64,000 nt of DNA. Source: a virus. The position numbers and the translations under genes were made by a program. Where the stretch lies: IMG/VR virus record IMGVR_UViG_3300047557_002769, positions 62,001-126,000 of that record. The stretch is one strand, 5' to 3'. This document shows positions 1 to 64,000 of this stretch, one piece after another (position 1 is the first letter of the stretch; each line of letters starts with the position of its first letter). Under the pieces are notes generated by a model. The model saw nothing but the letters and a program-made list of their open reading frames with translations. It was not told the DNA's origin and did not search any database.

Positions 1-390
1 TTCTGAAGAGACTGTGCATTGTTTATCAATTACTGTTGCTACTTCTTTAATTCTATCTTGAACAACTGTCTGTACTTCTGTTACTACTTTCACCCGATCA
101 ACATACTTATACTTTACTACTTCATTAACCGTCTTAGCTTTTTGTTCAGCTAATTCAACTTTATGTTCTAAATCCTTTACCTTAGCTTCCCATACTTTTT
201 GATTGTTATCAGCACCAGCGAAATACGAACCAGCTATTATCGTAACTACACTTAGAACGGCAATCAACTCTTTAAACTGGTTAAATGGTGTAATGTACGG
301 TATTAAAAGCGTTGAGACGATCAACCCCAAAACACCTGCAACCATTAAAAAATAAAAAACCCAGACGGGTAAAAGATCTAGAACAAACAT
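1..390 (-). CDS. Membrane-anchored coiled-coil protein, C-terminus cut off by window edge
   Basis: An open frame runs from an ATG at 388-390 off the left edge (130 codons visible). The first ~27 residues (LLPVWVFYFLMVAGVLGLIV region) and ~40-57 are hydrophobic helices; the remainder is charged and heptad-like (KVWEAKVKDLEHKVELAEQK), predicted coiled coil. N-terminal membrane anchors plus a coiled coil resemble i-spanins (Rz-like) or other phage membrane proteins, but no family is recognised. It follows thyX with 6 bp between. Confidence 0.6.
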   Translation of the reverse strand, partial: MFVLDLLPVWVFYFLMVAGVLGLIVSTLLIPYITPFNQFKELIAVLSVVTIIAGSYFAGADNNQKVWEAKVKDLEHKVELAEQKAKTVNEVVKYKYVDRVKVVTEVQTVVQDRIKEVATVIDKQCTVSSE

Positions 391-396
391 AGTAAG

Positions 397-1140
397 TTAT
401 TTATTATCTTGCTCTACGAATTCACTAGCCATTGGGAAAATTTTTGCAATTACTTTAGCGCATTCTTTAGCAATCATAATATGTTCTAACTGTGTGCCGT
501 TTGCTGCGCGCAATTGTATATAGTGAATCCAGGACCTCAAGGTACCGTTCATATACAGTCTAGAAACCGTATTGCCTTCTGGTAGAACGGCGCGAGCTTG
601 TTCTTTTGCAATACCATGTTCTACTGCCCATGCATATGCGTCCTTGGCTTTAAGAATAATACTGCGTTGTAGATTCTCCCACTGATATGCAATCTGTCTT
701 TGCCTATCGTCATTAATATCTAGCGCAATACTATTCTGTCTATTTTTGGTATCCTGAAGTCTTGCCTCACGAATAAGAAAATCTAGATCTTGAGTAGGAT
801 CGGCATATCGCTGACTAAACTCCTGAAAAGAGAATGACCGGTGGCGAAGGATCTGACGAGCAATATCACGGGTAGTGGTGATCTCTAAACACACTGAGAC
901 CATTTCAAGAGGTGACCAATGTTGATGTTTGATCAGATATCGAATAAGTTTTTCAGATGTTTCTTTATTCATCTGATTAGATGGGTTTGAGACACGAGCA
1001 CAAAATGCAACCAGCTCCTGCATGTTATCCATGTCAGGTGCTACGGGCTGAGAATAAGAAATAAGCTTTACATGTCTAACTTCATCAATCATACGTGATG
1101 CCCACATTTCCTCATTTTCTAAAACTTCAATTTTTTCCAT
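397..1140 (-). CDS. thyX: Flavin-dependent thymidylate synthase ThyX
   Basis: Methylates dUMP to dTMP using FAD, NADPH and methylene-tetrahydrofolate in the cytoplasm. The family signature RHRxxSxxxxSxR is present as RHRSFSFQEFSQR at about residues 99-111, and the 247-aa length is normal. Common in T4-like marine phages, where it supports dNTP supply. Directly downstream of a small zinc-binding protein and the primase gene (1-2 bp gaps), so likely cotranscribed with replication genes. Confidence 0.95.
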   Translation of the reverse strand: MEKIEVLENEEMWASRMIDEVRHVKLISYSQPVAPDMDNMQELVAFCARVSNPSNQMNKETSEKLIRYLIKHQHWSPLEMVSVCLEITTTRDIARQILRHRSFSFQEFSQRYADPTQDLDFLIREARLQDTKNRQNSIALDINDDRQRQIAYQWENLQRSIILKAKDAYAWAVEHGIAKEQARAVLPEGNTVSRLYMNGTLRSWIHYIQLRAANGTQLEHIMIAKECAKVIAKIFPMASEFVEQDNK

Positions 1141-1141
1141 A

Positions 1142-1396
1142 TTATTCCTGCCAGATTTTATCTTGATAAAATTTCTTTTCTTGAATGGTTAGTTCCTTAA
1201 AAAGTTTTCTCGGATTGCCACACATAGGGCATTTAGGAATACCGCAGTTCATTGCAGCATGGTCCTGTAACCTATGCTTGTCACTCTGTTTGATTTCTAC
1301 ACCATGAGCTTTAGCGATTTTAGTTTGCTTTTTGATGTAGTTTTCTTTCTGCAGCATGCGCTTAGAGTGCTGAATTTTTTCATGTTCACTGCTCAT
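1142..1396 (-). CDS. Small zinc-finger-like protein
   Basis: 84 aa, lysine-rich, with a C-terminal CPMCG motif (around residue 56, preceded by CGIPK) that could supply a Cys4-type zinc site. Sits between primase and thyX with 0-1 bp spacing. Function not recognised; similar small proteins accompany primase/thyX in T4-like phages (recollection, not searched). Confidence 0.75.
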   Translation of the reverse strand: MSSEHEKIQHSKRMLQKENYIKKQTKIAKAHGVEIKQSDKHRLQDHAAMNCGIPKCPMCGNPRKLFKELTIQEKKFYQDKIWQE

Positions 1397-2410
1397 TTAA
1401 CACCTCTTCCATGCGATAAACCTAGCTTTAGCAGCCAGATCTTTATAGGTATTTTTTAATATGATATTATTAACGTCAATACCTGCTTGCACCATCTCAT
1501 TAATATCTTTTTGCGAGATATTCTGAGGCCATATAACAACATTGAATCCTTGATCAATACATCTTTCAAGAATACCGCATACCTCTTTGTTACGCGGCTG
1601 GTTATCAATTATTAGTACAAGCTTTGCTTTATCTAAACCTAAGGTATCAATTTTCGCAAATGTTGTACCAGCAACTGCTATACCATTATTTAAAAACAGA
1701 CTATCAATAGGACCTTCTACAACATAAATCGGTTTCTTCTTATCTACATCACCAAGACCAAAAATCAGCGGTGTGTTAGATTTAACTTTAACCGTGATGT
1801 ACCTTAATGCTTCACCTCTTAAGGCACGGCACGTAACACCAGCCAGTTGATCTTTGTCATCATAAAACGGAATAACTAATCTAGGTTCCTCACCCTTAAT
1901 TGACTCTTTACAGTCTTCGTTAAGCTGTACAATATCTTTTATATTCTGTATATAGTACAGCCGATTAAATTTTTCACGTGGAATCTGCCGAGAAAGACAA
2001 AATTTTACCGCTTCATTATCTTCAGGAAGCGTATCGAGGCGTTCAAGTATTTGATCTAGTAGCCGTTCTTCACTACTTTTAAAAACTGGTTGTTCGAATA
2101 CCATCGGCATTGTATTACTTTGTACAAGCGGGGCATTCTCGGTAAACTTTTCAAGACTATACTGAGAGTATAGTAGCGTATCAACCTTTTTAAGAAAGGT
2201 TCCAAACGCCATAGAAGCGTCACAGTTATGACACTTATAACGTAGGTCGTTCTTATACTTGAAGAAATAGCCTCTAGCCTTGTGACGGTTCTTAGCCGAA
2301 TCGCCACAGATAATACATCTGCAGTTATAGAGAGTATCGTCTTTCTTTTTAAAAAGCGGAAGACGACTACTTACAAGAGAAAGATACTTCTGATCGAGAA
2401 ATAGAGACAT
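1397..2410 (-). CDS. 61: DNA primase, T4 gp61 family
   Basis: Synthesises RNA primers for lagging-strand replication together with the gp41 helicase encoded at 16-17.4 kb. N-terminal zinc-binding region: CRCIICGDS (about residue 30) and YKCHNC (about residue 58). TOPRIM-type catalytic region: YVVEGPIDSLF (about residue 228) and the LVLIIDNQ acidic strand (about residue 265). 337 aa matches the T4 gp61 size. A 56-bp gap separates it from the upstream gene. Confidence 0.9.
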   Translation of the reverse strand: MSLFLDQKYLSLVSSRLPLFKKKDDTLYNCRCIICGDSAKNRHKARGYFFKYKNDLRYKCHNCDASMAFGTFLKKVDTLLYSQYSLEKFTENAPLVQSNTMPMVFEQPVFKSSEERLLDQILERLDTLPEDNEAVKFCLSRQIPREKFNRLYYIQNIKDIVQLNEDCKESIKGEEPRLVIPFYDDKDQLAGVTCRALRGEALRYITVKVKSNTPLIFGLGDVDKKKPIYVVEGPIDSLFLNNGIAVAGTTFAKIDTLGLDKAKLVLIIDNQPRNKEVCGILERCIDQGFNVVIWPQNISQKDINEMVQAGIDVNNIILKNTYKDLAAKARFIAWKRC

Positions 2411-2466
2411 AAAAAAAGGCCCTTAACAGGCCTTAATTATAATATAGAACACTGCTGTGTACAATG

Positions 2467-2865
2467 TTAAAATAGTTTTTCGAACCGAATATGTGCAAGA
2501 ATGTAACCAAGAACTGCTGCACCACCCATTAACATCCAACGCCATTTTTCTAGGTGTTGAACCTTTTCAGCGAGCGCTTTGTACTGTACGGTGCTCGCAT
2601 CGGATATAGCCTTATGCTGTTCTGCGCTTGATTTAGCTTGCTGATCAAGTTTCTCAATAATTTTTTCGTGCTTATGTTCGATACTAGAGTGAATATCATC
2701 TCTAAGATCGCTGATTCTACTATGTAAAGTAGCGTAGTTTTGATCAATCTTCTCTTCTAGCTTCTCTACGCTTGTATTTAACGTATCGACCCTAGATTCT
2801 AAGACCAAGATGCGTGAAGAGCTATCAGAAGACGGGATATTACCGTTCAGTCTACCGTTTTCCAT
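2467..2865 (-). CDS. Coiled-coil protein with C-terminal membrane anchor
   Basis: 132 aa. Residues ~25-105 are heptad-like (VDTLNTSVEKLEEKIDQNYA region); residues ~110-125 (WMLMGGAAVLGYILAHI) form one transmembrane helix, so it is likely tail-anchored in the inner membrane with the coiled coil in the cytoplasm. No family recognised; architecture resembles YqjK/haemolysin-XhlA-like phage membrane proteins. Confidence 0.75.
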   Translation of the reverse strand: MENGRLNGNIPSSDSSSRILVLESRVDTLNTSVEKLEEKIDQNYATLHSRISDLRDDIHSSIEHKHEKIIEKLDQQAKSSAEQHKAISDASTVQYKALAEKVQHLEKWRWMLMGGAAVLGYILAHIRFEKLF

Positions 2866-2872
2866 AACAACC

Positions 2873-3079
2873 TCACTTCTTCTTTTTTACATTAACCGGT
2901 GATCCTTTTGAAGGTCTACCGGGTTTATTTTTAGGTTGTGTCTTGGTTGTTTTGGTAGCCCGAATCGCAGCAGGTTTTGCTGTGACAGGTTTCGGTGCTG
3001 GCTCTACAACCGGTTTAGTTACTTCTACCGGTTGTTCATTTTTATTTTTTCTGAAAAAATTTAATAGGGCCCGTAGCAT
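2873..3079 (-). CDS. Short Lys/Pro/Ala-rich basic protein
   Basis: 68 aa, low complexity, with proline-alanine repeats (VEPAPKPVTAKPA) and a C-terminal NKPGRPSKGSP resembling an AT-hook core (GRP flanked by basics). The start overlaps the preceding gene by 37 bp. May bind nucleic acid or be a virion linker; not recognised. Confidence 0.6.
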   Translation of the reverse strand: MLRALLNFFRKNKNEQPVEVTKPVVEPAPKPVTAKPAAIRATKTTKTQPKNKPGRPSKGSPVNVKKKK

Positions 3080-3605
3080 TCTTTTCCTCGCTTCGTCTCA
3101 GCAACTTTGGCTTTTTCTTTTTCACACCAATAGTTTCTGGGGTAAAGCCTGCTATACCGGGCGTTGCTACGGCATTATTAGCAGGAGCTTCCTCCATGAA
3201 AGTTTTAAATGATAATATATATTCTTGGTTTAGAAATTGTTGTACTAATGGTGTATCAACCGTATGTGAATTCTTTTCTAATTCACAAAGGTATTTATAC
3301 TCAAGATTTAATGGTTCGGTTTTATCGTCGTAGTGTTCTTTTATTAGCGCTAACGCTGCGGTGTATGTAAGTAGTTTTTTATTTTCTGACGGCACCTTTT
3401 CAATAATTTTCTTTAAACGAAAAACCATTCTATGAAGAATAGTATATGCACGTCGTTCTTTATCTGTGTTTAACTGGCTTAGTTTTTTTAATTCACGACC
3501 TTTAGCATCGATGATGCCAAGCTTAAACGCGTCTGTTTCTTCAAACGGAGTTACAAGCATCTTTAAAATTCTATAAGCTACAACTGAATCTAAAAATTTT
3601 GTCAT
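3042..3605 (-). CDS. Conserved T4-like phage protein of unknown function
   Basis: 187 aa, helical, charged. The segment LGIIDAKGRELKKLSQLNTD followed by an LHRMVFRLKKIIEK helix resembles a hypothetical protein found in T4-like cyanophages near virion genes (recollection only). Overlaps the upstream and downstream genes, so translationally coupled. No catalytic motif visible. A TATAAATA box on this strand at 3292-3299 lies inside the frame (KYKYL codons) and is probably fortuitous. Confidence 0.75.
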   Translation of the reverse strand: MTKFLDSVVAYRILKMLVTPFEETDAFKLGIIDAKGRELKKLSQLNTDKERRAYTILHRMVFRLKKIIEKVPSENKKLLTYTAALALIKEHYDDKTEPLNLEYKYLCELEKNSHTVDTPLVQQFLNQEYILSFKTFMEEAPANNAVATPGIAGFTPETIGVKKKKPKLLRRSEEKNATGPIKFFQKK

Positions 3606-3997
3606 TATAGGTTTTTTAAAGCTCTTGCTACTTTCTCGTCAAGTGGGATTTCATACCCCTGCATTATTACACCCTGCGACTTTATTACCGCACCAACAGG
3701 CATGTAACTAAGATATACTAGAAATGTTTTAAGCTGTGACCAGTATTTCTTTTCTATCTTAAAGAAGAGCATATTGGTTGCTGCTTCTGCTCCAAATAAA
3801 TTATAAATTATAACTAAGTGGTTTACTATCAGTTTCTCTTTGAGTCCTTTACCAGCAGTATATTTTCTAAACAGTCTTTTAAGATATCTAAACTTTTTTA
3901 GATCATCCTCAAATTCGGTTATACCTTTACACCCTGGATTATCATAATGTCTAATAGCATACATTATGAAGTTATCTTCTGTCAACTCAAAGTCCAT
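3605..3997 (-). CDS. Conserved T4-like phage protein of unknown function
   Basis: 130 aa, mostly helical. The central region YNLFGAEAATNMLFFKIE and the C-terminal LVYLSYMPVGAV region are hydrophobic but not clear membrane spans. It has the look of a short conserved virion-associated protein of T4-like marine phages. Shares 1 bp with the next gene (3042-3605) and lies 1 bp from the previous one, within the structural operon. Confidence 0.75.
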   Translation of the reverse strand: MDFELTEDNFIMYAIRHYDNPGCKGITEFEDDLKKFRYLKRLFRKYTAGKGLKEKLIVNHLVIIYNLFGAEAATNMLFFKIEKKYWSQLKTFLVYLSYMPVGAVIKSQGVIMQGYEIPLDEKVARALKNL

Positions 3998-3998
3998 T

Positions 3999-4442
3999 TT
4001 ACGTTACAATATCAGCAGTGCCTCCGATCATATACCATTGATTATTAGTATACAATAATGTTGCTGTATCACCTTTGCTATTAAAAACTATTGAACCGGT
4101 TATTGAAAGGTTACTAGAAATAGTATAGCTACCACCTGTGGTAGCGGTCATAACAATAATTTTTACCTGGTTTGTGGTGCCTGTAGGTATTGTTAAAGTA
4201 CCACCAGAAGCATCACTACTAAGATGCGTTACAGGTTTAGTTAGATCAATAATACCAGGTGCAGCTAAGAGCTGGACTGATGAGTCTAGATTTACATTAC
4301 CTTTTAACGTCACATTTGCAGCATTAGCAAATAGTGTCGCAGCGGTAACTTTTTTACTAGTATTAGACTGCACCAGGTAAAGCATATCGCTACCCCCAAC
4401 GGAGGTAGCGGAAGTCAGTTCACTTACTTTCGAATCAGCCAT
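3999..4442 (-). CDS. Virion-surface beta-rich protein
   Basis: 147 aa. The N-terminus (SELTSATSVGGSDMLYLVQS, then KVTAATLFANAANVTL) is a motif I associate with fibre or decoration proteins of T4-like marine phages, followed by a beta-rich Thr/Gly C-terminus. No enzyme motif. Only 3 bp after the Ig-domain gene, so expressed with it; likely displayed on head or tail. Confidence 0.7.
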   Translation of the reverse strand: MADSKVSELTSATSVGGSDMLYLVQSNTSKKVTAATLFANAANVTLKGNVNLDSSVQLLAAPGIIDLTKPVTHLSSDASGGTLTIPTGTTNQVKIIVMTATTGGSYTISSNLSITGSIVFNSKGDTATLLYTNNQWYMIGGTADIVT

Positions 4443-4445
4443 TTA

Positions 4446-5273
4446 TTAGACTACTTCTAACTCAGCAGCAGTAGATGTGACAGAATCAGCACCACCGACA
4501 CCGCTTACAACAACACGATACTGATAGTTATCCTTACCAGTTACATCAGAGATGGTTAGTGTGTTGGTTGTAGTGCCTGAGTATACACCGGCGTTGGTAA
4601 GTGTAGCCCATGCCACGGTGTTGTTCTCTTGCCACTGATATGTGAGAGTCTGGCCAGTAGGATCGGTAGAAGCAACAGCAAAGAATACTGCTGCATTACC
4701 AGCAGCATTGCTGACGTTTGCAGGTTGTGTATTGATAAGAATTTGATAGTCAGCGGCTACTGTATCGTCATCAGCGTCAACACCAGCACCAGTTCCGAAT
4801 AGAGAACCAGCAGCGTTAGAAGCAAAGTTCTTCGATAGAGCAACTAGAACCTCAGATTTATTACGTGTCTGGCCAAGCGCGTCAGTATAGGTCTTATACG
4901 TAACCCAACCAGTATGTGATGCAACACCACGAGCTTTGTTTTCTGCAACAACGATTTCAACCCGGTCAATACCATAAACGTCTTGAATGGTAGGCTCGTT
5001 TAGATTACCACTAGAAACGTTAGCAACAAACTTAGGACCCTGCTGAACGTAAGCTGTAGCACCGGAAACTGCCTTACCATTAGCCGTCAATTCCAGTGCA
5101 GTATTAGATGCAATCGTTGCGATCTGAAATTTAGAGCCGGTAATTGTAAGATAATCACCTTCTTTTAGATCAGTAGTAAAAGCAGTACCAGAGCCATTAA
5201 CTCTAGTATTACCAGCATAAGCGGTAACGGTGCCTGTTGCCGCTACATTATCTAGATTACCCCATGAGGACAT
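4446..5273 (-). CDS. Virion structural protein with C-terminal Ig-like domain
   Basis: 275 aa. Residues 1-~125 are a beta-rich domain (TVTAYAGNTRVNGSGTAF, typical of phage decoration proteins). Residues ~180-275 read as an Ig-like (PKD/I-set) domain: INTQPANVSNAAGNAAVFF, LTYQWQEN, tyrosine corner YQYRVVVSG. Such domains decorate capsids and bind surfaces or glycans weakly. Preceded by AGGAG and a 7-bp leader hairpin. Confidence 0.8.
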   Translation of the reverse strand: MSSWGNLDNVAATGTVTAYAGNTRVNGSGTAFTTDLKEGDYLTITGSKFQIATIASNTALELTANGKAVSGATAYVQQGPKFVANVSSGNLNEPTIQDVYGIDRVEIVVAENKARGVASHTGWVTYKTYTDALGQTRNKSEVLVALSKNFASNAAGSLFGTGAGVDADDDTVAADYQILINTQPANVSNAAGNAAVFFAVASTDPTGQTLTYQWQENNTVAWATLTNAGVYSGTTTNTLTISDVTGKDNYQYRVVVSGVGGADSVTSTAAELEVV

Positions 5274-5297
5274 CGAAGTCTCCTTTTTTTATTATAG

Positions 5298-5318
5298 GGC
5301 TACCGTTACGGGGTAGCC
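5298..5318 (-). promoter_or_regulatory. Leader hairpin before the Ig-domain virion gene
   Basis: A 7-bp perfect stem (GGCTACC/GGTAGCC, 7-nt loop) lies 25 nt upstream of the 5273 start codon. It is not followed by a T-run on the minus strand, so it looks like a stabilising 5'-leader or a processing signal rather than an intrinsic terminator. Confidence 0.55.
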
Positions 5319-5327
5319 ATCCTGGAT

Positions 5328-5335
5328 TATTTAGG
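5328..5335 (-). promoter_or_regulatory. Possible late promoter (CCTAAATA variant)
   Basis: Minus-strand CCTAAATA, 6 of 8 bases matching the T4 late box TATAAATA, placed about 55 bp before the Ig-domain gene and overlapping the stop codon of the preceding gene. Other late-type genes here have the same TAAATA core. Confidence 0.35.
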
Positions 5336-6041
5336 CTTCGTTATCGTTAGAGAAAATAGAAGTGTCTTTAGCGTTAAAAGCGTCGTTAGCAATCTTAACA
5401 GCTTCTTCTTCGCCATACTTCTGCTTTGCAGCTTGAAGATATTCACCAAAGGTATGGTTAGTTTCTTCGTTGGTTTTAGCTCTACGCTTCATTGAACCAG
5501 CCATACGCGCTCCAGACTTCATTCTGGCAGCTTTTGGCTCTTCTACTTCATCTTCAGTATCTACTTGCTTGCTGCCACCGTATCTGGTACCGTGCTTAAC
5601 ACCTGAACCACCAGAAGGTTGAGGGCCTGAGCGTGCATTGACAGACTTCATCATATCATCCCAGCCTTCTTCAATAGCTGTTTCAATAAGCTGAATTTCT
5701 TCTTCTGTATATTCTTCTTTTGCTAGTACTTTCTTAAGTACTGCGCCTGCAACGCGTTGACCAGCTTCTTTTGAGCCATATTTCTTACCAGCTGACTTAG
5801 CAATCTTAGCAAAGTTCATACCAGGCTTGCCTACATCTTCACCCTTTTTAAAACGAGCCTCATCAACCTGCTCTTCTTCTTTCATAGGCTTGGCTTTTTT
5901 ACCAGCGCGCAGCATTTCGAAATCTTTTGCAGTCAGCTCGTCCTTTTCAGGTTCATGAACGTCGATTTGTTGTTGTTTGGCAGTGAGAACTTTTTTCTCA
6001 CCTAACATAACGCTAATAACAGCTTTTTCTAGATCTTTCAT
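5331..6041 (-). CDS. Charged, scaffold-like protein of the head gene block
   Basis: 236 aa, rich in Lys/Glu with an acidic/basic alternating sequence (EEEQVDEARFKKGEDVGKPG), GSKEAGQRVAGAVLKK helix, and a low-complexity Gly/Ser/Arg middle. Resembles prohead-core or internal head proteins of T4-like phages in composition only. Its neighbours carry capsid-targeting-like N-termini, but this one starts MKDLEKAVIS and lacks a clear signal. Confidence 0.7.
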   Translation of the reverse strand: MKDLEKAVISVMLGEKKVLTAKQQQIDVHEPEKDELTAKDFEMLRAGKKAKPMKEEEQVDEARFKKGEDVGKPGMNFAKIAKSAGKKYGSKEAGQRVAGAVLKKVLAKEEYTEEEIQLIETAIEEGWDDMMKSVNARSGPQPSGGSGVKHGTRYGGSKQVDTEDEVEEPKAARMKSGARMAGSMKRRAKTNEETNHTFGEYLQAAKQKYGEEEAVKIANDAFNAKDTSIFSNDNEA

Positions 6042-6052
6042 TTTAATTTTCC

Positions 6053-6448
6053 TTATAGTTTCGAAACGGGGGTGTTTGACCAGAACTTACAGCTCCAATA
6101 ACGAGCTTTCCATTTAGGACCGGGATTATCGCAGTTGTGTCTTGCTCTAAAGCTTTTCTTTCTCTCTGGATTGTCACGTTTGATAGAAAGATTAGGATCG
6201 CCAAAATTTACTTTAACGACGTTACCCTTATCGTTCTTAACGTATACTGCTCTTTTTTTAGGGCCACCAGGTGTTAAAAAGGGCTTGTTAAGTTTACGAC
6301 CGCTAGAATCCTCTTCGTGGAGTTCACCCCAGTCTTCATAATCTTCCATGCCATCAGAAGCAAATGTTTCTTCTGTAATTCCAAAATCTTCGCTATGCTC
6401 TTCACAAAAAGCACAGCATTGTTCTCTTACCTGCTTAAATGTTTTCAT
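6053..6448 (-). CDS. Candidate internal head protein with capsid-targeting-like N-terminus
   Basis: 131 aa. Begins MKTFKQVRE, similar to the MKTYxEFIAE capsid-targeting peptide of T4 internal proteins. The body (residues ~50-130) is a compact basic domain with conserved-looking segments SGRKLNKPFLTPGGPKKRAV and FRARHNCDNPGPKWKARYW, seen in my recollection in many T4-like marine phage proteins of unknown function. The first residues overlap the end of the previous gene by 4 bp. Confidence 0.75.
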   Translation of the reverse strand: MKTFKQVREQCCAFCEEHSEDFGITEETFASDGMEDYEDWGELHEEDSSGRKLNKPFLTPGGPKKRAVYVKNDKGNVVKVNFGDPNLSIKRDNPERKKSFRARHNCDNPGPKWKARYWSCKFWSNTPVSKL

Positions 6449-7539
6449 CTTGAAGCCTTAAAAGTTTTTAGTTTAGGTGCCTTCGATGGCTTCATTTTTT
6501 TAGCAGCTTTAGCTCTGTAGCCAGCTAATCTTTTCTGTTCAATATCTCTCATCTTAGAAACCATACGAGTTGCAAGCGAGGTTTGAATATATTTCATTCT
6601 AGACACTTGCTGTTCAATTCTATCTTTTTCAGCAGCAGATAATGTTGACTTATCTCTACCTCTTAAAAAGCGTTTGTAGATAGCTCTACGTGCAGCTAGT
6701 GTGGCTCTCTTTTTAAGAACGTTAACGTTTGAAGGTCTGCGTAACTTTAGACTTCTTGCAACGTTACGCTTACCTCTCATGCGAGCAAACGCCTGACGTT
6801 TCTTAAGCCTAGACTGTACGCTTAGTTTTTCGTCAAGGACTTCTTCTTTGACTTCTTCCTTCTCATCGTTTTCATCTTCATCTTCGTCCTCCTCTACTAG
6901 CTCTACGTCATCATAAAGATCAACAATATCTTCCCAGGTCAGTTCATCAACCATTTTGTTGAGTTCTTCTTCAGAAAGCTCTTCTTCTACAGAGGTTTGC
7001 TCAGATAAGAATGCACTAAAGGTTAGAACAACACCTTCTTGTTGTCTTGCAGCCCAGATATTATCAACCATGTTAGGATAAGGTCTACCGGCTGCTTTAG
7101 CTCTTGCTTTTGCTTTAGCTTTGCTTGCAGATGATAATTTTTCTTTGGGAAGTTTGGCTCTTTCTTTTGCTTGGTCCCATACCGCTTCATTAGCTATATC
7201 ATAAGACTCTTCTACCTCACCAGTGTCTGATTTAGGTACATGTGCGTAGGGTAGATCAGCAATAGTAGCGTCTTTATGACCATGTAGTTTTAGCATAGTA
7301 TCAACATGAGTCTGCATGTACTTCTCATGTTGATCAAGCACACCTAGTGACTGTAATGCATCGTGAGCTCTAGCCATATGATAACTAAAGTCATGAATCA
7401 TAACATTAGTTGCCATGCCAGCAGCTAGTGCTTTTTTTTCAACATCTAAGTAGTTATCTGTGGCTTCTAGCGCAGTTTTAAGAAGCTCGTGCTGTAGGTA
7501 TCTATCTGTAATCATTTTAGAAACGACCTTAACATCCAA
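6445..7539 (-). CDS. Large charged head-associated protein with basic C-terminal domain
   Basis: 364 aa in three parts: helical N-terminus (1-~170); an internal LTFSAFLSEQ at ~174-183, resembling a T4 capsid-targeting/gp21-cleavage motif, followed by a very acidic stretch (VELVEEDEDEDENDEKEE); and a strongly basic C-terminus (LKKRQAFARMRGKRNVARSL) that likely binds DNA. Overlaps the Dps gene by 28 bp. An N-terminal domain appears fused in front of what in relatives may be a separate targeted protein (inference). Confidence 0.75.
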   Translation of the reverse strand: MDVKVVSKMITDRYLQHELLKTALEATDNYLDVEKKALAAGMATNVMIHDFSYHMARAHDALQSLGVLDQHEKYMQTHVDTMLKLHGHKDATIADLPYAHVPKSDTGEVEESYDIANEAVWDQAKERAKLPKEKLSSASKAKAKARAKAAGRPYPNMVDNIWAARQQEGVVLTFSAFLSEQTSVEEELSEEELNKMVDELTWEDIVDLYDDVELVEEDEDEDENDEKEEVKEEVLDEKLSVQSRLKKRQAFARMRGKRNVARSLKLRRPSNVNVLKKRATLAARRAIYKRFLRGRDKSTLSAAEKDRIEQQVSRMKYIQTSLATRMVSKMRDIEQKRLAGYRAKAAKKMKPSKAPKLKTFKASR

Positions 7540-7940
7540 CCGTGTTTTTCATGTGCTTGTATTCTATCTTGAAGGTAGTTAGATATTCCAACTTCACCTT
7601 CTTTTTCTGCTTCTTGATAAGCGATTAATAGTGAGGCTCTTAATTTAGTATTTTCTTTTTCTAAATTCGAAAGCATCGCAAGCGCACTTGGTATAGTATC
7701 TGTCTCTTCAATACTAGTTAGTTCTTTAAATCTGGCTAAAGTACCAGGCGCATAAGAATCTAAAGTTCTGATTAATTCAGCAATTGCATCAACCGAACTG
7801 TGTACGTCCTCATAAAGTTCACCCATAAATTCATGATACTGAGCGAAGTTAGGACCTTCAACGTTCCAGTGGTAGTACTGAGCCTTTAAGTAAAACGTAA
7901 AGGCATCTGCTAAAGTAGTCTTTAATGTATCAACTAGCAT
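7512..7940 (-). CDS. dps: Dps/ferritin-like protein
   Basis: 142 aa four-helix ferritin-like protein. Dps signature region FYLKAQYYHWNVEGPNFAQY then HEFMGELYEDVHSSVDAIAE contains the His/Asp/Glu pattern of the intersubunit ferroxidase site. Members oxidise Fe(II) with peroxide and protect or condense DNA. It is slightly short and lacks a basic N-terminal tail. Situated among candidate internal head proteins, so it may act on packaged DNA or in the infected cell; the first option is speculative. Confidence 0.88.
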   Translation of the reverse strand: MLVDTLKTTLADAFTFYLKAQYYHWNVEGPNFAQYHEFMGELYEDVHSSVDAIAELIRTLDSYAPGTLARFKELTSIEETDTIPSALAMLSNLEKENTKLRASLLIAYQEAEKEGEVGISNYLQDRIQAHEKHGWMLRSFLK

Positions 7941-7941
7941 G

Positions 7942-8988
7942 TTATAGCCCTAGGTATTGTTTAAACTGCATTTTACGTAGTGTTGGTGGCTTCATTGCCA
8001 CCCCAGCACGTACTTTAGAAAGTGTGTCTTGCGTAGTCTGCTGCACGGGCACATCTGTTTTAGGAGCGGCTTTTTCCCGATCCATAGCATCCTCATGACC
8101 TGCTGGCTCACCTAAGTAGCCACCGCTTCTAACGGTCTCAATCATCTTTTTAAACTCTTTGTATGCAGAAGGACACTGATCTAAATTTCTAGTTTGAATT
8201 CCATCAAACTCGAGTTGTAGATGTTCTTCGTTTAAGCGTCTAATTTCTGTAAAAGGCATAAAGAGAGCTGGGATTTTCTTCTCTTTAATATTGCTAGGTT
8301 TTTCCCCGGGTGTAATTTTTTTCATATGGTCGGTGCCTTTTTTCTCTCCCCATTGGTATTTGGATATTTTAAGATGTGGGTCATATATCTCTTTTATTCC
8401 CATGGAGCTTCTTACAGTATGATAAACTTTTTCTTTATGTTCGTCAGAGAGCTTAGAAAGAAGACCAGATTTAAATTTTTCTTTCTCACCAGCTAAGGCA
8501 TGGCTACGTAGCTTAGTGCCCGACATACCAGCTGCGCCTTCAGCATCAGGGTCTCGTTGACCAGCAGAAACTACTTTAATAGATTTAAAGTTGTATAGAG
8601 CCCCTTCATGTGTACCGTTATAGTGCTCTAGTTTTTTCTTATATTCATCTACTCTGTCTGAACCTGCAACCATTACTAAATGTTTATGGCCTTGTTCGTG
8701 TAGGTGCTTTGCGATATGGAGCATTGAGGGCATTTCTTTGCTTGAAGAGCCTACATGCGCCTCAGGGTAGGCATGTTTAATTAATTCGACTTTATGTTCA
8801 GCTGTCAAAGGATTTTTCTTTGCATCATGAGAGTGAGAGGTATAGATGTGTGCTGTTGCGCCATGCTGTTTAGCAACTGCGATAGTTTTGTCAAAAAGCT
8901 TTTCATGCCCTATTGTAGGTGGGTTATTACGACCGTAGGTAAAAACCGCGGTTTTTTCGTCTTTTTCTTGAAGGAAGGTTTTAAACAT
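7942..8988 (-). CDS. HIGH-type nucleotidyltransferase with capsid-targeting-like start
   Basis: 348 aa. Starts MFKTFLQEKDE, similar to T4 capsid-targeting peptides. Residues ~13-190 form a cytidylyltransferase-like Rossmann domain: TYGRNNPPTIGHEKLFDKTI (HIGH-type GH at the nucleotide site), MVAGSDRVDEYKKKLEHYNG and the late SGTKLRSHALAGEKE motif (equivalent of ISSTxIR). Family members transfer NMP to phospho-sugars or cofactors; substrate unknown. A perfect late promoter box precedes it. Confidence 0.82.
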   Translation of the reverse strand: MFKTFLQEKDEKTAVFTYGRNNPPTIGHEKLFDKTIAVAKQHGATAHIYTSHSHDAKKNPLTAEHKVELIKHAYPEAHVGSSSKEMPSMLHIAKHLHEQGHKHLVMVAGSDRVDEYKKKLEHYNGTHEGALYNFKSIKVVSAGQRDPDAEGAAGMSGTKLRSHALAGEKEKFKSGLLSKLSDEHKEKVYHTVRSSMGIKEIYDPHLKISKYQWGEKKGTDHMKKITPGEKPSNIKEKKIPALFMPFTEIRRLNEEHLQLEFDGIQTRNLDQCPSAYKEFKKMIETVRSGGYLGEPAGHEDAMDREKAAPKTDVPVQQTTQDTLSKVRAGVAMKPPTLRKMQFKQYLGL

Positions 8989-9011
8989 GTCGACAACTGT
9001 AAATTATTATT

Positions 9012-9019
9012 TATTTATA
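9012..9019 (-). promoter_or_regulatory. Late promoter box TATAAATA
   Basis: Perfect match to the T4 late promoter consensus on the minus strand, 24 bp before the 8988 start codon, in an AT-rich 42-bp intergenic gap. Implies expression of the nucleotidyltransferase and the downstream head block late in infection. Confidence 0.75.
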
Positions 9020-9030
9020 ACTTTTTATAA

Positions 9031-9657
9031 TTAGTATATCCAGAACCCTAACCTATCCCCGCTAGGGCAATCATACCAGATAGATCCTTCGGGTTGCTCA
9101 CTTTGTTCATCTCTCCATACCGGAATTGCATTTCTGTAAGAATGATGCGCAAAATCATCGTTATATCTAAGATGTATTTCTATTACTTTATCTCCGATAA
9201 GCTCAAAATTTACCCACTTATACTTGAGGTAGAATCCACCTAATGATTTAGGTATCGTAAAATCTTCATCTAGTCGCACCCATCGACTAAATCTATCTAA
9301 TCTTTCCGAGTCTCTAAAACCCTCTGCTGCAACAGTCTGAACACCTCTTAAATAGTCAACTGTAATATGTCTACCCTCTAACCACTCACACCAAAAATAT
9401 CCATCTGGTACTTGGTCTGTATCATTAGGTGTAAGCCATATCTTCCTTGCACCGCGCGACATCATTCTCAAATTTGTAATAGGTCTTATAATATACCAGT
9501 TATCTTTAGGCACTGGTATACCAGCAGGGGCAGCCTGTAATCCTTGTTTTTTCGCTACAATTAACTTATCGTAAATCCATAAATCATCAGTATTAACTTT
9601 ATGCCAAACGTCTTTATCGTCTATAAACATTACTTGCTGTGCATATTGATATACCAA
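9031..9657 (-). CDS. Possible ATP-grasp-like protein
   Basis: 208 aa. Features fitting an ATP-grasp fold by eye: N-terminal YDKLIVAKKQG, central WCEWLEGRHITVDYLRG, and C-terminal WVNFELIGDKVIEIHLRYND, which resembles the metal-binding Glu...His-x-Arg-x-Asn strand of that superfamily. Comparable proteins occur in T4-like marine phages (recollection). Substrate unknown. Overlaps the next small gene by 28 bp. Confidence 0.65.
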   Translation of the reverse strand: MVYQYAQQVMFIDDKDVWHKVNTDDLWIYDKLIVAKKQGLQAAPAGIPVPKDNWYIIRPITNLRMMSRGARKIWLTPNDTDQVPDGYFWCEWLEGRHITVDYLRGVQTVAAEGFRDSERLDRFSRWVRLDEDFTIPKSLGGFYLKYKWVNFELIGDKVIEIHLRYNDDFAHHSYRNAIPVWRDEQSEQPEGSIWYDCPSGDRLGFWIY

Positions 9658-9818
9658 TGTGCTAGTTGTTTTTTACGTGGAGATGCTGATTTGGAAGAGC
9701 GGATTTTCTTAAGCTGAGTTATTGTCTTACCCTTAAGACCATGTCTAGCCATGTCACCTTTGTCTTGAGGGTTACGGCCATCCATAAAGTTTTCTCTAAG
9801 TTCTTTAAACGTTTTCAT
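9630..9818 (-). CDS. Small basic protein with capsid-targeting-like N-terminus
   Basis: 62 aa when started at the internal ATG (9816-9818), which overlaps the upstream stop in the usual 4-bp ATGA manner; an upstream in-frame ATG at 9833 is less likely. Begins MKTFKELREN, close to the T4 internal-protein targeting peptide; the rest is very basic (ITQLKKIRSSKSASPRKKQL). A good candidate for a DNA-associated internal head protein. Confidence 0.7.
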   Translation of the reverse strand: MKTFKELRENFMDGRNPQDKGDMARHGLKGKTITQLKKIRSSKSASPRKKQLAHWYINMHSK

Positions 9819-11095
9819 TTTATTTCTATCCATCTTAGAGTAGCTTTGCAGTCCGAGTTGTTTGCAATTTTAGTACAAATAACAGCCAAAATCTGACTAT
9901 TATTACTAAAGTAATTTTGATAGATTGAATCCGATAAAGTAAACGAGCCTGTTAGCTGGTTTGCACCAGACCCTGCACCGGTAGCACCAGCGGCAAAGCC
10001 ATCCGCAATAGCAACATAGTTAACATTAGCTGCCCAGCCGGTCTGTAGAGAAGGGTTCTTTACATATTGGCATACACTGTAGCCGGGTACATTAGCCCAC
10101 GCAGGCGTTCCGTTAAAAATAGAACTAGCATTTGGTGCGATGACGATTCGGTAATTTACATCGTTAGTCGCTAATATAGCCCATTCCTTAATTCTTGCAA
10201 ACATTTGATTAGGTTTGCCAGTTATAGTATCTTTTAGTTTAATAGCTAGTAAGCATTGACCATCAGTAGTATTAGAAATAGTTGTTGTATTACCATCTGT
10301 ACTGATCGAGTGTGTAAAACCAACCTCAACATCTGAGCCTTCACAGTATACCGCCCCACAAATAACTTGTAGTGTGGATGCAGAAGCTGCAGTACCTGAA
10401 TTTTTAATCTCCCACCTTAGTGGAAGACTGGGTTGCATTATGTAAGGTTCAGTGGTATTGTTAGCATGTCTAAACTGATGTACGTAGTGAATAGCACCAT
10501 CAATAACGAAGCCGACTCGCACTCTACCTACCCCTAGCCATTGATAATCACAGGTAAAGATATGACATTTTGTAAAGTCAGCTGTAATACCGCTTGGATT
10601 GTATTCATTCATAGAACCATCCAAACGATCTAAATTCCAACTTGTTCGTGGTACTACCTCATTGTCAACCCCTTTTTTTCTTATTACCATTTCCGGGGTC
10701 AAACCATTCATCCTGAAGTATATACCATTCCTATCATCAAACAAACCAACGGCTTGTATTACATTAGCTTTATGTGTACCCATTCTAAAAGTCATGATAG
10801 CTTTATTAGAGGTACCTGAGATATAAGGATGATATTGTTTAGTTTGATATACTACTCTATCACCGGATGCAGTTGTAACTGTTGCAAGGAATTGGCAGTT
10901 AGAAGTATCTGAAGTCAGGACCCCAGTACCTTCCAGATGATCATTCATAACCGACTGTGTTTCATTGTCGTACTGAAATCTATACTCACCTAAGACTCGT
11001 GCGCTAGTAGAACGCAAACCACCAAAAGCATCGATATTTGGACTATCGTCGTATCTAATTTTATCGTCAAACAAATAGGTCATACTATTCTCCAT
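9815..11095 (-). CDS. Beta-rich virion protein (fibre or tail-associated)
   Basis: 426 aa, rich in beta-propensity residues (FLATVTTASGDRVVYQTKQY; ISTDGNTTTISNTTDGQ) and aromatic-rich, without catalytic motif or signal peptide. Composition fits a trimeric fibre or jelly-roll virion protein. A second ATG four codons in (TYLFDDKIRYDD) could be the true start, since the first lies inside the upstream gene by 16 bp. Confidence 0.7.
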   Translation of the reverse strand: MENSMTYLFDDKIRYDDSPNIDAFGGLRSTSARVLGEYRFQYDNETQSVMNDHLEGTGVLTSDTSNCQFLATVTTASGDRVVYQTKQYHPYISGTSNKAIMTFRMGTHKANVIQAVGLFDDRNGIYFRMNGLTPEMVIRKKGVDNEVVPRTSWNLDRLDGSMNEYNPSGITADFTKCHIFTCDYQWLGVGRVRVGFVIDGAIHYVHQFRHANNTTEPYIMQPSLPLRWEIKNSGTAASASTLQVICGAVYCEGSDVEVGFTHSISTDGNTTTISNTTDGQCLLAIKLKDTITGKPNQMFARIKEWAILATNDVNYRIVIAPNASSIFNGTPAWANVPGYSVCQYVKNPSLQTGWAANVNYVAIADGFAAGATGAGSGANQLTGSFTLSDSIYQNYFSNNSQILAVICTKIANNSDCKATLRWIEIK

Positions 11096-11862
11096 CCGTC
11101 CCTGTATATTAGGGTAACTGAGCCGTTGTTAATTCTTATTTCAAAACCATTGGGATCGTTGTCCACTACACCAATAACTTTTATAGGTGTGAGTTGAGCA
11201 TGCCCCGATTCGTCTTTTATGATGACTTCTCTACCATTTACTATAGTTGAAGGATCAGGCAGTGTAATATAACACTTAACATCGCAGTTTACCCCTACGT
11301 AATAGTCCCTTCTTGTTATCGTATAATCACCTGTAACCAACTTGGTAGGCATGTCCAAGTTAATTACATCACCTGCACCGCCACCTGGACCGGTAAGAGA
11401 AATCTTACTTACCCAATCCTCTAAGAATTTAATTTTTTTTCTAATGTCGTTTAATGTACGACCGGGAAGATCAACATCGGGTTGTTGATATGTTTTTTCT
11501 TCTAGCTTAACTTCTTTAGTAATATGCTCGGCGGCGAGATCGGCGAGGGTTTTGGGCTCGGGGCCGGTGGGTGTTTTTTCGGCTTGTGCTTGAACCAACT
11601 CATCACTTTCCTCCTTCAACACGGTTAACACTTCATCGAGTGTAGGTGGCTTAGGGTAGGTAATATTGATCTTTTCCACAAACTGCTCAGCTACCACTGC
11701 CGCTTCTGCGAGATCTTTAATGGTGTTTGATCTGACTGATTCAACAATTTCTTTTTGAATCTGCTCGTATCGCTCCACCTCTTCTACCAAAGCAGGATCA
11801 ATCTCAGTGCCCATTGCACGAGACCACTTTACCAAAAGCTGCTTTTCTTTAATACTTTTCAT
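11080..11862 (-). CDS. Virion protein with helical stalk and C-terminal beta domain
   Basis: 260 aa. Residues 1-~150 are helical and charged; TLNDIRKKIKFLEDWVSKI is coiled-coil-like; residues ~165-260, after a GPGGGAGD linker, form a beta domain (GDYTITRRDYYVGVNCDVKCY, INNGSVTLIYRDGWRIV) of the type seen in phage spike or fibre-tip proteins. Preceded by a 48-bp leader that recurs at 46677-46724. Confidence 0.7.
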   Translation of the reverse strand: MKSIKEKQLLVKWSRAMGTEIDPALVEEVERYEQIQKEIVESVRSNTIKDLAEAAVVAEQFVEKINITYPKPPTLDEVLTVLKEESDELVQAQAEKTPTGPEPKTLADLAAEHITKEVKLEEKTYQQPDVDLPGRTLNDIRKKIKFLEDWVSKISLTGPGGGAGDVINLDMPTKLVTGDYTITRRDYYVGVNCDVKCYITLPDPSTIVNGREVIIKDESGHAQLTPIKVIGVVDNDPNGFEIRINNGSVTLIYRDGWRIV

Positions 11863-11907
11863 TGATCTTCTATTGCCTAGCCTGTAAAATCCATATGTGG
11901 GCCGGTG
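11860..11907 (-). repeat. 48-bp leader repeat, copy 1
   Basis: Contains CCACATATGGATTTTA and GGCAATA(G/T)AAGATC and ends at the ATG of the 11862 gene. About 81% identical by eye to 46677-46724. It fills the gap between this gene and the ligase-like gene. Confidence 0.7.
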
Positions 11908-11912
11908 AGAAA

Positions 11913-13106
11913 TTAACGCGGTCTAGCTAAAAAATTAGCTCTACTAAATTCTTGTCTATCTACTAACTTAGTAGGTCTGTTATTACGTACAACGACGTAG
12001 CCTTCTGGCTTTACTTTAGTTCCGTTGATCGTATGTTCAAATTTAGGCTTAGATGAAAGAGCGTGAACAAGTTGATCTTTAGCAGCCTGTAAGTGATGAT
12101 GCATTTTGAGAATCGCATCTATGTGCTTGCTGTTCTTCTGTACATGATCTAAATCGTCGTTCATTTTTTCAGTTCTAGTCGCGACAGCTTTAGCTGTTTT
12201 GACTTTAGCGATACCTTGCAGATGTTTATCTTTTAAGTGTTCATGATAACCTTCAGTGGACGGGATAGTACCATCTCTCACGGTCTTATTAATATACGTC
12301 TTTAGATGCTCGCCATGTCTATCCAATACCCTGTAAGCTTTTTTATCGGTATTTTTAAATAATTCTGTAGCTTGATTAAGGTGTTGTTGATATGTATGAT
12401 GTTGATCTTTCGTCATCTCTGCATGCTGAGCATCATCTGAAACGTTAATCATATGAACGTCCGGGTGCTGCTTGAAATGAGAAATGTCAGCGCCGTATTC
12501 AGCTTTTAATCCTTGAAATGTATTACCAGTATACGCTGTATGAACAGCTACTCCAAATTTGGACTTAGCTAGTTTTTTACCTTCGGGTGAATTATGAGGT
12601 GTGGAATAAGTTATGGTGTTAGGTTTAAAGTGGTACTTCTTACCATCATCCATTATATCACCGTGAGGATTTTCTTCACTTTTTATACCACCTGAATGCA
12701 TGATATCACCTTGATATACACCTGTCTTAGGCGCAACCTTAGGTAAGTGCTCTAATGCAGCCTTTAACTTAGATACAAGTCCTGGTGCATGGCCGTGGTT
12801 TTGTTCTATATCTTCAAACGTATAATTTAATTTTGGATTCACGTTAAACGCAGACTTAGATGCAACAAAAAACTGGCCATTATCGGGGTTATGACCAAAA
12901 ACAATAGAAGGAGATCCATCGTACTTGGTCGTAATTTTTGTATTATTCTTTTTACCTTGTATCTGATCCTTGACGTCTTCCAGGTTGTGAAAAGCATGAG
13001 CGAACCCTTCCATACCTGCGTTGATGACGTGGTCTTCGGCATGCTCTAAATGCGTCAGCTTTTCTTCGGAAGCTGCTTCAGTAATAAAAGCTTTTAAATT
13101 ATACAT
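11913..13106 (-). CDS. KxDG ligase-like nucleotidyltransferase, capsid-targeting-like start
   Basis: 397 aa. Shows the covalent nucleotidyltransferase (DNA/RNA ligase, capping enzyme) motif series: motif I KYDGSPSIVFG (~residue 62), a motif III-like GVYQGDIMHSG (~152), motif IV EGYVVVR and motif V-like TKLVDR (~373-386). Middle residues are His/Lys-rich helices. The N-terminus MYNLKAFITEAA resembles a T4 capsid-targeting peptide ending in Ile-x-Glu. Possibly a ligase packaged in the head; substrate unproven. Shares 1 bp with a nuclease-like gene. Confidence 0.75.
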   Translation of the reverse strand: MYNLKAFITEAASEEKLTHLEHAEDHVINAGMEGFAHAFHNLEDVKDQIQGKKNNTKITTKYDGSPSIVFGHNPDNGQFFVASKSAFNVNPKLNYTFEDIEQNHGHAPGLVSKLKAALEHLPKVAPKTGVYQGDIMHSGGIKSEENPHGDIMDDGKKYHFKPNTITYSTPHNSPEGKKLAKSKFGVAVHTAYTGNTFQGLKAEYGADISHFKQHPDVHMINVSDDAQHAEMTKDQHHTYQQHLNQATELFKNTDKKAYRVLDRHGEHLKTYINKTVRDGTIPSTEGYHEHLKDKHLQGIAKVKTAKAVATRTEKMNDDLDHVQKNSKHIDAILKMHHHLQAAKDQLVHALSSKPKFEHTINGTKVKPEGYVVVRNNRPTKLVDRQEFSRANFLARPR

Positions 13107-13825
13107 TACTTAAATGGATTCTTTTTTGTGGTACCGGGTTTAACAGAAAAAGTACTGTAAGGCATCTGCTTAATTTTTATTTCAGCCTGCACTTCATAAA
13201 ATTCTGATCGAGTACCTATTCTTACTTTAAAATCACCTACACCTTTAAGTAAAGGTACTGATGCACCTAGCTTAAAGGGATCTGCATTACCAATTCTATA
13301 AAAATCATCACCAGCTTGCATGTAGTTAGCAGGCTCGGTTTTACCTTTAGTATAATGATCGGTAACTACCTTACCTAAATCAACATTCTCTTTATTTGCA
13401 ATATATCTGTTTACACCTGGTTGATCAAAAAACATCTTCATAATTTTGAGAGGCACAGCACCAGGCTCTTTTAGCCCTGACTTGGTGGTTGGAATTTTAA
13501 GCTCATTAAGAGGTATACCTGTAAATTTTGATAGCTTAATAAGAAATTCTTTTGTCTGCGAGGATGAATTAAGCACATCTACTGCATGTTTAGCAGCAGG
13601 TGTGTCATATGTTGTCTGCCATTTACCGTCAGAGTAAAACATTCTCGGATTAGAAAGATTATCCGTGTGATTCATTTTAACTTCGACCCAGGAGTCCACA
13701 CCCTTATAACTCACTTTTACATCAGGATAATCCGTACCTACTCTAGGTCTTTCCGCGGTTACACCTGGTAGTTTATTGATGTAATCAGCGACATCTTTTT
13801 CGTACTTATCTGACGCAGCAGACAT
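13106..13825 (-). CDS. Possible PD-(D/E)XK nuclease-like protein
   Basis: 239 aa. Near the N-terminus, YEKDVADYINKLPGV helix, then DYPDVKVSY and SWVEVKMNHTD give the helix, Asp, x(n), Glu-x-Lys order of the PD-(D/E)XK fold (D~31, E49, K51). The remainder is unassigned. Coupled to the ligase-like gene (stop/start shared at 13106), suggesting a joint role in nucleic acid cutting and joining. Assignment by motif only. Confidence 0.6.
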   Translation of the reverse strand: MSAASDKYEKDVADYINKLPGVTAERPRVGTDYPDVKVSYKGVDSWVEVKMNHTDNLSNPRMFYSDGKWQTTYDTPAAKHAVDVLNSSSQTKEFLIKLSKFTGIPLNELKIPTTKSGLKEPGAVPLKIMKMFFDQPGVNRYIANKENVDLGKVVTDHYTKGKTEPANYMQAGDDFYRIGNADPFKLGASVPLLKGVGDFKVRIGTRSEFYEVQAEIKIKQMPYSTFSVKPGTTKKNPFK

Positions 13826-13848
13826 ATTGCCCCCTTATAACTATATGT

Positions 13849-13856
13849 TATTTATC
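13849..13856 (-). promoter_or_regulatory. Probable late promoter (GATAAATA)
   Basis: Seven of eight bases match the late box TATAAATA; it lies 24 bp before the 13825 start, in the short gap between a terminator and the nuclease-like gene, followed by a GGGGG ribosome-binding region. Confidence 0.55.
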
Positions 13857-13860
13857 TAAT

Positions 13861-13887
13861 AAAAAACCCCGGGGGCTCCGGGGTTTT
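13861..13887 (-). terminator. Intrinsic terminator
   Basis: Minus strand reads CCCCGG-AGCCC-CCGGGG followed by TTTTTTATT; the stem is near perfect and the arms are A/T flanked on both sides, so it could work in either direction. It ends the unit containing the 13886-14104 gene, whose stop codon lies in the stem edge. Confidence 0.85.
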
Positions 13888-14104
13888 AGATGTTTTTGCA
13901 GTAAAAATCTAGCAACCTATCTTTAAGCATCGATGGTATATCGAGATAAGGCCATTCTACTACATATGGGCAAGCACCATTCTCTGACAAATTTTTCCAG
14001 CTATTAGTTTTAAGAAACTTATACGCTAACTTCCTATCATTTTTTGATTCAGGGTTAAATTTACGCTTTTTGACAATCTGTGCAGATAAAATTTTACTTT
14101 CCAT
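13886..14104 (-). CDS. Small hypothetical protein
   Basis: 72 aa, basic N-terminal half (IVKKRKFNPESKNDRKLAYK), aromatic C-terminal half (CPYVVEWPYLDIPSML). No motif recognised. Last gene before a strong terminator, in a block of small early genes. Confidence 0.7.
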   Translation of the reverse strand: MESKILSAQIVKKRKFNPESKNDRKLAYKFLKTNSWKNLSENGACPYVVEWPYLDIPSMLKDRLLDFYCKNI

Positions 14105-14136
14105 ATTAGACAGGGCACCGAAGTGCCCGGTTCTGC

Positions 14137-14385
14137 TTAGTTAAACAGAGAGGTGCCAGCGCTAGCGAAAGCAGCAGCAACCATAGCACGCGAAGGACGG
14201 CCAAGGCGATAAGCGGTCTTACCATTCTTGGTAGTATTGCTATAGATAGCATACCCTTGCGAACGCAGCTCAGAAATACGAGCCATAACGCTGTTCTCGG
14301 TAGTCCCGAAAAGACCAGCAATCTGACCGGCGGTAAACTGCTTACCAGACTTCAGAACGTTCAAAACTTTCGATTGTACAGTCAT
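14137..14385 (-). CDS. Winged-helix DNA-binding protein
   Basis: 82 aa using the ATG at 14383-14385, which has AGGAG at a good distance; an upstream in-frame start at 14403 lacks one. QFTAGQIAGLFGTTENSVMA is a helix-turn-helix, followed by ISELRSQGYAIYSNTTKNGK wing residues. Likely a small transcription regulator. It lies after a strong terminator, so expression relies on readthrough or an unseen promoter. Confidence 0.8.
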   Translation of the reverse strand: MTVQSKVLNVLKSGKQFTAGQIAGLFGTTENSVMARISELRSQGYAIYSNTTKNGKTAYRLGRPSRAMVAAAFASAGTSLFN

Positions 14386-14412
14386 AATATCTCCTAATGA
14401 CAAATTCCCCGC

Positions 14413-14451
14413 AAATAAAAGCTCGGTAAGCTGCGGTCGGTCTTACCGAGC
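14413..14451 (-). terminator. Strong intrinsic terminator
   Basis: Perfect 10-bp stem GCTCGGTAAG/CTTACCGAGC with an 11-nt loop followed by TTTTATTT on the minus strand, immediately after the 14458-14784 gene. Confidence 0.9.
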
Positions 14452-14457
14452 AACGAA

Positions 14458-14784
14458 TTAAGCTTCAGCGAGCTCCTTAATTCGTAGAATCTCATCATCA
14501 ACTTCAGCAACCGGAGGAGTAGTTACTGTAGCCTTAACAGTCGCCTTCTCTTCCTTCTTACCACGCGTAGCTTCAATATCACTACGATACGTTTCAAACT
14601 GGCCAGACGCAAGAAGATAGTCGCAAGCCTCGACCTTAGTCATAGGGTTAGGCAGATCAACAAGAAGAATATCGGTGTCACCCTGCTTTACTAGATTCTT
14701 AAAGCGTAGAACCATATCAGAGCAGAAACGAACTTTGGTCTTGCCCTTGTTAACAGAAACACCAGCTACAGTAAATGTACTCAT
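14458..14784 (-). CDS. Small early hypothetical protein
   Basis: 108 aa from the ATG at 14782-14784; the upstream ATG at 14799 is part of the AAGGAG ribosome-binding site. N-terminal beta-rich region (FTVAGVSVNKGKTKVRFCSD), a helical middle, and a KKEEKATVKATVTTPPVAE linker. Not recognised. Has its own promoter and terminator, so a single-gene transcription unit. Confidence 0.8.
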   Translation of the reverse strand: MSTFTVAGVSVNKGKTKVRFCSDMVLRFKNLVKQGDTDILLVDLPNPMTKVEACDYLLASGQFETYRSDIEATRGKKEEKATVKATVTTPPVAEVDDEILRIKELAEA

Positions 14785-14805
14785 CACAAGCTCCTTCAAT
14801 CAAAC

Positions 14806-14834
14806 ATTATATAAGAGTTAATAAAAAAGATCAA
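14806..14834 (-). promoter_or_regulatory. Early sigma70-type promoter
   Basis: Minus strand TTGATC (14829-14834), 17-nt spacer, TATAAT (14806-14811), just upstream of the 14784 start. Confidence 0.85.
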
Positions 14835-14848
14835 GCAAATTTGGTATT

Positions 14849-15109
14849 TCAAACACCTAGGCCTTGACCTGCCAAAAAGTAATTCGTAACTTTGGTAAGC
14901 ATCACCTGTTTAGAGGTAGCCTTCTCAATCTCACGAATGAACTTTTCCTTGGTATCACGCTTGCCGCTAGATTGTTCAATCATGCTTGTGCAAAGCACTT
15001 TGAATCCTACAAGCGTTTGTTTTTCGAATTCCGAAAAAAGCAGTTTCAAACCGTCATCTCCAACAGTATCATTTTTAATACGGGGTTTAGAACTTTTTTG
15101 CGTTTGCAT
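14849..15109 (-). CDS. Small early hypothetical protein
   Basis: 86 aa from the ATG at 15107-15109 preceded by AAGGAG; 15127 is too close to the promoter. Helical, mixed charge (FSEFEKQTLVGFKVLCTSMI; KEKFIREIEKATSKQ). No motif recognised. Own promoter upstream. Confidence 0.75.
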   Translation of the reverse strand: MQTQKSSKPRIKNDTVGDDGLKLLFSEFEKQTLVGFKVLCTSMIEQSSGKRDTKEKFIREIEKATSKQVMLTKVTNYFLAGQGLGV

Positions 15110-15129
15110 AATTACTCCTTTGTACATGT

Positions 15130-15158
15130 ATTATATACCAAGAAGCAAATAAAGGCAA
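15130..15158 (-). promoter_or_regulatory. Early sigma70-type promoter
   Basis: Minus strand TTGCCT (15153-15158), 17-nt spacer, TATAAT (15130-15135), directly before the 15109 gene. Confidence 0.85.
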
Positions 15159-15164
15159 CTGTTA

Positions 15165-15323
15165 CTAGTCGTTTAGTTTCTCTAGATCGGTCTCGGTGAT
15201 GATACGTTTCTCTAGTAACAAACTAACAGCTGCATCAATTCCGTTAAATTTTCCCCATAGAAAACAAGCGTAACAAGCGGCAAGTAACAGTACGATTTGT
15301 GTAATATCTAACCAGTTAAGCAT
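15165..15323 (-). CDS. Small single-pass membrane protein (52 aa)
   Basis: ATG at 15321-15323, TAG at 15165-15167. Starts MLNWLDITQIVLLLAACYAC, a membrane helix, followed by a short charged tail (LLEKRIITETDLEKLND). Lies 8 bp after the zincin gene. Similar one-helix peptides are frequent next to replication genes in T4-like phages; function unknown. Confidence 0.65.
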   Translation of the reverse strand: MLNWLDITQIVLLLAACYACFLWGKFNGIDAAVSLLLEKRIITETDLEKLND

Positions 15324-15331
15324 TTATACCC

Positions 15332-15976
15332 TTAAACAGTAACATATGGTAACCACATGTAGGTTTTTTTAAGTAAGCGTTTTCTAATATCACACCAATC
15401 ACCGCCTTTAAACGTATCCTTATAGTACCTATAAGACCAAACTTTTCTATGTCGACTTAAGGATCTCAGAACACTGTAAGGGTTTTTGTTAGGATAAAAG
15501 TAACGAATCTCCATCGCAATATCGTGCCCGTAGGCGTCAATTTCATCTACATCGGAAAGATATTCTCTTTCTTCTTCTTTCGATGAATCTTTATTTCTAA
15601 ACTCTAATGGTTCAGATTCAAAGTCATCATCCATCGGCCTGCGGTTCCATTGAAGCTGATGAATAAGCTCATGCTGACAGACCTGAGAAGTGGCGAACTT
15701 AAAGTCTTTCCAGTTTTTCTCAGTAATTTTAAAAGCCTTGTATTTCTTAGCGAAATTTAAGATCACATATTTGCGATCAGACTCCATATCGTAAAGCCCG
15801 GCTACTGAGAAGTCTTCTCGGTCATAATCAGCATAAGTTTCAAATCTAAAACTAAAAGGTTCAACACGTTTAAACCCTCTATTTAGAACATCGCAAATAT
15901 AGTAGTAACTAGAATTACCCATGAGTCTTTGCTTTTTGGATTCTAAAACCTCGTCGATTTTATTGGCCAGATACAT
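15332..15976 (-). CDS. HExxH zincin-like protein
   Basis: 214 aa. Contains QVCQHELIHQLQW (~residues 98-110) with the zinc-metallopeptidase HExxH motif and nearby acidic residues (EREYLSDVDEIDAYGHD) that could give the third ligand. Likely a cytoplasmic metallopeptidase or a relative. Downstream of a perfect late promoter box, so probably late. Confidence 0.75.
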   Translation of the reverse strand: MYLANKIDEVLESKKQRLMGNSSYYYICDVLNRGFKRVEPFSFRFETYADYDREDFSVAGLYDMESDRKYVILNFAKKYKAFKITEKNWKDFKFATSQVCQHELIHQLQWNRRPMDDDFESEPLEFRNKDSSKEEEREYLSDVDEIDAYGHDIAMEIRYFYPNKNPYSVLRSLSRHRKVWSYRYYKDTFKGGDWCDIRKRLLKKTYMWLPYVTV

Positions 15977-15994
15977 GGGTGTCTCCTTTGTGAA

Positions 15995-16002
15995 TATTTA
16001 TA
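15995..16002 (-). promoter_or_regulatory. Late promoter box TATAAATA
   Basis: Perfect late-promoter octamer on the minus strand, 19 bp before the 15976 start and overlapping the last codons of the helicase gene; a GGAG ribosome-binding site follows. Confidence 0.75.
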
Positions 16003-17395
16003 TTACGATACCGCTAAAGTCCTTTTTACCTTTAAATTTACGATTAAAGCTGAAAGAATCCATTTCATCTTCATCTAAGTCAATACCAGAGTCAATAACA
16101 TCTTTCTGCGCAGATGGTTCTAGATCATAGAGCTTCATTTTAGCCCTATCGATACCAATCATGAAACGCTTATGCAACGTTGGATCATTATATCGATTCT
16201 TCAGCTGCTTTACCATAATCTGATTAAGCTGCTCGAGCTCCTCAGTGCTAATTAGCGCGAACATAAAGTCAGCAGTAGCAGGTAGACCAAAAGATTCAGA
16301 AGTATCGGTAAGCTCAACATCGGTATTCGAATAACCGGAACGAGTAGTCTGCGTAGCAGATACGACCGGTAGATTGAATTCAACCGCTAATCCTCTAAGC
16401 TCTTCAGCAATAGCTTTTACATACGTATAGGAGTTTACATTACCACCAGGTTTAAATCTTGACGATGCACAGATATTAAGATAATCAACAAAGATGATAT
16501 CCGGTTTAAACGTGCGTTTCAGCGAGAGTTCACTCAATAGTGCTTTAAAGTGACCTACATGAGCAGATGCGGTAGGGTATTCTTTAATAATAAGCTTACC
16601 GTGAGAACGCTTAGAAATTTTACGAACTCTACTTTCAAACGTTTCTTTAGGAATATCTTTCAGTTGATCAATCTCAATATTCAATAAGTTAGAATCAATA
16701 CGCTCAGCAATACGTTCCTCTGCCATTTCCATAGTAATATACAGAACGTTTTTACCTTGAGCGAGAGCACCTGCTGCTACATGACACATAAACAAAGATT
16801 TACCAACACCAGTACCAGCAAGTGCAATATTGAGAGTCTTATTAGGCAACCCCCCGTTAGTAATCTTATTAAAGAGATCTAGATCAAAAGGAATACGAGA
16901 CTCAACCCGATGATAGAAATCATAACGAGAACTAGAATCCTCAAAGTAATCATGGCCAACAGATGCATCAAAACATACACCCAGGGCTTCTTGAAGAAGC
17001 GAAGGAATCCCGTCTTTAGAAAATTGCTTATCATTTCCGTCTAGAATACTAATTGACTTAAGAATGGCGTTATATACAGCTTTATCTTTACAGAACTTTT
17101 CCGTCTCTTCAATAAGCCATTCATTATTAGGTGCTTCGCTATTAACTAAGGTTTTAATAAGAGCACTCGTCTCCTTATACTGAGCTTCTAGTAGATTAGA
17201 ATTTTGAAGCGAAATTTCAATCGCTTCAACAGTAGGAGTCCTATTATATTTTTCAATAAATCGGCTGATCTGCTCATACACTAAGCGATCAGCCGAATCA
17301 ACAAAGTACTCGCTCTTCAAGAAAGGGAGTACCTTTCGCATGTACTCCTCATTATGGACTAGGTTGCGTAGAATTGTCTCTTCAAGCCTGATCAT
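15998..17395 (-). CDS. 41: Replicative DNA helicase, T4 gp41/DnaB family
   Basis: 465 aa. Unwinds DNA at the fork as a hexamer with gp61 primase. N-terminal helical domain, then a RecA-like core: Walker A LAGTGVGKSLFMCH (~residue 190), VLYITMEMAEERIAERIDSN, Walker B IIFVDYLNI (~299), VVSATQTTRSGY (~343) and the arginine-finger region LKNRYNDPTLHKRF (~395). Overlaps the preceding small gene by 14 bp. Confidence 0.92.
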   Translation of the reverse strand: MIRLEETILRNLVHNEEYMRKVLPFLKSEYFVDSADRLVYEQISRFIEKYNRTPTVEAIEISLQNSNLLEAQYKETSALIKTLVNSEAPNNEWLIEETEKFCKDKAVYNAILKSISILDGNDKQFSKDGIPSLLQEALGVCFDASVGHDYFEDSSSRYDFYHRVESRIPFDLDLFNKITNGGLPNKTLNIALAGTGVGKSLFMCHVAAGALAQGKNVLYITMEMAEERIAERIDSNLLNIEIDQLKDIPKETFESRVRKISKRSHGKLIIKEYPTASAHVGHFKALLSELSLKRTFKPDIIFVDYLNICASSRFKPGGNVNSYTYVKAIAEELRGLAVEFNLPVVSATQTTRSGYSNTDVELTDTSESFGLPATADFMFALISTEELEQLNQIMVKQLKNRYNDPTLHKRFMIGIDRAKMKLYDLEPSAQKDVIDSGIDLDEDEMDSFSFNRKFKGKKDFSGIVI

Positions 17396-17666
17396 TCTTT
17401 ACCTCGTTCAATGCTTCTCTTAGGATATCGTTAACAATTAGCTCAAGCGTCTGAGCAAATACTTCACTCTTTTCTGGATCGCCCATATCTTCAGGTTTAT
17501 TGATTATATGATAATCTAGATCAACGCTGCTATCGTCTTTTTCCGAGAATGTAAATTTCTCAAATTGAATAGTAACACCGGAAAATTCTCCATCGATAAT
17601 TTCTACACCCCACTGGTCGCTACCTACAAACCAGGGTCTGAATAATTCATTCCGTAGCACTTGCAT
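17382..17666 (-). CDS. Small protein between uvsX and gp41
   Basis: 94 aa from the ATG at 17664-17666, inside the uvsX 3' end (20-bp overlap). Acidic alpha/beta protein (VTIQFEKFTFSEKDDSSVDL), C-terminal helix VFAQTLELIVNDILREALNE. T4-like phages often carry a small gene here; function unknown. Confidence 0.75.
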   Translation of the reverse strand: MQVLRNELFRPWFVGSDQWGVEIIDGEFSGVTIQFEKFTFSEKDDSSVDLDYHIINKPEDMGDPEKSEVFAQTLELIVNDILREALNEVKNDQA

Positions 17667-18705
17667 ATTCACTCTCCAGATCATCTTCTGTTAATTCTTT
17701 GCTAAGCATATCTGCACCAGAGATTTGATATGTCTTAGTAATATATTCCTGGAATTCTTTCGATGCTAGAATAGGCATCCAGAAGTCTTTTGTATACGTA
17801 TCTTTAGCTCGATACTTCGTTTCTTCACCCTTACGACTATACCAGCCATTAGACGGCTTAACAACAAACCCACCGTTCATAGCTACATCAAGAAGACCAG
17901 ACCATTTACTGATACCACCTTCGAAAGAAACCTCGATCGGAATCTTAGATTTTTCTCTAACATGACGTGACTTTTCAACGTTAATAATAAAGTTATAACC
18001 CGTTAATTCCGTACCATCTTTTTCTTGCTGACGACCAATAATATAGATGTTATCAGCAGAGTAATAAACACCAGTACCACCAGAAACGATATCTTTCGGA
18101 AACATACCGATTTCTTTATACGTATGATTAACAACAATCATCGGAATATCTTTTAGAGTCAGATGAGGTGTAACCATACGGAATAGAGACTTAAGCTGCT
18201 TAGCGCGAGACATATCAGCGACCGATTTTCCATCAATCGCATCTTCTACTTCTTTACGCGAAGCTAGGTTACCAACCGAATCAACAATGACAATAAGATG
18301 GTCGCCCCGTTCGATATTGTTTAGCTGACCCATAGAGTCATGCTTTAGCTGCTCGATATCGGTAATAGGAGTATGAACTACACGATTAGGGTCAATACCG
18401 AATGATTCAAAGTATGATTGAGGAGAACCGAATTCCGAATCATAAAACAGAACGACCGCATCGTCGTACTTATCAAGATACGACTTAGCCAATAGAAGAG
18501 CAAATGCAGTTTTAAAATGCTTAGACGGTCCAGCAAAGACCGTAAGACCGGGCGTTAAACCGCCGTTCAGTTTACCCGAAAGCGCAACGTTCACCATTGG
18601 CACCGGGGTCTGAATCATATCCTTAGCATTGAAGAATTTCGATTTAGCGAGTACTTCAGTATCTTTAATCGTAGTATTTTTCTTAAGTTTTTCTAGTAGC
18701 GACAT
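17647..18705 (-). CDS. uvsX: UvsX RecA-like recombinase
   Basis: 352 aa. Forms filaments on ssDNA for strand exchange and recombination-dependent replication. Phage-type Walker A VFAGPSKHFKTAFALL (~residue 55), DDAVVLFYDSEFGSPQSYFE, Walker B HLIVIVDSVGNLAS (~136), and IPMIVVNHTYKE (~188). Own early-type promoter and AGGAG site; ends overlapping the next gene. Confidence 0.95.
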   Translation of the reverse strand: MSLLEKLKKNTTIKDTEVLAKSKFFNAKDMIQTPVPMVNVALSGKLNGGLTPGLTVFAGPSKHFKTAFALLLAKSYLDKYDDAVVLFYDSEFGSPQSYFESFGIDPNRVVHTPITDIEQLKHDSMGQLNNIERGDHLIVIVDSVGNLASRKEVEDAIDGKSVADMSRAKQLKSLFRMVTPHLTLKDIPMIVVNHTYKEIGMFPKDIVSGGTGVYYSADNIYIIGRQQEKDGTELTGYNFIINVEKSRHVREKSKIPIEVSFEGGISKWSGLLDVAMNGGFVVKPSNGWYSRKGEETKYRAKDTYTKDFWMPILASKEFQEYITKTYQISGADMLSKELTEDDLESEYASATE

Positions 18706-18728
18706 ATTTTTCTCCTTGTAGTGTATCC

Positions 18729-18757
18729 ATTATATACTCAACCAAACAAACCTTCAA
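18729..18757 (-). promoter_or_regulatory. Sigma70-type promoter for uvsX
   Basis: Minus strand TTGAAG (18752-18757), 17-nt spacer, TATAAT (18729-18734); overlaps the 3' end of the polymerase gene and precedes the uvsX AAGGAG site. Confidence 0.8.
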
Positions 18758-21254
18758 GTGATGCTTGCTCTTTTATTTCCCAACCAATACAGCTTAGTAA
18801 CGACATCAGCGGATCCAGAAAAGATTTTTCAAACATCTTATCATAATCAACATACTCATGAGCACGAAACTCAGTAGGTAAATCACCGTTAAATGCAATA
18901 ACGTGAGTACCTAGAATATTCGGTTCCCGTAAGTAGAGATATTTAATCTTATCACCTTCCTGAATAAACTGATATTTCTTATCAAGAGATTTCGTCTTAA
19001 TCAGATGGTTATAGATCAGCGCACCCTTAACATGCATCGGTGTACCTTTTCTAGCAATGCTGTTAGGGTCACTGTAATCCTTCAAACCGTTTACACCTCG
19101 CGGGAACGCAATTTCTTCAGGCTTTAGCTTATGCCATTTCGTTTCCAGTTCGGTAACATATTCACGAATAGTTTTTTCGTCCTTTGTAAGAGCGATAGAC
19201 ACTGCTTCTTTTAGTGCTTTTCTAACCGGTGCAGGTGTAGAAGAGCGTACGATTTCCATACCTAGAACTTTAAGCTTAGGAGGATCGTACGCCACACCTT
19301 CCGCGTTATGTACGTTTAACGCATACCTTTTCTTCGCAATCCAGATACCGCGATCAGCGATGACTTCTCTTTTGAACTTAATTTTCGGGACGTAGACGTT
19401 GAGGTACTTGCTGAAGTCTTCGCAGGCTTGGTTGATGGTGGGCTCGATGTCCTTGGCACAAAGATCGTCAAGGAATCCCACAATTTCGGATTTCGATTTA
19501 TTCTTTGACTCATTGTTAACAAGCCGGCCAAGAGTAATATAGGTACTATCAGTATCAGAGTAAAAACTATAATCGGTTCCATTTGTCTTACACCTTTCGT
19601 TAAGGTAAGTGTTTAGTTTCTTAGCAACCGATCGAATAATGAACTGACCGGTCATAGTAATGCCTTCAGCAATACGGATATCGTAGTATCTAAAGTAGAC
19701 GTTACCCATTGCACCGTAAAGTGAGTTCATCAAAATCTTAGCAGCCATCTGCTTTGAATTAAGACTTGAAATTTCATTTAGATACTTCGGATCTTTTGTC
19801 TCTTCGTATTTTGTCTGAGCGGCAAGCATCGCCTTCTTCGCTGTCTGACGAGACGCAAAGTAAAACTCAATCAGCTGCGGGAAGATGCCTTTTACTTCTC
19901 TACCAAAGCACTGACCGTTAGCAGTCATAGTATAGTTCTTTGCTACAATAGGCGTAGTATCAAATTCCCTATCTAAGAGCTTTTGAATAGACCGTTCTTC
20001 ATCTGTAAGATACTTCTGTCCATCTACTAGCGTCTCCGGAGACATATTCCAGGTCATAATAATAGAAGGATACAGAGAGGTAGCGTCAAAAGAAACAACC
20101 CAGTCATACTGACCTGGTGTAGGTTCTTTTACGAAAGCACCCATAATCTGCCTATCAGCAGACTCGTCAATGGGTGGTGGATTATGTACAATAATATCCT
20201 CCTTTAGAAGCTTATTGTACAGAATACAATCCCAGGTTCTAACCGAAGAGTAAATATCGGTATAGTTACACTTGGCATCATAAGCCATGGTTAAGATAAG
20301 CGTAATCAAACGCATCTTATCTTCTAACTTATCGACCAGAACAACGTCGTGAATATTATAGTCTACGAATAGTTCCCAGTCTTTAGTATAGAATTCTTTG
20401 AAAGAGCTAAATTCGTGTTTAATTTTTTCATCGTCTAGCTCTTCCTTAGCAATATGGTCCAGACGATACGATTCTTGAACCTTAAAAGAAAACTTCTTAT
20501 AAAGATCCATGTAGTCGAGAATAGAAATACCAGTCCAGTCAAAAGCCAGCTGCGTTCTACCTCTCGCAAACGGAACTTCTCGATTAGTAACTGTTCCATG
20601 CGGAGAGCATTCCTCAAGAGCCTTATCGCCAAGCACACGTTGAATACGAGAAGACAAATACGCAATATCGAACAACTGAACGTTCCATCCAGTAATAACG
20701 TCAGGGTAATCTTTCTTTAGCGCATTAATGAATTTGCGCAAGAGATCCATTTCATCTTGACACTGCACGTAAGTAACATTGTCCTTCTTAGCAAGATACG
20801 GCTTACAGCCAAACGAAGTAATTTCTTTAGTATTAAAATCCTGCATTGTAATAAGCAATACTTCTTCTTGAGCTTGCCTTGGATCAGGGAAACCATATTC
20901 CGTAGACGTCTCAATATCGATAGTTACGATCTTCATAATCGTAGTATCAAATTGAATATCGTCAGGAAAAATCTTGCTAATGAACTGATAAGTAAAGTTA
21001 TAGTTACCGTAGATAGGGAAGTTACTTACTTCCTGATAGCGCTTAATAAACTCACGAGCTTCGTGAATAGTTGGAAACTTAATCTTCTCTAGATTATCGC
21101 CCCAGAGCGACTTATACTTAGATTCCTTGCCTGCTCGAACATAGAGAGTAGGCTGAAAGGGAATCTTTTGGTTGACCCTCTTACCGTCTTTGTATCCCCG
21201 AAAATAGACGTTGTTACCTCTAATAAAAATATTAGTATAAAAAAGTTCACTCAT
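18738..21254 (-). CDS. 43: DNA polymerase, family B (T4 gp43)
   Basis: 838 aa from the ATG at 21252-21254; an upstream GTG in frame (21272) lies within the previous gene. Replicative polymerase with 3'-5' exonuclease. ExoI VTIDIETSTEYG; polymerase motif A DATSLYPSIIMTW; motif B KILMNSLYGAMGN; motif C SFYSDTDSTYI. C-terminal clamp-binding tail SLEGLFG resembles gp45-interacting tails. Coupled to the cupin gene by an 8-bp overlap. Confidence 0.96.
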   Translation of the reverse strand: MSELFYTNIFIRGNNVYFRGYKDGKRVNQKIPFQPTLYVRAGKESKYKSLWGDNLEKIKFPTIHEAREFIKRYQEVSNFPIYGNYNFTYQFISKIFPDDIQFDTTIMKIVTIDIETSTEYGFPDPRQAQEEVLLITMQDFNTKEITSFGCKPYLAKKDNVTYVQCQDEMDLLRKFINALKKDYPDVITGWNVQLFDIAYLSSRIQRVLGDKALEECSPHGTVTNREVPFARGRTQLAFDWTGISILDYMDLYKKFSFKVQESYRLDHIAKEELDDEKIKHEFSSFKEFYTKDWELFVDYNIHDVVLVDKLEDKMRLITLILTMAYDAKCNYTDIYSSVRTWDCILYNKLLKEDIIVHNPPPIDESADRQIMGAFVKEPTPGQYDWVVSFDATSLYPSIIMTWNMSPETLVDGQKYLTDEERSIQKLLDREFDTTPIVAKNYTMTANGQCFGREVKGIFPQLIEFYFASRQTAKKAMLAAQTKYEETKDPKYLNEISSLNSKQMAAKILMNSLYGAMGNVYFRYYDIRIAEGITMTGQFIIRSVAKKLNTYLNERCKTNGTDYSFYSDTDSTYITLGRLVNNESKNKSKSEIVGFLDDLCAKDIEPTINQACEDFSKYLNVYVPKIKFKREVIADRGIWIAKKRYALNVHNAEGVAYDPPKLKVLGMEIVRSSTPAPVRKALKEAVSIALTKDEKTIREYVTELETKWHKLKPEEIAFPRGVNGLKDYSDPNSIARKGTPMHVKGALIYNHLIKTKSLDKKYQFIQEGDKIKYLYLREPNILGTHVIAFNGDLPTEFRAHEYVDYDKMFEKSFLDPLMSLLSCIGWEIKEQASLEGLFG

Positions 21255-21612
21255 AGTTTGTTTGACTATCACCAGGTTCTACTCTGTAATTATCCTCAAC
21301 AGAGTCGGGAGTTGAAACTTCAATTATAGTACCTGACTCAATACAAATCAACTGATGAGGTAGAAGAGGTGGATTATGCCAAACATGGCCTTCGGTCAAA
21401 GTCTTTTCGTTTCGTTCTGCGGTTTTGGTATCAATCCATCGCACTATGAACTTACCCGATTTTACATACCAGGTCTCGTCCTTCTCGCTATGAAAGTGCA
21501 TTGAAAATTTAGCACCATCATGAAAGTTTAAAAACTTACCACAGTACTTGTCATTGGTAGCAAAGATGTATTCTGAACCCCAACCTTTCACAACTAGACC
21601 TTTATGTCTCAT
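21247..21612 (-). CDS. Cupin-fold sugar-phosphate isomerase-like protein
   Basis: 121 aa single cupin. FSMHFHSEKDETWYVKSGKF carries the HxH...E metal ligands of cupin motif 1, and HNPPLLPHQLICIESGTIIE is motif 2 with its His. Resembles the C-terminal cupin of mannose-6-phosphate isomerase/mannose-1-phosphate guanylyltransferase. First gene of a sugar cluster with the heptose kinase and transferases, so probably acts on an activated sugar. Confidence 0.82.
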   Translation of the reverse strand: MRHKGLVVKGWGSEYIFATNDKYCGKFLNFHDGAKFSMHFHSEKDETWYVKSGKFIVRWIDTKTAERNEKTLTEGHVWHNPPLLPHQLICIESGTIIEVSTPDSVEDNYRVEPGDSQTNYE

Positions 21613-21613
21613 T

Positions 21614-22372
21614 TTATTCTCCTATGATCTCAACCAAAGTCGGTGCGTAAGTACCTAGATGCTGAACAGTAATGCTAGATGCTTTATTGGCTAATTTAAT
21701 ACTTAACCCTATGCTATCTGTTACAAGATAGAAATAAACTAACGAGGCTAAGAACGTATCACCCGCCCCGCACACATCAACGACCTCTACTTTTACACCA
21801 TCATAAAGATGCACATAATCGTGTATAGCACCGTGAGCACCTAAGGTAACAATTAGACCAGTATCAGGGTATGTTATAGCACTTCTATATTCTTGCTCAT
21901 TAACCTTAATGATACAACCTGAAAACTTATTTAATTCAGGGTTCTTAGTATCAACAAATACAGGTACTTTATACTTAGCACGAAGCTCCTGAGCAAATTC
22001 TGGTGTGATAGTCCCCTTACCATAATCAGAAACAACAACACAGTCAAAAGATTCGTCAGGCATTCCATTCATTAACAACGGAGGGCTAATCTTATCGTCA
22101 TCGATTCTTAAAATGTGTTGTTTTGTCTTTTCATCAATAAGGCGAGTCTTTGTAGAATTGTAGCCTGTGCGAAGCACAACCACAGCGCCAAGCCGCTCAA
22201 AATTATTCTTAACGTTTAAGACCATCCCGTCTCTGGTTTCAACTCTTGTTTCTTTAAAAATAGGGACAGGGGCTTCCGGGCTAAGTCTATTTACTTCCCC
22301 GTACTTATAAACATCAATACAGCTATCACCTACCAGCAATACTTTGAATTTTTTTGGTGGTTGAATAATCAT
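21614..22372 (-). CDS. hldE1: Heptose-7-phosphate kinase-like (HldE domain I), PfkB family
   Basis: 252 aa. N-terminus VLLVGDSCIDVYKYGEVNRL then SPEAPVPIFKE is the substrate-binding signature of HldE/RfaE kinases (which phosphorylate D-glycero-D-manno-heptose-7-phosphate). VVVSDYGKGTI and the PfkB catalytic loop VDVCGAGDTFLASLVYF with the DTF base complete the fold. Shorter than bacterial domain I (~310 aa). Together with the adjacent adenylyltransferase it reconstitutes HldE from two genes. Confidence 0.85.
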   Translation of the reverse strand: MIIQPPKKFKVLLVGDSCIDVYKYGEVNRLSPEAPVPIFKETRVETRDGMVLNVKNNFERLGAVVVLRTGYNSTKTRLIDEKTKQHILRIDDDKISPPLLMNGMPDESFDCVVVSDYGKGTITPEFAQELRAKYKVPVFVDTKNPELNKFSGCIIKVNEQEYRSAITYPDTGLIVTLGAHGAIHDYVHLYDGVKVEVVDVCGAGDTFLASLVYFYLVTDSIGLSIKLANKASSITVQHLGTYAPTLVEIIGE

Positions 22373-22727
22373 CTAACTTCCTAAAAAATAATAAACTGTT
22401 AGCAAACTCCGAGCCAATAACAGGTTTATCTCTATAGTCATCACCTACAACCATAACCCAGGGGTTGTAGAATCTTACCAATTCACGTAACTCATCATCG
22501 CTGTCAAAAATGGCAACTTTACTAACAGCCTTTATATTTTCAAGCATGAACTTACGTTCATGCTGGTTATTAACAGGTCTACTTGAGCCCTTTTTTTCTT
22601 TTACTCTACGATCGCTGTCGATAGCTACTATTAGTTGATCACCCAGGCTGCTAGCAAAATTAAGTAACTTAAGATGACCAGTATGCAGAATATCAAACGT
22701 TCCATTTACAAAGATTGTTTTCTCCAC
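22326..22727 (-). CDS. hldE2: Heptose-1-phosphate adenylyltransferase-like (HldE domain II)
   Basis: 133 aa HIGH-type nucleotidyltransferase: VNGTFDILHTGHLKLLNFAS, VAIDSDRRVKEKKGSSRPVN (the RxKGxxRPV signature of RfaE domain II), WVMVVGDDYRDKPVIGSEFA, and DYSTTKKIQSI (TTxxI). Product would be ADP-heptose. Overlaps the kinase gene by 47 bp in another frame, an unusually long overlap implying coordinated translation. Confidence 0.85.
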   Translation of the reverse strand: MEKTIFVNGTFDILHTGHLKLLNFASSLGDQLIVAIDSDRRVKEKKGSSRPVNNQHERKFMLENIKAVSKVAIFDSDDELRELVRFYNPWVMVVGDDYRDKPVIGSEFANSLLFFRKLDDYSTTKKIQSIAGR

Positions 22728-23434
22728 GGGTAACCTTCTTTTGTATTATAACGCGATCTCATAACATTATTACCCTGTTCGAAAAATTCTTTCTTTACCG
22801 AGCCTTCGTTACCACCCAAGCGGTATCTAAGTGTATGCAGACCGGTACAATCAAAAGAATCAGGCCTGAAATTCTTAGCAATCATAAAGAATCTACGATC
22901 AGCACCCCAACCGTAGTCCCAGATATGACCTATTTGTCTAATAAATTCAACTTTAAAGCAATAGCAACTTGAATCTACTAAATGGACATCTTGACCGACC
23001 CAGGCAGGCCATTTACCCAGCGATTCGCAGTTATCGTTACAGATAAAAGTTCCGTTTTTATCTACAATGGATCTAAGGCTATAAGACCAGTCAAGATTTT
23101 TACTTTTAATAAGTGATACGAGACTCTCAACATGGTTATTTTCGTACATGTTGTCTTGATCAAGAAAGAGTACATACTCGTGATTAATCAAATGACTGAA
23201 GCCAGCCATAATTCGGTGTCCATAGAAGCCGTTACTCCCGGTATTAAACGGTAGGTATACGGCTCGAAGACGTTCCTGTTTGTTTAACTTTACAACGCTT
23301 TCAACCTCGCTTGTAAAGTTATCACCGTCACAGACCAGTAAGTGATCAACAGGAACGGTTTGCTCTTTTACTGATTTTATCGCGTCAGCAACTTCAGGCG
23401 CACCGGTTGTGGGTGTAATAACTAAGATACTCAT
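22706..23434 (-). CDS. Glycosyltransferase family 2-like
   Basis: 242 aa GT-A fold: ILVITPTTGAPEVADAIKSV, HLLVCDGDNF, and the metal-binding acidic triplet in YVLFLDQDNMYENNHVESLV. Transfers a sugar from a nucleotide donor. Overlaps the adenylyltransferase by 22 bp, so it may use that pathway's product. Confidence 0.82.
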   Translation of the reverse strand: MSILVITPTTGAPEVADAIKSVKEQTVPVDHLLVCDGDNFTSEVESVVKLNKQERLRAVYLPFNTGSNGFYGHRIMAGFSHLINHEYVLFLDQDNMYENNHVESLVSLIKSKNLDWSYSLRSIVDKNGTFICNDNCESLGKWPAWVGQDVHLVDSSCYCFKVEFIRQIGHIWDYGWGADRRFFMIAKNFRPDSFDCTGLHTLRYRLGGNEGSVKKEFFEQGNNVMRSRYNTKEGYPWRKQSL

Positions 23435-24048
23435 AAAAATAAAAAATCAATTTTAAATTGTTCAGTATAGCCTACTTCTCGTTTATTGGAAAAATAGTTT
23501 GTGTGAAAGCTTTCAATACAATCATCACTAAAATAGTTTCTACTTTGCTGAGTCTCAAATAATTTTAGTAGTTGTACTTTTTTTTCATAGTGTTCAGTCA
23601 CATCAACAAAAACATTAGCGGACCAAGTATGAGATGTTGATGGGGTATTATACTCTAAATGAGATATTTTCTTTTTTCTAGTCAGCGCCCTACCTACACT
23701 ACTTATTATTTTGTGTTCAAAGTGAAAGTCATCTGCAGGCGGAGTAAGTATAGAATCATAAACTAACTTATGCGTTTCAACCCAGTTTACGAGTTGATCT
23801 TCAGTTGTCGATTTTATAAAAACGTCTCTTGAATCAACAACCAAAGCGTTATTAATATCGCTCCAAAACGATTTTGTCTCTTCTATTCTCTGTAAACTTG
23901 CTTTATCAAAATCACCACCAGCTGACATATTTAAAATATAGAATGTTGTTCCGGGATATTTTAATACTGTGCCAGCAATAGAATATTCAGCATCATCTGG
24001 GTGAGGTGATAGTACTAAAGCATTACTTATTCCAAGAAACTTTATAAT
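23431..24048 (-). CDS. PIG-L/LmbE-type de-N-acetylase with non-ATG start
   Basis: The catalytic motif PHPDDAEYSI lies upstream of the first ATG (23928): the frame is open from after a TAG at 24055-24057 and encodes VLSPHPDDAEYSIAGTV then NMSAGGDFDK. No ATG/GTG/TTG occurs there; ATT (24046-24048) or ATA (24043-24045) after AGAGG are candidate starts, giving ~205 aa. The second motif, PADDFHFEHKII (equivalent of HPDH), is present. Zn-dependent deacetylation of an N-acetyl sugar is inferred. Confidence 0.75.
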   Translation of the reverse strand: MIKFLGISNALVLSPHPDDAEYSIAGTVLKYPGTTFYILNMSAGGDFDKASLQRIEETKSFWSDINNALVVDSRDVFIKSTTEDQLVNWVETHKLVYDSILTPPADDFHFEHKIISSVGRALTRKKKISHLEYNTPSTSHTWSANVFVDVTEHYEKKVQLLKLFETQQSRNYFSDDCIESFHTNYFSNKREVGYTEQFKIDFLFL

Positions 24049-24871
24049 GTGCCTCTATTGATTTAAATGGCTTACCAGTATATATCTTAATTCCATTCCT
24101 TCGAAGAAAGTCACGAAGATCTTCAACAACTTCGTTTTCGAATCCAGTGAGTCGTTTATTAAGCGGGTTGATTAAAGTTGTTCCGTCCACCTGTTGAAGC
24201 AATATACAACCATTGAACTGAACTTCAATCTTAAGTACTGAAGAGATGTTCTTGTGATTCAATTGCTTTTCCCATTCCTTAACGACCTTACTGATAATTT
24301 CTTTTTTATCTTCAAGAGAAAGTTGCTTCGGGTAGTAGTTTTCTTTTATTATCTTACACGGATTGCCTGCGGCTAGACTACCATTAGGTATACTTCGATT
24401 AATAATGGAGTTAGTCCCAATGACACAGTCACTGCCTATATCCACATTTGGTAGAACAATACTTCTTGCCGGGAGCCATACTCGATTGCCGATGCTTACT
24501 GGGCCGAAGCTAGCTGGAAACCCTGAAAGTATATCTAACCAAGCACCGTGTGTCCAGATTAAACATTCCGTACCAATACCAACATCATCCCCTATAGTAA
24601 CTTCTTCTGAAGGATTAATTACTGTGCGCTCAAACACACCAACATGATTACCGATTCTTACATTTGAGTTAGGGCCTGTGCAACCCCCTCTACCAACTTC
24701 TACCTCGCTAGAAAAATATAGATAGTCCCCGGCAATAAAGCTTTTACAGGTTATTTTCGAACCGGGTCCTATATAACAGTTTTCACCCAGAATAAATTCA
24801 TCACATTCAACGACAACGGATGGGTGAACAGTAGATGAACCGGGTACTTGTATTTTATTAGCTCTGATCAT
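24023..24871 (-). CDS. Hexapeptide-repeat acyltransferase
   Basis: 282 aa. Residues ~10-185 are left-handed beta-helix repeats (FILGENCYIGPGSKITCKSF; VTIGDDVGIGTECLIWTHGA; GSDCVIGTNSIINRSI) ending in the acetyltransferase signature SLAAGNPCKIIKEN. The C-terminal ~100 aa are an extra domain (VLKIEVQFNGCILLQQVDGT). Likely acetylates an amino or hydroxyl group of a sugar; it is paired with the deacetylase, whose open frame overlaps its end. Confidence 0.85.
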   Translation of the reverse strand: MIRANKIQVPGSSTVHPSVVVECDEFILGENCYIGPGSKITCKSFIAGDYLYFSSEVEVGRGGCTGPNSNVRIGNHVGVFERTVINPSEEVTIGDDVGIGTECLIWTHGAWLDILSGFPASFGPVSIGNRVWLPARSIVLPNVDIGSDCVIGTNSIINRSIPNGSLAAGNPCKIIKENYYPKQLSLEDKKEIISKVVKEWEKQLNHKNISSVLKIEVQFNGCILLQQVDGTTLINPLNKRLTGFENEVVEDLRDFLRRNGIKIYTGKPFKSIEAHYKVSWNK

Positions 24872-25556
24872 CACCAAAATGCACGTTAGGGTTGTTCTGC
24901 TTATTAATAGGTTTGTTGTTCCTTTGAATGGTCACACCGAGATTTAAATTAACGTATTGCGTCACTGGTGCATCATTCATTTTACCTTTACCAGCAGATG
25001 CTTTACTTACATTATCAGCAAAAACTAACTTACCGGTCTCACCATACAACGGCCAGACTACCCGTGTTTTCTCTCTTGCGCAAACATAGTTACCGGCTTG
25101 ATGTAGTAACGTCATAGGCCCGCTTAACAAATGATCAGTATCATTTTCAACTAATTCACAGTAACGTTTAGCAACTGACTGACTAACTGTATAACATTCA
25201 ACCGCAATTCCTGCCATCCATACTGCAGTAGTAGGAATTTTGCTTAGCATGATTTTAAACATATCTACCCTATTTGGCCAAAGATATGCATCATGCTCCA
25301 TGATAACGAATTTTTCACCATCGGCAAGTTTTTTCATTAAGTTATAATGACTCACCATTGCAGCAATCTGTGTTGGTGTTCTTTTTTTGTTTTTGCTTAG
25401 GTTAAGATGAGAAGGGATAGTATCAGGCACCGTGCATTGCACACGCTCGATAGTTAAAAATTCACTAACCGGTACAAAAGACTTAATACTGTAATCGCTG
25501 TACTGTACAGATACAGGATTATTTAAGTCTACGATTTGAAACGCTTTTAGTCCCAT
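24858..25556 (-). CDS. GT25-like glycosyltransferase
   Basis: 232 aa. Pattern resembles LPS glycosyltransferase family 25: TPTQIAAMVSHYNLMKKLAD then EKFVIMEHDAYLW (an EHD acidic triad where EDDA is usual), and GPMTLLHQAGNYVCARE. Such proteins occur in T4-like marine phages. Acceptor unknown. Confidence 0.7.
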   Translation of the reverse strand: MGLKAFQIVDLNNPVSVQYSDYSIKSFVPVSEFLTIERVQCTVPDTIPSHLNLSKNKKRTPTQIAAMVSHYNLMKKLADGEKFVIMEHDAYLWPNRVDMFKIMLSKIPTTAVWMAGIAVECYTVSQSVAKRYCELVENDTDHLLSGPMTLLHQAGNYVCAREKTRVVWPLYGETGKLVFADNVSKASAGKGKMNDAPVTQYVNLNLGVTIQRNNKPINKQNNPNVHFGDDQS

Positions 25557-26152
25557 AGGCTTCGGAAGTATTTGCCAAATAAACGTAAACCATTATCAAT
25601 CCGATCATTAAAAGTAGCCAGTCCTTCAGTGTCGACTTTAATTCTTGAAATTGCATCTTGGAGTGGTTCTTTTTTATTTGTTTGGGGATGAGTGAAGAAT
25701 TGTGCCTCTGCGTCTTCTTTACACAGCTGTTCAAACGCCCAGATCATTTCATCCATGACCCAATCCCAACGCTTGAAATGATTGCTATCGATATCCCAAT
25801 CATTCACCTTAGGTTCGGTGTTTGTAGATCTAAGCTCTTCTGGCACATCTTCATCGTCAACCAGCGGCGCGCCGTGCTTAGTAGCTTGAAGCTGCTTAAG
25901 CATAGGGAGAATAATAGGGGAGAGGGTATGGTCCATTGACCACGTATCCCAGTAATCAATTTTTACATACTTAATCTCGGGATGAATGAAGTTAAGAAAC
26001 TTCTGAATAGCCTTACAAATAGGCTCAAGCCTATCAGCCCACTTTTCGATCACAGGCTCATCGAAATCAATCTCGCGCCAAAAGAAAACCTTCTCAAGGA
26101 TAGTATACGGGCTGATCCAATGATTACGGTATTTACTTAGATAAATTTTCAC
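25547..26152 (-). CDS. Conserved phage protein of unknown function
   Basis: 201 aa, Trp-rich. The segments IDYWDTWSMDHTLSPIILPM and KHGAPLVDDEDVPEELRS look strongly constrained, as do WDIDSNHFKRWDWVMDEMIW. I recall similar proteins in T4-like cyanophages and other phages, without a known role. Overlaps both neighbours. Confidence 0.78.
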   Translation of the reverse strand: MKIYLSKYRNHWISPYTILEKVFFWREIDFDEPVIEKWADRLEPICKAIQKFLNFIHPEIKYVKIDYWDTWSMDHTLSPIILPMLKQLQATKHGAPLVDDEDVPEELRSTNTEPKVNDWDIDSNHFKRWDWVMDEMIWAFEQLCKEDAEAQFFTHPQTNKKEPLQDAISRIKVDTEGLATFNDRIDNGLRLFGKYFRSLWD

Positions 26153-26321
26153 GCTCTTCCTTTGACAAATTACGAAGTATCAGAGAGCCGTTCTCCTGTC
26201 TAATATGTATCTGATCGCCTTCACGCCAATCTTCCTCCTGACACATCTCAGGTGGAAATTGCAAGATACCGTCCCCAGATCCATCCTCGGAATCTAAAAT
26301 TTCGGTAATATACTTTTTCAT
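26133..26321 (-). CDS. AbrB/MazE-like small DNA-binding protein
   Basis: 62 aa. GDGILQFPPEMCQEEDWREG DQIHIRQ pattern matches the swapped-hairpin AbrB/SpoVT fold used by MazE antitoxins and transition-state regulators, then SLILRNLSKEERENLSK tail. No toxin partner is adjacent. Could regulate phage or host genes. Confidence 0.65.
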   Translation of the reverse strand: MKKYITEILDSEDGSGDGILQFPPEMCQEEDWREGDQIHIRQENGSLILRNLSKEERENLSK

Positions 26322-26330
26322 AATGTATGG

Positions 26331-26403
26331 TAGGCCCGACGTGATTCGAACACGTGACTGGTGAATTATGAGTTCACTGTTATAACCGCTTAACTACAGG
26401 CCC
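26331..26403 (-). tRNA. tRNA, anticodon CAT (Met or Ile2)
   Basis: Cloverleaf with acceptor GGGCCTG, anticodon loop CTCATAA, T-loop TTCGAAT and encoded CCA (26328-26330). Not the initiator type because position 1 can pair with 72 (G-U). Elongator Met or lysidine-modified Ile(CAU) cannot be told apart here. Isolated from the main cluster. Confidence 0.88.
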
Positions 26404-26421
26404 TTAACTTGCAATGAAATC

Positions 26422-26682
26422 TTAAATCTTTTTTAGTGCGTCTTTACGCATTAAAAAGGAACGAGCGTTATCGAACTTATGTACCCGAACGTACTCTACA
26501 CCATCGATAAACTCAGATGCGTGATAATTTTCACACAGCCATTCCTCTTGATTAAGCGGATTAACTAGTTTTACAGTCTTAGGTTTTGACTTACCGAATG
26601 TACGATTCCAGTTGTTATCGAACTCGTTCCTCGAAACACCAAAAGGGCGAGGAGAAGAGCCTTTACCTGCTTCTCTGTTCAT
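26422..26682 (-). CDS. Conserved phage protein of unknown function
   Basis: 86 aa. The N-terminus MNREAGKGSSPRPFGVSRNE followed by FDNNWNRTFGK is a pattern I associate with a widespread small T4-like phage protein of unknown role. C-terminus beta-rich. 4-bp overlap with the LSm-like gene. Confidence 0.75.
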   Translation of the reverse strand: MNREAGKGSSPRPFGVSRNEFDNNWNRTFGKSKPKTVKLVNPLNQEEWLCENYHASEFIDGVEYVRVHKFDNARSFLMRKDALKKI

Positions 26683-26960
26683 GATAGTACAATCCCATTT
26701 CCAAAAATATTATTATACTGATTATAAAGTTCTTTAACAGGCTTTGCAGTCCAAATTACGCTTTTCTTAGGGATTGTAAGGATGTAATCCTCAACATATA
26801 CGGCGTAGGGAGCAAGAGCCAACATGGGCTGCTCAGGATTGGATCTAGACGGTACAAACTGAATATAAGCAGGGCGCTTAAGCTTGTAAGTATCCTCGTC
26901 CTCACTCTCAATTTGAGCTACTACTTCTTCCCCGGTAACAATTTTCAATACTAGAACCAT
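26679..26960 (-). CDS. LSm/Hfq-like small protein, paralogue A
   Basis: 93 aa from the ATG at 26958-26960 (GTG at 26972 is an alternative). VLKIVTGEEVVAQIESED then RPAYIQFV matches a bent beta-sheet Sm-like protein; 35144-35440 is a clear paralogue (TGEEVV core, similar LYNQYNNIFGN tail versus EYYDKTFGN). RNA binding is possible but only inferred. Confidence 0.65.
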   Translation of the reverse strand: MVLVLKIVTGEEVVAQIESEDEDTYKLKRPAYIQFVPSRSNPEQPMLALAPYAVYVEDYILTIPKKSVIWTAKPVKELYNQYNNIFGNGIVLS

Positions 26961-27028
26961 TTTTAACGACACTTTCTAAAAAATTATGTGCTTCATCTTC
27001 ATCATCAAAGACTCTCACTATCGTACAC

Positions 27029-27057
27029 ATTATATACTCATTGTGAAAAATAATCAA
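27029..27057 (-). promoter_or_regulatory. Sigma70-type promoter
   Basis: Minus strand TTGATT (27052-27057), 17-nt spacer, TATAAT (27029-27034), upstream of the LSm-like gene 26679-26960. Confidence 0.75.
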
Positions 27058-27163
27058 TATCTGTTCGTCAAAGACACTAGCCTTTACGATCCAATTGTTA
27101 ATATTTACAGCAGAAAGAGTAGTGAGATAAGGTACCATATGAATAGCCGTTTAAGGCTATTTA

Positions 27164-27259
27164 TTAGTACATGTTTTTCAGTTGTCTTTTACGTTTCGCT
27201 TCGTAGATCTCTTGAGCCCATTCTACAAAGAATTTATAGGCTGATTTTAGATATTTCAT
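27164..27259 (-). CDS. 31-aa basic peptide
   Basis: ATG at 27257-27259 preceded by AAGGA; TAA at 27164-27166. Sequence KYLKSAYKFFVEWAQEIYEA then a KRKRQLK tail: an amphipathic helix with a basic end. Lies between the hsp20 terminator and the LSm-like unit. Role unknown. Confidence 0.6.
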   Translation of the reverse strand: MKYLKSAYKFFVEWAQEIYEAKRKRQLKNMY

Positions 27260-27277
27260 ACTATCCTTAAAATAAGT

Positions 27278-27297
27278 AAGGCCGGCGAACCGGCCTT
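27278..27297 (-). terminator. Hairpin terminator after hsp20
   Basis: AAGGCCGG-loop-CCGGCCTT, an 8-bp stem with a UUCG-type loop on the minus strand, directly after the hsp20 stop; followed by ACTTATTTT rather than a long T-run. Confidence 0.7.
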
Positions 27298-27301
27298 TGT
27301 T

Positions 27302-27817
27302 TTACAGGTCTCGACCCTGTGGGTCTTCAGTAAGAAGTTCAGGTTTACCTTTTTTAGTTTTGGTTTCAGATGGATCTTTAACCTCTACTTTTTTAGGCTT
27401 CTTATGCTCAGGGATAATACGCTCAAGGAACACCTTCAGCATACCGTTCAATAGCTCAGCGTCTTTTACTTCAATGTAATCGTCTAGCGCGAAAGTACGC
27501 GTAAATGCTCGAGCAGCAATACCCTTGAACAGGAAGTTTTCCTCTGCTTCTTGGGAATGGACGTTACCCTTAACAATCATCTTACCATCTGCGAGCTCGA
27601 TTTCGATATCTTGCTTAGCAAAACCAGCAACAGCGATTTCGATAACGTATGTGTTATCGCCTGTTTTCTTAATATTGTAGGGAGGATAGTTGGGAATATT
27701 CTTGGTAAGATCATCATGGATCTTAGCAAGTTTGTTGAACTGATCGTCAAAGCCGACATAAAGTTTGTCAAAGTCCTTGAACACATCACGACCAAATACG
27801 TCTTTAATAAACGTCAT
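27302..27817 (-). CDS. hsp20: Small heat-shock protein Hsp20/IbpA
   Basis: 171 aa. Alpha-crystallin domain from ~residue 45 (YPPYNIKKTGDNTYVIEIAV; AGFAKQDIEIELADGKMIVK) to the GMLKVFLERIIPE strand; C-terminal Lys/Pro tail. ATP-independent chaperone that holds aggregating proteins, common in T4-like cyanophages. Has an AAGGAG site, a ~140-nt structured leader and a late promoter box. Confidence 0.93.
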   Translation of the reverse strand: MTFIKDVFGRDVFKDFDKLYVGFDDQFNKLAKIHDDLTKNIPNYPPYNIKKTGDNTYVIEIAVAGFAKQDIEIELADGKMIVKGNVHSQEAEENFLFKGIAARAFTRTFALDDYIEVKDAELLNGMLKVFLERIIPEHKKPKKVEVKDPSETKTKKGKPELLTEDPQGRDL

Positions 27818-27961
27818 AAGTTTCTCCTTATTAAGCGAGTTAAAAAAAGTTACCCTAAAAGGCGCAACGGAGCCGCTTACGATTACGGCGTCAGTCTAAC
27901 GTCCTGACCGAACTAGCTTCGGACTAGCAGTACGTCCCATCCCGCGGGAGTATTACATAAT
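27818..27961 (-). promoter_or_regulatory. Structured 5' leader of hsp20
   Basis: No gene in this strand. The transcript expected from the late box would contain successive hairpins: CCCGCGGG, CCGAA-GCTAG-TTCGG, GTCAG-N9-CTGAC, GCCG-N10-CGGC, then an A/U-rich stretch and AAGGAG. It is more GC-rich than its surroundings. No family recognised. Confidence 0.5.
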
Positions 27962-27969
27962 TATTTATA
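27962..27969 (-). promoter_or_regulatory. Late promoter box TATAAATA
   Basis: Perfect octamer immediately downstream of the regA stop codon and ~145 bp upstream of hsp20, so hsp20 can be expressed late, independently of regA. Confidence 0.75.
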
Positions 27970-28395
27970 TTATTTCTCAACTTTTTTCTTACCAATATTG
28001 TACTTAGCTTGTAAATCCCACTCGTTTTTTTCTCTATACGAAATAATCTTTATTTGTGAAAGCGGTGCCCGGTCTTCCGCAGCATCCTTGTTCACAATTT
28101 TAATTAATCCCCAATCAGAAAGTAAGGCAGCAATAGTATTTCTTCTTTGTAGATCATTATCTGTAATATCAGCTTGCTTACCGTCTAAGGCGAATAGTTC
28201 TTTAAAATGGACGATAAAATACTTACCTTGTTTATGGAGGATATGGCAAGACTGATATAAGATCTTTTCTTTCTTAGACGCTACACCAATACGCGTAAGC
28301 GTTTCTTTGACTTTAAGGAAATCATCCGGTTGCGATAGTACAACTTCTAGAGGTAAATAACCGGGAAAATCAATATTGAAAAACTCATGTGACAT
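27970..28395 (-). CDS. regA: RegA translational repressor
   Basis: 141 aa. Close to T4 RegA over its length by recall: FLKVKETLTRIGVASKKEKI, LYQSCHILHKQGKYFIVHFK, RRNTIAALLSDWGLIKIV and the C-terminal KNEWDLQAKYNIG. Binds ribosome-binding sites of early mRNAs to repress translation. N-terminus is ~10 residues longer than T4. Position next to gp62 is the classical T4 order. Confidence 0.95.
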   Translation of the reverse strand: MSHEFFNIDFPGYLPLEVVLSQPDDFLKVKETLTRIGVASKKEKILYQSCHILHKQGKYFIVHFKELFALDGKQADITDNDLQRRNTIAALLSDWGLIKIVNKDAAEDRAPLSQIKIISYREKNEWDLQAKYNIGKKKVEK

Positions 28396-28838
28396 TATTC
28401 TCCACCTTTATCTAACTTTCTTTTTATTGTTTGTAATTGTTCGTCGGTGAGGATGGAGATCGCCTGTCTAGCTTTTTCAGTATTATAGCCATAGTACAGT
28501 TTTACCAACTCCATCGCTTCAATTTTTTCAGCCTTAATCCACTTATTAAATCGCTTTTTCGGCCGAATAATATTTATAAGAAATTGGTACTGTAACTTTT
28601 TATCGAGATGTGCTCTAGAGTTCATCTCATTTGCTGCAATAACTGTATCTGCTCCATAAGAGAGCCCTTTGTTAACGATATAAGGAGCATACTGCTTTTC
28701 GGACCAATCATCAACAATTAAATCTTCTTTTGTGTGATTAATCGAGTTAATAAAATCAAACGGGCTAATAGACGGTGCTTTATACACCTCATCCAGCTTC
28801 ACATCAACCGGTTGCCCGAAAACATCATTTATATTCAT
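28395..28838 (-). CDS. 62: Clamp-loader small subunit gp62
   Basis: 147 aa. Position between regA and gp44 and the motifs SPFDFINSINHTKEDLIVDD and FLINIIRPKKRFNKWIKAEK (T4 gp62 has GKRYGKWAKL) support gp62. Forms the gp44/62 complex that loads the gp45 clamp. Shares 1 bp with regA. A TATAAATA box at 28571-28578 falls inside the frame. Confidence 0.85.
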   Translation of the reverse strand: MNINDVFGQPVDVKLDEVYKAPSISPFDFINSINHTKEDLIVDDWSEKQYAPYIVNKGLSYGADTVIAANEMNSRAHLDKKLQYQFLINIIRPKKRFNKWIKAEKIEAMELVKLYYGYNTEKARQAISILTDEQLQTIKRKLDKGGE

Positions 28839-29122
28839 ACAATCATTCTCAATAGACCAAACGTATCAATAGTTACCAGAAGTAGATAATTGGCCAACAT
28901 ACCAAAGCTACGACGACTGTAAGCAGCCCAAGCATAAAGGCTGCAGCCAATAATCCAAGCTGGATAAAGAATAAGAAGAGGAGGATCAGGTACGGTAAAA
29001 GCCATGGCGAGAGAGCAACCAATACTAATAGCCCAAGCAACCACTTCGATAGTGAACCTAACACGATGGCTTTCCCAGTCTTCCTTAATCCATTTGAATA
29101 TGTCACAAAAAATATCTATCAC
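28835..29122 (-). CDS. Integral membrane protein
   Basis: 95 aa with three to four hydrophobic helices (VVAWAISIGCSLAMAFTV; LLILYPAWIIGCSLYAWAA; MLANYLLLVTIDTFGLL). Resembles small membrane proteins located near clamp-loader genes in T4-like phages. 4-bp overlaps on both sides. Function unknown. Confidence 0.72.
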   Translation of the reverse strand: MIDIFCDIFKWIKEDWESHRVRFTIEVVAWAISIGCSLAMAFTVPDPPLLILYPAWIIGCSLYAWAAYSRRSFGMLANYLLLVTIDTFGLLRMIV

Positions 29123-29307
29123 AATACCCAGTCTTCCGCGTAATCTTCTGCTTGCCCCAGATTATTAAAAGGCATAGTTTTTTCTGATCCAAAATAGCTA
29201 TCCATAACTACTACTTCGTATAGCGATAGACTTTCGTCGTCGTTTTTATATACTAGAGCAGTTCTCATTTCGTTGTCGGAATAATATGTGCTAATTAGAG
29301 TCTTCAT
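29119..29307 (-). CDS. Small hypothetical protein
   Basis: 62 aa, acidic, beta-rich (TYYSDNEMRTALVYKNDDES) with a C-terminal acidic helix (LGQAEDYAEDWVL). Overlaps gp44 and the membrane protein gene by 4 bp each. No motif recognised. Confidence 0.7.
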   Translation of the reverse strand: MKTLISTYYSDNEMRTALVYKNDDESLSLYEVVVMDSYFGSEKTMPFNNLGQAEDYAEDWVL

Positions 29308-30248
29308 TTTATCTCCACCGATGCCATAATTTCAGTCAGGCATGCAACTAGGTTTATTTCTTGATCAGACACGAATGCAGACTTATACTGATAATCAGCA
29401 ATCGTTAAGACCAACTGAGGTACCTGATTAGTAATAGGTACGAATGTATCATAGATTTTCCGGAACAGTGTAGCAGGGTCATTATCTAGGTTATTAACAA
29501 CCCAAGCACGCATCTTCTTCCAGTCTTTTTCCTTTACCGCTGTTACCAGCTCATTCATATTCGCTTCACCGATATTGGTAAGGATACCTTCATCGATTGA
29601 GCCAGACTGAGCGTACCGCTGCAGTTCGTTCAGAGTGCGTCGAAAATCTGGAAAATGCTTTTCAACTACCTTTGCAAGTACCTTACTATCAAAGGTAAGG
29701 TCTTCTTTTGCAAGAATATCGACAACACGTTTATAGAACTGTGCAGCCAGTTTCGGCTTTTCAGCTTTAGGAATTTTAAAATCAATAACAGCACATCTCG
29801 AATGCAGAGGCTGAATAATTCGATTCTTAAAGTTGCAAGTAAAAATAAAGCGGCAGTTATTTGCAAACTCTTCAATGAATCCACGAAGAGCTGGCTGTGT
29901 AGAATTAGGGTTCAGATAGTCAGCCTCGTCAAGAATAACAACCTTAGTGTTACCTGTAAACGAGACTGTAGATGCAAAAGATTTAATCTTAGTGCGAAGA
30001 ACGTCAATACCAGACTCTTCAGAGCCGTTAATAACGATATAGTCTGAATTTAATTCTTCACACAAAGCACGGGCAACGGTGGTCTTACCCGTTCCTGCAC
30101 TCCCTGAGAAGAGCATATTTTGAATATCGCCTGATTTAATAACACCAGCGAAATACTCTTTAAGATCCTTTGGTAGGATACAATCATCAATCTTTCTCGG
30201 ACGATATTTCTCCGTCCAAATAAAATGCATAGCGGTATCATCAATCAT
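29304..30248 (-). CDS. 44: Clamp-loader large subunit gp44 (AAA+)
   Basis: 314 aa from the ATG at 30246-30248. FIWTEKYRPRKIDDCILP is the T4 gp44/RFC start motif; Walker A MLFSGSAGTGKTTVARALCE, Walker B KVVILDEADYLN, sensor 1 FIFTCNF and the HSRC arginine-finger motif follow in order. ATP-driven loading of gp45 with gp62. An 8-bp overlap couples it to the GIY-YIG gene. Confidence 0.95.
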   Translation of the reverse strand: MIDDTAMHFIWTEKYRPRKIDDCILPKDLKEYFAGVIKSGDIQNMLFSGSAGTGKTTVARALCEELNSDYIVINGSEESGIDVLRTKIKSFASTVSFTGNTKVVILDEADYLNPNSTQPALRGFIEEFANNCRFIFTCNFKNRIIQPLHSRCAVIDFKIPKAEKPKLAAQFYKRVVDILAKEDLTFDSKVLAKVVEKHFPDFRRTLNELQRYAQSGSIDEGILTNIGEANMNELVTAVKEKDWKKMRAWVVNNLDNDPATLFRKIYDTFVPITNQVPQLVLTIADYQYKSAFVSDQEINLVACLTEIMASVEIK

Positions 30249-30786
30249 TAATTTCACTCCAAGTAATACCTTTTTTCTTTAAAGAAAAATAGGATTTAAC
30301 ATTATAAAAATTAAACATCTCAGCAAAGCCTCTAAAGACGTTACCATTTGAACATCTAAGAGTTTTTTTCTTAGCTTCGCTGATTTTAGGGGTTTTACCA
30401 TATTTTTTACCCCAGTTTGGACTCAGCAACCCTCTCTTTCCATAATTAGGATTGCCTTCCCCGATGTAGCTTCTTCGTGCCTTCATACCTTTTTTATAGT
30501 TAGGGCTGTCAGCTGTTCTACCCCCGTCGCCACCGCTTGTCATATTATACTTAGGCTTAAGCTCTTCAATCCAGTACTTTTCCCGTTCTTCGTTGAGAGT
30601 GTTATCGCAATCGTCTATAGTCTCAATAGTAAAATTTTCTATTCCGTATTTACGCATGGATCTGTAAAGATATGTCTCTACCCCAACCCTCGCGTTGCGT
30701 TTATGAAAGTACCACCGTTTTGTAACATTCGACGAGTAGCCAATATAGAAGTCTTGTGTTATTAAATTAACTATTTTATAAATCAT
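30241..30786 (-). CDS. Free-standing GIY-YIG homing endonuclease
   Basis: 181 aa from the ATG at 30784-30786 with GGAG 6 nt upstream. GIY-YIG core: MIYKIVNLITQDFYIGYSSN, catalytic Arg in VTKRWYFHKRNA, and acidic residue in LNEEREKYWIEELKPKYN. Followed by NUMOD3-type motifs (GEGNPNYGKRG, SPNWGKKYGKTPK, ISEAKKKT) that contact DNA. It separates the clamp and clamp-loader genes, which are adjacent in T4. Confidence 0.9.
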   Translation of the reverse strand: MIYKIVNLITQDFYIGYSSNVTKRWYFHKRNARVGVETYLYRSMRKYGIENFTIETIDDCDNTLNEEREKYWIEELKPKYNMTSGGDGGRTADSPNYKKGMKARRSYIGEGNPNYGKRGLLSPNWGKKYGKTPKISEAKKKTLRCSNGNVFRGFAEMFNFYNVKSYFSLKKKGITWSEIND

Positions 30787-30842
30787 TTTCTGCTCCGGGC
30801 TATATACTTCAATATATAGGCAACCGGAACATTTAACGTCAA

Positions 30843-31514
30843 TTAAACTACAGAACCGGGCTCGCAAGCAATCCAATATTGTAGTTGTTTCGACTCATGC
30901 TTAAAGTGTAGGAACTTAGCTTTGCCGTTTGGTGTCTTAGCTACTGTTACCTCATATGCGTCAGGAATTACCTTAAGGTTCTCAACAGCAATATAAACAT
31001 CAAAGTCATCAAACGCCGTACCTAGTGGCTTTCTAAAGTTACTTGCTGTATCGTTCTTACGATCACAAACAGACAAAGTCACGTTTTGATTTTTATTAGT
31101 AACTGAGATAGTCGGCACACCGGTAATTGCAGCTGCTTTCATAATCATCTGAACGTCTTCTGCCATAAGCTTAAACTTATAGACTCCTACGTGTTCAATC
31201 TCACCAGACGGTGCACCTGTAACAATCTCTGGATTAGAGTAAAAGTATTCAAACTTACCCTTATCGCTAGATACCGTCAGGCTCTTATCACCAAAAGTAA
31301 TATCTTGATTCTCCATCAAAGTAAGCATCGCAAGCAACGAGTTAAGATCATACACTGCGAACTCGTTAGGAATACTTTCTTTGATAGTAGCCTTTGCAAA
31401 GATATTCTTTGCATTAGAGATAGTACTAACTGTATCACCGGGCTTGAAGATAATGTTCGTATTAATCGAAGCAAAGTTCTTCAAGATAGCTAAAGTTTCA
31501 TTACTGAACTTCAT
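30843..31514 (-). CDS. 45: Sliding clamp gp45
   Basis: 223 aa from the ATG at 31512-31514, preceded by AGGAAA. Begins KFSNETLAILKNFASINTNI, matching the T4 gp45 N-terminus pattern; two similar beta-alpha-beta domains follow (EFAVYDLNSLLAMLTLMENQ; YKFKLMAEDVQMIMKAAAIT). Processivity factor for gp43 and, in T4, activator of late transcription. Overlaps the upstream gene by 14 bp. Confidence 0.92.
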   Translation of the reverse strand: MKFSNETLAILKNFASINTNIIFKPGDTVSTISNAKNIFAKATIKESIPNEFAVYDLNSLLAMLTLMENQDITFGDKSLTVSSDKGKFEYFYSNPEIVTGAPSGEIEHVGVYKFKLMAEDVQMIMKAAAITGVPTISVTNKNQNVTLSVCDRKNDTASNFRKPLGTAFDDFDVYIAVENLKVIPDAYEVTVAKTPNGKAKFLHFKHESKQLQYWIACEPGSVV

Positions 31515-32244
31515 AATTTTCCTCATAATGTGAAATATCAAAATCTCCTAGATACGCAAGTCTACAGTTTCTATTTCTGTAGAAGTGCTTATTGAAGGAG
31601 TACTCAATAGGTTTATTATCCCAGTTCTTCAGATCGTCACCCCATAACACAACGGTCTCTTTCTTAAGTAAATCAGCAATAACAGAAATACCTGTAAAAG
31701 TAGAGAAGATAGGTTTAGACGATGCTTTAATAAGAGCAGCATTATCTACCATTGATTGATTATAGTCTAAAAACATGCATCTGTCAAGCGGGAACTTACC
31801 TGAATTTTGCAGGACGTTAAACTGTCTGCGTTGATCCATTTCTGGGTGACTCATGCGATCACCGACTATAAATTTATTAATTGGTTCAATAACTGGGGTA
31901 TTTAATTCAAAAGAATCATCGACCATAAAGTCGATGTTATATCTTCGTCTAAAGTCTTCTTCAAGTCTTACTGTTTCCCAGGGTCTTATTGTATGCTTAT
32001 CAAACGACTCAACTAAAGAAAGAATATTGTAGGTTGAATCGATGGTGACGTCTGATTCGTATTTTACCGAACAAACACATTCCTGCATCAACAACAGCTC
32101 TCTAAAGCCGTTAAAGATTTTCATCTTGTCTCTTACTACAAGACTAATAGCATGCCCGGTAGATTTAAAAATGCCCGATAAGACGGGCATTACATTTAAA
32201 GTATCACCTACATTACCCGACATGGGCATGAATATTCTAATCAT
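31501..32244 (-). CDS. GT-B/GT9-like (heptosyltransferase-like) protein
   Basis: 247 aa. N-terminus IRIFMPMSGNVGDTLNVMPV SGIFKSTG and a C-terminal STFTGISVIADLLKKETVVLWG segment fit the GT9 (ADP-heptose heptosyltransferase) GT-B layout, though it is shorter than bacterial enzymes (~330 aa). Transfer of heptose from the ADP-heptose made by 21.6-22.7 kb genes is an attractive inference. Confidence 0.55.
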   Translation of the reverse strand: MIRIFMPMSGNVGDTLNVMPVLSGIFKSTGHAISLVVRDKMKIFNGFRELLLMQECVCSVKYESDVTIDSTYNILSLVESFDKHTIRPWETVRLEEDFRRRYNIDFMVDDSFELNTPVIEPINKFIVGDRMSHPEMDQRRQFNVLQNSGKFPLDRCMFLDYNQSMVDNAALIKASSKPIFSTFTGISVIADLLKKETVVLWGDDLKNWDNKPIEYSFNKHFYRNRNCRLAYLGDFDISHYEENYEVQ

Positions 32245-33034
32245 GGTTAAAGTTTTTAAAAATTACAAACCAATCAGAAGGATCAACGTTGTTAAGTTTG
32301 AACAGCTCAGGTAATGATCTATATGCCATCAGTAATAGAGTTTGATCGTCATCAATTAGACCGACGTTGAATAATGTTGAAAGATTTTGAGATACTAATC
32401 CCTTTAAAGTAGACCATTGGTTTCTAGGAGCAACAATATGGCACCCCTGAATATAGACTTCACCTGTTCGGATAATTTCAAAAATAGGCTTACTATGTGT
32501 AAATGGATTAATGCAGAAAATATTGATCTTACCGTCGGTGCTGAACTTCCACTCTAATCCAGGTGGGCAAAATGTATCATCTCTTACATAGCCAAAATCA
32601 ATCCACGCCCAGTTAGCCGTGTCACTAAGCTTCTGCTCAATAGCATAAGTTACAAAGAAGCTTTTCATTAAGTTAATTGCCACATATTCTGGAGACCAGT
32701 ACTCTGGGGCCGAAGGGTTTGTGACAAATTTAATGAAGTTGGGATCCTGCTGTACTTGGTTAATCTTATTAAGCAGGTGTGCGTGATCTTCAAATACGGT
32801 ATCAATAGCAACTAGAGAAATATCTTGTCTAATGTTTTTAAGTCGTTCAAAATCTTCGGACTTTGCAAACACCACCATAGGATTTTTAACTTTGGCTAGT
32901 CTTTCAAACCTCTCAAAGTACGTACTTTTATCTCTTTTAATGTAGGAAGGGATAAGCTGATTGTTTTTTAAGCCTTCCCATTTATCACGGCCAATATCCA
33001 CAAAAGCGGTTACAATTGTTACTAATTCACTCAT
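32237..33034 (-). CDS. HtrL/YibB-family glycosyltransferase-like protein
   Basis: 265 aa. Pattern ELVTIVTAFVDIGRDKWEGL, then STYFERFERLAKVKNPMVVF, DISLVAIDT and NWAWIDFGYVRDD resemble the HtrL/YibB family of LPS-associated proteins. Acceptor unknown. Overlaps both neighbours within a sugar operon. Confidence 0.65.
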   Translation of the reverse strand: MSELVTIVTAFVDIGRDKWEGLKNNQLIPSYIKRDKSTYFERFERLAKVKNPMVVFAKSEDFERLKNIRQDISLVAIDTVFEDHAHLLNKINQVQQDPNFIKFVTNPSAPEYWSPEYVAINLMKSFFVTYAIEQKLSDTANWAWIDFGYVRDDTFCPPGLEWKFSTDGKINIFCINPFTHSKPIFEIIRTGEVYIQGCHIVAPRNQWSTLKGLVSQNLSTLFNVGLIDDDQTLLLMAYRSLPELFKLNNVDPSDWFVIFKNFNHD

Positions 33035-33528
33035 ACGGTTCCCATTATCATAAATGAGTTATTAAGATCAACACCTGATACAAAAATCCTACTCATATTT
33101 AATGACGTGAATGCGTCTTTCATAATTTGCGGAGTGAAGATGTGATTATGTTTGGAATTATTCCATGGTCTCCAGTAACGCTGGCTATAGTCTGGCAGGT
33201 AGAGGAATAGAACTCCCCCGTTTCTAATTCTACCCTTCCAGCCTTTGAGCGTATTGTACCAATTACCCGGTACGTGCTCGAGACAATGACTACTAAAAAT
33301 GTAATCAACATAATTCGGTTCAGGCGGTAGTTTATCAGCATCATATTCATTAATAGCAGGATCAACAGGAATTGAACCAGGGTAGCTCCACTCTAGCCTA
33401 CCACATCCAATATCAAAGCCGGTTCCAGCACAAACATGCTTGGCAAATGGAATTGCGAATTGTGCTGCGTTACCTAGAGTTTGGAAATGAGGATAGTACT
33501 CGCCTTCCCATTGTACTGTCTTAATCAT
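33031..33528 (-). CDS. Class I SAM-dependent methyltransferase
   Basis: 165 aa. SAM motif I GTGFDIGCGRLEWSYPG, acidic PVDPAINEYDADKLP, and the motif IV-like YVDYIFSSHCLEHVPG followed by GGVLFLYLPDY. Methylates an unknown target, likely a sugar given its glycosyltransferase neighbours. Confidence 0.82.
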   Translation of the reverse strand: MIKTVQWEGEYYPHFQTLGNAAQFAIPFAKHVCAGTGFDIGCGRLEWSYPGSIPVDPAINEYDADKLPPEPNYVDYIFSSHCLEHVPGNWYNTLKGWKGRIRNGGVLFLYLPDYSQRYWRPWNNSKHNHIFTPQIMKDAFTSLNMSRIFVSGVDLNNSFMIMGTV

Positions 33529-34477
33529 AAAAAACCTGTTTAAATTTATTCATTACGATATTAGGAGTAAAGCTTTGAGTTATTTCTGACCAGCCTTCTT
33601 TCTGCTTAAGTTCTGGAACAATACTTAGCAGGTAACTAAGCTCCTCTACGTTTGTATACAATGTATTGCATTCTCTGAGCATTTCCACATGATTTAAATC
33701 ATGACCGCCTGCCCATGCAAGAACAGGTTTGTTAAGATGTAAAAACTCAGCTATAGACAACCCAAAGCTCTCACCTCTTACTCTGGCATGTAACATTGCG
33801 TCACAGGTATTAATAAAGTTGGCTTTCTTTTGCGGGCTATGTATTTCGTTGATAAATTTAACGTTAGGATGATCAATAAAAGGTTCGGTACCTACAAATA
33901 GAAAAATATATTTGTCGGTTGTTGTAACGAATTTTGAAATGTAATCCTTGACTGGTTGCAGGTCAAAAGTAAAGTAACCGCCAATACGACCAATAACAAT
34001 TTTATCATCTGAGATACCTAGTGCTTTTCTATAATTACCAGTCGGTGCAGGTAAGCTTACTATATGAGGTACATACGGTATGCTACCATTCGACATCTTT
34101 TCAGAAAGCCATTTAGAAATATACGCATAGCGATCACCGTGTGATTCGTTAAACTGAAAAACAGCGTGAACCGCGGTCCTACAGTTCCTAGGTAGGTCTT
34201 CTTTTTTACCAGCACGTATAAAGTAAGCTAAATCAACTTGTTCTTTACTAATAATACCTTCTAGATCACCTTCTTTATACCCAACAACATTGAACTGCTT
34301 TTTAAGCTCATCAACAACTGCTTGTTCCGAGCCCATATCTCTATCGTAACCGTGACTTGCATTATAAGCAATCACAGATTCATTACCGAGTACTTCTTGA
34401 TTGTACTTAGCATAATCGGTAATTGCTACCGTTGTGCCTCTGTAGTTTAAGGTGTTGGTATGAAACAAAACTCTCAC
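33521..34477 (-). CDS. GT4-like glycosyltransferase
   Basis: 318 aa GT-B protein. N-terminal Rossmann MRVLFHTNTLNYRGTTVAIT; C-terminal donor domain IVIGRIGGYFTFDLQPVKDY, YIFLFVGTEPF, and the GT4 ESFGLSIAEFLHLNKPVLAW motif (E-x7-E). Part of the second sugar operon. Confidence 0.82.
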   Translation of the reverse strand: MRVLFHTNTLNYRGTTVAITDYAKYNQEVLGNESVIAYNASHGYDRDMGSEQAVVDELKKQFNVVGYKEGDLEGIISKEQVDLAYFIRAGKKEDLPRNCRTAVHAVFQFNESHGDRYAYISKWLSEKMSNGSIPYVPHIVSLPAPTGNYRKALGISDDKIVIGRIGGYFTFDLQPVKDYISKFVTTTDKYIFLFVGTEPFIDHPNVKFINEIHSPQKKANFINTCDAMLHARVRGESFGLSIAEFLHLNKPVLAWAGGHDLNHVEMLRECNTLYTNVEELSYLLSIVPELKQKEGWSEITQSFTPNIVMNKFKQVFYD

Positions 34478-35154
34478 GGAACAACTCTACCTTTAAAGTC
34501 AAATGCTGTTGAGCTTACATGAAATCGATTATCAAAATTACCTTCTACAATCTCATTACAACGCTTGATAAAGAGTTCTAGATTAGATTGTAGACGCCCC
34601 TGATACAGATGGTAACAGTAGTTATCAAATACTGTACCTATGCCATAGTAACCGTAGTTACCTAGCGGCCATACACCTTCTTGCGGTTCTCTTTCAAATG
34701 TAACCGGGTAAAGACAGCGATACCGCTTACCTTTAGACTCAGCAACATATGTGAACTCTTCACCGACATCTGAGCGTATAGTTTCAGAAAAAGAAGTGCT
34801 GATCTCTCTCCAACAAGACTTAGTTAGGAAAAAGAAAGCAGGTGCAGCGTAGATATGGGACTTTGGTTTAATGTGATTAGATACTTGAGCAATGCCTAGG
34901 AAGGTATTATTCTTCTTTACATACGACATTGCATTGAGAACTGCATCTCTAGAGAGCGGTACACAATCAGCATCCAAGAATCCAATAATATCAGAATCTG
35001 CTTGTTCACAAACACTATCCATCCACATACCATGCGGTACATTTTGCTGATGATAGTTAACGGGTAGTCCGAACTCTTTGGTTACCCGTTTATGAGCTTC
35101 AATCTGCTCTACCGGGGTATTATCCCAATAGAGTGTGTGGAGTTCAACCTTCAT
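34474..35154 (-). CDS. GT2-like glycosyltransferase
   Basis: 226 aa from the ATG at 35152-35154, which overlaps the LSm-like gene end by 11 bp. KVELHTLYWDNTPVEQIEAH, then ADSDIIGFLDADCVPLSRDA with the metal-binding DAD triad. C-terminal VWPLGNYGYYGIGTVFDNYC. No long C-terminal domain. Confidence 0.75.
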   Translation of the reverse strand: MKVELHTLYWDNTPVEQIEAHKRVTKEFGLPVNYHQQNVPHGMWMDSVCEQADSDIIGFLDADCVPLSRDAVLNAMSYVKKNNTFLGIAQVSNHIKPKSHIYAAPAFFFLTKSCWREISTSFSETIRSDVGEEFTYVAESKGKRYRCLYPVTFEREPQEGVWPLGNYGYYGIGTVFDNYCYHLYQGRLQSNLELFIKRCNEIVEGNFDNRFHVSSTAFDFKGRVVP

Positions 35155-35440
35155 TTGCAGCTGGCACTGCTTTAGGTACCATGTTGCCAAACGTCTTGTC
35201 GTAGTATTCTGCCAAGTCGTTCACAGGATCAGCAACGTAGAAAACCTTTTCCTTCTCCAGGAAAATAGAATGACCTTTTACATGCATGAGAAAAGGTTCA
35301 ATCTTATTCTTAGCGGTATTATCGGTAGGATCAACGACCAGTGTAACGCGCGCTGGCCACTTCATAAAATAACCTGCGGAAGTTTCGTCGAGTTCACAAA
35401 CAACTTCTTCACCAGTCATCAGTTTAACATATTTAATCAT
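35144..35440 (-). CDS. LSm/Hfq-like small protein, paralogue B
   Basis: 98 aa. KYVKLMTGEEVVCELDET then MKWPARVTLVVDP and a C-terminal NDLAEYYDKTFGN mirror the 26679-26960 protein. Likely an Sm-like beta barrel; RNA binding unproven. Downstream of a perfect late box, unlike its paralogue, which has a sigma70-type promoter. Confidence 0.68.
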   Translation of the reverse strand: MIKYVKLMTGEEVVCELDETSAGYFMKWPARVTLVVDPTDNTAKNKIEPFLMHVKGHSIFLEKEKVFYVADPVNDLAEYYDKTFGNMVPKAVPAANEG

Positions 35441-35484
35441 TTTTCAGCCCTTTCATAATGAGTCAGATAAGTAATGATATTGTT

Positions 35485-35492
35485 TATTTATA
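35485..35492 (-). promoter_or_regulatory. Late promoter box TATAAATA
   Basis: Perfect octamer on the minus strand, 45 bp before the 35440 start, in the divergent gap with the plus-strand heptosyltransferase-like gene. Confidence 0.75.
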
Positions 35493-35500
35493 TATCTCTT

Positions 35501-36187
35501 ATGCGTATTATCCATGCATGTGGTTGCCGAGGTCTTGGTGACCTTGTCAGCGGCACATCAAACATTATAAGAACTATTAAAGAAGATAGCCATATAATAT
35601 TTCATTTTCCTCCAGGTTTTGATTATAAGACAACAGTTGATACTTTAATGTCGGAGTTTGTCATGCCTGCAGGTATTAACGTTACTCATGAACTCGATGA
35701 AACATGGTACACCGTTCGCAGACACGTAGCATTAAAAAAGTTTGGTAGAGAAACATTAGATAAAGATTGGTTCTTTTTTGCATCAGGTGGCTCGACGTAT
35801 GTGCCTTTTAAGACAGCATGGCAGGGTAATATAAACGGGCCGGTTGCGGTCTCCCCTAATAACGAAAATACCAACCCTCAATACCCGTACCCTGGGAAGT
35901 GGTTTCCGGAAAAATTAAACAGTTTAATTATGAATTTGATTGATGAGAAGAAATACCTTTATCTAGGCAGACCATTTTCGATTAGAGAGTGTATCGATAA
36001 GATGGCAGTAAGTAGGTATGCAATTGGCGTAGATGGTGCGTGGACGCACATAGCCAATGCTATGAGGGTTCCTTACATTTTAGTAAGGAATGATTTTGAT
36101 GCTAAAATGATGAAAAGGATGCATAGAGCTCACCCTAGCATCCAATTCATCGAGACTTATCAGACGTTAGAATATCTACCGTTATAA
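35501..36187 (+). CDS. GT9-like (heptosyltransferase-like) protein on the plus strand
   Basis: 228 aa from the ATG at 35501 (an upstream in-frame ATG at 35474 is possible). MRIIHACGCRGLGDLVSGTS start and the C-terminal DKMAVSRYAIGVDGAWTHIA NAMRVPYILV match the GT9 donor-site pattern (G-x-D-G/A...H-x-A-x-A). One of very few plus-strand genes; divergent from the LSm-like gene. Confidence 0.65.
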   Translation: MRIIHACGCRGLGDLVSGTSNIIRTIKEDSHIIFHFPPGFDYKTTVDTLMSEFVMPAGINVTHELDETWYTVRRHVALKKFGRETLDKDWFFFASGGSTYVPFKTAWQGNINGPVAVSPNNENTNPQYPYPGKWFPEKLNSLIMNLIDEKKYLYLGRPFSIRECIDKMAVSRYAIGVDGAWTHIANAMRVPYILVRNDFDAKMMKRMHRAHPSIQFIETYQTLEYLPL

Positions 36188-36190
36188 TGG

Positions 36191-36272
36191 TGCCCGGGGC
36201 GGGATTCGAACCCGCACGCTTTTTTAGCGGGGGATTTTAAGTCCCCTGTGTCTACCGTTCCACCACCCGGGC
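36191..36272 (-). tRNA. tRNA-Leu(TAA)
   Basis: Class II cloverleaf: acceptor GCCCGGG, anticodon loop CTTAAAA, long variable arm CGCT-AAAAA-AGCG, T-loop TTCGAAT, encoded CCA at 36188-36190. Confidence 0.95.
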
Positions 36273-36280
36273 TTAGTTGG

Positions 36281-36351
36281 TGCCCCTAGAGGGAATCGAA
36301 CCCCCACCTGATGCTTACAAGGCAACTGCACGACCTTCATGCTACAGGGGC
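36281..36351 (-). tRNA. tRNA-Thr(TGT)
   Basis: Acceptor GCCCCTG, anticodon loop CTTGTAA, T-loop TTCGATT, CCA encoded. Confidence 0.94.
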
Positions 36352-36356
36352 AAATT

Positions 36357-36830
36357 TTAAGCAGCTAGCAACTCTTTAAGTCTATCTGCAGCATAAGAAG
36401 CTGCAAAAGCTTTAGGCTTAACCATTGGTACAACGTTACAAACACCTCTAATATAACCTACTGCTTGCTGAATTACAATACTTGAATTATAGTGCTCGTC
36501 AGGGTTAATATCAAGATGAATCTGCACTTCACGGTCACCAATTACATCAACAAGTTTTTGATACAACTCAGCCACCTTGTAAACCTCATTCATTAGACGA
36601 GTTGCAGGCCTGGAAGCTTTTGCATCGTAATCAATCTCCGTCTGTACTTCGCCAAAGATTTTGCAACCATGGCGACCGTCAATGTGTACAACGATAGCCA
36701 AAGTGTAGTCAGCAACCCATTTATCGTTACGCTTAATTCTTTCCGAATCAGCCCCGATATAGATTTTTGTCTCCGGGCTCTGCGCGTCGATGAATGCTTT
36801 TACTTCGTCAATGTTAATAGATTTATTCAT
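36357..36830 (-). CDS. RNase H-like protein, YkuK/DUF458 family
   Basis: 157 aa from the ATG at 36828-36830. TKIYIGADSERIKRNDKWVA (first acidic strand), EVQIHLDINPDEHYNSSIVI and VPMVKPKAFAASYAADRLKE match the ribonuclease H-like YkuK family. Catalytic acids appear retained; activity on RNA or DNA unproven. Placed between tRNA genes, so it may be involved with RNA. Confidence 0.82.
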   Translation of the reverse strand: MNKSINIDEVKAFIDAQSPETKIYIGADSERIKRNDKWVADYTLAIVVHIDGRHGCKIFGEVQTEIDYDAKASRPATRLMNEVYKVAELYQKLVDVIGDREVQIHLDINPDEHYNSSIVIQQAVGYIRGVCNVVPMVKPKAFAASYAADRLKELLAA

Positions 36831-36847
36831 GGCACTACTATTTATGG

Positions 36848-36921
36848 AGCGGGTAACGAGACTCGAACTCGTACCGTCTGCTTGGAAGGCAGTCATGCTA
36901 GCCGTTAAACACCATACCCGC
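36848..36921 (-). tRNA. tRNA-Gly(TCC)
   Basis: Acceptor GCGGGTA, anticodon loop CTTCCAA, T-loop TTCGAGT, CCA encoded. Confidence 0.93.
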
Positions 36922-36928
36922 TTATTGG

Positions 36929-37000
36929 TCCGCCGAGAGGGAATCGAACCCCCATTAAGAGCTTAGAAGGCTCCTGTTCTATCCATTGAACTATCGGCAG
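36929..37000 (-). tRNA. tRNA-Arg(TCT)
   Basis: Acceptor CTGCCGA with one wobble, anticodon loop CTTCTAA, T-loop TTCGATT, CCA encoded. First tRNA after a sigma70-type promoter. Confidence 0.93.
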
Positions 37001-37007
37001 ATGTATT

Positions 37008-37036
37008 ATTATATCCTATTTTAAACTAAAAAACAA
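37008..37036 (-). promoter_or_regulatory. Sigma70-type promoter for tRNAs
   Basis: Minus strand TTGTTT (37031-37036), 17-nt spacer, TATAAT (37008-37013), 7 bp upstream of tRNA-Arg(TCT). Confidence 0.8.
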
Positions 37037-37053
37037 CTCTAATTGTTACGCTT

Positions 37054-37061
37054 ACTAAATA
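37054..37061 (+). promoter_or_regulatory. Possible late promoter (ACTAAATA)
   Basis: Plus-strand ACTAAATA, sharing the TAAATA core of the late box, 15 bp before the holin start. Confidence 0.4.
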
Positions 37062-37076
37062 ACTAAGGGTGACAAT

Positions 37077-37478
37077 ATGACTAAAAATAAAAAAGATAAC
37101 GAACTTTCCTTTAAAGAAGATTGGATGAATAGAAAATGGCGTCCAATGATGGGGTGGATGTACATGATTGTATGTATCACCGATTTTATCATTTTTCCCG
37201 TTTTCTGGTCAATCGTACAACTTAAAGGTGGCGGTAACGTTAAGGAAGCATGGCAGCCTTTGACGTTACAAGGCGCTGGATTGTTTCATGTAGCCATGGG
37301 TGTGGTACTTGGTCTTACTACCTGGGGCAGAACACGTGAACGTATATCTACCAATCAGATGTATGCGCAGTTACCACAAGAACCACAGTTCTACGAAGAG
37401 CGTTCCGTAAGAAAAACAACTGTTAGACCGGAAATAACACCGCCTACCAGACGACCGTTTATTGACCCCGGAGATTAA
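37077..37478 (+). CDS. Holin (GTA-type, 3TM family)
   Basis: 133 aa. WMNRKWRPMMGWMYMIVCIT and DFIIFPVFWSIVQ, then WQPLTLQGAGLFHVAMGVVLGL match the three-helix holin family of gene-transfer-agent type. Forms membrane lesions releasing endolysin. C-terminal tail basic and Pro-rich (TVRPEITPPTRRPF). Convergent with the endolysin gene, ends overlapping by 4 bp. Confidence 0.82.
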   Translation: MTKNKKDNELSFKEDWMNRKWRPMMGWMYMIVCITDFIIFPVFWSIVQLKGGGNVKEAWQPLTLQGAGLFHVAMGVVLGLTTWGRTRERISTNQMYAQLPQEPQFYEERSVRKTTVRPEITPPTRRPFIDPGD

Positions 37479-38101
37479 CTCACCAGAACGTCGATAGCAT
37501 GGTTGTAGTGTTTAATTCTATCGGCTAATCCTATCTTACCTCCATTTATAAGTATAGTCATACCTTCAATATCCGCTATATCAGCGAACGGATTCAAATC
37601 TCTTACATACCAGTACCAACAAGCTGAATGAACTGCACCCCTAGGTGTTTCTAGATAAGTAGGTGCCTCTTCTAAACTGATGTTGCAATATTCTGCAAAG
37701 GTAGAATAGTTAGATCTACCAGTTAGTTGAATTAAACCTCTACCTCTGTAACGAAAACCGTCTCCACTTGCCTCGCTGCTGTTACCCATTCTATTGGCGT
37801 AAACTTTATTAGCAATTTTTGCTGGTTGCCTGTGATAGGGTTGCGCAGACTCGAGTGTAGGAAATCGTTTGGGCCACGTACGCATTAGACCTTGTGCGCT
37901 GTAATTAAGATTTTCTTCTAGCGCAGTATAACCAGCCGACTCATGAGCAGTCTGTGCAATAAATGCAGCTACTCTTTGCACCGAAATTATTTCAAACGTA
38001 GGTAGAATTTCTTCTAGCTCTTTAAACCAAACACCTACACCAAATTTAGCTTTAGGTATAAGTTCTGATAGTTTTTCTTCTGTAAAGTCGAATTCAAACA
38101 T
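37475..38101 (-). CDS. Endolysin, glycoside hydrolase family 19
   Basis: 208 aa. GH19 lysozyme/chitinase fold: RVAAFIAQTAHESAGYTALE (catalytic Glu in AHES), ENLNYSAQGLMRTWPKRFPT, and SGDGFRYRGRGLIQLTGRSN (second catalytic Glu region). Cleaves peptidoglycan at lysis. No signal peptide, so holin-dependent. Encoded opposite to the holin. Confidence 0.93.
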   Translation of the reverse strand: MFEFDFTEEKLSELIPKAKFGVGVWFKELEEILPTFEIISVQRVAAFIAQTAHESAGYTALEENLNYSAQGLMRTWPKRFPTLESAQPYHRQPAKIANKVYANRMGNSSEASGDGFRYRGRGLIQLTGRSNYSTFAEYCNISLEEAPTYLETPRGAVHSACWYWYVRDLNPFADIADIEGMTILINGGKIGLADRIKHYNHAIDVLVS

Positions 38102-38119
38102 AAGCCCTCCCTTTTTAAA

Positions 38120-38127
38120 TATTTAGA
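38120..38127 (-). promoter_or_regulatory. Probable late promoter (TCTAAATA)
   Basis: TAAATA core with two mismatches to the canonical late box, ~20 bp before the endolysin start, followed by GGGAGGG. Confidence 0.45.
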
Positions 38128-38135
38128 GCTTATGG

Positions 38136-38206
38136 TGCTGCTAGCAAGAATCGAACTTGCGTTACCGCCTTACCAAGGCGACGTAATACCATTATACTAT
38201 AGCAGC
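38136..38206 (-). tRNA. tRNA-Thr(GGT)
   Basis: Acceptor GCTGCTA/TAGCAGC, anticodon loop TTGGTAA, T-loop TTCGATT, A73 and CCA encoded. Confidence 0.92.
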
Positions 38207-38213
38207 ATATTGG

Positions 38214-38287
38214 CCCGTCCTGAAGAATTCGAATCTCCAACCTCTGAGTTCGTAGCCCAGTGCACTATCCAGTTGTGCTAAGGACGG
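38214..38287 (-). tRNA. tRNA-Arg(ACG)
   Basis: Acceptor CCGTCCT/AGGACGG, anticodon loop CTACGAA, T-loop TTCGAAT, G73, CCA encoded. Needs A34-to-inosine editing to read CGN. Confidence 0.92.
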
Positions 38288-38293
38288 TTATGG

Positions 38294-38365
38294 ATGCGGG
38301 AGACGGAATCGAACCGCCGTTCTCCAGGTTATGAGCCTGACGAGATACCTCTTCTCCATCCCGCG
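38294..38365 (-). tRNA. Initiator tRNA-fMet(CAT)
   Basis: Starts CGCGGGA with an unpaired C1/A72, the bacterial initiator hallmark, and resembles E. coli tRNA-fMet (TCGTCAGGCTCATAACCTG arm). T-loop TTCGATT. Confidence 0.93.
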
Positions 38366-38374
38366 TAATTTTGG

Positions 38375-38446
38375 TGGTGATAGTTGGTAACGATCCAACC
38401 TGTGAGGCGTATGAAACCCCTGCATATCCGTCTATGCTATATCACC
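38375..38446 (-). tRNA. tRNA(CAT), Met or Ile2, with A54/U58 T-loop
   Basis: Acceptor GGTGATA/TATCACC, anticodon loop TTCATAC, T-stem GTTGG/CCAAC enclosing ATCGTTA instead of TTCGAAT. All stems pair, so it is not obviously degraded. Confidence 0.8.
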
Positions 38447-38450
38447 GTGG

Positions 38451-38540
38451 TCCCCGAGGTGAGATTCGAACTCACGACCTGCCGCTTATCTGGCGCTGAC
38501 GGGGTATAAATCCGCTGCTCTACCGCTGAGCTACCCGGGG
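38451..38540 (-). tRNA. Odd tRNA, anticodon probably TAT (Ile), ~18-nt insertion
   Basis: Acceptor CCCCGGG/CTCGGGG, D-arm GCTC-AGCGGTA-GAGC, T-arm GTGAG-TTCGAAT-CTCAC are standard. The anticodon arm GCGGA-TTTATAC-CCCGT has one mismatch, and the variable region is ~23 nt (containing GCGCCAGATAAGCGGC), abnormal for Ile. Could instead be an intron-like or degenerate gene. Confidence 0.6.
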
Positions 38541-38548
38541 TAAATTGG

Positions 38549-38635
38549 CCGAGAGTCAGGGAGTCGAACCCTGTGACCGTATTACTACAGTCTACGGATT
38601 AGCAATCCGCTGCATTACCATCCTGCCCACTCTCG
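38549..38635 (-). tRNA. tRNA-Ser(GCT)
   Basis: Class II: acceptor CGAGAGT, anticodon loop TTGCTAA, long variable arm, T-loop TTCGACT, G73. Confidence 0.94.
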
Positions 38636-38642
38636 TTATTGG

Positions 38643-38729
38643 AGGAAGCGGTGGGATTCGAACCCACGGACCGCTTTCACGATCGCTAGTTTTCAAGACT
38701 AGAGCCATCAACCACTCGACCACGCTTCC
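38643..38729 (-). tRNA. tRNA-Ser(TGA)
   Basis: Class II: acceptor GGAAGCG, anticodon loop CTTGAAA, variable arm CGATCGTGAAAGCGGTC, T-loop TTCGAAT. Confidence 0.94.
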
Positions 38730-38737
38730 TTAATTGG

Positions 38738-38810
38738 TGCCGCCTCTCTGTTACGATCAGAGTTCTCTGGTTCTTCAGACCAGCGTGAGGACCACCTTCA
38801 CCAAAGCGGC
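38738..38810 (-). tRNA. tRNA-Phe(GAA) with A54/U58 T-loop
   Basis: Acceptor GCCGCTT/AGGCGGC, anticodon arm CTGGT-CTGAAGA-ACCAG, T-arm CTCTG-ATCGTAA-CAGAG, A73, CCA encoded. T-loop is of the altered class. Confidence 0.82.
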
Positions 38811-38817
38811 ATATTGG

Positions 38818-38888
38818 GTTGAACCGGGGAATCGAACCCTCTCTACTTGTTTCACGGACAAGTGTGCGACCACTACACTAGGAACAAC
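38818..38888 (-). tRNA. tRNA-His(GTG), atypical
   Basis: G-1 opposite C73 and anticodon arm CTTGT-CCGTGAA-ACAAG support His, but position 33 is C instead of U and the acceptor stem contains two adjacent T-T mismatches, with a weak T-stem. Either a divergent functional tRNA or a decaying one. Confidence 0.65.
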
Positions 38889-38897
38889 ATTAACTGG

Positions 38898-38968
38898 CAG
38901 GGATGCTTGGAATCGAACCAAGGACACGGGAATCAAAATCCTGTGTGATACCATTTCACCACACCCCA
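38898..38968 (-). tRNA. tRNA-Gln(TTG)
   Basis: Acceptor TGGGGTG, anticodon loop TTTTGAT, T-loop TTCGATT, G73, CCA encoded. Confidence 0.9.
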
Positions 38969-38981
38969 ACAAAAAAACTGG

Positions 38982-39054
38982 TCTCCGTAAGAGGATTTGA
39001 ACCCCTACCGCCTGACCCCAAATCAGGAACGCTGCCAGATTACGCTATACGGAG
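38982..39054 (-). tRNA. tRNA-Pro(TGG)
   Basis: Acceptor CTCCGTA/TACGGAG, anticodon arm CCTGA-TTTGGGG-TCAGG, T-loop TTCAAAT. Confidence 0.93.
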
Positions 39055-39065
39055 AATAAATTTGG

Positions 39066-39141
39066 TGGACCCAATGACCAGCTACAGTCAATGCCCGCAA
39101 CCAGGGTTACTGGCGGTCGCTCTTATTGCTACCGAGGGCCC
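39066..39141 (-). ncRNA. tRNA-like element with non-canonical core
   Basis: 76 nt between tRNA genes. Ends form a tRNA-style acceptor (GGGCCC/GGGTCC) followed by A and encoded CCA, but inside there is no TTCRA T-loop or GG D-loop; the 3'-side hairpin is TGAC-N8-GTCA and a central hairpin is CCAG-TAACC-CTGG. Size and ends mimic a tRNA. Confidence 0.5.
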
Positions 39142-39154
39142 ATAAATTGTTTGG

Positions 39155-39227
39155 TGGAAGATAGGGGAATCGAACCCCTGACTCCGACTTGCAAGGCCGG
39201 CGTGTTCCCAATTAGCACCAATCCCCC
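39155..39227 (-). tRNA. tRNA-Ala(TGC)
   Basis: Acceptor GGGGGAT/ATCTTCC with wobbles, anticodon arm CCGGC-CTTGCAA-GTCGG, T-loop TTCGATT, CCA encoded. Confidence 0.9.
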
Positions 39228-39231
39228 ATTA

Positions 39232-39313
39232 CCATATTGAAGCACACTAGCACCACAGCAACCGGCTCAATGGCGGGGAGTCGAACCCACTTTGTTAATG
39301 CACTTCAATATGG
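39232..39313 (-). repeat. Inverted-repeat-bounded element IR1
   Basis: 82 bp closed by an 18-bp helix (CCATATTGAAGTGCATTA with TAGTGTGCTTCAATATGG). The interior contains GTGGGTTCGACTCCCC, a T-arm-like hairpin near the 5' side, not where a tRNA would have it. Same outer repeat as IR2-IR4. Confidence 0.8.
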
Positions 39314-39535
39314 CCCCAGCCCCTACACTGGGTACATATTGTCTTCTGAGTCGGCAGAAGATTTTATCTCCTGTTGTTCCGCGTTTCTCGGACGACGATC
39401 CTCAGGCCTAGACATCCGTATGCGAAGTCCACCATCACTCGCATATTTTTAATGACGGGGCTTTCACCCGCCTCGGTATTGTTTGCTCTGCTAACCACTA
39501 GGGAATGTGGCAACAAGAGTACCGGGACTAATTGT
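39314..39535 (-). ncRNA. Structured non-tRNA domain in the tRNA array (domain S)
   Basis: No plausible gene. Minus-strand helices: CTCTTGTTG with CAACAGGAG (9 bp, closing), CCAC-N8-GTGG, GGCGGG-N7-CCCGTC, ATGCGA-N13-TCGCAT, TCTTCTG-N6-CAGAAGA, and CCCAG-N8-CTGGG followed by GCCA at the IR1 border. Looks like a multi-branched RNA rather than a chance gap. Confidence 0.5.
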
Positions 39536-39543
39536 TAATCTGG

Positions 39544-39615
39544 TGCATCGTGAGAGGATTGAACTCCCGACCTTGGCCTTGTAAGGGCCCTGCTCTACCG
39601 CTGAGCTAACGATGC
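39544..39615 (-). tRNA. tRNA-Val(TAC)
   Basis: Acceptor GCATCGT, anticodon loop CTTACAA, D-arm GCTCAGCGGTAGAGC, T-loop TTCAATC, CCA encoded. Confidence 0.93.
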
Positions 39616-39624
39616 GTAATATGG

Positions 39625-39714
39625 TGGGTGTCCACGGAGTCGAACCGCGAATGTTTACCACGAGGGACCGGATTTACAGTCCGGTGCAGCACACGCCTTA
39701 GCTGCAAGACACCC
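39625..39714 (-). tRNA. tRNA-Tyr(GTA)
   Basis: Class II: acceptor GGGTGTC, anticodon arm CCGGA-CTGTAAA-TCCGG, variable arm, T-loop TTCGACT, CCA encoded. Confidence 0.94.
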
Positions 39715-39725
39715 ATAAAACTTGG

Positions 39726-39799
39726 CTGACCAGGTAGGGATCGAACCCACGACATCGTGATTAACAGTCACGCGCAACTACCAACTGTGCTACTGGTCA
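39726..39799 (-). tRNA. tRNA-Asn(GTT)
   Basis: Acceptor TGACCAG/CTGGTCA, anticodon loop CTGTTAA, T-loop TTCGATC, G73, CCA encoded. Confidence 0.94.
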
Positions 39800-39811
39800 A
39801 AAAACTCTGGA

Positions 39812-39883
39812 GCGGGTAATCGGTTTCGAACCGATGGCCTTAACTTTGGCAAAGTTACGCTCTACCAACTGAGCTATACCCGC
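39812..39883 (-). tRNA. tRNA-Gly(GCC)
   Basis: Acceptor GCGGGTA/TACCCGC, anticodon arm AACTT-TGCCA centred loop TTGCCAA, T-loop TTCGAAA. Confidence 0.93.
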
Positions 39884-39887
39884 TTAA

Positions 39888-39998
39888 CCATATTGAAACA
39901 CACTCGACGGAATCGAACCGTCCACCTCTGCTCCATACGGGGCAAGGCTGTATCCAGTCAGTAGGCTTGTACTTTGCCTTGAATGTGCTTCAATATGG
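39888..39998 (-). repeat. Inverted-repeat-bounded element IR2
   Basis: 111 bp closed by an 18-bp helix (CCATATTGAAGCACATTC with GAGTGTGTTTCAATATGG). A perfect T-arm GACGG-TTCGATT-CCGTC abuts the inner 7 bp of that helix, as in a tRNA with an acceptor stem extended by 11 bp; the middle (GGC-N9-GCC, TGCCCC-GTAT-GGAGCA) has no convincing anticodon arm. Confidence 0.8.
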
Positions 39999-40135
39999 TC
40001 TCGGGTTTGCACCGAGATCACCGACTAAACGGCTTTCGCTAGTGATTCACTCATATTACTTGCAGGTCATATGAGGCTCTATGCGATGCTTAAAGACTGA
40101 TTAAAAGGGCCTGCATTAGTTACCAGTCTCAAAAA
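39999..40135 (-). ncRNA. Structured non-tRNA domain in the tRNA array (domain Y)
   Basis: 137 bp with no gene. Helices on the minus strand: AGACTG with CAGTCT, CTCATAT-N12-ATATGAG, ATCAC with GTGAT enclosing GC-GAAA-GC and CCG-N6-CGG hairpins, and CTCGG-TGCAAAC-CCGAG followed by ACCA. TGCAGG and CCTGCA in two loops could form a pseudoknot. Confidence 0.5.
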
Positions 40136-40219
40136 CCATATTGAAACATACTGCACTAGTCAATTGAATACAGTTGACCAGTCTTCCTTATCAGTGAAGC
40201 GCAATACGTTTCAATATGG
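40136..40219 (-). repeat. Inverted-repeat-bounded element IR3
   Basis: 84 bp closed by a 19-bp helix (CCATATTGAAACGTATTGC with GCAGTATGTTTCAATATGG). Interior: CTTC-ACTGATAAG-GAAG, resembling an Ile anticodon arm, and a 9-bp hairpin ACTGGTCAA/TTGACTAGT. The first CCA is also the 3' CCA of tRNA-Leu(TAG). Confidence 0.8.
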
Positions 40220-40293
40220 TGCCCCAGAGGAGACTCGAACTCCTAAAATTTGGCTTCTAAGACCAACACGTATACCAATTCCGTCACCAGGGC
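40220..40293 (-). tRNA. tRNA-Leu(TAG)
   Basis: Acceptor GCCCTGG, anticodon loop CTTAGAA, T-loop TTCGAGT; the variable region is shorter than usual for Leu. 3' CCA runs directly into IR3. Confidence 0.85.
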
Positions 40294-40302
40294 ATTATAA
40301 CA

Positions 40303-40331
40303 ATTATATATTATCTTATTTTTAAAATCAA
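40303..40331 (-). promoter_or_regulatory. Sigma70-type promoter within the tRNA array
   Basis: Minus strand TTGATT (40326-40331), 17-nt spacer, TATAAT (40303-40308), just upstream of tRNA-Leu(TAG). Confidence 0.8.
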
Positions 40332-40335
40332 CTGG

Positions 40336-40407
40336 CGGTCCCAAGGAGTAACGATCTCCTTCTTCATGCGTGACAGGCATGCGTGCGTCCATGAACACTT
40401 TGAGACC
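40336..40407 (-). tRNA. tRNA-Asp(GTC) with A54/U58 T-loop
   Basis: Acceptor GGTCTCA/TGGGACC, anticodon arm CATGC-CTGTCAC-GCATG, G73, CCA encoded; T-arm AGGAG-ATCGTTA-CTCCT is of the altered class. Confidence 0.88.
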
Positions 40408-40414
40408 TTATGAA

Positions 40415-40645
40415 TTTGTTAAGCGCCAGCCACCACATACATCGGCTGCATTATCCGCAAATTATCCCGGGTGCGGTTATGATCGGATAAGCTCTTTTAC
40501 AGATAACTTATCTTCACCTAGGGTACGTCACAATAATAATCAGCAGGCGGGTGCCATGGTACGTCCTTGAACCGTCACCTTTTTACTATGCTAGATCTTG
40601 CAAAATCATCACACAGTGCCTTTTATTAGAGACACACTTAACAAA
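40415..40645 (-). ncRNA. Structured non-tRNA domain closed by an 11-bp helix
   Basis: 231 bp between tRNA-Asp and tRNA-Glu with no convincing gene. Ends pair over 11 bp (TTTGTTAAGTG with CGCTTAACAAA, one wobble). Internal stems include TTATCCG/CGGATAA, CAGCC-N12-GGCTG and GATAA/TTATC. GACGTACC occurs twice. Suggests a discrete folded RNA. Confidence 0.5.
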
Positions 40646-40651
40646 ACTTGG

Positions 40652-40723
40652 TACTCCTGAAGGGTTTCGATCCCTCTTTTCCGCCTTGAAAGGGCAGCGT
40701 CCTAGCCAGTAGACGACAGGAGC
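40652..40723 (-). tRNA. tRNA-Glu(TTC) with A54 T-loop
   Basis: Acceptor GCTCCTG/CAGGAGT, anticodon arm CTGCC-CTTTCAA-GGCGG, T-arm GAGGG-ATCGAAA-CCCTT: A54 like the altered class but A58 retained. Confidence 0.9.
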
Positions 40724-40733
40724 ATTATTCTGG

Positions 40734-40804
40734 CATCCCGGGAGGGACTCGAACCCCCACAAACGGTTTTGGAGACCGCTATGCTGCCATTACACCACCG
40801 AGAT
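40734..40804 (-). tRNA. tRNA-Trp(CCA)
   Basis: Acceptor ATCTCGG/CCGGGAT, anticodon loop CTCCAAA, T-loop TTCGAGT, G73, CCA encoded. Confidence 0.94.
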
Positions 40805-40805
40805 A

Positions 40806-41117
40806 TTAATAACCGTTTGCGAATACGGTTTTTTGAGTAACTTCTTGAACAAAGGCACCGCATGTATACGTATCACCTTGTCTTGCGACGTTACGACCGT
40901 TCGCAAATACATTAGGGCTAAACGAGTTGATAGTTGTTGAATAAACAGGTGGGCAGTGCGTGTGTGGAGTATTCGTATCATCTTTACGATGTATTCCTAC
41001 CCCTGCAACAAACACATTCGTAGAACAACTTAAAGTTCTAATAAGCCCCGGAACAATACATACCGGGTGTCCCGTGTTAACAATATCAACCTCGTCGCCT
41101 CTTGCAATTAATGGCAT
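40806..41117 (-). CDS. PAAR-repeat spike-tip protein
   Basis: 103 aa from the ATG at 41115-41117 with AGGAGG upstream; an upstream ATG at 41195 lies in tRNA-Cys. PLIARGDEVDIVNTGH, STNVFVAGVGIHRKDDTNTP and SPNVFANGRNVARQGDTYTC are PAAR beta-hairpin repeats with His/Cys metal ligands. Caps the tail spike (T4 gp5.4 role). Embedded among tRNA genes with a late-like box. Confidence 0.9.
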   Translation of the reverse strand: MPLIARGDEVDIVNTGHPVCIVPGLIRTLSCSTNVFVAGVGIHRKDDTNTPHTHCPPVYSTTINSFSPNVFANGRNVARQGDTYTCGAFVQEVTQKTVFANGY

Positions 41118-41133
41118 ATTATCCTCCTTTTTA

Positions 41134-41141
41134 TATTTAGG
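41134..41141 (-). promoter_or_regulatory. Probable late promoter (CCTAAATA)
   Basis: TAAATA-core box 17 bp before the PAAR gene, continuing TAAAAAGGAGG. Confidence 0.45.
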
Positions 41142-41152
41142 ATAATAACTGG

Positions 41153-41227
41153 AGTATCGGGTCAGATTCGAACTGACGGTTTTACGGATTTGCAATCCGT
41201 TGCCTTTGACCGCTCGGCCACCGATAC
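41153..41227 (-). tRNA. tRNA-Cys(GCA)
   Basis: Acceptor GTATCGG/CCGATAC, anticodon arm ACGGA-TTGCAAA-TCCGT, T-loop TTCGAAT, U73, CCA encoded. Confidence 0.93.
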
Positions 41228-41231
41228 ACTA

Positions 41232-41354
41232 CCATATTGAAACACACTGCACTATCTAGATGCTTAAGTAGCTGTCACCGGCCGGTTTGTATCTACTATC
41301 TACACCCTACGCTCTCTTGGCCAAGAGAATGGCTTGCAATGTGCTTCAATATGG
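41232..41354 (-). repeat. Inverted-repeat-bounded element IR4
   Basis: 123 bp closed by a 20-bp helix (CCATATTGAAGCACATTGCA with TGCAGTGTGTTTCAATATGG). Interior has a 16-bp palindrome TCTCTTGGCCAAGAGA and further potential pairing (TAGATGC region). The first CCA is the CCA tail of tRNA-Lys. Confidence 0.8.
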
Positions 41355-41425
41355 TAGGGCTGGAGGGTAACGATCCCTCTTCTACGGATTAAAAGTCCGT
41401 TGCTTCACCTTAAAGCTTCAACCCC
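41355..41425 (-). tRNA. tRNA-Lys(TTT) with A54/U58 T-loop
   Basis: Acceptor GGGGTTG/CAGCCCT, anticodon arm CGGA-CTTTTAA-TCCG, T-arm GAGGG-ATCGTTA-CCCTC, A73; CCA continues into IR4. Confidence 0.88.
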
Positions 41426-41432
41426 AATATGG

Positions 41433-41503
41433 TACCCACAACAGGTAACGATCCTGTGTCTCTCGGTTATCAGCCGAGTGCTCTACCTTTGAGCTATGCG
41501 GGT
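41433..41503 (-). tRNA. tRNA-Ile(GAT) with A54/U58 T-loop
   Basis: Acceptor ACCCGCA/TGTGGGT, D-arm GCTCAAAGGTAGAGC, anticodon arm CTCGG-CTGATAA-CCGAG, T-arm ACAGG-ATCGTTA-CCTGT, A73, CCA encoded. All stems pair; only the T-loop is unusual. First tRNA after a promoter. Confidence 0.9.
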
Positions 41504-41550
41504 ACTTAAAGTACTGATATGTAAGTTTTTAAAGAACAATTGATAGAAGA

Positions 41551-41579
41551 ATTATAACTCATCTATCGTTATTGCGCAA
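41551..41579 (-). promoter_or_regulatory. Promoter of the main tRNA array
   Basis: Minus strand TTGCGC (41574-41579), 17-nt spacer, TATAAT (41551-41556), ~48 bp before tRNA-Ile(GAT). Confidence 0.85.
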
Positions 41580-41602
41580 CTGTTACGACGACTGTTACGC
41601 AA

Positions 41603-41634
41603 TAAAAAACCCCTAGGGTTTTGAAGCCTAGGGG
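41603..41634 (-). terminator. Strong intrinsic terminator
   Basis: CCCCTAGG-loop-CCTAGGGG followed by TTTTTTATT on the minus strand; ends the small RNA and insulates the tRNA promoter. Confidence 0.9.
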
Positions 41635-41772
41635 TACGTGTTTAGAACAGTTTACTCTTTACACGTACCCCGGTGGATTATCCCACTCTGAGGCCACACA
41701 AATGCCAAAGCGATAGCCGGGCATTTGACTGCCTGTCGATCTCTTTGTTAGTTGATGCATTTGTGTTAACAT
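41603..41772 (-). ncRNA. Small structured RNA with own promoter and terminator
   Basis: About 170 nt from the expected start (~41772) to a strong terminator. Stems: CACAAATGC with GCATTTGTG (9 bp), GGGGTACGTGT with ACACGTACCCC (11 bp), then the terminator hairpin. A 33-codon frame (ATG in ACAAATGCATC, ending GYV) lacks a ribosome-binding site, so RNA function is favoured. Confidence 0.6.
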
Positions 41773-41778
41773 ACGTGA

Positions 41779-41807
41779 ATTATAAGCTATTTCTTAACTT
41801 TGTGCAA
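41779..41807 (-). promoter_or_regulatory. Early promoter of the small RNA
   Basis: TTGCAC (41802-41807), 17-nt spacer, TATAAT (41779-41784) on the minus strand. Confidence 0.88.
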
Positions 41808-41856
41808 CTGTTACATTGCGTGTTTCGTACTAATATATAGGCTTGAAAGACTATTT

Positions 41857-42477
41857 TTAATCAGTTTTTATATTATATTCCCACATTTTTGTAAAATCAA
41901 CTGTAAGATCTTCGCTGTACGCCCATTGAGGTTTATCTTCTTCGTATTTCCAATTAATTACCGGTTCGCCTTTTTTAATGATCGTAATATTAGAGAACTT
42001 TCCGTTACTAGCAGGCGCGTTGATAATAGCGTTAGATATCTTATAAGGTCGATTGCTAATAAACGTCAGAGTGTCTTCAAGATATTTTTGACGAGTGGTG
42101 TCATGGAACATCAGATAACCACCCACCTTAAGTTTATCCCAATACTTCTCTGCAAATCCAAGACGACTCGTTCTAAGACCATCCACAAAGATCAGATCAA
42201 CTTCAGGTACCTTATAAGGGTCGCCGTACTTGAACAATTTTACTTTCTCACTAGTACCAAGAAAGTCAAGACGTTTCTTCGTTAGTGCAAGCCAGTCGTC
42301 GTCTTCCTCGACGCTGATAATAGGGTTAGGTGAGACCTGGCTGAAGATCAGAGTACTACCTCCAACTCCAAACTCAAGAATAGATGCAGACTTACTACCA
42401 TATTCGGCAAGCAAGTCTGCATCTTCCAGGCTCAGCTTACCTACCCATTTAATTCCAGGTAGGTACTTAAGCATCAA
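41857..42477 (-). CDS. Class I SAM-dependent methyltransferase
   Basis: 206 aa. SAM motif I ASILEFGVGGSTLIFSQ, acidic loop IISVEEDDDWLALTKKRLDF, and VDLIFVDGLRTSR/GGYLMFHDT motif IV-V region. Target unknown; class resembles small-molecule or sugar methyltransferases. Shares 4 bp with the DUF932 gene. Confidence 0.8.
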   Translation of the reverse strand: MMLKYLPGIKWVGKLSLEDADLLAEYGSKSASILEFGVGGSTLIFSQVSPNPIISVEEDDDWLALTKKRLDFLGTSEKVKLFKYGDPYKVPEVDLIFVDGLRTSRLGFAEKYWDKLKVGGYLMFHDTTRQKYLEDTLTFISNRPYKISNAIINAPASNGKFSNITIIKKGEPVINWKYEEDKPQWAYSEDLTVDFTKMWEYNIKTD

Positions 42478-43451
42478 GCAGCCTCGGCGTACTCGACAGC
42501 CAGCTCCAGAGCCTTCTCTTTCTTAGCACGATTCAAACCGTACCAAGATGAGGTCAGACGGCTATCACGCGAACGACCCAGAGTATGATCGGTCATGTAC
42601 GTAACCGTGTTAAAGGCTTGCCACCAAGAACCTTCGGCAAACCGAGCACCAGGCTGGGTATGCAGAATAGCCATGGCTTCTTCAGCCTGACGAGAGATCG
42701 GCAGCTTGGCCAGATCAACCTTCTTAGCCTCATCCTTAGACAGAGACGGGAACACACGATTAAAATACTCAACCAGCGATTCACGCTTGTACTTCTTCTT
42801 ACCCAGGAATTCAGCCTGAGCCTTATAGTCATCAAGCTTATCCTTGGCGATACCCAGCATCGACTTCACCTGATCCCCGTCAAACTTCGAACGATGGTTC
42901 ACACGAACGCCATGCTTGGCCTCGGAATTGAGTGCCAGAGTCATGGTGTTGTTACAGACCACGCGAATCGGCGTAAAGCGAATATCAATCGAACGACCGA
43001 ACTCGTGGGGGTTAGAGAACAGAAGGAAGCCTTCGATCACATCACCACCAAACACCTCGAACGACTGCTTGATCTTAGCCAGAGCCCAGACCATTTTGCC
43101 ATCACGAAGAGAACCAGCGGTATCCATTTCCATGTCACCGGCCAGAACAAAGTCGTTGAAAAACTCAAACGCTTCCTGATTCTGAACAGGATTCCAGTTA
43201 TCGGTCACCACCGTCAGAACCTTATTATCGGTCGAACGAACCAGGGCACGAGCCTTAGTCAGAGAAGGACCAGAATCGGTATTAAAGTACAGTTCTTTCT
43301 TAACGACAGACCAGTCAAGATTTGCAGCCTTGAGCATCTGCTCCGGCGACACATCACTCGGCACTTTCTTACCCAGACCATGCCAGGGCGTTTCACCGGC
43401 GTAGGCCATCGAAGCAGTACCATCAGCAGCAATTTCAAGTTCATGAGACAT
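42474..43451 (-). CDS. DUF932 phage/plasmid-like protein
   Basis: 325 aa from the ATG at 43449-43451 with AAGGAA upstream. The N-terminus MSHELEIAADGTASMAYAGE TPWHGLG is diagnostic of the DUF932/LGT family common in phages and plasmids; GFLLFSNPHEFGRSIDIRFTP and VCNNTMTLAL follow. Function unknown, possibly nucleic acid related. Has an early promoter. Confidence 0.88.
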   Translation of the reverse strand: MSHELEIAADGTASMAYAGETPWHGLGKKVPSDVSPEQMLKAANLDWSVVKKELYFNTDSGPSLTKARALVRSTDNKVLTVVTDNWNPVQNQEAFEFFNDFVLAGDMEMDTAGSLRDGKMVWALAKIKQSFEVFGGDVIEGFLLFSNPHEFGRSIDIRFTPIRVVCNNTMTLALNSEAKHGVRVNHRSKFDGDQVKSMLGIAKDKLDDYKAQAEFLGKKKYKRESLVEYFNRVFPSLSKDEAKKVDLAKLPISRQAEEAMAILHTQPGARFAEGSWWQAFNTVTYMTDHTLGRSRDSRLTSSWYGLNRAKKEKALELAVEYAEAA

Positions 43452-43482
43452 TTTCAAGTTCCTTTTCAGTTAATGTACATCA

Positions 43483-43511
43483 ATTATATAGCGGTCGCAT
43501 GATGAAATCAA
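43483..43511 (-). promoter_or_regulatory. Early promoter for DUF932 unit
   Basis: TTGATT (43506-43511), 17-nt spacer, TATAAT (43483-43488), minus strand. Confidence 0.82.
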
Positions 43512-43516
43512 CTGTT

Positions 43517-44161
43517 TCAGTTAATGTTACGGGTCATCTTATCCAAATTTTCCCAAAAATCTGCATCTGTCGCGGAAATTTGCTGGTCCAGGAAGGATTC
43601 CGTATCAAAAAACTCATACCAACCCGTAGTTACGTACTTTTCCTGGGTGGGAGACGGGATTCCGCGGTGAATATGCGTAAAATGTGCGGGCCAAACCAGG
43701 GTCAACCCCTTTTCCGGCTTGATCCAGGTATTCTGATACAGAAATTCCGTTTCTCCACCGTCAGTTACGTCGTTCAGATAGGTCATGAAGGCCAGATGAC
43801 GGCGAAAGTACTGCGGATTCCCGTTATTTTCACAATGCCACACCGAATAATGCTTTCCAGGCTCGTATTTCTGAATATTATAGGGAAAAGACAAAGACCA
43901 GGAGGCAAGAGACTCGGTAGAATACTTATAAAGTGCTTTATACTGATTCACCACACCAGACAGAACCTGTTCATAATCGGTTATCAGATCCACATCCATA
44001 TCGGACGACGGGAGATAGGTATAGCCACGCGCTGAATGGGCTTGGAAATGATGGGCCCGTCTTGCCTCAAAGTCACTAACCATGCGATCGCAGATATCTT
44101 CATCGATGTACCAGCCACCGATGAAGTTCCATGCATCATTAATCTTGTGCTGCTTCATCAT
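43517..44161 (-). CDS. 2-oxoglutarate/Fe(II)-dependent oxygenase
   Basis: 214 aa. Double-stranded beta-helix with YEPGKHYSVWHCENNGNPQY (first iron His), FMTYLNDVTDGGETEFL, and LTLVWPAHFTHIHRGI (distal His and 2OG-binding region). Prolyl-4-hydroxylase-like; such enzymes are common in T4-like marine phages with unknown substrates. Confidence 0.82.
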   Translation of the reverse strand: MMKQHKINDAWNFIGGWYIDEDICDRMVSDFEARRAHHFQAHSARGYTYLPSSDMDVDLITDYEQVLSGVVNQYKALYKYSTESLASWSLSFPYNIQKYEPGKHYSVWHCENNGNPQYFRRHLAFMTYLNDVTDGGETEFLYQNTWIKPEKGLTLVWPAHFTHIHRGIPSPTQEKYVTTGWYEFFDTESFLDQQISATDADFWENLDKMTRNIN

Positions 44162-44408
44162 TAAAAATATTAGAGTAGATTTTCAGCTTTTCTTGTTTGG
44201 CTTTGATACGGTTCCATATATCGGTATCAGAGTATTCAATAACCTCGAGATCATAAACTAAGTTAATCATGCACTGAAGATCGGCCAGCTCTTGTTTCAG
44301 CTGTTCCTCATTATTAGGCATGCCAAAGCGTTTAATCTTACAGATAGCCTGAATAACCTCGGCACACTCTTCGGCTAGAATAGTCAAAATTTCATCGGTT
44401 TTATTCAT
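44139..44408 (-). CDS. MazG-like nucleotide pyrophosphohydrolase
   Basis: 89 aa. LAEECAEVIQAICKIKRFG then LKQELADLQCMINLVYD carries the ExxE...ExxD metal-binding pattern of all-alpha NTP pyrophosphatases. May hydrolyse (d)NTPs or modulate nucleotide alarmones. Overlaps the oxygenase gene by 23 bp. Confidence 0.78.
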   Translation of the reverse strand: MNKTDEILTILAEECAEVIQAICKIKRFGMPNNEEQLKQELADLQCMINLVYDLEVIEYSDTDIWNRIKAKQEKLKIYSNIFNDEAAQD

Positions 44409-44707
44409 CGAATCACAATATCGTTATACACATCATCAAGCGCTCCGTCATGATGACCATAGAGATCAAGATTCACATCAGTAGTAGGGAATAGCTGATC
44501 GAACAGTTCCTCACTTTTGGTAGTCTCGATGCTTACATTGACGCTCTTCCATTGACGAAGAACATGCAGTAGATCATTAATCATCTGTGTAGTATGCAGC
44601 GGATCCACATAGGACATAATTTCATATTTTTCACGATGATTAGACAAAAAGATGTTAACAGTAAGATCTTCGGTCTTACACGACAGATTTAGTGTTTCAT
44701 TACTCAT
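44405..44707 (-). CDS. Hypothetical protein
   Basis: 100 aa, acidic, alpha/beta (LTVNIFLSNHREKYEIMSYV; MINDLLHVLRQWKSVNVSIE). No motif recognised. 4-bp overlap with the MazG-like gene. Confidence 0.7.
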   Translation of the reverse strand: MSNETLNLSCKTEDLTVNIFLSNHREKYEIMSYVDPLHTTQMINDLLHVLRQWKSVNVSIETTKSEELFDQLFPTTDVNLDLYGHHDGALDDVYNDIVIR

Positions 44708-44715
44708 GATATTCC

Positions 44716-44808
44716 TTAAAAGAAGAGAAGAACAATTGGGCTAACAATCATACTGATCACCGTAAAGAGAATGAACAGTAGAATACAAGAACCAACAAAT
44801 TGAAGCAT
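44716..44808 (-). CDS. 30-aa membrane peptide
   Basis: ATG at 44806-44808 after AAGG; TAA at 44716-44718. Almost entirely hydrophobic (VGSCILLFILFTVISMIVSP then IVLLFF). A small early membrane peptide could alter the host envelope; role unknown. Confidence 0.55.
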   Translation of the reverse strand: MLQFVGSCILLFILFTVISMIVSPIVLLFF

Positions 44809-44821
44809 GATATAGCCTTTG

Positions 44822-44867
44822 TTAGCGCGCGCAGAAAAATTCCGGGGGTTTAGCGCGCGGAAAAATT
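44822..44867. repeat. GC-box direct repeat with A/T runs
   Basis: Two copies of TTAGCGCGCG-(CA)GAAAAATT with a 28-bp period, followed by TTTTTAAAAAAGGGGGG, in a 158-bp non-coding gap (44809-44967). The gap also has hairpins TAGTTG-N7-CAACTA and GGTACTATAGTACTGTGG. Possibly a regulatory or initiation site. Confidence 0.6.
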
Positions 44868-44967
44868 TTTAAAAAAGGGGGGACCGTTAACGCCTGTAAA
44901 CTAGTTGTATAGAGCAACTATACTTTTTTTCAGAAGTTGAGTGCCACAGTACTATAGTACCACTGTT

Positions 44968-44996
44968 ATTATACTACAAAGCCGTTAATACGGCAA
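44968..44996 (-). promoter_or_regulatory. Early promoter
   Basis: TTGCCG (44991-44996), 17-nt spacer, TATAAT (44968-44973), overlapping the end of the 44985 gene; reads toward the 30-aa membrane peptide and MazG-like unit. Confidence 0.78.
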
Positions 44997-45137
44997 CTCC
45001 TCGTCCCTATCCATAGTCTCAGCCACAGCCTCTACGAAAGACATGGGTACGTTAAGAAACCTTGCGGTCTCTGCATGCGACATGCCCTCTTCCAGGCACT
45101 CTTGAATATCCAGCATGAGTTCTGACATTTTCGACAT
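44985..45137 (-). CDS. Small HTH-like protein
   Basis: 50 aa from the ATG at 45135-45137 (upstream in-frame ATG at 45215 lies in the preceding gene). MSHAETARFLNVPMSFVEAV resembles a helix-turn-helix of the Sigma70-r4/transposase type. Similar one-HTH peptides recur at 52472-52594 and 52865-53059. Confidence 0.65.
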   Translation of the reverse strand: MSKMSELMLDIQECLEEGMSHAETARFLNVPMSFVEAVAETMDRDEELPY

Positions 45138-45141
45138 ATTC

Positions 45142-45324
45142 TTAGTCCGTATAAACAACCACCGTAGCACGACCGTCTTGGTAGCGCTCGACGTAGCCAC
45201 CGAAGCAAGGATCACCGTCTACTTCGACGAGAATCTCATTGTCGGTCTTCTTCTGATCGTTCTCATCGAGTTCGACCGTACAGGTATACTTAGCGTAGCC
45301 AATGCTTTTAGAAAGGATTTTCAT
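45142..45324 (-). CDS. Small early protein
   Basis: 60 aa, beta-rich, acidic (YTCTVELDENDQKKTDNEIL; GRATVVVYTD). Not recognised. Part of a four-gene unit reading from the 45739 promoter. Confidence 0.7.
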   Translation of the reverse strand: MKILSKSIGYAKYTCTVELDENDQKKTDNEILVEVDGDPCFGGYVERYQDGRATVVVYTD

Positions 45325-45325
45325 A

Positions 45326-45520
45326 TTAATACTTGAAGAAATCTACAACACGACCTTGTTCATTGACGATACGTGTGACCACATACGTCTCATCCAGTCT
45401 GCCTTTTGCCATCATACGAGCATCATCAAGATCCTCGAAATAAAGTACTTCGTCAGAAAGACCGGTCAGACCGTAGTATGTACCGTTCTTGTCTTGTAGT
45501 TCGATGTAGTATTCACTCAT
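45326..45520 (-). CDS. Small early protein
   Basis: 64 aa, acidic alpha/beta (YYIELQDKNGTYYGLTGLSD; LDDARMMAKGRLDETYVVTR). Overlaps the next upstream gene by 4 bp. Not recognised. Confidence 0.7.
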   Translation of the reverse strand: MSEYYIELQDKNGTYYGLTGLSDEVLYFEDLDDARMMAKGRLDETYVVTRIVNEQGRVVDFFKY

Positions 45521-45714
45521 AGGAAGTCGTAAGAAGTTTCGTTACCAGACTTGACGAAGGACAGAGCCGCCGTCACATTATTCCACAGATGATTAAAGAC
45601 CTTGACAGCTTCTGCGCTATCGTTCGTGGTCAGGAACAGAGTACCGTTGGCAAAGTAAGCCGGAGTATCCGTCACCTCAGCCACCACATTCAGAACATGT
45701 TTCTCGAATCCCAT
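45517..45714 (-). CDS. Small early protein
   Basis: 65 aa (VLNVVAEVTDTPAYFANGTL; AEAVKVFNHLWNNVTAALSF). Preceded by AGGAG and an early promoter; first gene of a short unit. Not recognised. Confidence 0.72.
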   Translation of the reverse strand: MGFEKHVLNVVAEVTDTPAYFANGTLFLTTNDSAEAVKVFNHLWNNVTAALSFVKSGNETSYDFL

Positions 45715-45738
45715 ATCGTTTCTCCTATCGATACGTGT

Positions 45739-45766
45739 ATTATACTGGCTTTGGTCCTGAGTGCAA
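45739..45766 (-). promoter_or_regulatory. Early promoter of the TTGCAC class
   Basis: TTGCAC (45761-45766), 16-nt spacer, TATAAT (45739-45744). Upstream flank GGTACCAG shared by several early promoters here. Confidence 0.88.
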
Positions 45767-45777
45767 CTGGTACCGGA

Positions 45778-45951
45778 TCAGACCGTAGGGTCTTCCGTCA
45801 TCTCTGCAACAGCTTTCGCGATCCCAAGATCCCACATCGGCCGGGTGACTTCATGCCACTGGTCGATGAAAAGGACATCACGCTTGCCGTTGCTAATCCG
45901 AACAACCAGCGTACCGTTGCGGAAAGGGCGTTCAATTCGCGAAACCGTCAT
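45778..45951 (-). CDS. Small early protein (57 aa)
   Basis: ATG at 45949-45951 with AAGGAG, TGA at 45778-45780. Sequence RIERPFRNGTLVVRISNGKR DVLFIDQWHEVTRP; beta-rich and basic at the N-terminus. Not recognised; sits between two early promoters. Confidence 0.7.
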   Translation of the reverse strand: MTVSRIERPFRNGTLVVRISNGKRDVLFIDQWHEVTRPMWDLGIAKAVAEMTEDPTV

Positions 45952-45963
45952 GTTACTTTCTCC

Positions 45964-46197
45964 TTACTCGTAGCTGTAGCAGGCGTACATGTTCAGATCG
46001 TGCTCGGCGCACAACCGATCCCAGTACATGTCATCGTACTGAGCCTCGACGACCTCGTCCTTGGCCTCGTCAGCCAGCATCTGAAGTTCGGCGTTGATGT
46101 CTTCGATCATAGCATCCTTCTCCATGGCAATCATCATGTCGTTCAGCAGGTTGCCAAACGCTGCATCGTACTCGGCGGTGGTGATTTCATTCATCAT
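45964..46197 (-). CDS. Small acidic early protein
   Basis: 77 aa, strongly acidic helices (LLNDMMIAMEKDAMIEDINA; MLADEAKDEVVEAQYDDMYW). Start MMNE follows the TATAAT by only ~7 nt, so the mRNA may be nearly leaderless. Acidic early phage proteins often mimic DNA, but this is speculation. Confidence 0.7.
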   Translation of the reverse strand: MMNEITTAEYDAAFGNLLNDMMIAMEKDAMIEDINAELQMLADEAKDEVVEAQYDDMYWDRLCAEHDLNMYACYSYE

Positions 46198-46204
46198 ACG
46201 TCGT

Positions 46205-46232
46205 ATTATAGTGCGTTTGGTCCTGAGTGCAA
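46205..46232 (-). promoter_or_regulatory. Early promoter of the TTGCAC class
   Basis: TTGCAC (46227-46232), 16-nt spacer, TATAAT (46205-46210); the TATAATACGACGTATGATGAATGA leader recurs before other early genes (in part at 48055). Confidence 0.88.
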
Positions 46233-46243
46233 CTAGTACCGGA

Positions 46244-46456
46244 TCAAGCCGGCTGGACTTTGTTCAGGAATTCCGGTACACGGATCAGGTTCTCCGAGTA
46301 CTCGCGGGAGCCGGAGCCACGGCGAGCATGCACACCATAGGAATCCGGGCGAACCACGAACCACTTTTGATCGCCGTAGCCACTCTCCGTCCACAGCAGC
46401 GTACCCTGCCACTCGAACGAGATCTCTTTGACGTTGACGCGCGTACCGTTTTCCAT
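46244..46456 (-). CDS. Small early protein
   Basis: 70 aa from the ATG at 46454-46456, 6 nt after AAGGAG. Beta-rich with aromatic residues (ISFEWQGTLLWTESGYGDQK; FVVRPDSYGVHARRG). Not recognised. Confidence 0.7.
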   Translation of the reverse strand: MENGTRVNVKEISFEWQGTLLWTESGYGDQKWFVVRPDSYGVHARRGSGSREYSENLIRVPEFLNKVQPA

Positions 46457-46480
46457 CATGTTCTCCTTAACCATGTACCA

Positions 46481-46509
46481 ATTATAGGCCAGCGAGACCA
46501 GAAGTGCAA
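46481..46509 (-). promoter_or_regulatory. Early promoter of the TTGCAC class
   Basis: TTGCAC (46504-46509), 17-nt spacer, TATAAT (46481-46486). Confidence 0.88.
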
Positions 46510-46519
46510 CAGCGTAGCC

Positions 46520-46660
46520 CTAGTATCCTGACGGCTTGCTCAGGTTTATCTTCTCCTGGCGACGCTCGGCCTTACGGCTCTTCTGATGCTTACCCGCTTT
46601 GGGCTTGCATTTCAGAAGAGCGAGTACGACATGATTACGAGGTTTGGATTTCCTTTTCAT
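46520..46660 (-). CDS. Small highly basic protein (46 aa)
   Basis: ATG at 46658-46660, TAG at 46520-46522. About 17 Lys/Arg (MKRKSKPRNHVVLALLKCK; GKHQKSRKAERRQEKINL). May bind nucleic acid. No strong ribosome-binding site seen. Confidence 0.6.
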   Translation of the reverse strand: MKRKSKPRNHVVLALLKCKPKAGKHQKSRKAERRQEKINLSKPSGY

Positions 46661-46676
46661 AATTGGGACCAAATAA

Positions 46677-46724
46677 CATAGATCTTATATTGCCTGGCAC
46701 ATAAAATCCATATGTGGACGGATG
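46677..46724 (-). repeat. 48-bp leader repeat, copy 2
   Basis: ~81% identical to 11860-11907 (shared CCACATATGGATTTTA and GGCAATA(G/T)AAGATC, both ending in ATG). Here the ATG opens only a short frame. Lies between the AAA+ gene and the basic peptide gene. Confidence 0.7.
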
Positions 46725-46733
46725 AGAAAAGGC

Positions 46734-47609
46734 TTATGCGCCTTGAGTCAATACGTATTTAGCAAGCGACTTCCAATCACCACCGCGATTGGCGATCTTC
46801 GATACCTGAATCAGACTACGAAGAGACAGATTAGGTACTTTGCCGATCTGAGTCTTCAGGAATTCGAGAGCAATCGATTTGACTTTCTTGTCGATCTCCG
46901 GAAGGAAATCAGACGAGTCAGCAATCACTTCCATACGCTCAAGCTTCTGACCCTCAGTCATCGAGAGATCAACCACCATAGCACGAGTACGAATGGCTTG
47001 ATCGATCTTCTCCAGAGGCATATTGCTCACGAAGATAACACGACCGGTGAATTCGAATGACTTCGGCAGATCGTCATCACGCATATCAGCCATCCAAGAG
47101 ATATAGCGCTTGGAATAGCTATCCAGAGCACCCTTCAGGAGGTTTCGAGCAACATCGTCCTTCAGAATCGAATCGCAGTCATCGAATACAATCGTCATGC
47201 CATTGCATTCAAACAGAGTACGATACAGACCCTTAGCGGTCGAAAAGCCCTTGACCACGCGATAGGACTTAGACGTATTGATACGAGTACCGACTTCAAA
47301 GCCAGCCAGATCGGTGATATTCTTGAGACCAGCAGCCTCGAGAGACTTCATCACGGTATACGACTTGCCGAGACCACCCTCACCGGTAATCACAACAGAC
47401 GGCATCGTGCCATCGGCAATCATCGAGACCATTTGCTCGACAAAGCTAAAGCGCTGATTGATACCGAATTCGGAAACCGGAGCCGGGTTAGCCTTGAACG
47501 ACTCACCCATCTCGGCGACCTTACGCTTGACATAGTACTCGGACGTCGACTTCACGACAGCCTTGCCATTGACGTAACCCACGAACTTACCGTTTTCGAA
47601 CTTGATCAT
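46734..47609 (-). CDS. AAA+ ATPase
   Basis: 291 aa from the ATG at 47607-47609 (AAGGAA upstream). Walker A SVVITGEGGLGKSYTVM, Walker B MTIVFDDCDSIL, sensor 1 RVIFVSNMP, arginine finger IDQAIRTRAMVVDL, and a C-terminal lid. N-terminal ~60 aa is a separate small domain. Likely an early remodelling ATPase; partner unknown. Confidence 0.85.
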   Translation of the reverse strand: MIKFENGKFVGYVNGKAVVKSTSEYYVKRKVAEMGESFKANPAPVSEFGINQRFSFVEQMVSMIADGTMPSVVITGEGGLGKSYTVMKSLEAAGLKNITDLAGFEVGTRINTSKSYRVVKGFSTAKGLYRTLFECNGMTIVFDDCDSILKDDVARNLLKGALDSYSKRYISWMADMRDDDLPKSFEFTGRVIFVSNMPLEKIDQAIRTRAMVVDLSMTEGQKLERMEVIADSSDFLPEIDKKVKSIALEFLKTQIGKVPNLSLRSLIQVSKIANRGGDWKSLAKYVLTQGA

Positions 47610-47635
47610 TTTGTGTTCCTTCAATCGATGTATCG

Positions 47636-47664
47636 ATTATAGGACCTTTCGGTCCCGAGTGCAA
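47636..47664 (-). promoter_or_regulatory. Early promoter of the TTGCAC class
   Basis: Minus strand reads TTGCAC (47659-47664), 17-nt spacer, TATAAT (47636-47641), preceding the AAA+ gene. Confidence 0.87.
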
Positions 47665-47684
47665 CCAGTACCGTTATGCCTTGC

Positions 47685-48047
47685 TCAGGCTTTCTTGAAG
47701 TAGTTGTACGGGAGTCCGTGCTGGTAGGCCAGGTAATCCCAGTCGCCAAAGCAATCGCTGGATTCCATGATCCAACGCAGTGCCGTCTCACGGTCACCGG
47801 CACCGGAAGCGATCGTCTGCTCGATCAGCTTACCAAAGCGAACCACAGCCTGGGCCTGAGCCTCGCGCTCGAAAGCCATCTCACGCTCCAGGACCTGGCA
47901 CAGCCAATCCCATTCGGCTTGCTTCTCTTCATCGGTAGCCTTGGCCCAGCGCTCCCAGAAGCCCTCGCCAGGGCGATAGCCGTAGGCGTCCTTGTGCAGA
48001 TCAGAGATCAGGTCGTCGGAGAAGGTGTAGGTTTTTTCATTCATCAT
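47685..48047 (-). CDS. Early protein of unknown function
   Basis: 120 aa, helical, Trp-rich (EGFWERWAKATDEEKQAEWD; LEREMAFEREAQAQAVVRFG). MMNEKTY start lies ~7 nt after the promoter -10, so leaderless or started at the second Met. Not recognised. Confidence 0.72.
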   Translation of the reverse strand: MMNEKTYTFSDDLISDLHKDAYGYRPGEGFWERWAKATDEEKQAEWDWLCQVLEREMAFEREAQAQAVVRFGKLIEQTIASGAGDRETALRWIMESSDCFGDWDYLAYQHGLPYNYFKKA

Positions 48048-48054
48048 ACGACGT

Positions 48055-48082
48055 ATTATAGGGGCTTCCGACCGAAGTGCAA
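48055..48082 (-). promoter_or_regulatory. Early promoter of the TTGCAC class
   Basis: TTGCAC (48077-48082), 16-nt spacer, TATAAT (48055-48060). Confidence 0.87.
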
Positions 48083-48148
48083 CTGTTTGGTCCAAGTACC
48101 TGAGCAGGAAGTACGGTTGAAATACACATAGGCACTCTCGCCGTCCAT
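48056..48148 (-). CDS. 30-aa early peptide
   Basis: ATG at 48146-48148 preceded by AGAGGGGG; stop TAA at 48056-48058 overlaps the next promoter. Sequence MDGESAYVYFNRTSCSGTW then a basic tail. Its 22-bp initiation region (48142-48163) is repeated exactly, inverted, at 50882-50903. Confidence 0.5.
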   Translation of the reverse strand: MDGESAYVYFNRTSCSGTWTKQLHFGRKPL

Positions 48149-48170
48149 CCCCCTCTGTTCGACCTGGTCC

Positions 48171-48199
48171 ATTATAGGCTAGCAGGACCAGAAGTGCAA
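48171..48199 (-). promoter_or_regulatory. Early promoter of the TTGCAC class
   Basis: TTGCAC (48194-48199), 17-nt spacer, TATAAT (48171-48176). Confidence 0.87.
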
Positions 48200-48219
48200 C
48201 TGTTACGTTGCACCAGGCG

Positions 48220-48297
48220 TCACCATTCTCCGGCGATGATGATTGCAATGCCCATGGCGATGATAGGCGAGGACAGGATGAGAAGAGTAGTGATCAT
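48220..48297 (-). CDS. 25-aa membrane peptide
   Basis: ATG at 48295-48297 overlapping the metallopeptidase stop (ATGA); TGA at 48220-48222. Hydrophobic throughout (TTLLILSSPIIAMGIAIIIA). Translationally coupled small membrane peptide, role unknown. Confidence 0.55.
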   Translation of the reverse strand: MITTLLILSSPIIAMGIAIIIAGEW

Positions 48298-48776
48298 TGG
48301 TTCTCCAGAATAGTGCAGACTTGTTCGGCGAGCGCGGCTTGACGTTCCCAGGCCTCGAGCTCCCACGGTTGATCGCGATAGGCCTTGTAGGTAGTACCCT
48401 TGTTGAAGGAGATCGAACCGTTCCAGACATGAGTCCAACCACGGCTAACCCAGGTCTTCTCCAGACGCCCGGTATGATACTGTTCGGCATGCACCATCTC
48501 GTGGCAGAGCACCTCCAGGGCCTTAGCCCAGTCCAGGCGACAATCGATCTCTGCCATACGCTCGCCGTTGAAGTAGCGACCGTTGGTATTGCGTGCCTTG
48601 ATAGGGGCTACGCGAATGGTGACATCCTTAGGCAGCTTCAAGAGCTTTCTCAGGATCGGCATCGCCTTCCGAACCACCACCACAACCTCGGCAGCCTGCT
48701 TGTTCAGCTTCTTGTTGTAGATCGCCGACAGCGACATCACAACACCCGGGGCCACAAATTTGTCTGTAAGCTTCAT
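48294..48776 (-). CDS. SprT-like zinc metallopeptidase
   Basis: 160 aa from the third of three consecutive ATGs (48774-48776), best spaced from AGGAA. EVLCHEMVHAEQYHTGRLEK carries the HExxH motif; PWELEAWERQA gives a possible third ligand. SprT-like enzymes act on proteins at DNA; here an early gene with its own promoter. Confidence 0.82.
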   Translation of the reverse strand: MKLTDKFVAPGVVMSLSAIYNKKLNKQAAEVVVVVRKAMPILRKLLKLPKDVTIRVAPIKARNTNGRYFNGERMAEIDCRLDWAKALEVLCHEMVHAEQYHTGRLEKTWVSRGWTHVWNGSISFNKGTTYKAYRDQPWELEAWERQAALAEQVCTILENQ

Positions 48777-48800
48777 CATCATTTCCTAATCGATGTATCC

Positions 48801-48828
48801 ATTATAGGACCAAACGAGGAAAGTGCAA
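48801..48828 (-). promoter_or_regulatory. Early promoter of the TTGCAC class
   Basis: TTGCAC (48823-48828), 16-nt spacer, TATAAT (48801-48806); flank GGTACTAG. Confidence 0.88.
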
Positions 48829-48853
48829 CTAGTACCGGTACGATTTGCTCAGG

Positions 48854-48876
48854 TAAAAAGCCCCGTGACGTGGGGC
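48854..48876 (-). terminator. Intrinsic terminator
   Basis: GCCCC-ACGTCA-CGGGGC followed by TTTTT on the minus strand. Confidence 0.85.
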
Positions 48877-49007
48877 CAGACGATCCACTCTAAGTCACCC
48901 TGACAGTCTGGTGGCCGTCCCTGTCATGGTTTGCTAAGGGGCGCCCAGTTCTTGCGGTCGTTTAAGAGTAGGCGGGCGTACCCGCAACATCCACTCCCCC
49001 TATACTA
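48877..49007 (-). other. Non-coding, structured 3' region
   Basis: No gene seen. Lies between the HTH gene and the terminator; possible stems CAGAC/GTCTG and GGGCGCCC. Could be a 3' UTR or a small RNA sharing the terminator. Confidence 0.4.
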
Positions 49008-49343
49008 TCAAAGACCGGCGAAAGGAGATGCTACGGTAGCACCCGAGGCCTTGAGACCAGCGATCACCGCATCGATCTCAGCGACTTTCTTCGCAGCCTG
49101 AGCCGGGGTCGTCTCGGTGATCGGGTTGATCTTGCGAGCCGGCTTCGAAGCCTTCGCGGTCTTTGCAACCTTCTCGCCCTTGACCGGCTCAACACCCAGA
49201 GCCTTCACGGCCTTGGTGAAATAGACGTATGCGTTCGAGCGAGTCACACCCAGAGTCTCAACGATAGTAGCGATCGCCACTGCACGATCCGGGTTAGCGC
49301 GAACGATGTCGGTAGCGCGAGAGAGGTTGGTCACTTTAGTCAT
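49008..49343 (-). CDS. HTH DNA-binding protein with basic linker
   Basis: 111 aa from the ATG at 49341-49343, 6 nt after AAAGGA. RAVAIATIVETLGVTRSNAY VYFTKAVKALG is a helix-turn-helix; then an Ala/Lys linker (KVAKTAKASKPARKINP) and a helix. The frame is open upstream to 49571, so a longer 187-aa form is possible from the upstream promoter. Confidence 0.72.
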   Translation of the reverse strand: MTKVTNLSRATDIVRANPDRAVAIATIVETLGVTRSNAYVYFTKAVKALGVEPVKGEKVAKTAKASKPARKINPITETTPAQAAKKVAEIDAVIAGLKASGATVASPFAGL

Positions 49344-49571
49344 CATGTATCCTTTCGTGTCTTCAGTATGTGTATTACGGCTCTTCTTGGGCTTCAGTGC
49401 AACTGGTTCGGTCGATACCTTAGCCGCTCGCTTGGTCTTTCGGTCACCGGGGTAGCCAGGATAGGGTTCCCCTAACGGTCGCTTGGGATCCATTAGCCAT
49501 TTGTTATAATGAGCCAATCGATCCTCACCGGCTTTCCAGTCCATATCGATCGTATAATTAACTCGCTTCAA
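49344..49571 (-). other. In-frame upstream extension of the HTH gene
   Basis: 75 codons from ATG 49571 with no stop before the HTH gene. First ~50 codons (DMDWKAGEDRLAHYNKWLMD; PLGEPYPGYPGD) look protein-like; the last ~25 overlap a promoter. May be a separate gene that lost its stop, giving a fusion. Confidence 0.5.
49374..49402 (-). promoter_or_regulatory. Weaker TTGCAC-class promoter inside an open frame
   Basis: TTGCAC (49397-49402), 17-nt spacer, CGTAAT (49374-49379). The -10 is poorer than in sister promoters. Confidence 0.6.
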
Positions 49572-49855
49572 AACAAATCCTCAAGAGACATTTCTTTTAC
49601 GTAATTGCGAATAGCCGATTGCATCGGTTTCGAAACAATATCAGCATTCATATAATCAGGATCGAAACGATTAGCTGTGAATTCAATCGCTTGATTAATG
49701 ACCATATCGCGATATTCTTTAATCGTAATAGCTTCGCGCTCTTCCACAGAGAGCTCGAGAACCATATCGCCAACGAATTCAGTAGCGCTTTCGATCGAAT
49801 TCTTCATCAGACCCTGAATCAGATTATCGAAATCGTTGAAAGTATATTCGTTCAT
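49568..49855 (-). CDS. Small early protein
   Basis: 95 aa from the ATG at 49853-49855 after AAAAAGGAAAC; an upstream ATG belongs to the shared leader. Helical and acidic (NDFDNLIQGLMKNSIESATE; VEEREAITIKEYRDMVINQA). Not recognised. Confidence 0.72.
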   Translation of the reverse strand: MNEYTFNDFDNLIQGLMKNSIESATEFVGDMVLELSVEEREAITIKEYRDMVINQAIEFTANRFDPDYMNADIVSKPMQSAIRNYVKEMSLEDLF

Positions 49856-49885
49856 TTCGTTTCCTTTTTCATTCATCATACGTGA

Positions 49886-49914
49886 ATTATAGACCAAACC
49901 GAACCGAAGTGCAA
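49886..49914 (-). promoter_or_regulatory. Early promoter of the TTGCAC class
   Basis: TTGCAC (49909-49914), 17-nt spacer, TATAAT (49886-49891). The leader ATGATGAATGAAAAAGGAAA is shared with 50157. Confidence 0.88.
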
Positions 49915-49925
49915 CTGATACCGGA

Positions 49926-50126
49926 TCAATTTGCTCGGTCGGGGAACGCGGGCTTGGTCAGAGCATGAACCGTCCTGAGGATCTCCATCTGATTCAGAGC
50001 AGGAAGCTCGGACATAGCCGTCACCAGCAGCGAATGCAGAACACCGCTCGAGAACGCAACATTCTTCTGAGCATCAGCCATGATCCGCAGCGCTTCATCG
50101 ATTTCCGCACGAGTCATCTTAGCCAT
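49926..50126 (-). CDS. Small early protein
   Basis: 66 aa from the ATG at 50124-50126, after GAAAGGAAAC. Helical (TRAEIDEALRIMADAQKNVA; LNQMEILRTVHALTK). Not recognised. Confidence 0.7.
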   Translation of the reverse strand: MAKMTRAEIDEALRIMADAQKNVAFSSGVLHSLLVTAMSELPALNQMEILRTVHALTKPAFPDRAN

Positions 50127-50156
50127 CTTGTTTCCTTTCTCATTCAACATACACGT

Positions 50157-50185
50157 ATTGTAACGGATCCGGACCAGAAGTGCAA
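50157..50185 (-). promoter_or_regulatory. Early promoter of the TTGCAC class
   Basis: TTGCAC (50180-50185), 17-nt spacer, TACAAT (50157-50162). Confidence 0.85.
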
Positions 50186-50215
50186 CTCAGTACCGGATCG
50201 CCCGGTACGGTTATA

Positions 50216-50479
50216 CTAGCACTCAGGATCGAAATCATGCCATTCCTGAGCCTCGTCAGGCTGGCCATCGGACTCGCGATCGTACTCATCCTGCAATTCC
50301 TCAGAGAGATTCATGAAATCCTCACAGGCATTGAAGAGCTCTTGAAATGCTCGCTTTTCCTCACGAGACATGTCAAACATGAAGCCAACACCCTCATCCT
50401 TCATGGCATTGATGATTTGATTCATAGCCAGAAGAGTGTTCTCGCACATGCAGTAGGACATATTGGGGTAATTTGCCAT
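50216..50479 (-). CDS. Small acidic early protein
   Basis: 87 aa from the ATG at 50477-50479 with AGGAG; the longer frame to 50644 crosses a promoter. Very acidic C-terminus (SEELQDEYDRESDGQPDEAQ). DNA-mimic-like composition but unproven. Confidence 0.72.
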   Translation of the reverse strand: MANYPNMSYCMCENTLLAMNQIINAMKDEGVGFMFDMSREEKRAFQELFNACEDFMNLSEELQDEYDRESDGQPDEAQEWHDFDPEC

Positions 50480-50504
50480 CTCAGATCTCCTAATCGATGT
50501 ACGT

Positions 50505-50533
50505 ATTGTAACGGATCGGGACCAGAAGTGCAA
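50505..50533 (-). promoter_or_regulatory. Early promoter of the TTGCAC class
   Basis: TTGCAC (50528-50533), 17-nt spacer, TACAAT (50505-50510). Confidence 0.85.
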
Positions 50534-50573
50534 CCCGGTACCTGACTGAACCGTAAGGGTATCAGTGAAACTT

Positions 50574-50747
50574 TCAGTTGAAGTATTCGCGGGAAATACG
50601 GAACTTTTCGTTCTCTTCCTCAGAGATAGCAAAGTCCTCGGCATCAGCCTTCGTATAGAGAGAGCCTACGATTACCCCATCAAAGGGATTAACCACATGC
50701 CAGATATCCTCTTCGCGATCGTAAACAACAGTGAGATTCCGTTCCAT
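50574..50747 (-). CDS. Small early protein
   Basis: 57 aa from the ATG at 50745-50747, 6 nt after AAGGAG. LTVVYDREEDIWHVVNPFDG then an acidic helix (KADAEDFAISEEENEKF). Not recognised. Confidence 0.7.
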   Translation of the reverse strand: MERNLTVVYDREEDIWHVVNPFDGVIVGSLYTKADAEDFAISEEENEKFRISREYFN

Positions 50748-50770
50748 CATGTGCTCCTTAGTATGTTCCA

Positions 50771-50799
50771 ATTATAGGACCAAAGGAGATTAAGTGCAA
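50771..50799 (-). promoter_or_regulatory. Early promoter of the TTGCAC class
   Basis: TTGCAC (50794-50799), 17-nt spacer, TATAAT (50771-50776). First of the leftward array; GC content drops to the right of about 51.0 kb. Confidence 0.87.
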
Positions 50800-50846
50800 G
50801 CCAGAGGGAAAATACCGGAGCCAGCCGTAGGGATACTGCCCAAAAT

Positions 50847-50875
50847 TTGCCCTTTCCCAGGAAAAAGGCTATAAT
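50847..50875 (+). promoter_or_regulatory. Early promoter on the plus strand
   Basis: TTGCCC (50847-50852), 17-nt spacer, TATAAT (50870-50875), diverging from the leftward early array. Confidence 0.78.
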
Positions 50876-50896
50876 CATAGTGTCGAACAGAGGGGG

Positions 50897-51091
50897 ATGG
50901 ACGTGGAGGGTGGCCGAGGGCCCGGGAACCGGCAGGGAGAAAAAGCCTGTTTTCCCCAGAAAAAGTGTGTGAATATACTGCGAAACTCAGGAATAGTGGG
51001 CGAATATACACCAGCGCGCTATAATACTATTCTTATTTTGGTCCCGTACCAATTTATAATATACACATACGCGGGTATTAGTTTAAGTTAG
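50897..51091 (+). CDS. Possible plus-strand early peptide
   Basis: 64 aa. The ATG follows AGAGGGGG, and its initiation region equals that of the 48148 peptide, just downstream of a good promoter. N-terminal half Gly/Arg-rich, C-terminal half hydrophobic (YNTILILVPYQFIIYTYAGI). Coding status is uncertain; the transcript may be non-coding. Confidence 0.4.
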   Translation: MDVEGGRGPGNRQGEKACFPQKKCVNILRNSGIVGEYTPARYNTILILVPYQFIIYTYAGISLS

Positions 51092-51126
51092 TAGCCTATA
51101 CTATAGGTATTAGTTTAAGTTAGTAG
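51074..51126. repeat. 21-bp direct repeat
   Basis: GGTATTAGTTTAAGTTAGTAG at 51074-51094 and 51106-51126 (32-bp period). The right copy holds the 3' end and stop of the 51110 gene. Confidence 0.85.
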
Positions 51127-51310
51127 AATCGTTAATTAGCTTATAGATTCTATCTAGATTTTGATATTTTGACATACCATAAGGAGGTACAATAGTATAT
51201 TCTATACCGTTTTTTAGTCTAACGAATGCAGTATCAGTGTATTCTCTTACATATACACATGCAACTTCATCCGGATTAACATAGTCATTATCCGTTAGTT
51301 TAATAAGCAT
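51110..51310 (-). CDS. Small beta-rich protein
   Basis: 66 aa (LIKLTDNDYVNPDEVACVYV; TAFVRLKNGIEYTIVPPYGM). Sm- or KOW-like beta pattern, not assignable. Start overlaps the previous stop (TAATG). Confidence 0.7.
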   Translation of the reverse strand: MLIKLTDNDYVNPDEVACVYVREYTDTAFVRLKNGIEYTIVPPYGMSKYQNLDRIYKLINDSTNLN

Positions 51311-51462
51311 TATTCATAGTCCTTATTCTTAATACGTTTATCTCTCTTAAACCATTTCTTACACTTTTCCATTTTAAAGATGAATAGATCGTCCCATTTG
51401 ATCTTATTCAATTTTTTTCTATATCTGGAAACGTATTGTTTAAGCTCTCTAGGCCCTTTCAT
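51310..51462 (-). CDS. Small basic protein (50 aa)
   Basis: ATG at 51460-51462, TAA at 51310-51312. Lys/Arg-rich amphipathic (KQYVSRYRKKLNKIKWDDLF; KMEKCKKWFKRDKRI). Overlaps on both sides by 1-4 bp, typical of the operon. Not recognised. Confidence 0.68.
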   Translation of the reverse strand: MKGPRELKQYVSRYRKKLNKIKWDDLFIFKMEKCKKWFKRDKRIKNKDYE

Positions 51463-51845
51463 TGGTCTTTATATCCAAACATAACGTTTTCCATATCCTG
51501 GAGAATATTTCCAGCTTCTTCCATATTATAGTCATAGATAGCTTGTTCCAATCTACGGATATATGGACGGAATTCACCGAATACTGCCTCGATCATTTGT
51601 TTTTTAGCTCTATCGACGGCTTCTTTTAGAGCATCGTTATTTTTTAGTACTTCAAGTTCTGATACAGTAAAGGTATTACGAAGAGTAAGCTGAATACGAT
51701 ATTGCTTCAGAACATTGTAATCTTTGGTAGTTTCCCAGGAAGCTTTCGTATCCACCATTTGTTCGAACAGAGGTGATAGTTTAGTGCGGATTAGTTTACG
51801 CTCACCTGTATCCGTCCATTCAATAGCTTTAGAAATTTGACTCAT
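51459..51845 (-). CDS. Helical hypothetical protein
   Basis: 128 aa, all helical (LKQYRIQLTLRNTFTVSELE; VDRAKKQMIEAVFGEFRPYI). No motif recognised. 4-bp overlaps on both sides. Confidence 0.72.
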   Translation of the reverse strand: MSQISKAIEWTDTGERKLIRTKLSPLFEQMVDTKASWETTKDYNVLKQYRIQLTLRNTFTVSELEVLKNNDALKEAVDRAKKQMIEAVFGEFRPYIRRLEQAIYDYNMEEAGNILQDMENVMFGYKDQ

Positions 51846-51979
51846 TTTTTCTTTTGTTGTTGAATATAATAATCATCTAGTGTCTTTTTCCATTGTTCCG
51901 GTGTTGGATCACGGAATAGAGGTTGAGGACCAGATGGTTTTCTTGATTTAAGACTATGATATGCTGTTCTAAAACTCAT
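51842..51979 (-). CDS. Small hypothetical protein (45 aa)
   Basis: ATG at 51977-51979, TGA at 51842-51844. Sequence SFRTAYHSLKSRKPSGPQPL FRDPTPEQWKKTLDDYY; basic tail. Not recognised. Confidence 0.62.
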   Translation of the reverse strand: MSFRTAYHSLKSRKPSGPQPLFRDPTPEQWKKTLDDYYIQQQKKK

Positions 51980-52018
51980 GATTTTTAAGGTTTGCGATTT
52001 GCAAATTGCAAATATTGT

Positions 52019-52246
52019 TTATTCTACTCCAAAATGTTCTTTGATATCATTAACCAATTCAAACGCCCATACCGGTTCAGCATACTGAGCCGCTTCATTT
52101 TCAATCTTATTAAGACATTCCCCGATAATCAACTCGGCTAACTTTTCAACCTGTTTGCCTACTAGCATAGGGGTCATTGCCTTATTGTCATCATCATATG
52201 AGATACCGCCGACTTGTTTAATAAGTTCTCTAATTTGTTCGTTCAT
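52019..52246 (-). CDS. MNE(R/Q)IREL family protein, copy 1
   Basis: 75 aa. Shares N-terminus MNEQIRELIKQ, central KLAELIIGECLNKIEN and C-terminus IKEHFGVE with 52243-52488 and 56071-56292. A small repeated phage family of unknown function, probably helical. 4-bp overlap with copy 2. Confidence 0.75.
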   Translation of the reverse strand: MNEQIRELIKQVGGISYDDDNKAMTPMLVGKQVEKLAELIIGECLNKIENEAAQYAEPVWAFELVNDIKEHFGVE

Positions 52247-52488
52247 TCTTCAACTCCGAAATGTTTTTTAATCTCGTTCCTATAATCCAACCAGCCTTGA
52301 TAGTGTTGATCGTTTTTGTAGTCCAAAGTAAGTTCAGCACATTCCCTGACAATCAACTCGGCGAACTTTTGGTCATAAGCATGAAGGAAAGTATAATCTA
52401 TTTCTCCACCATCGTCAACAAAACTACCAAATTTTTCTCTAGTGTCATTCCAGGCCTGTTCGGCAAGTTCTTTAATTCGTTCGTTCAT
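52243..52488 (-). CDS. MNE(R/Q)IREL family protein, copy 2
   Basis: 81 aa: MNERIKELAEQAW, KFAELIVRECAELTLD, IKKHFGVEE. Tandem paralogue of 52019-52246. Confidence 0.75.
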   Translation of the reverse strand: MNERIKELAEQAWNDTREKFGSFVDDGGEIDYTFLHAYDQKFAELIVRECAELTLDYKNDQHYQGWLDYRNEIKKHFGVEE

Positions 52489-52594
52489 TTTCAGTCTCTA
52501 CCTTTAATACAATTTCAAAAGGAATATCCAGAATCAATGCTACTTCTCTGGTTGTATATCCGCTCTGGAGCAATTCTTTAATCCGCCAAATCAT
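52472..52594 (-). CDS. Small HTH-like peptide (40 aa)
   Basis: ATG at 52592-52594, TAA at 52472-52474. IKELLQSGYTTREVALILDI PFEIVLKV resembles the helix-turn-helix seen in 44985-45137. Overlaps both neighbours by 17 bp. Confidence 0.6.
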   Translation of the reverse strand: MIWRIKELLQSGYTTREVALILDIPFEIVLKVETENERTN

Positions 52595-52865
52595 TATAAC
52601 CTTCATCCAACGTAGATTCAAGCAACCTTATCATTTGTTTAACCGCCAAAGGACCTAGGTACAGAGTAACGACAGTACTATCACTTTCTACACGCAATAC
52701 TGTCTTATTTTCAATAGTCCTTCCAACTGTGTAAAAGCACTTATTGGTATTTAAAATATTAGGAGTAGTGACTGGATTAACAGGAGTAGTAGGAGGTTCG
52801 TAATTATACATGGCTGCTTTAAGCTTTCGATTAAATGGGTAGATGTATTTACTGAATACTGACAT
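52578..52865 (-). CDS. Hypothetical protein
   Basis: 95 aa; Pro-rich N-terminal third (NYEPPTTPVNPVTTPNILNT), beta-rich C-terminus (TVLRVESDSTVVTLYLGPLA). Not recognised. Confidence 0.7.
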   Translation of the reverse strand: MSVFSKYIYPFNRKLKAAMYNYEPPTTPVNPVTTPNILNTNKCFYTVGRTIENKTVLRVESDSTVVTLYLGPLAVKQMIRLLESTLDEGYNDLAD

Positions 52866-53059
52866 TATTCATCATTACAATTACAATCACCAGTACCTAG
52901 TACAAATTCACCGCAATAAGGACATCCTGTAGGGCGATTTGGTTCTAATTTATTCAGAAGATCATAGTATTCTTTAGTTCCTACCGGGCCACCACATGCC
53001 ATAGCAATAGCACCTACAGAATAACCCTTGGCTAGCAACTCTTTAATCTGATTGTTCAT
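52865..53059 (-). CDS. Small HTH plus zinc-ribbon protein
   Basis: 64 aa from the ATG at 53057-53059, overlapping the kinase stop (ATGA). IKELLAKGYSVGAIAMACGG helix-turn-helix-like region, then CPYCGEFVLGTGDCNC, a likely zinc knuckle. Possible nucleic-acid binder. Confidence 0.65.
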   Translation of the reverse strand: MNNQIKELLAKGYSVGAIAMACGGPVGTKEYYDLLNKLEPNRPTGCPYCGEFVLGTGDCNCNDE

Positions 53060-53517
53060 ACCAAAATAATTTGACTGAAGCCTTCTTCTTTCGTAGGCAT
53101 TTCGAATTGATTGATCATGCTTTCGATTACATGCCATGGAATCGTTTTACCCGGGCGAGATGCCAGACGACGCTTGAGCTCTTCTTCCGAAGGAGTCTTA
53201 AAGATTATAGCGATATGATCATAATCCGGCAACATATTAAACTTCTTTTTACGACTCTTAACAGTAGTACTCGTCTGATCCCAGATAATATCACGATTAA
53301 ATTCTCGTGCCAGAGCAACCTCTTTTGCCATCAATTCTACGGCCATCGGCATAAACGATTCAAATACCTCCGAATACGTTCTCCCGACTTCCTTGGCGTA
53401 AATATCTACCCATTTGTCAGTAGAAATATAGGCAAAAGATAGACCGTCAATAAACTTATTTACCCCGGTTGTCTTTCCTGATCCCGGTACTCCAACCAAT
53501 TGATAACACTTAGGCAT
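53056..53517 (-). CDS. P-loop kinase, polynucleotide-kinase-like
   Basis: 153 aa. Walker A YQLVGVPGSGKTTGVNKFID; ISTDKWVDIYAKEVGRTY; DIIWDQTSTTVKSRKKKF; and RRLASRPGKTIP lid arginines. Matches the kinase domain of T4 PseT-type enzymes without the phosphatase domain. May phosphorylate 5'-OH nucleic acid ends, or another small substrate. Confidence 0.8.
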   Translation of the reverse strand: MPKCYQLVGVPGSGKTTGVNKFIDGLSFAYISTDKWVDIYAKEVGRTYSEVFESFMPMAVELMAKEVALAREFNRDIIWDQTSTTVKSRKKKFNMLPDYDHIAIIFKTPSEEELKRRLASRPGKTIPWHVIESMINQFEMPTKEEGFSQIILV

Positions 53518-54332
53518 TATTCAATCCTAACAATATTAGTAAAGCCTCTATTCTTTGTGCCATGATTCTTATAACGATCTTCAGCAGTACCGTATCGAAT
53601 AAAAGCATCTAGAGGATCTTCATTATACTGAATTTCTTCCGAATGGCCAGTCGTACCACCTTTCCAACTACCCTTCTCATAACCAATTTCCTTATTGAAA
53701 CATAGTTCAAGTCGACAAGTAATAAGAGGTTTTTTGAAATACCTCAGCCATTTGAATAGCCCGGTACCATACTCATGCCTCATTTCACTGATATGGCATG
53801 TGGCAATAATCTCTTCCCCGTCGTAATCATTGAACTTAAACTTAACCTTAGGCACAAGGTCTCTAGCTTTTTGTAATTGATCGAAGTCTAGTCTTCCGCT
53901 CTTAAACGGCTTTACCACACCAAATTCTTTCCAATCCGGGGTATAAAACTTCTCATGAATATACTGTCTTTCTCTCCATGGAATACCGAATAGCTTGGTA
54001 TGATCAGAATTCTTCTTATCCTTAGAAGACCAACTACCCGGCTGAATACCATAATGAATATGAATATTCTCTTCATAGATAGTAAATCCATATTCCCGAC
54101 GAATGTGCTCCCAATAACCAGGACCCTTAGCCCATTCGTATTTACTCGTATCTACCCACTTCTTTTTTGGTTTGAAGATTTCAGGAATAATAAACCACCA
54201 AGAATGTTTACCAAATGCAATATTCAATAGACAATACTTAGTCTGCTCTGGATAATACTCATACGGATTACTGATATTAAAGGCATACCGGTGATAGTTG
54301 GCATCCTTATTATATTCTTTAAGTCGGATCAT
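53517..54332 (-). CDS. Hypothetical protein
   Basis: 271 aa, rich in Tyr/Trp/Lys (FGKHSWWFIIPEIFKPKKKW; GYWEHIRREYGFTIYEENIH). ITCRLELCFNKEIGYEKGSW suggests a beta-sandwich. Shares 1 bp with the kinase gene. No family recognised. Confidence 0.75.
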   Translation of the reverse strand: MIRLKEYNKDANYHRYAFNISNPYEYYPEQTKYCLLNIAFGKHSWWFIIPEIFKPKKKWVDTSKYEWAKGPGYWEHIRREYGFTIYEENIHIHYGIQPGSWSSKDKKNSDHTKLFGIPWRERQYIHEKFYTPDWKEFGVVKPFKSGRLDFDQLQKARDLVPKVKFKFNDYDGEEIIATCHISEMRHEYGTGLFKWLRYFKKPLITCRLELCFNKEIGYEKGSWKGGTTGHSEEIQYNEDPLDAFIRYGTAEDRYKNHGTKNRGFTNIVRIE

Positions 54333-54642
54333 TTAGTTTCTTCTTTAGTTGACGAATTTCAGCTTTAAGCCCGCGATTCTCGTAATCTGCCTGGTAAGCA
54401 CGCTCCTGCATTTCTTTCATTTGTTTTGCAAAGTCTCGATCACTAGGCGTTAGATCTTCTTCTGGGGTAATAATGAATTTACCCTGATCCCAGTCAAAGC
54501 CTAGTTGAACGTGTTTAACTTTAACTACCGGGCTTCCTCCCACGGTAGTATAAGGTAATTTGATCTGAATTACAACCTCAGCATCTTTATCACTATAGGT
54601 CACCATTCGCCCGATATGCTCGTATAATTCACCGACTTTCAT
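54319..54642 (-). CDS. Hypothetical protein with C-terminal coiled coil
   Basis: 107 aa. Beta-rich first half (VVIQIKLPYTTVGGSPVVKV), C-terminal helix (YENRGLKAEIRQLKKKLN). Not recognised. Confidence 0.7.
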   Translation of the reverse strand: MKVGELYEHIGRMVTYSDKDAEVVIQIKLPYTTVGGSPVVKVKHVQLGFDWDQGKFIITPEEDLTPSDRDFAKQMKEMQERAYQADYENRGLKAEIRQLKKKLNDPT

Positions 54643-54824
54643 TATTTCACCTCAAATACGTCAAAGTCAGCATAGGAGATATGCGCAAGTTTCTCCAGTT
54701 TACCTACGATTGCTCGAGCTTTCTCAATGCTATCGTAAACACCCTCGATCTTACGCTGCTCAACCCCTCTTTCACCTACACCATAATAGAATTCATCATA
54801 AAATACAACAAAGACATCGTTCAT
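54642..54824 (-). CDS. Small hypothetical protein
   Basis: 60 aa (VFVVFYDEFYYGVGERGVEQ; SIEKARAIVGKLEKLAHISY). Alpha/beta, not recognised. Shares 1 bp with the next gene. Confidence 0.7.
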   Translation of the reverse strand: MNDVFVVFYDEFYYGVGERGVEQRKIEGVYDSIEKARAIVGKLEKLAHISYADFDVFEVK

Positions 54825-54832
54825 AATAATCC

Positions 54833-55039
54833 TTAGTTATAGGTGACGCTGACTATACGAAAGTTTTTATAGAAACGTTTGAGTTTCTTATTAGCGTAAG
54901 ATTCAACAGCTTCATGAGCTGATTTAGAATTACAGTAAAAGTCCTCCTCGATCTGTCGAAAAAATCCTTCCTCGTTCTGATACCAGAACTTAACGGTATA
55001 GGTTTCCGTCATTCCATAAGGAGCTTCTGATACTTTCAT
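54833..55039 (-). CDS. Small hypothetical protein
   Basis: 68 aa, aromatic (YTVKFWYQNEEGFFRQIEED; ANKKLKRFYKNFRIVSV). Pattern resembles small beta-alpha-beta phage proteins of the same region. Not recognised. Confidence 0.7.
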   Translation of the reverse strand: MKVSEAPYGMTETYTVKFWYQNEEGFFRQIEEDFYCNSKSAHEAVESYANKKLKRFYKNFRIVSVTYN

Positions 55040-55040
55040 A

Positions 55041-55283
55041 TTAACCTCGAGTAAAGAAATGCCACCAACGACGAGGAATAGTTTCTTTTTCTACATAGAA
55101 CCTTGCACCCGGTCCACAATCATTGTCTTTTTCCGGAACCGGTCTAACAGTAAAGGAACTAGATTGTCGACTGGTAGATGCAAATACGACATTAGCTTTA
55201 CCAGTTACCGGGCTGATTCCATTAGATGGGGAAATACAGAAATTAGAACCCGAGAAGTACTTACAGTTGACACAGAGTTTCAT
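55041..55283 (-). CDS. Cysteine-containing small protein
   Basis: 80 aa from the ATG at 55281-55283 with GGAGG upstream. KLCVNCKYFSGSNFCISPSN has CxxC and a third Cys, then NDCGPGARFY, a common phage zinc-binding layout (C...C...C...CGP.A). Basic C-terminus. Own promoter. Confidence 0.75.
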   Translation of the reverse strand: MKLCVNCKYFSGSNFCISPSNGISPVTGKANVVFASTSRQSSSFTVRPVPEKDNDCGPGARFYVEKETIPRRWWHFFTRG

Positions 55284-55306
55284 AAGACCTCCTTTGAACA
55301 AACCTT

Positions 55307-55334
55307 ATTATAATAGAAATAAAAAAAAGAGCAA
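55307..55334 (-). promoter_or_regulatory. Early promoter
   Basis: TTGCTC (55329-55334), 16-nt T-rich spacer, TATAAT (55307-55312), minus strand. The T-rich spacer may also terminate the upstream gene. Confidence 0.8.
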
Positions 55335-55342
55335 CTGTTACG

Positions 55343-55633
55343 TTACTCTTTTACTCTTATCTTAAGAAGGTATGTTGCTTTGTTCAATACCCAGAAATCT
55401 CTATGCGGTAAGTGATTACCGGTAGCCCCGGTCCAATCTTTAAAGTTTTCATCATAGAAATTGAGTTTACAGCAGTCTGGATTATCTCTCTGTAGTTTTT
55501 CTAATTCATCGGCCCAGGCCTGCCATTGATGATCTGATACTAGATTATCGTTCAATTCATAATAAATGCAAGAATGAACGAGCATTAACCGTCGCAGCTT
55601 AATAATTCGCTGCTTAATTTCCTCTTGGTTCAA
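55343..55633 (-). CDS. Small protein resembling the LigA N-terminal (Ia) domain
   Basis: 96 aa. KQRIIKLRRLMLVHSCIYYE LNDNLVSDHQWQAWADELEK parallels the NAD-binding Ia domain of bacterial DNA ligase (YYxxD...xSDxxYDxLxxEL). No adenylation domain present. Role unknown. Confidence 0.65.
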   Translation of the reverse strand: MNQEEIKQRIIKLRRLMLVHSCIYYELNDNLVSDHQWQAWADELEKLQRDNPDCCKLNFYDENFKDWTGATGNHLPHRDFWVLNKATYLLKIRVKE

Positions 55634-55910
55634 CTTTCTTCACCTGCCAACTATGACTGATTCCCTTGATCCCGTCATCATATTGTAACTCTAAATTACC
55701 CCAAAACGATTCTGATTGATCGTATTGAAGCATTTGACGAATAACGGTAGCTTCTTGTCTCATAGGATGAACATAAACTCGATCACCGGGAAGGAATTTA
55801 GGCCCTCGTCCATCTGAATCTATATTACAAATACAACATTCATACTCTGGAGAATCAGCATCGATCTCCATAAAATCCCACTCTTTACAGAAATGTCTAT
55901 AGTTAGGCAT
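55614..55910 (-). CDS. Cysteine-containing hypothetical protein
   Basis: 98 aa. YECCICNIDSDGRGP carries a CCxxC; the rest is SH3/KOW-like (FLPGDRVYVHPMRQEATVIR; WQVKKVEP). Possibly a small beta barrel. Not recognised. Confidence 0.68.
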   Translation of the reverse strand: MPNYRHFCKEWDFMEIDADSPEYECCICNIDSDGRGPKFLPGDRVYVHPMRQEATVIRQMLQYDQSESFWGNLELQYDDGIKGISHSWQVKKVEPRGN

Positions 55911-56071
55911 TAGAAGTGCTTACCGAAGAAACAATACACCGCAAACCATTTCCAACGAGGATTGTACTTGCGTTCAGTTTCGTGAATATGGTTATAGCTC
56001 CACCGCATACCATCAGGACCCCATTGCCAATGGTACAAACCAAATCGAATATTAAACCATAGGTTACTCAT
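55910..56071 (-). CDS. Small Trp-rich protein (53 aa)
   Basis: ATG at 56069-56071, TAA at 55910-55912. NLWFNIRFGLYHWQWGPDGM RWSYNHIHE, then KYNPRWKWFAVY. Could associate with membranes. Coupled to both neighbours by 1-3 bp overlaps. Confidence 0.65.
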   Translation of the reverse strand: MSNLWFNIRFGLYHWQWGPDGMRWSYNHIHETERKYNPRWKWFAVYCFFGKHF

Positions 56072-56292
56072 CATTCAACTCCGAAATGTTCAGCTATAGC
56101 TTTCATAGCATGTACACCAACCATACCTGAAACTTCTCTGTCAACAATATCTAAACAATCATGCACAATTAACTCTGCGAGTTTCACCGAATAGTAGTCA
56201 ACCCATTTGTTGATATCTTTTTCATAATAATCAGTATCCAGGTTAGTTGTAATGCCAGCCTGCTCAATTAATTCTCTAATTCGCTCATTCAT
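56071..56292 (-). CDS. MNE(R/Q)IREL family protein, copy 3
   Basis: 73 aa: MNERIRELIEQAG, KLAELIVHDCLDIVD, IAEHFGVE. Third copy of the family at 52019-52488, 4 kb away. Confidence 0.75.
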   Translation of the reverse strand: MNERIRELIEQAGITTNLDTDYYEKDINKWVDYYSVKLAELIVHDCLDIVDREVSGMVGVHAMKAIAEHFGVE

Positions 56293-56465
56293 ACAGTTAA
56301 ACTGCCTTTTCGCCTGAGACTTTCTTGATGTTCTTCTGGTGAACGATTAACACATAACCCACCATCATACAGCATCGGTTGACCGCACCAAGCCAACCAC
56401 TCCAGTGTATTGAGTGTAAACTTGCTATTAGTTACACTCCAATACCTTTGAAAAGTTTCGTTCAT
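56289..56465 (-). CDS. Small hypothetical protein (58 aa)
   Basis: ATG at 56463-56465, TGA at 56289-56291. NETFQRYWSVTNSKFTLNTL EWLAWCGQPMLYDGG, polar tail. Not recognised. 4-bp overlaps with both neighbours. Confidence 0.62.
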   Translation of the reverse strand: MNETFQRYWSVTNSKFTLNTLEWLAWCGQPMLYDGGLCVNRSPEEHQESLRRKGSLTV

Positions 56466-56695
56466 CTCGGATCCATTCCCCCGTTGCTGACAATATCAGT
56501 ATAACTGGAATTTGTTTTATTTGCAAGATACTTAACAGCTTCTTCCCAACCTTCCTGGAAAGTTTGCCAGTGATCTTCTAGTGCATCGCTGACATATTCG
56601 CCATTTGGTTTACGGCGTAGGTTATGCCCGGATGTTACTACAAAATTAGGATAGCATACAGTCTCAAATGCTTCACGAATCGGATCCATTATCAC
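56462..56695 (-). CDS. Hypothetical protein
   Basis: 77 aa, start at one of two close ATGs. FVVTSGHNLRRKPNGEYVSD; HWQTFQEGWEEAVKYLANKT resembles a widespread phage motif (W..F..GW..A). Not assigned. Confidence 0.7.
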   Translation of the reverse strand: MIMDPIREAFETVCYPNFVVTSGHNLRRKPNGEYVSDALEDHWQTFQEGWEEAVKYLANKTNSSYTDIVSNGGMDPR

Positions 56696-56906
56696 TCTCC
56701 CATGCCCAGTTAACTACTATAAAATCCTCTAAGCAGTCTTCAAAGCAATACTTAGAATCTACTACGTCCTTACCGTACTTCTTACACATTAGCTCATACC
56801 AGTAAGGCCAATACTCATTACGAATATCTTCCTCTGACTTAGTAACCACAATAGGATCCACCACAGGATCAGTGATATAGCCATTATATGAGAAATAACG
56901 CATCAT
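56673..56906 (-). CDS. Hypothetical protein
   Basis: 77 aa, aromatic and acidic (DIRNEYWPYWYELMCKKYGK; FEDCLEDFIVVNWAW). Not recognised. Confidence 0.7.
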   Translation of the reverse strand: MMRYFSYNGYITDPVVDPIVVTKSEEDIRNEYWPYWYELMCKKYGKDVVDSKYCFEDCLEDFIVVNWAWESDNGSDS

Positions 56907-57370
56907 TCAACTCGTTCTTTATATTCCGTCTTAGGTACATAAGGAAACGTAACCGGTACACGGCTTTCCATACTGGTAAAGTATGACTTATATTTTTCAC
57001 CTGTTTCAGGGTCCGTATACCAATCATAAAAAACAATACCATCAATGTCATAAGCACCATTAACGTCTTTGAATACATGACCGCATCGTTTGTTTTGCCA
57101 TAGAGGGCCACCACTATATTCGCCAACGTCCATCCATTCCCAGTCTTCCCCAGTCAATGGAGCAATAGGTTTAAAGCTAGCAATCTTCTCAAACAAAGAA
57201 ATAGCATACGGGGCAGATGAACCGGAATGCCCTTCTCCCTCGAATACCTCTAGCAGCTTAAGTACATGATTGCAGATCATCTCCTGCATCTCATCCTTAA
57301 ACTTGCCATTCTCATCAAGCCAACCAGCAGCTTTAAATTCGGTCCATGCGTGTTTTTCGTAGTTATTCAT
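56903..57370 (-). CDS. Hypothetical protein
   Basis: 155 aa. First half helical (MQEMICNHVLKLLEVFEGEG HSG), second half LTGEDWEWMDVGEYSGGPLW, NKRCGHVFKDVNGAYDIDG: a pattern common in phage proteins of unknown function. 4-bp overlap with the next gene. Confidence 0.75.
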   Translation of the reverse strand: MNNYEKHAWTEFKAAGWLDENGKFKDEMQEMICNHVLKLLEVFEGEGHSGSSAPYAISLFEKIASFKPIAPLTGEDWEWMDVGEYSGGPLWQNKRCGHVFKDVNGAYDIDGIVFYDWYTDPETGEKYKSYFTSMESRVPVTFPYVPKTEYKERVE

Positions 57371-57371
57371 A

Positions 57372-57719
57372 TCAAATCAAGAAGTTAGTTACTTTGTTTT
57401 CAGCGTCTTCGATGTTGTATTTTTTACAGAATGCATGAAGCATTAAACTTTCATACTCTGCTGTAAAGATAGAATTATGAATGGCCAGGTAGCCAGCTTC
57501 TTGAGCCAGCATATAAGCCTCTGGACCAAATCCGAATACAGAGTAAAGAACATGACGATAGGAGCCTTTGTTCTTAATCTCTCCCTCGAAAATACGTCGA
57601 GAGACGCAACAAAAGGCATCCAGTTGCTGTTCCTTAGTTAGTGAATTCCAGTATTCTTCCTGCTTCTTGACCATTCGATCAACAGCTTCCTGATACTGAT
57701 TAGACAGTTCTTCATTCAT
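57372..57719 (-). CDS. Hypothetical protein
   Basis: 115 aa, helical (EYWNSLTKEQQLDAFCCVSR RIFEGEI; LMLHAFCKKYNIED). YRHVLYSVFGFGPEAYMLAQ looks constrained. Not recognised. Confidence 0.75.
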   Translation of the reverse strand: MNEELSNQYQEAVDRMVKKQEEYWNSLTKEQQLDAFCCVSRRIFEGEIKNKGSYRHVLYSVFGFGPEAYMLAQEAGYLAIHNSIFTAEYESLMLHAFCKKYNIEDAENKVTNFLI

Positions 57720-57850
57720 TCTTTTACCTTAAATGTATTCATAAACAATACGAGAAGACACCACCACCAGCTACCAGTATACCATACAAGGAAGCAAATT
57801 GCAATAAGAACCGCAATGTTTTCTAGGACTGCCCAGCCAATCGCGCTCAT
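57716..57850 (-). CDS. 44-aa membrane peptide
   Basis: ATG at 57848-57850, TGA at 57716-57718. Hydrophobic (VLENIAVLIAICFLVWYTGS, WWWCLLVLFM) with a short polar end. 4-bp overlaps on both sides. Confidence 0.62.
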   Translation of the reverse strand: MSAIGWAVLENIAVLIAICFLVWYTGSWWWCLLVLFMNTFKVKE

Positions 57851-58077
57851 ACAATTCTTCCCAACCCATACCAGATCATCTCATCCAGCATTTGATCATA
57901 TGGTTTACCGGTACGGCGCGCCTGAAAAATATTCTCAAGCAGCTCCCGCATTGCATCTCCATCGACACCTTTAGTGTTCAGGTCGATACCTCGGTTCTCG
58001 AGCTCCTCGATCAGGTCATCGGTGTCGAAGTCAGAGAAGTCGACTTCAACATCAGTAGTGATATATGCACGTACCAT
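57847..58077 (-). CDS. Small acidic protein
   Basis: 76 aa (ITTDVEVDFSDFDTDDLIEE; MRELLENIFQARRTGKPYDQ). Resembles small phage proteins with a V.V.l.dId..dLi.EL pattern. Not assigned. Confidence 0.72.
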   Translation of the reverse strand: MVRAYITTDVEVDFSDFDTDDLIEELENRGIDLNTKGVDGDAMRELLENIFQARRTGKPYDQMLDEMIWYGLGRIV

Positions 58078-58078
58078 A

Positions 58079-58276
58079 TTACTTTGTTCCTACGTCAAAT
58101 CTCTCTTCAATCTGTTCTGCAGTAAAATGATCATCAAGATCATCTCTTACAAACATAGCAACATACTTAACAGTCTGCTCTACTAGAAATTCTAGTTCTT
58201 TAGCAGATACTTCTTTATTGCTAAGGGTAATATACACCCCTACATCCTCTATCATTCTCTTTGCAAAATCAGACAT
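58079..58276 (-). CDS. Small hypothetical protein
   Basis: 65 aa (IEDVGVYITLSNKEVSAKEL; RDDLDDHFTAEQIEERF). Helical, acidic. Shares 1 bp with the upstream gene. Confidence 0.7.
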   Translation of the reverse strand: MSDFAKRMIEDVGVYITLSNKEVSAKELEFLVEQTVKYVAMFVRDDLDDHFTAEQIEERFDVGTK

Positions 58277-58533
58277 TATGCAACCTCAAAGAAAACACCT
58301 TCACCCCTAGACATAATACGAACGACTTTCTTATCGCCGATTTTATATCCTACGGAAATGAAAGGACCGCCATCCGGGTCAAAGAAACCAAGATCTTCAT
58401 AATTGAAACCAGTTTGATTTTCCTTACCACCAAATCGGCAGTACATTGTATCACCTTCGAACTTATAGGTAATTTTGTCAACCGGTACTAAAGAGTAGAC
58501 CTTACCGTAGCGAGATTTGAGAGTAATCGTTTC
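58276..58533 (-). CDS. Beta-rich hypothetical protein
   Basis: 85 aa from the ATG at 58531-58533 (TTGGAG upstream). ITLKSRYGKVYSLVPVDKIT YKFEGDTMYCRFGG; likely a small beta barrel. Own promoter. Confidence 0.72.
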   Translation of the reverse strand, partial: ETITLKSRYGKVYSLVPVDKITYKFEGDTMYCRFGGKENQTGFNYEDLGFFDPDGGPFISVGYKIGDKKVVRIMSRGEGVFFEVA

Positions 58534-58557
58534 CATGTTTTCTCCAATTGATGTAGT

Positions 58558-58586
58558 ATTATAACCTAAATCGACCATTAGATCAA
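58558..58586 (-). promoter_or_regulatory. Sigma70-type promoter
   Basis: TTGATC (58581-58586), 17-nt spacer, TATAAT (58558-58563), overlapping the end of the upstream gene. Confidence 0.78.
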
Positions 58587-59135
58587 CTCACCGTTACGGT
58601 TAATGTAAAGCCGTCTATGGTTAGTACATCCCATTTTCCCGTTCCTATAAACAAAGAAACCTGTAGTAATTGCACCGTTCTTCACAACGTCAATAATTAC
58701 ATCTTTAGAAATGTGACTATGATTCCATGCAGTATGACAGAATGTCATATCAACATATGGGAAGATCTCAACGTCCTTAAACGCGGGGACTTTCTTTTTT
58801 GTTACATCGCATACCTTACTCTTCCAGGAAACAACATCATACTTTTTCTTTGGATTAATTCCATAGAATAAATTAGTAAAGCGAGGATTCCATTCTTCTT
58901 TTTCTAACAATTCAACCAAGCAGCTACGGCATACACAAGCCTTATGATTACCGACCATTACTCGTTGGTTGTTAACTGTATGCTCAATATTATACACACG
59001 AACATACATCTTTGCATTGCAGCGAATGCATCGATCAGGATTAAGCTTATAGACCCATTTACGAACGAAATTCTTTGCATCTTCGAATCGACCGAAAATA
59101 GAATCAGGAATATTGAACGACAGATTGATCTTCAT
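58578..59135 (-). CDS. Zinc-binding hypothetical protein
   Basis: 185 aa. Two Cys pairs (RCIRCNAKMYV; KACVCRSCLVELLEKEEW) form a likely treble-clef/zinc ribbon; further Cys/His in SKVCDVTKKKV and MTFCHTAWNHSHIS. Function unknown. Translationally coupled to the membrane peptide. Confidence 0.75.
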   Translation of the reverse strand: MKINLSFNIPDSIFGRFEDAKNFVRKWVYKLNPDRCIRCNAKMYVRVYNIEHTVNNQRVMVGNHKACVCRSCLVELLEKEEWNPRFTNLFYGINPKKKYDVVSWKSKVCDVTKKKVPAFKDVEIFPYVDMTFCHTAWNHSHISKDVIIDVVKNGAITTGFFVYRNGKMGCTNHRRLYINRNGELI

Positions 59136-59266
59136 AGTAAAGCCTTAATGCCTTTGACAATCCAGTAACACACAACAAGTAATACAAAAAACCAAATAGT
59201 TGACACCAGGGCAATAAAAATATACCCTAGTGTCTTAATTATAAGGGAAATCAGACGATCGATCAA
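59132..59266 (-). CDS. 44-aa membrane peptide, TTG start
   Basis: Open frame with TTG at 59264-59266 overlapping the upstream stop, TGA at 59132-59134 overlapping the next ATG. Hydrophobic (LISLIIKTLGYIFIALVSTI WFFVLLVVCYWIV). Coupling on both sides favours a real gene. Confidence 0.55.
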   Translation of the reverse strand: MIDRLISLIIKTLGYIFIALVSTIWFFVLLVVCYWIVKGIKALL

Positions 59267-59652
59267 CTAAATTCTCTGGTAGTGAAACTATACCCTAGAT
59301 CATCATCCCAGTCGTATTCTGGATTAAACCAGGGGTACTTATCCTTTTTCCCAGCCTCGTTATGCTGTTGATTCTTTTTACCATTAGGATTAATAAAGCC
59401 AGGTGCCTTGACGGTTTCTACAAGCGTTACAAAATCTTCGTAACTAATCGCATCTCCGTACTCATCCTTAATAGTTTTGTCTTTCAAAAACTCTTTCCAC
59501 ATCTTCCAGCTGGTTAGCTTATCGTACTTGTAGCCTTGAAAAGAAAAAGACCAGCCATGCGAAGACTTACCGATATGATATTCCTCATCATACCGATTGC
59601 AACATTTGCATTCGTTGGAAATAACGTAGTAGTTAGTCCCCATTCCAATCAC
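59263..59652 (-). CDS. Hypothetical protein
   Basis: 129 aa. GTNYYVISNECKCCNRYDEE YHIGKSSHGWSFSFQGYKY resembles a common phage protein (CxxC...H-x-G-K-S...GW.F). Zinc binding plausible. C-terminus acidic. Confidence 0.75.
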   Translation of the reverse strand: MIGMGTNYYVISNECKCCNRYDEEYHIGKSSHGWSFSFQGYKYDKLTSWKMWKEFLKDKTIKDEYGDAISYEDFVTLVETVKAPGFINPNGKKNQQHNEAGKKDKYPWFNPEYDWDDDLGYSFTTREFS

Positions 59653-59860
59653 CTTTCATCACCGGGTTAATAATATCCCTTTCTTCAGCATCAGCTATTT
59701 CAGAGAAATGATCGGCAACATCACGAGTGTTAATTACATACCCCGAAGCCCGAAGAAAAGCTAAGTAATGATTCATCATTTCAGGCCAAGTTACATCATG
59801 TTCGGTGTAAATCTTGTATGTAATGCCGAATTCTTGGTTATCGTTTTCAAGAATAATCAT
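59633..59860 (-). CDS. Small hypothetical protein
   Basis: 75 aa from the ATG at 59858-59860. FGITYKIYTEHDVTWPEMMN HYLAFLRASGYVI looks conserved in form. Acidic C-terminus. Promoter upstream. Confidence 0.7.
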   Translation of the reverse strand: MIILENDNQEFGITYKIYTEHDVTWPEMMNHYLAFLRASGYVINTRDVADHFSEIADAEERDIINPVMKGDWNGD

Positions 59861-59876
59861 ATTGTTTAGAGTTAAT

Positions 59877-59905
59877 ATTATATAAATAATCACATGCTAA
59901 TACAA
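59877..59905 (-). promoter_or_regulatory. Sigma70-type promoter
   Basis: TTGTAT (59900-59905), 17-nt spacer, TATAAT (59877-59882), minus strand. Overlaps a plus-strand late box. Confidence 0.7.
59881..59888 (+). promoter_or_regulatory. Late promoter box TATAAATA (plus strand)
   Basis: Perfect octamer on the plus strand, 32 bp before the 59921 start. Confidence 0.72.
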
Positions 59906-59920
59906 CTACTCGAATATTCA

Positions 59921-60241
59921 ATGTCTGCCTCTCACAAGGCATCTATCGCTCGTTCTAGACGCGGTACTAGACATTCACCTCAAACCAAGTCAAAGATTGC
60001 AAAATCTATGGCTGGTAAGTCTAATCATGAGGGAAAGAAGCATACTCGTCTTGCTAAATCACGAATCTCCATTAAAAGAGGTGATTATGATCCAATCGGG
60101 GATAAGAGATGGATTGTGAATATTAATGGTAAGACGTATAGAAGAAAGAAAGCTCCAGAGGGCTACAAACTAGGACAGCGTAACTGGAACGAAGAGTTTA
60201 TTGGCTTCGCGCAGTTTTTGGAACAAAGCGACCAGTCTTAA
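59921..60241 (+). CDS. NUMOD3-type DNA-binding protein
   Basis: 106 aa from the ATG at 59921 (an ATG at 59894 is too close to the promoter). Tandem NUMOD3-like motifs: SHKASIARSRRGTRHSPQTK, SKIAKSMAGKSNHEGKKHTR, LAKSRISIKRGD. These are the DNA-contact modules of GIY-YIG/HNH homing enzymes, here without a nuclease domain; C-terminus DKRWIVNINGKTYRRKKAPE. Ends antisense to the 60198 gene. Confidence 0.75.
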   Translation: MSASHKASIARSRRGTRHSPQTKSKIAKSMAGKSNHEGKKHTRLAKSRISIKRGDYDPIGDKRWIVNINGKTYRRKKAPEGYKLGQRNWNEEFIGFAQFLEQSDQS

Positions 60242-60380
60242 CTTTCTTAAATTCTTCGTTTTCTCTATACTTCTTAGCCTCGGTTTTCCGGGGCTTACTT
60301 TTGTTCAAAAGACGATAGATGGCTAGCTGATCTTCATCGAGCCCGCAAGCGTCAGCAAAATCAAATCGATCACGTTTCAT
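60198..60380 (-). CDS. Small basic protein
   Basis: 60 aa from the ATG at 60378-60380, overlapping the upstream stop. FDFADACGLDEDQLAIYRLL then a basic tail (NKSKPRKTEAKKYRENEEFK). Its 3' end is antisense to the plus-strand gene over 44 bp. Confidence 0.68.
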   Translation of the reverse strand: MKRDRFDFADACGLDEDQLAIYRLLNKSKPRKTEAKKYRENEEFKKVKTGRFVPKTARSQ

Positions 60381-60600
60381 TTTTATGAGCAACGTATTCT
60401 TCCAGAGTGGATTGCATTTTTTCAAATTTAACCTGATAGATCGTAAACAGACCAAGTAGGTAATTATCTACATCATCTTCCGATAACCTATCACGAGAAT
60501 AATAGAGTGCTTTAATATCATCTACGACATTCCAGCACTCCATCATAGACTGCTCAACATCGTAGATATTCTTAGGAGCAAAAGTAAGTTTATCAAACAT
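60370..60600 (-). CDS. Hypothetical protein
   Basis: 76 aa from the ATG at 60598-60600. FDKLTFAPKNIYDVEQSMME CWNVVDDIKALYYSRDRLSE: a form recalled from T4-like phages, helical. Function unknown. Confidence 0.75.
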   Translation of the reverse strand: MFDKLTFAPKNIYDVEQSMMECWNVVDDIKALYYSRDRLSEDDVDNYLLGLFTIYQVKFEKMQSTLEEYVAHKNET

Positions 60601-60602
60601 AA

Positions 60603-60908
60603 TTAAAGGCAAACAATACGCTGTTCGTAGTAGATGTTACCAAAGTTATCTGCACGAGGAAGCACCTGAACGGCACAGACTGGTTGACGAATCACAGGAG
60701 GATGACCATATACACCGGGGAAAGGCATATTAATAACTGGAGGAATAGGTTGAACAACAGGCGGAACTTGTACTTGACCGTTACGCATAATTTGCTGGAG
60801 GATGATAGTACCAGCGATACCAGCCAGAGCACCTTGCTCACGATCACCCCAAGCAAGAGCTGGAACAGAAGCAGCAGCAATAAGACCGGCGACGATAAGT
60901 TTCTTCAT
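60603..60908 (-). CDS. Secreted periplasmic protein
   Basis: 101 aa. Signal peptide KKLIVAGLIAAASVPALAWG with an AxA cleavage site near residue 19; then GALAGIAGTIILQQIM (glycine-zipper-like) and a Pro-rich region (PPVVQPIPPVINMPFPGVYG). Two C-terminal Cys could pair. May act in the periplasm or envelope of the host. Confidence 0.8.
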   Translation of the reverse strand: MKKLIVAGLIAAASVPALAWGDREQGALAGIAGTIILQQIMRNGQVQVPPVVQPIPPVINMPFPGVYGHPPVIRQPVCAVQVLPRADNFGNIYYEQRIVCL

Positions 60909-60931
60909 ACAAATCTCCTTTAGATGTATGT

Positions 60932-60959
60932 ATTATATAGTAATCTCGGGTAATTGCAA
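60932..60959 (-). promoter_or_regulatory. Early promoter
   Basis: TTGCAA (60954-60959), 16-nt spacer, TATAAT (60932-60937), minus strand, upstream of the secreted protein gene. Confidence 0.82.
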
Positions 60960-61439
60960 CCAGTTACGTAACGCCCCGATAGTTACGTCTACATCAGAGT
61001 GAAGAATAGCTTTTCCTCCCGCTTCTTCGAAATCATCAATATTAGCCCATGTATCGTCAATCAGGAAAGAATTAGCGTCTGCAAAACCTTTTTTATACTT
61101 TTTCCCAGGAACGACAATAGGTGTCCAGTCAATATTGTGACGCTTTAACCAAAATACCTTTTGTTCACGAATCGTTTCGTAAAACTCGTAACCAGCAGAT
61201 GAAGATAGAATTACCTTTTCAACATCCAGAGAATGAAGAAACGAAATAAGTTTCTGTGCTCCTTCATGGTAATCAAGAAAAGCAAAACCGTTAGAGCTTA
61301 CAAAGGCCTTCCAGTTACGTCGATATTCTTTATCCTTACCAGCTTTACGAAGATCTAGCCCGTTAACTCCAAACATTTCAAAGTAATGTTTATCGAAGTC
61401 ACAGAGTACTCCGTCCATATCAACAAAAATTCGTTTCAT
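60933..61439 (-). CDS. 5'(3')-deoxyribonucleotidase-like HAD phosphatase
   Basis: 168 aa. HAD motif I RIFVDMDGVLCDFDKHYFEM, motif II VILSSSA (~96), and motif III/IV FADANSFLIDDTWANID. Matches NT5C-type nucleotidases that dephosphorylate (d)NMPs; with ThyX it may tune nucleotide pools. 4-bp overlap with the upstream gene. Confidence 0.88.
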   Translation of the reverse strand: MKRIFVDMDGVLCDFDKHYFEMFGVNGLDLRKAGKDKEYRRNWKAFVSSNGFAFLDYHEGAQKLISFLHSLDVEKVILSSSAGYEFYETIREQKVFWLKRHNIDWTPIVVPGKKYKKGFADANSFLIDDTWANIDDFEEAGGKAILHSDVDVTIGALRNWLQLPEITI

Positions 61440-61621
61440 AGGTGAAATTCTCGCAGTTTTTCAAATGTCCTGCCCTTAGCGCTAAAGCCAATAGGACTCT
61501 TAAAGATTTTACCTTCCCCGGTAATACCGTTAATGTAGGCGTACATATAACGTTTACTGTTATCAGTAAAGTAAATATGCAGCGGGAAAGGCCAGGGAGT
61601 AGTTTCTTGAAGGACTAGCAT
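61436..61621 (-). CDS. Small hypothetical protein
   Basis: 61 aa, beta-rich (PWPFPLHIYFTDNSKRYMYA; GKIFKSPIGFSAKGRTF). Not recognised. Own promoter, coupled to the nucleotidase gene. Confidence 0.7.
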   Translation of the reverse strand: MLVLQETTPWPFPLHIYFTDNSKRYMYAYINGITGEGKIFKSPIGFSAKGRTFEKLREFHL

Positions 61622-61627
61622 GAATAC

Positions 61628-61656
61628 ATTATATGATAAAACTAAAAACCCGGCAA
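61628..61656 (-). promoter_or_regulatory. Sigma70-type promoter
   Basis: TTGCCG (61651-61656), 17-nt spacer, TATAAT (61628-61633). The -35 lies in the loop/arm of the preceding terminator. Confidence 0.78.
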
Positions 61657-61665
61657 CTGCCGGTT
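61644..61665 (-). terminator. Intrinsic terminator after ahpD-like gene
   Basis: AACCGGCA-GT-TGCCGG followed by GTTTTTAG on the minus strand, 7 bp after the stop codon. Confidence 0.85.
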
Positions 61666-61671
61666 TTACTG

Positions 61672-62184
61672 TTACGATGCCATTACTCTTGATACTGCCG
61701 TCATTACTGCAGCTATCCGACCAATATCCCGTAACTGTTCTACCGAATAGCCTTCGTTACGTAATGTCTTGTAGTGAGCATTAACGCAGAAGTGACATTT
61801 TCCAACGATAGATGCAGCAAGTGAATATGCTTCGAATCTTGCTTTAGTAGTTCCACCGTGAGTTGCAATAGCGTTCATTCTTAATTGAGCTGGAAGGCCT
61901 TCTAGTTGAGGATCGTCTGCCATTTCAACATAAGGATACCAAACGTTGTTCATTGCCATTAGCGATGCAGCGGTAATAGATGCGTTTACTTCTGTTTTAT
62001 TCTCAATAACGCTAGACATCCATGTCCAGAGTTTGGTATTACCGGTAGCAAATACAGCAGCTAATGCACAGGCTTCAGCTTCTTCTGGAGCCAGAGTACT
62101 ACGCTTAACAACAGCATCGATGTTCAAACGAGTATCTTTTGCGTAATCAGGAATGGTTTCTTTTAATTGATCTACCCAGTTCAT
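61672..62184 (-). CDS. ahpD: AhpD-like alkylhydroperoxidase
   Basis: 170 aa. ASIVGKCHFCVNAHYKTLRN EG holds the AhpD CxxC...H catalytic site. Family members reduce AhpC or act as peroxidases. Overlaps the aldolase gene by 4 bp in an AhpC-aldolase-AhpD cassette, which supports the pairing. Confidence 0.88.
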   Translation of the reverse strand: MNWVDQLKETIPDYAKDTRLNIDAVVKRSTLAPEEAEACALAAVFATGNTKLWTWMSSVIENKTEVNASITAASLMAMNNVWYPYVEMADDPQLEGLPAQLRMNAIATHGGTTKARFEAYSLAASIVGKCHFCVNAHYKTLRNEGYSVEQLRDIGRIAAVMTAVSRVMAS

Positions 62185-62789
62185 TTATACCCCTTTGCAG
62201 TTAGAACGATCTTACAAATATGTTCTAGTCGTTCAATATGTTCAAATGCACGCCAGGGTGAAGTATCTACTGCAACAACTCCATGACGGTCAATTCCTAC
62301 GATGTGATTATACAACCCACCATCCTGTGCAACACCAATAGCAGGTAGTGTAGCATCTGCTAACGCCTGACTAATAGGAGGTACATTAGGGACATTAGGT
62401 CCTACTCGTGTATACCGTCCTAGCTCTGGAAACTCTTTTACTAATTGATCTAGTTGAATTCCAGCATACATAGCAGCTACTGTGTAGGTAGGATGCATGT
62501 GAAGAACAACTCTGACCTCTGTATCGATATTTTTTTGAAGACCGTAATGAAGAGGCATTTCTCCGCTTGGTCTAAGTGCCGAACTAAGATCAGTATAGTT
62601 CATAGCCTTGTAACCGCTTAGACTCCACTTGATAAACATTTCAGGTTGTAGAGTCTGTTTACGAATACCACTGGGTGTGATATACATATGATCGCGATCA
62701 CGCCAGCGGATACTGGCATTGCCATCTCTGGCAGTAATCCAGTTCCGCTTATAAGCTTCCTGAAATAATTCAGAAACCGTCTCTAACAT
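62181..62789 (-). CDS. Class II aldolase/adducin-family protein
   Basis: 202 aa from the ATG at 62787-62789 at the ahpC stop. ITARDGNASIRWRDRDHMYI TPSG, SGEMPLHYGLQK, and VVLHMHPTYTVAAMYA (HxH metal site), with a later His in LYNHIVGIDRHGVVAV. Fuculose/ribulose-phosphate aldolase-like or a dehydratase (MtnB-like). Substrate unclear. Confidence 0.85.
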   Translation of the reverse strand: MLETVSELFQEAYKRNWITARDGNASIRWRDRDHMYITPSGIRKQTLQPEMFIKWSLSGYKAMNYTDLSSALRPSGEMPLHYGLQKNIDTEVRVVLHMHPTYTVAAMYAGIQLDQLVKEFPELGRYTRVGPNVPNVPPISQALADATLPAIGVAQDGGLYNHIVGIDRHGVVAVDTSPWRAFEHIERLEHICKIVLTAKGYK

Positions 62790-63355
62790 TATAGAGTTTC
62801 TCCGCCCACTGTGCGATTGCAAGCGCAAAGCTCTCCAGTCTGAAGTGCATCTAGAATACGAAGAGTTTCTTCAGGTGAACGACCGACGTTCAGGTTATTA
62901 ACCGTAACGTGTTGAATGACGTTATCTGGATCAACAATGAATGTTGCACGAAGAGCAGCACCAGCTGGAGCGTAGAACACTCCAAGTTGCTCGATCAGAC
63001 TCAGGTTCTTGTATTTACCATCTTCAGTATAATGCCCGCGTTGCGTATCAGCAAACTGAATATGCTTGATATTTTTAAGATCAGAACGAGACACTTGCCA
63101 AGAAATCTTACAGAACTCGTTATCAGTAGAACCGGTCAGCAGAACTGCATCACGATCTTCGAAGTCTTGGAACAGCTTATCGTAAGCAACGATCTCAGTC
63201 GGGCAAACGAAAGTAAAGTCTTTCGGGTAATATACAATGACTTTCCATTTACCTTCGAAAGACTTCTCGGTAATGTCAAAGAAAGCGTCATTTGGTTGTC
63301 CAGGTTTAACACCAGTAACAACAAAAGGTTCAAGTTTATGGCCAACGGTTTTCAT
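62789..63355 (-). CDS. ahpC: Peroxiredoxin AhpC
   Basis: 188 aa from the ATG at 63353-63355 with GGAGAAA upstream. PKDFTFVCPTEIVAYDKLFQ contains the peroxidatic Cys; VTVNNLNVGRSPEETLRILD and the C-terminal ELCACNR give the resolving Cys. Reduces peroxides. Unusual in phages; likely protects the infected cell. Confidence 0.93.
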   Translation of the reverse strand: MKTVGHKLEPFVVTGVKPGQPNDAFFDITEKSFEGKWKVIVYYPKDFTFVCPTEIVAYDKLFQDFEDRDAVLLTGSTDNEFCKISWQVSRSDLKNIKHIQFADTQRGHYTEDGKYKNLSLIEQLGVFYAPAGAALRATFIVDPDNVIQHVTVNNLNVGRSPEETLRILDALQTGELCACNRTVGGETL

Positions 63356-63368
63356 ATTTTCTCCATTT

Positions 63369-63399
63369 AAAAAAAGAAAGCAGTACACAACGTACTGCT
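63369..63399 (-). terminator. Hairpin with T-run in the ahpC leader
   Basis: AGCAGTAC-GTTGT-GTACTGCT followed by TTCTTTTTTT, between a TATAAT-like box (~63403) and the ahpC ribosome-binding site. Either terminator of the upstream gene or an attenuator of ahpC. Confidence 0.7.
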
Positions 63400-63460
63400 C
63401 GATTATATAATTACTTATTACAATAGTCTATCAATTACCCATTGTAATTAACTATTACAG

Positions 63461-63919
63461 TTATAGTGGGATCGGGGGATCAAAGTCTCCTTTTGCTTTA
63501 AACACTATTTCTTTACTACCGCTATTAATGTCAAATGACATATTCTGGTAGTATGCTTCTACGAGACCTTTACGTGCAAGACTAACTCCAGCGGTAATAA
63601 GACGAAGCACACCTACTTTCTTACCCATTTCTTCTGGAGATTCAGACGTAATGCCTTCTGCTCTGGAAAGGATCTCTGCCAGAAGAAGCAACTCTGAAAT
63701 TGCATCATCATCGTCGCGCTCACAAAGAGCAGACAGCTCCATTAGATCAAAGTCGTTTAGACCTTTAAAGAAATCACCTACAGAGATGTAAGGTGAGTCC
63801 ATTAGATCAAGTGCCAGGGTGCGAGTTATCTTTGTAAAAGGCTTATGTGTTGAAACCTTCTGAAGATTAATGATGAAAGAACCATCATCTGGGTAAAGGC
63901 TGGAGTAAAGATTATCCAT
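63461..63919 (-). CDS. Hypothetical protein
   Basis: 152 aa, acidic helical middle (MELSALCERDDDDAISELLL LAEILSRAEG), beta-rich ends. Pattern recalled from T4-like phage proteins of unknown function. Start overlaps the upstream stop (TAATG). Confidence 0.75.
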   Translation of the reverse strand: MDNLYSSLYPDDGSFIINLQKVSTHKPFTKITRTLALDLMDSPYISVGDFFKGLNDFDLMELSALCERDDDDAISELLLLAEILSRAEGITSESPEEMGKKVGVLRLITAGVSLARKGLVEAYYQNMSFDINSGSKEIVFKAKGDFDPPIPL

Positions 63920-63987
63920 TATTGGTCCTCGTATTCATATTCATTATCTTCAATAAATTCAGGATCGGTGTCGATTACAATGTGACA
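63919..63987 (-). pseudogene. 3' fragment of an upstream gene, disrupted at the window end
   Basis: The frame ends ...TDPEFIEDNEYEYEDQ with TAA at 63919-63921, but upstream there is an in-frame TAA at 63988-63990 and no start codon. The disruption coincides with a 14-bp repeat at the very end of the window, so it may be an assembly artefact rather than a real lesion. Confidence 0.5.
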
Positions 63988-64000
63988 TTATCTTCAATAA

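Follow-up and report, generated by a model that had tools for sequence, protein, structure and literature searches.

Results

The window, a stretch of 64,000 nucleotides of viral DNA, holds 28 tRNA genes, every one on the minus strand and all except one in a single cluster (Table 1). Six tRNAs of the cluster carry A54 in the T-loop, while the remaining 22 of the 28 have T54 and A58. A sequence-only reading of this DNA had pointed to altered T-loops in Met, Phe, Asp, Glu, Lys and Ile(GAT) with stems, anticodon loops and CCA ends intact, and we confirmed this: in all six the T-stem is paired at 5/5 positions, the anticodon loop is standard and CCA is encoded. Glu alone has an A54-A58 pair, the other five being A54-U58. 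Beyond what that reading had described, A60 takes the place of Y60 in all six, none retains a standard Levitt pair 15-48 (G-C or A-U), and the pattern is spread over phages. In tRNA-Asp(GTC) and tRNA-Lys(TTT) the 8-14 pair is likewise exchanged, to A8-U14. Five of the six pass the threshold of the Rfam tRNA model by a wide margin, with Met and Phe scoring lower; tRNA-Asp(GTC) is not among its matches in the window. Comparing the window D-loops with ATCGTTA by eye for a D/T-loop double helix, we saw only ordinary G18-G19 contexts.

Table 1. Position and elbow features of the tRNA cluster, its six A54 tRNAs and the separate tRNA gene of the window.
Feature	Position	Strand	T-loop (position)	T-stem	15-48	Remark
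tRNA cluster	36188..41503	-				27 tRNAs; six A54-class among canonical T54-A58 tRNAs
28th tRNA gene, Met(CAT)	26328-26403	-				apart from cluster
tRNA-Met/Ile2(CAT)	38372..38446	-	ATCGTTA (38388-38394)	GTTGG/CCAAC	G-G	
tRNA-Phe(GAA)	38735..38810	-	ATCGTAA (38751-38757)	CTCTG/CAGAG	G-A	
tRNA-Asp(GTC)	40333..40407	-	ATCGTTA (40349-40355)	AGGAG/CTCCT	C-A	
tRNA-Glu(TTC)	40649..40723	-	ATCGAAA (40665-40671)		C-A	A54-A58-A60
tRNA-Lys(TTT)	41352..41425	-	ATCGTTA (41368-41374)	GAGGG/CCCTC	A-A	
tRNA-Ile(GAT)	41430..41503	-	ATCGTTA (41446-41452)	ACAGG/CCTGT	A-C	

By the usual teaching, nearly all elongator tRNAs have the T54-A58 pair and the Levitt pair, on which both gene finders and modification enzymes depend. 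Nonetheless, about one in twenty tRNA genes of tRNA-rich phages (~5%) has A54-U58 or A54-A58 together with the other matching changes. In an unselected sample of 1,224 phage tRNAs, in whose choice the T-loop played no part, A54-U58 was observed 52 times against 2.5 expected under independence of the sites, T54-U58 did not occur, and the association with A60 was strong (p=3e-63). Three-site pattern scans of 2.9 million viral contigs returned at least 114 tRNAs with A54-U58-A60 and at least 114 with A54-A58-A60, a single A54-U58-U60, and none with T54-U58-A60 or A54-A58-U60. A60 is present in 98.5% of A54-A58 tRNAs and in 85% of A54-U58 tRNAs. Sites 54, 58 and 60 are thus three-way coupled in phage tRNAs. 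The Glu loop ATCGAAA, earlier taken for a possible intermediate, is better seen as a member of a stable separate sub-class, given the count of A54-A58-A60 in one scan. A search pattern for the Lys tRNA with 14 fixed bases was dropped as too loose, its hits being mostly chance.

The coupling extends into the core. In the unselected sample the 15-48 Levitt pair is kept in 8/36 A54 tRNAs (22%) versus 586/782 (75%; p=1.6e-10), and a cluster-level test gave 12/63 versus 507/667 (p=2.9e-19). A15-C48 is the commonest combination in A54 tRNAs (46-59%), R15-A48 being a minority, and G52-C62 is favoured (52-62, p=2e-6 in the unselected sample). The rest of the molecule is that of a canonical elongator: the A54-U58 class has U55-C56 (C56 in 100%), R37 in 100%, U33 in 98%, G18-G19 in 97% and cloverleaf stems paired at 97-99%, and 93-98% of A54-class tRNAs encode CCA. 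What the class lacks is T54-A58 with Y60 and the standard Levitt pair. A single stem position can show up to five pair types within the class, and these many compensatory changes, together with the retention of C56 and G18-G19, argue that A54 tRNAs are not decaying genes. The proposal of a coordinated swap rather than random decay is therefore strongly supported, with 54, 58, 60, 52-62 and 15-48 shifting jointly while R37 and C56 stay invariant within the class.

The screen of phage tRNAs that had been suggested for the loop pattern found it widely, including in isolate phages of Xanthomonas, Pseudomonas, Mycobacterium, Curtobacterium, Synechococcus and Aeromonas; T5 and one Vibrio phage have no A54 tRNAs. 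Carriers with laboratory hosts include BUCT-ZZ01 (Synechococcus elongatus PCC 7942), IkeLoa (Mycobacterium smegmatis mc2 155) and UNO-G1W1 (Pseudomonas fluorescens). The Lys A54 tRNA of the window phage is 89% identical to that of BUCT-ZZ01 and its Ile A54 tRNA 84% identical to that of Xanthomonas phage X1. The isotype bias is strong, toward Asp, Glu, Lys, His, Ile and Phe, and A54 members are rare or missing in Arg (0/153), Cys (0/73), Pro (1/84) and Gln (2/90). Clustering by genome is slight (dispersion 1.4-1.5 among loci). Selection at the level of the genome was considered and rejected, the A54 share being only mildly over-dispersed among loci, and a single host-wide cause is therefore not favoured. 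No A54-class tRNA was found in ~800 bacterial genomes searched, and a search of 84,980 genome assemblies gave one match, sitting on a phage contig; the patterns used on these genome collections covered tRNAs with encoded CCA. We file the feature as a phage-specific variant elbow, general among phage tRNAs. Searches of open-access literature turned up no account of phage tRNAs with A54 T-loops, which is weak evidence of absence as subscription papers fell mostly outside the search.

Discussion

What could such an elbow mean for T-loop modification? TrmA requires U at position 54, where the six window tRNAs have A, and therefore no m5U54 is possible; the earlier suggestion of altered U54 methylation is certain in principle. 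The published TruB consensus, 53-GUUYRANYC-61 (PMC7912444), is broken at 54, 58 and 60 in A54-U58-A60 tRNAs and at 54 and 60 in Glu, which predicts loss of Psi55 in A54 tRNAs. Neither a TruB nor a TrmA gene was detectable in the 163 kb phage record. Given that no such tRNA was found in the bacterial chromosomes checked, phages appear to carry an elbow that the host T-loop modification enzymes cannot treat normally.

The explanation we prefer, with moderate confidence, is that the A54 tRNAs are functional phage tRNAs that use an alternative elbow, most likely shaped for folding and decoding in the absence of the host T-loop modifications. A purine at 54 would be fitted in by rebuilding the 54-58 pair as A54-U58 or A54-A58, in the former probably through the Hoogsteen edge of A54 and the Watson-Crick edge of U58. 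With A at 60, the loop would be clamped by two G-C pairs (52-62 and 53-61) and the 15-48 Levitt pair could relax, while the docking residues G18, G19, U55 and C56 are retained, so that docking with the D-loop would still be possible. Such a loop, no substrate for m5U54 formation and expectedly a poor one for TruB, could make folding and decoding independent of host T-loop modifications during a short infection. Judging from their sequences, A54 tRNAs would seem to function in translation. The advantage of the elbow might lie in modification independence or in evasion of enzymes that read the T-loop, or the elbow might reflect compensated drift. If modification independence were the whole purpose, all tRNAs of a phage would be expected to have A54, whereas only ~5% do. 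The little clustering by genome, the strong isotype bias and the lack of A54 tRNAs in T5 and a Vibrio phage also speak against it, and A54 loops may still be TruB substrates. More tentatively, the class could be an orthogonal elbow absent from hosts and selected to escape host T-loop-reading enzymes, whether those of T54/Psi55 modification and quality control or nucleases aimed at the T-loop. If true, A54 tRNAs would mature and survive independently of the host during infection.

Compensated drift is a possible though doubtful alternative. Phage tRNAs would be under weaker constraint than those of the host and move from T54-A58-Y60 through A54-A58-A60 to A54-U58-A60, crossing the valley with the help of a looser 15-48, and the product would work about equally, bring no specific advantage and persist by descent and exchange between phages. 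Such a stepwise path predicts that A54-A58-A60 is common and T54-U58 absent, as observed, and the isotype lineages of Lys (BUCT-ZZ01) and Ile (phage X1), the slight clustering by genome and the few or no A54 members in Arg, Cys, Pro and Gln also fit. The synthetases that charge Arg, Cys and Pro tRNAs recognise features of the core or elbow, and the swap may therefore be tolerated only in other isotypes. However, the class is at least as conserved at other sites as T54 tRNAs (C56 and R37 in 100%), which is odd for relaxed genes, and it recurs over many isotypes and was not found in bacterial chromosomes. Decay beyond compensation, into degenerate pseudogenes or non-translational decoys, is very improbable: the loops are off consensus and the Rfam results for Met, Phe and Asp could be read this way, but every stem shows compensatory changes, C56 and R37 are invariant and CCA is nearly always encoded.

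Evasion in the narrower sense seems unlikely. Here the altered T-loop would hide tRNAs from a T-loop reader of the host or a competitor, for instance a toxin that cuts tRNA or a nuclease of a defence system, and phage translation would go on once host tRNAs are cut. T-loop-reading tRNases do exist, one being the CdiA-CT toxin of strain E479, whose cleavage site lies between the T and the Psi that are conserved in the T-loop (PMC9086364). Cas12a3 makes contact with the T-arm (PMC12851939), and loop mutations that let phage tRNAs evade anticodon nucleases are an established idea (PMC10264068). Yet CdiA-CT E479 targets tRNA-Arg, the isotype without any A54 member among 153, Cas12a3 contacts the T-arm backbone and not the loop bases, and the altered tRNAs are a minority in each phage. 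We attach practically no weight to an artefact of assembly or tRNA finding. ARAGORN weighs the T-loop consensus and could shape the class counts; a cloverleaf scanner blind to the T-loop, with which we checked it, recovers the same classes, finds none in shuffled sequence and hence rejects an ARAGORN artefact, and independently sequenced isolates have these loops.

A sizeable share of phage tRNAs, in many isotypes, swaps both conserved pairs jointly, and no counterpart turned up in the bacterial chromosomes checked. These natural, functional-looking variants make the purpose of elbow modifications and tertiary pairs testable, and they bear on why phages carry tRNAs. A caution is that consensus-based tRNA finders may under-score A54 tRNA genes. 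A54 tRNAs also suggest scaffolds for tRNA engineering.

Comparison with known systems

Suppressor tRNAs with non-standard 54-58 pairs were reportedly selected in the laboratory by Zagryadskaya, Doyon and Steinberg in 2003; they bear on function without T54-A58 but are laboratory selections, unlike the natural phage tRNAs. Anticodon-loop variants of phage tRNAs, proposed as a means of escape from host defences that cut tRNAs (van den Berg and colleagues 2023, PMC10264068), resemble the A54 class in that conserved sites differ from the host. That work does not mention the T-loop, and in the A54 class the change lies in the T-loop and core, with U33 and R37 normal.

The nearest precedent is found in eukaryotic initiator tRNA and tRNA-Ala(AGC), which have A54-A58 with R15-A48 and R60. 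An extra D-loop residue, 17, is a further mark of this eukaryotic elbow. The initiator also has A60, and its loop is therefore AUCGAAA, the same as in the window tRNA-Glu. Its A54-A58 pair (PMC7912444 and PMC7566577) is shared with phage tRNAs, but it is confined to initiators and m1A58-modified, whereas the phage members are mostly elongators, many with a U58 that cannot be m1A. In eukaryotic cytosolic tRNA-Ala(AGC), A54-A58, R15-A48 and a purine at 60 co-occur (Westhof and colleagues 2020, PMC7566577), and that paper argues that a shift of 48 or 54 should bring the other, since both lie on one strand. Phage A54-A58 tRNAs such as the window Glu show the same kind of coupling. Unlike tRNA-Ala(AGC), for which the passages of PMC7566577 consulted describe no A54-U58, the phage class spans most isotypes, includes A54-U58 as well, has mostly A15-C48 and occurs in a bacterial setting.

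tRNA genes and hairpins of the window

The window covers bases 62,001-126,000 of a virus record of 163,234 bases (IMG/VR). Judging by its DNA polymerase, UvsX, DnaB-like helicase and a clamp loader of gp44 type, this virus is probably a tailed phage related to T4. A gene for a PAAR-motif protein (40806-41195; Pfam PF05488, E 8e-11) lies within its tRNA cluster. Six window tRNAs carry A at position 54 of the T-loop. The loop reads ATCGTTA in Met/Ile2(CAT), Asp, Lys and Ile(GAT), ATCGTAA in Phe and ATCGAAA in Glu. The other 22 have T54-A58. In all six the T-stem is completely paired, the anticodon loop is normal and CCA is encoded; the sequence-only reading, which had claimed that A54-U58 replaces T54-A58 in a subset of these tRNAs, thus described the T-loops correctly. 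None of the six has the Levitt pair (15-48 as G-C or A-U).

tRNA genes and intergenic hairpins in the window
Feature	Position	Strand
tRNA cluster, 27 genes	36188-41503	minus
Further tRNA gene outside the cluster	26328	
Long hairpin between tRNA genes	39231-39314	minus
Long hairpin between tRNA genes	39887-39999	minus
Long hairpin between tRNA genes	40135-40220	minus
Long hairpin between tRNA genes	41229-41357	minus

The four hairpins share an outer stem (5' ACCATATTGAA.. paired with ..TTCAATATGG(T/C) 3'), and have unrelated interiors and fold z-scores of -3.8 to -9.7. At least 119 stretches of viral contigs contain this stem; among the matches listed, tRNAs are present at 116 of 118 loci, with 1,820 on the expected strand versus 64. 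Rfam gave no convincing match for the four hairpins, and the stem had no match among phage isolates. The hairpins may represent an element, RNA or DNA, of phage tRNA arrays that has so far not been described.

Coordinated changes in the elbow

The change at positions 54, 58 and 60 in phage tRNAs is coordinated. We scanned 2.9 million viral contigs five times with one pattern, varied at these positions only. A54-U58-A60 and A54-A58-A60 each gave at least 114 confirmed tRNAs; none was confirmed among ten T54-U58-A60 or 27 A54-A58-U60 matches, and one among 54 A54-U58-U60 matches. The core of this one tRNA is canonical; it possibly belongs to a host, at the edge of a prophage. In an unselected sample (1,224 distinct tRNAs, picked via an unrelated hairpin rather than their T-loops), A54 accounted for 4.8% and U58 for 4.2%; A54-U58 was observed 52 times versus 2.5 expected, and T54-U58 was absent. 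Because related sequences inflate such counts, tests on the earlier loci were redone with representatives of clusters formed at 75% identity, and the outcome did not change. A scanner blind to T-loop sequence found the same classes, and nothing in shuffled DNA. It is near certain that an A54 class exists.

Other sites change with A54. Counting only tRNAs with U8 and A14 to hold register, and numbering 8, 14, 15 and 48 on a 7-pair acceptor stem as ARAGORN draws it, the standard Levitt pair, at 75-78% in other tRNAs, drops to 0-26% in the A54 class (figures vary with sub-class and sample), with A-C, A-A and G-G as its main replacements. A60 replaces the pyrimidine, which is partly built into the A54-U58 search pattern and also true of unselected tRNAs. 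G-C at 52-62 is found in 86-95% of A54-class versus 68% of other tRNAs; stratification by isotype shows further enrichment of A17, U59, G57 and a variable loop of four bases. G18-G19, U55, C56 and, without exception, R37 are retained, and the stems, which use many kinds of base pair, are 97-99% paired, all of which argues against pseudogenes.

The other reverse-Hoogsteen pair, U8-A14, has become A8-U14 in window Asp (40333-40407) and Lys (41352-41425). A8-U14 occurs in 31 of 55 A54-class versus 0 of 112 T54 Asp tRNAs; some T54 tRNAs, for example Trp and Pro, have it too.

Distribution in phages and cellular genomes

A54 T-loops are general in phages. The Lys tRNA of Synechococcus phage BUCT-ZZ01 (T-loop ATCGTTC) is 89% identical to window Lys, and a Gly tRNA of an Aeromonas phage has ATCGTTA. 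A54-U58 tRNAs of various isotypes occur in Xanthomonas phage X1, Pseudomonas phage UNO-G1W1, Mycobacterium phage IkeLoa and Curtobacterium phage Yappy, and none in T5 (21 tRNAs) or Vibrio phage vB_ValS_X1 (16 tRNAs); these isolates were chosen by similarity or as examples, so their counts are not frequencies. In three A54-U58 tRNAs that share the loop ATCGTAA but differ in isotype (Asp, Lys, Asn), on sequences L273 (9745-9817), L188 and L128, a T53-T61 mismatch takes the place of G53-C61.

Across 84,980 genomes of bacteria and archaea, 257 billion bases in total, the Ile(GAT) pattern matched ten times. One match was a tRNA; the small contig that carries it, part of a metagenome bin, also has genes for a phage major head protein and HNH endonucleases. 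A broader pattern of four A54 loops, run on 798 genomes from two phyla (the ones to which a Methylococcaceae genome and a Cohnella genome belong), gave about 143 matches; none of the 140 whose sequence was inspected was a tRNA with a searched loop. For 16 of these genomes, the matching canonical pattern gave 10 to 33 matches per genome. Since the patterns require encoded CCA and G52-C62 (G53-C61 for Ile), the result covers CCA-encoding genes in the phyla searched. Three sequences of MAG REEB109, binned as a Pseudomonadota genome (L251, L283 and L285), hold clusters of tRNA genes of phage type that include A54 and G54 loops; with the phage head gene on L251, this indicates phage sequence binned with a bacterium.

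Discussion

As to why phages carry such tRNAs, we tentatively rank a self-sufficient elbow first, compensated drift second and evasion of enzymes that read the T-loop third. The Hoogsteen edge of A54 would pair with the Watson-Crick edge of U58. This geometry would likewise suit A54-A58 as well as G54-G58, a rare kind of loop (14 cases, nine with A60). The A54 share reaches 13-23% in Asp, Glu, Lys, His, Ile and Phe versus 0 of 153 in Arg, 0 of 73 in Cys and 1 of 84 in Pro. Given which synthetases are known to read the tRNA core, this bias fits tolerance of A54 where the core is not read, with Phe as an awkward case.

For chemical reasons, A54 cannot be methylated to m5U54, nor can U58 become m1A58. 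The Psi55 synthase TruB accepts T-arms with 53-GUUYRANYC-61 (PMC7912444), from which the A54 class deviates at 54, 58 and 60, so that Psi55 is likely reduced.

We found no description of an A54-U58 elbow in the open-access literature searched. Eukaryotic tRNA-Ala(AGC) always combines A54-A58 with R15-A48, plus a purine at 60, which its authors explain by 48 and 54 sharing one strand and moving together (PMC7566577); eukaryotic initiator tRNA has A54-A58 too (PMC7912444, PMC7566577). Phage A54-A58 tRNAs resemble the eukaryotic arrangement, here apparently arising in bacterial viruses, and A54-U58 is a further variant beyond it.
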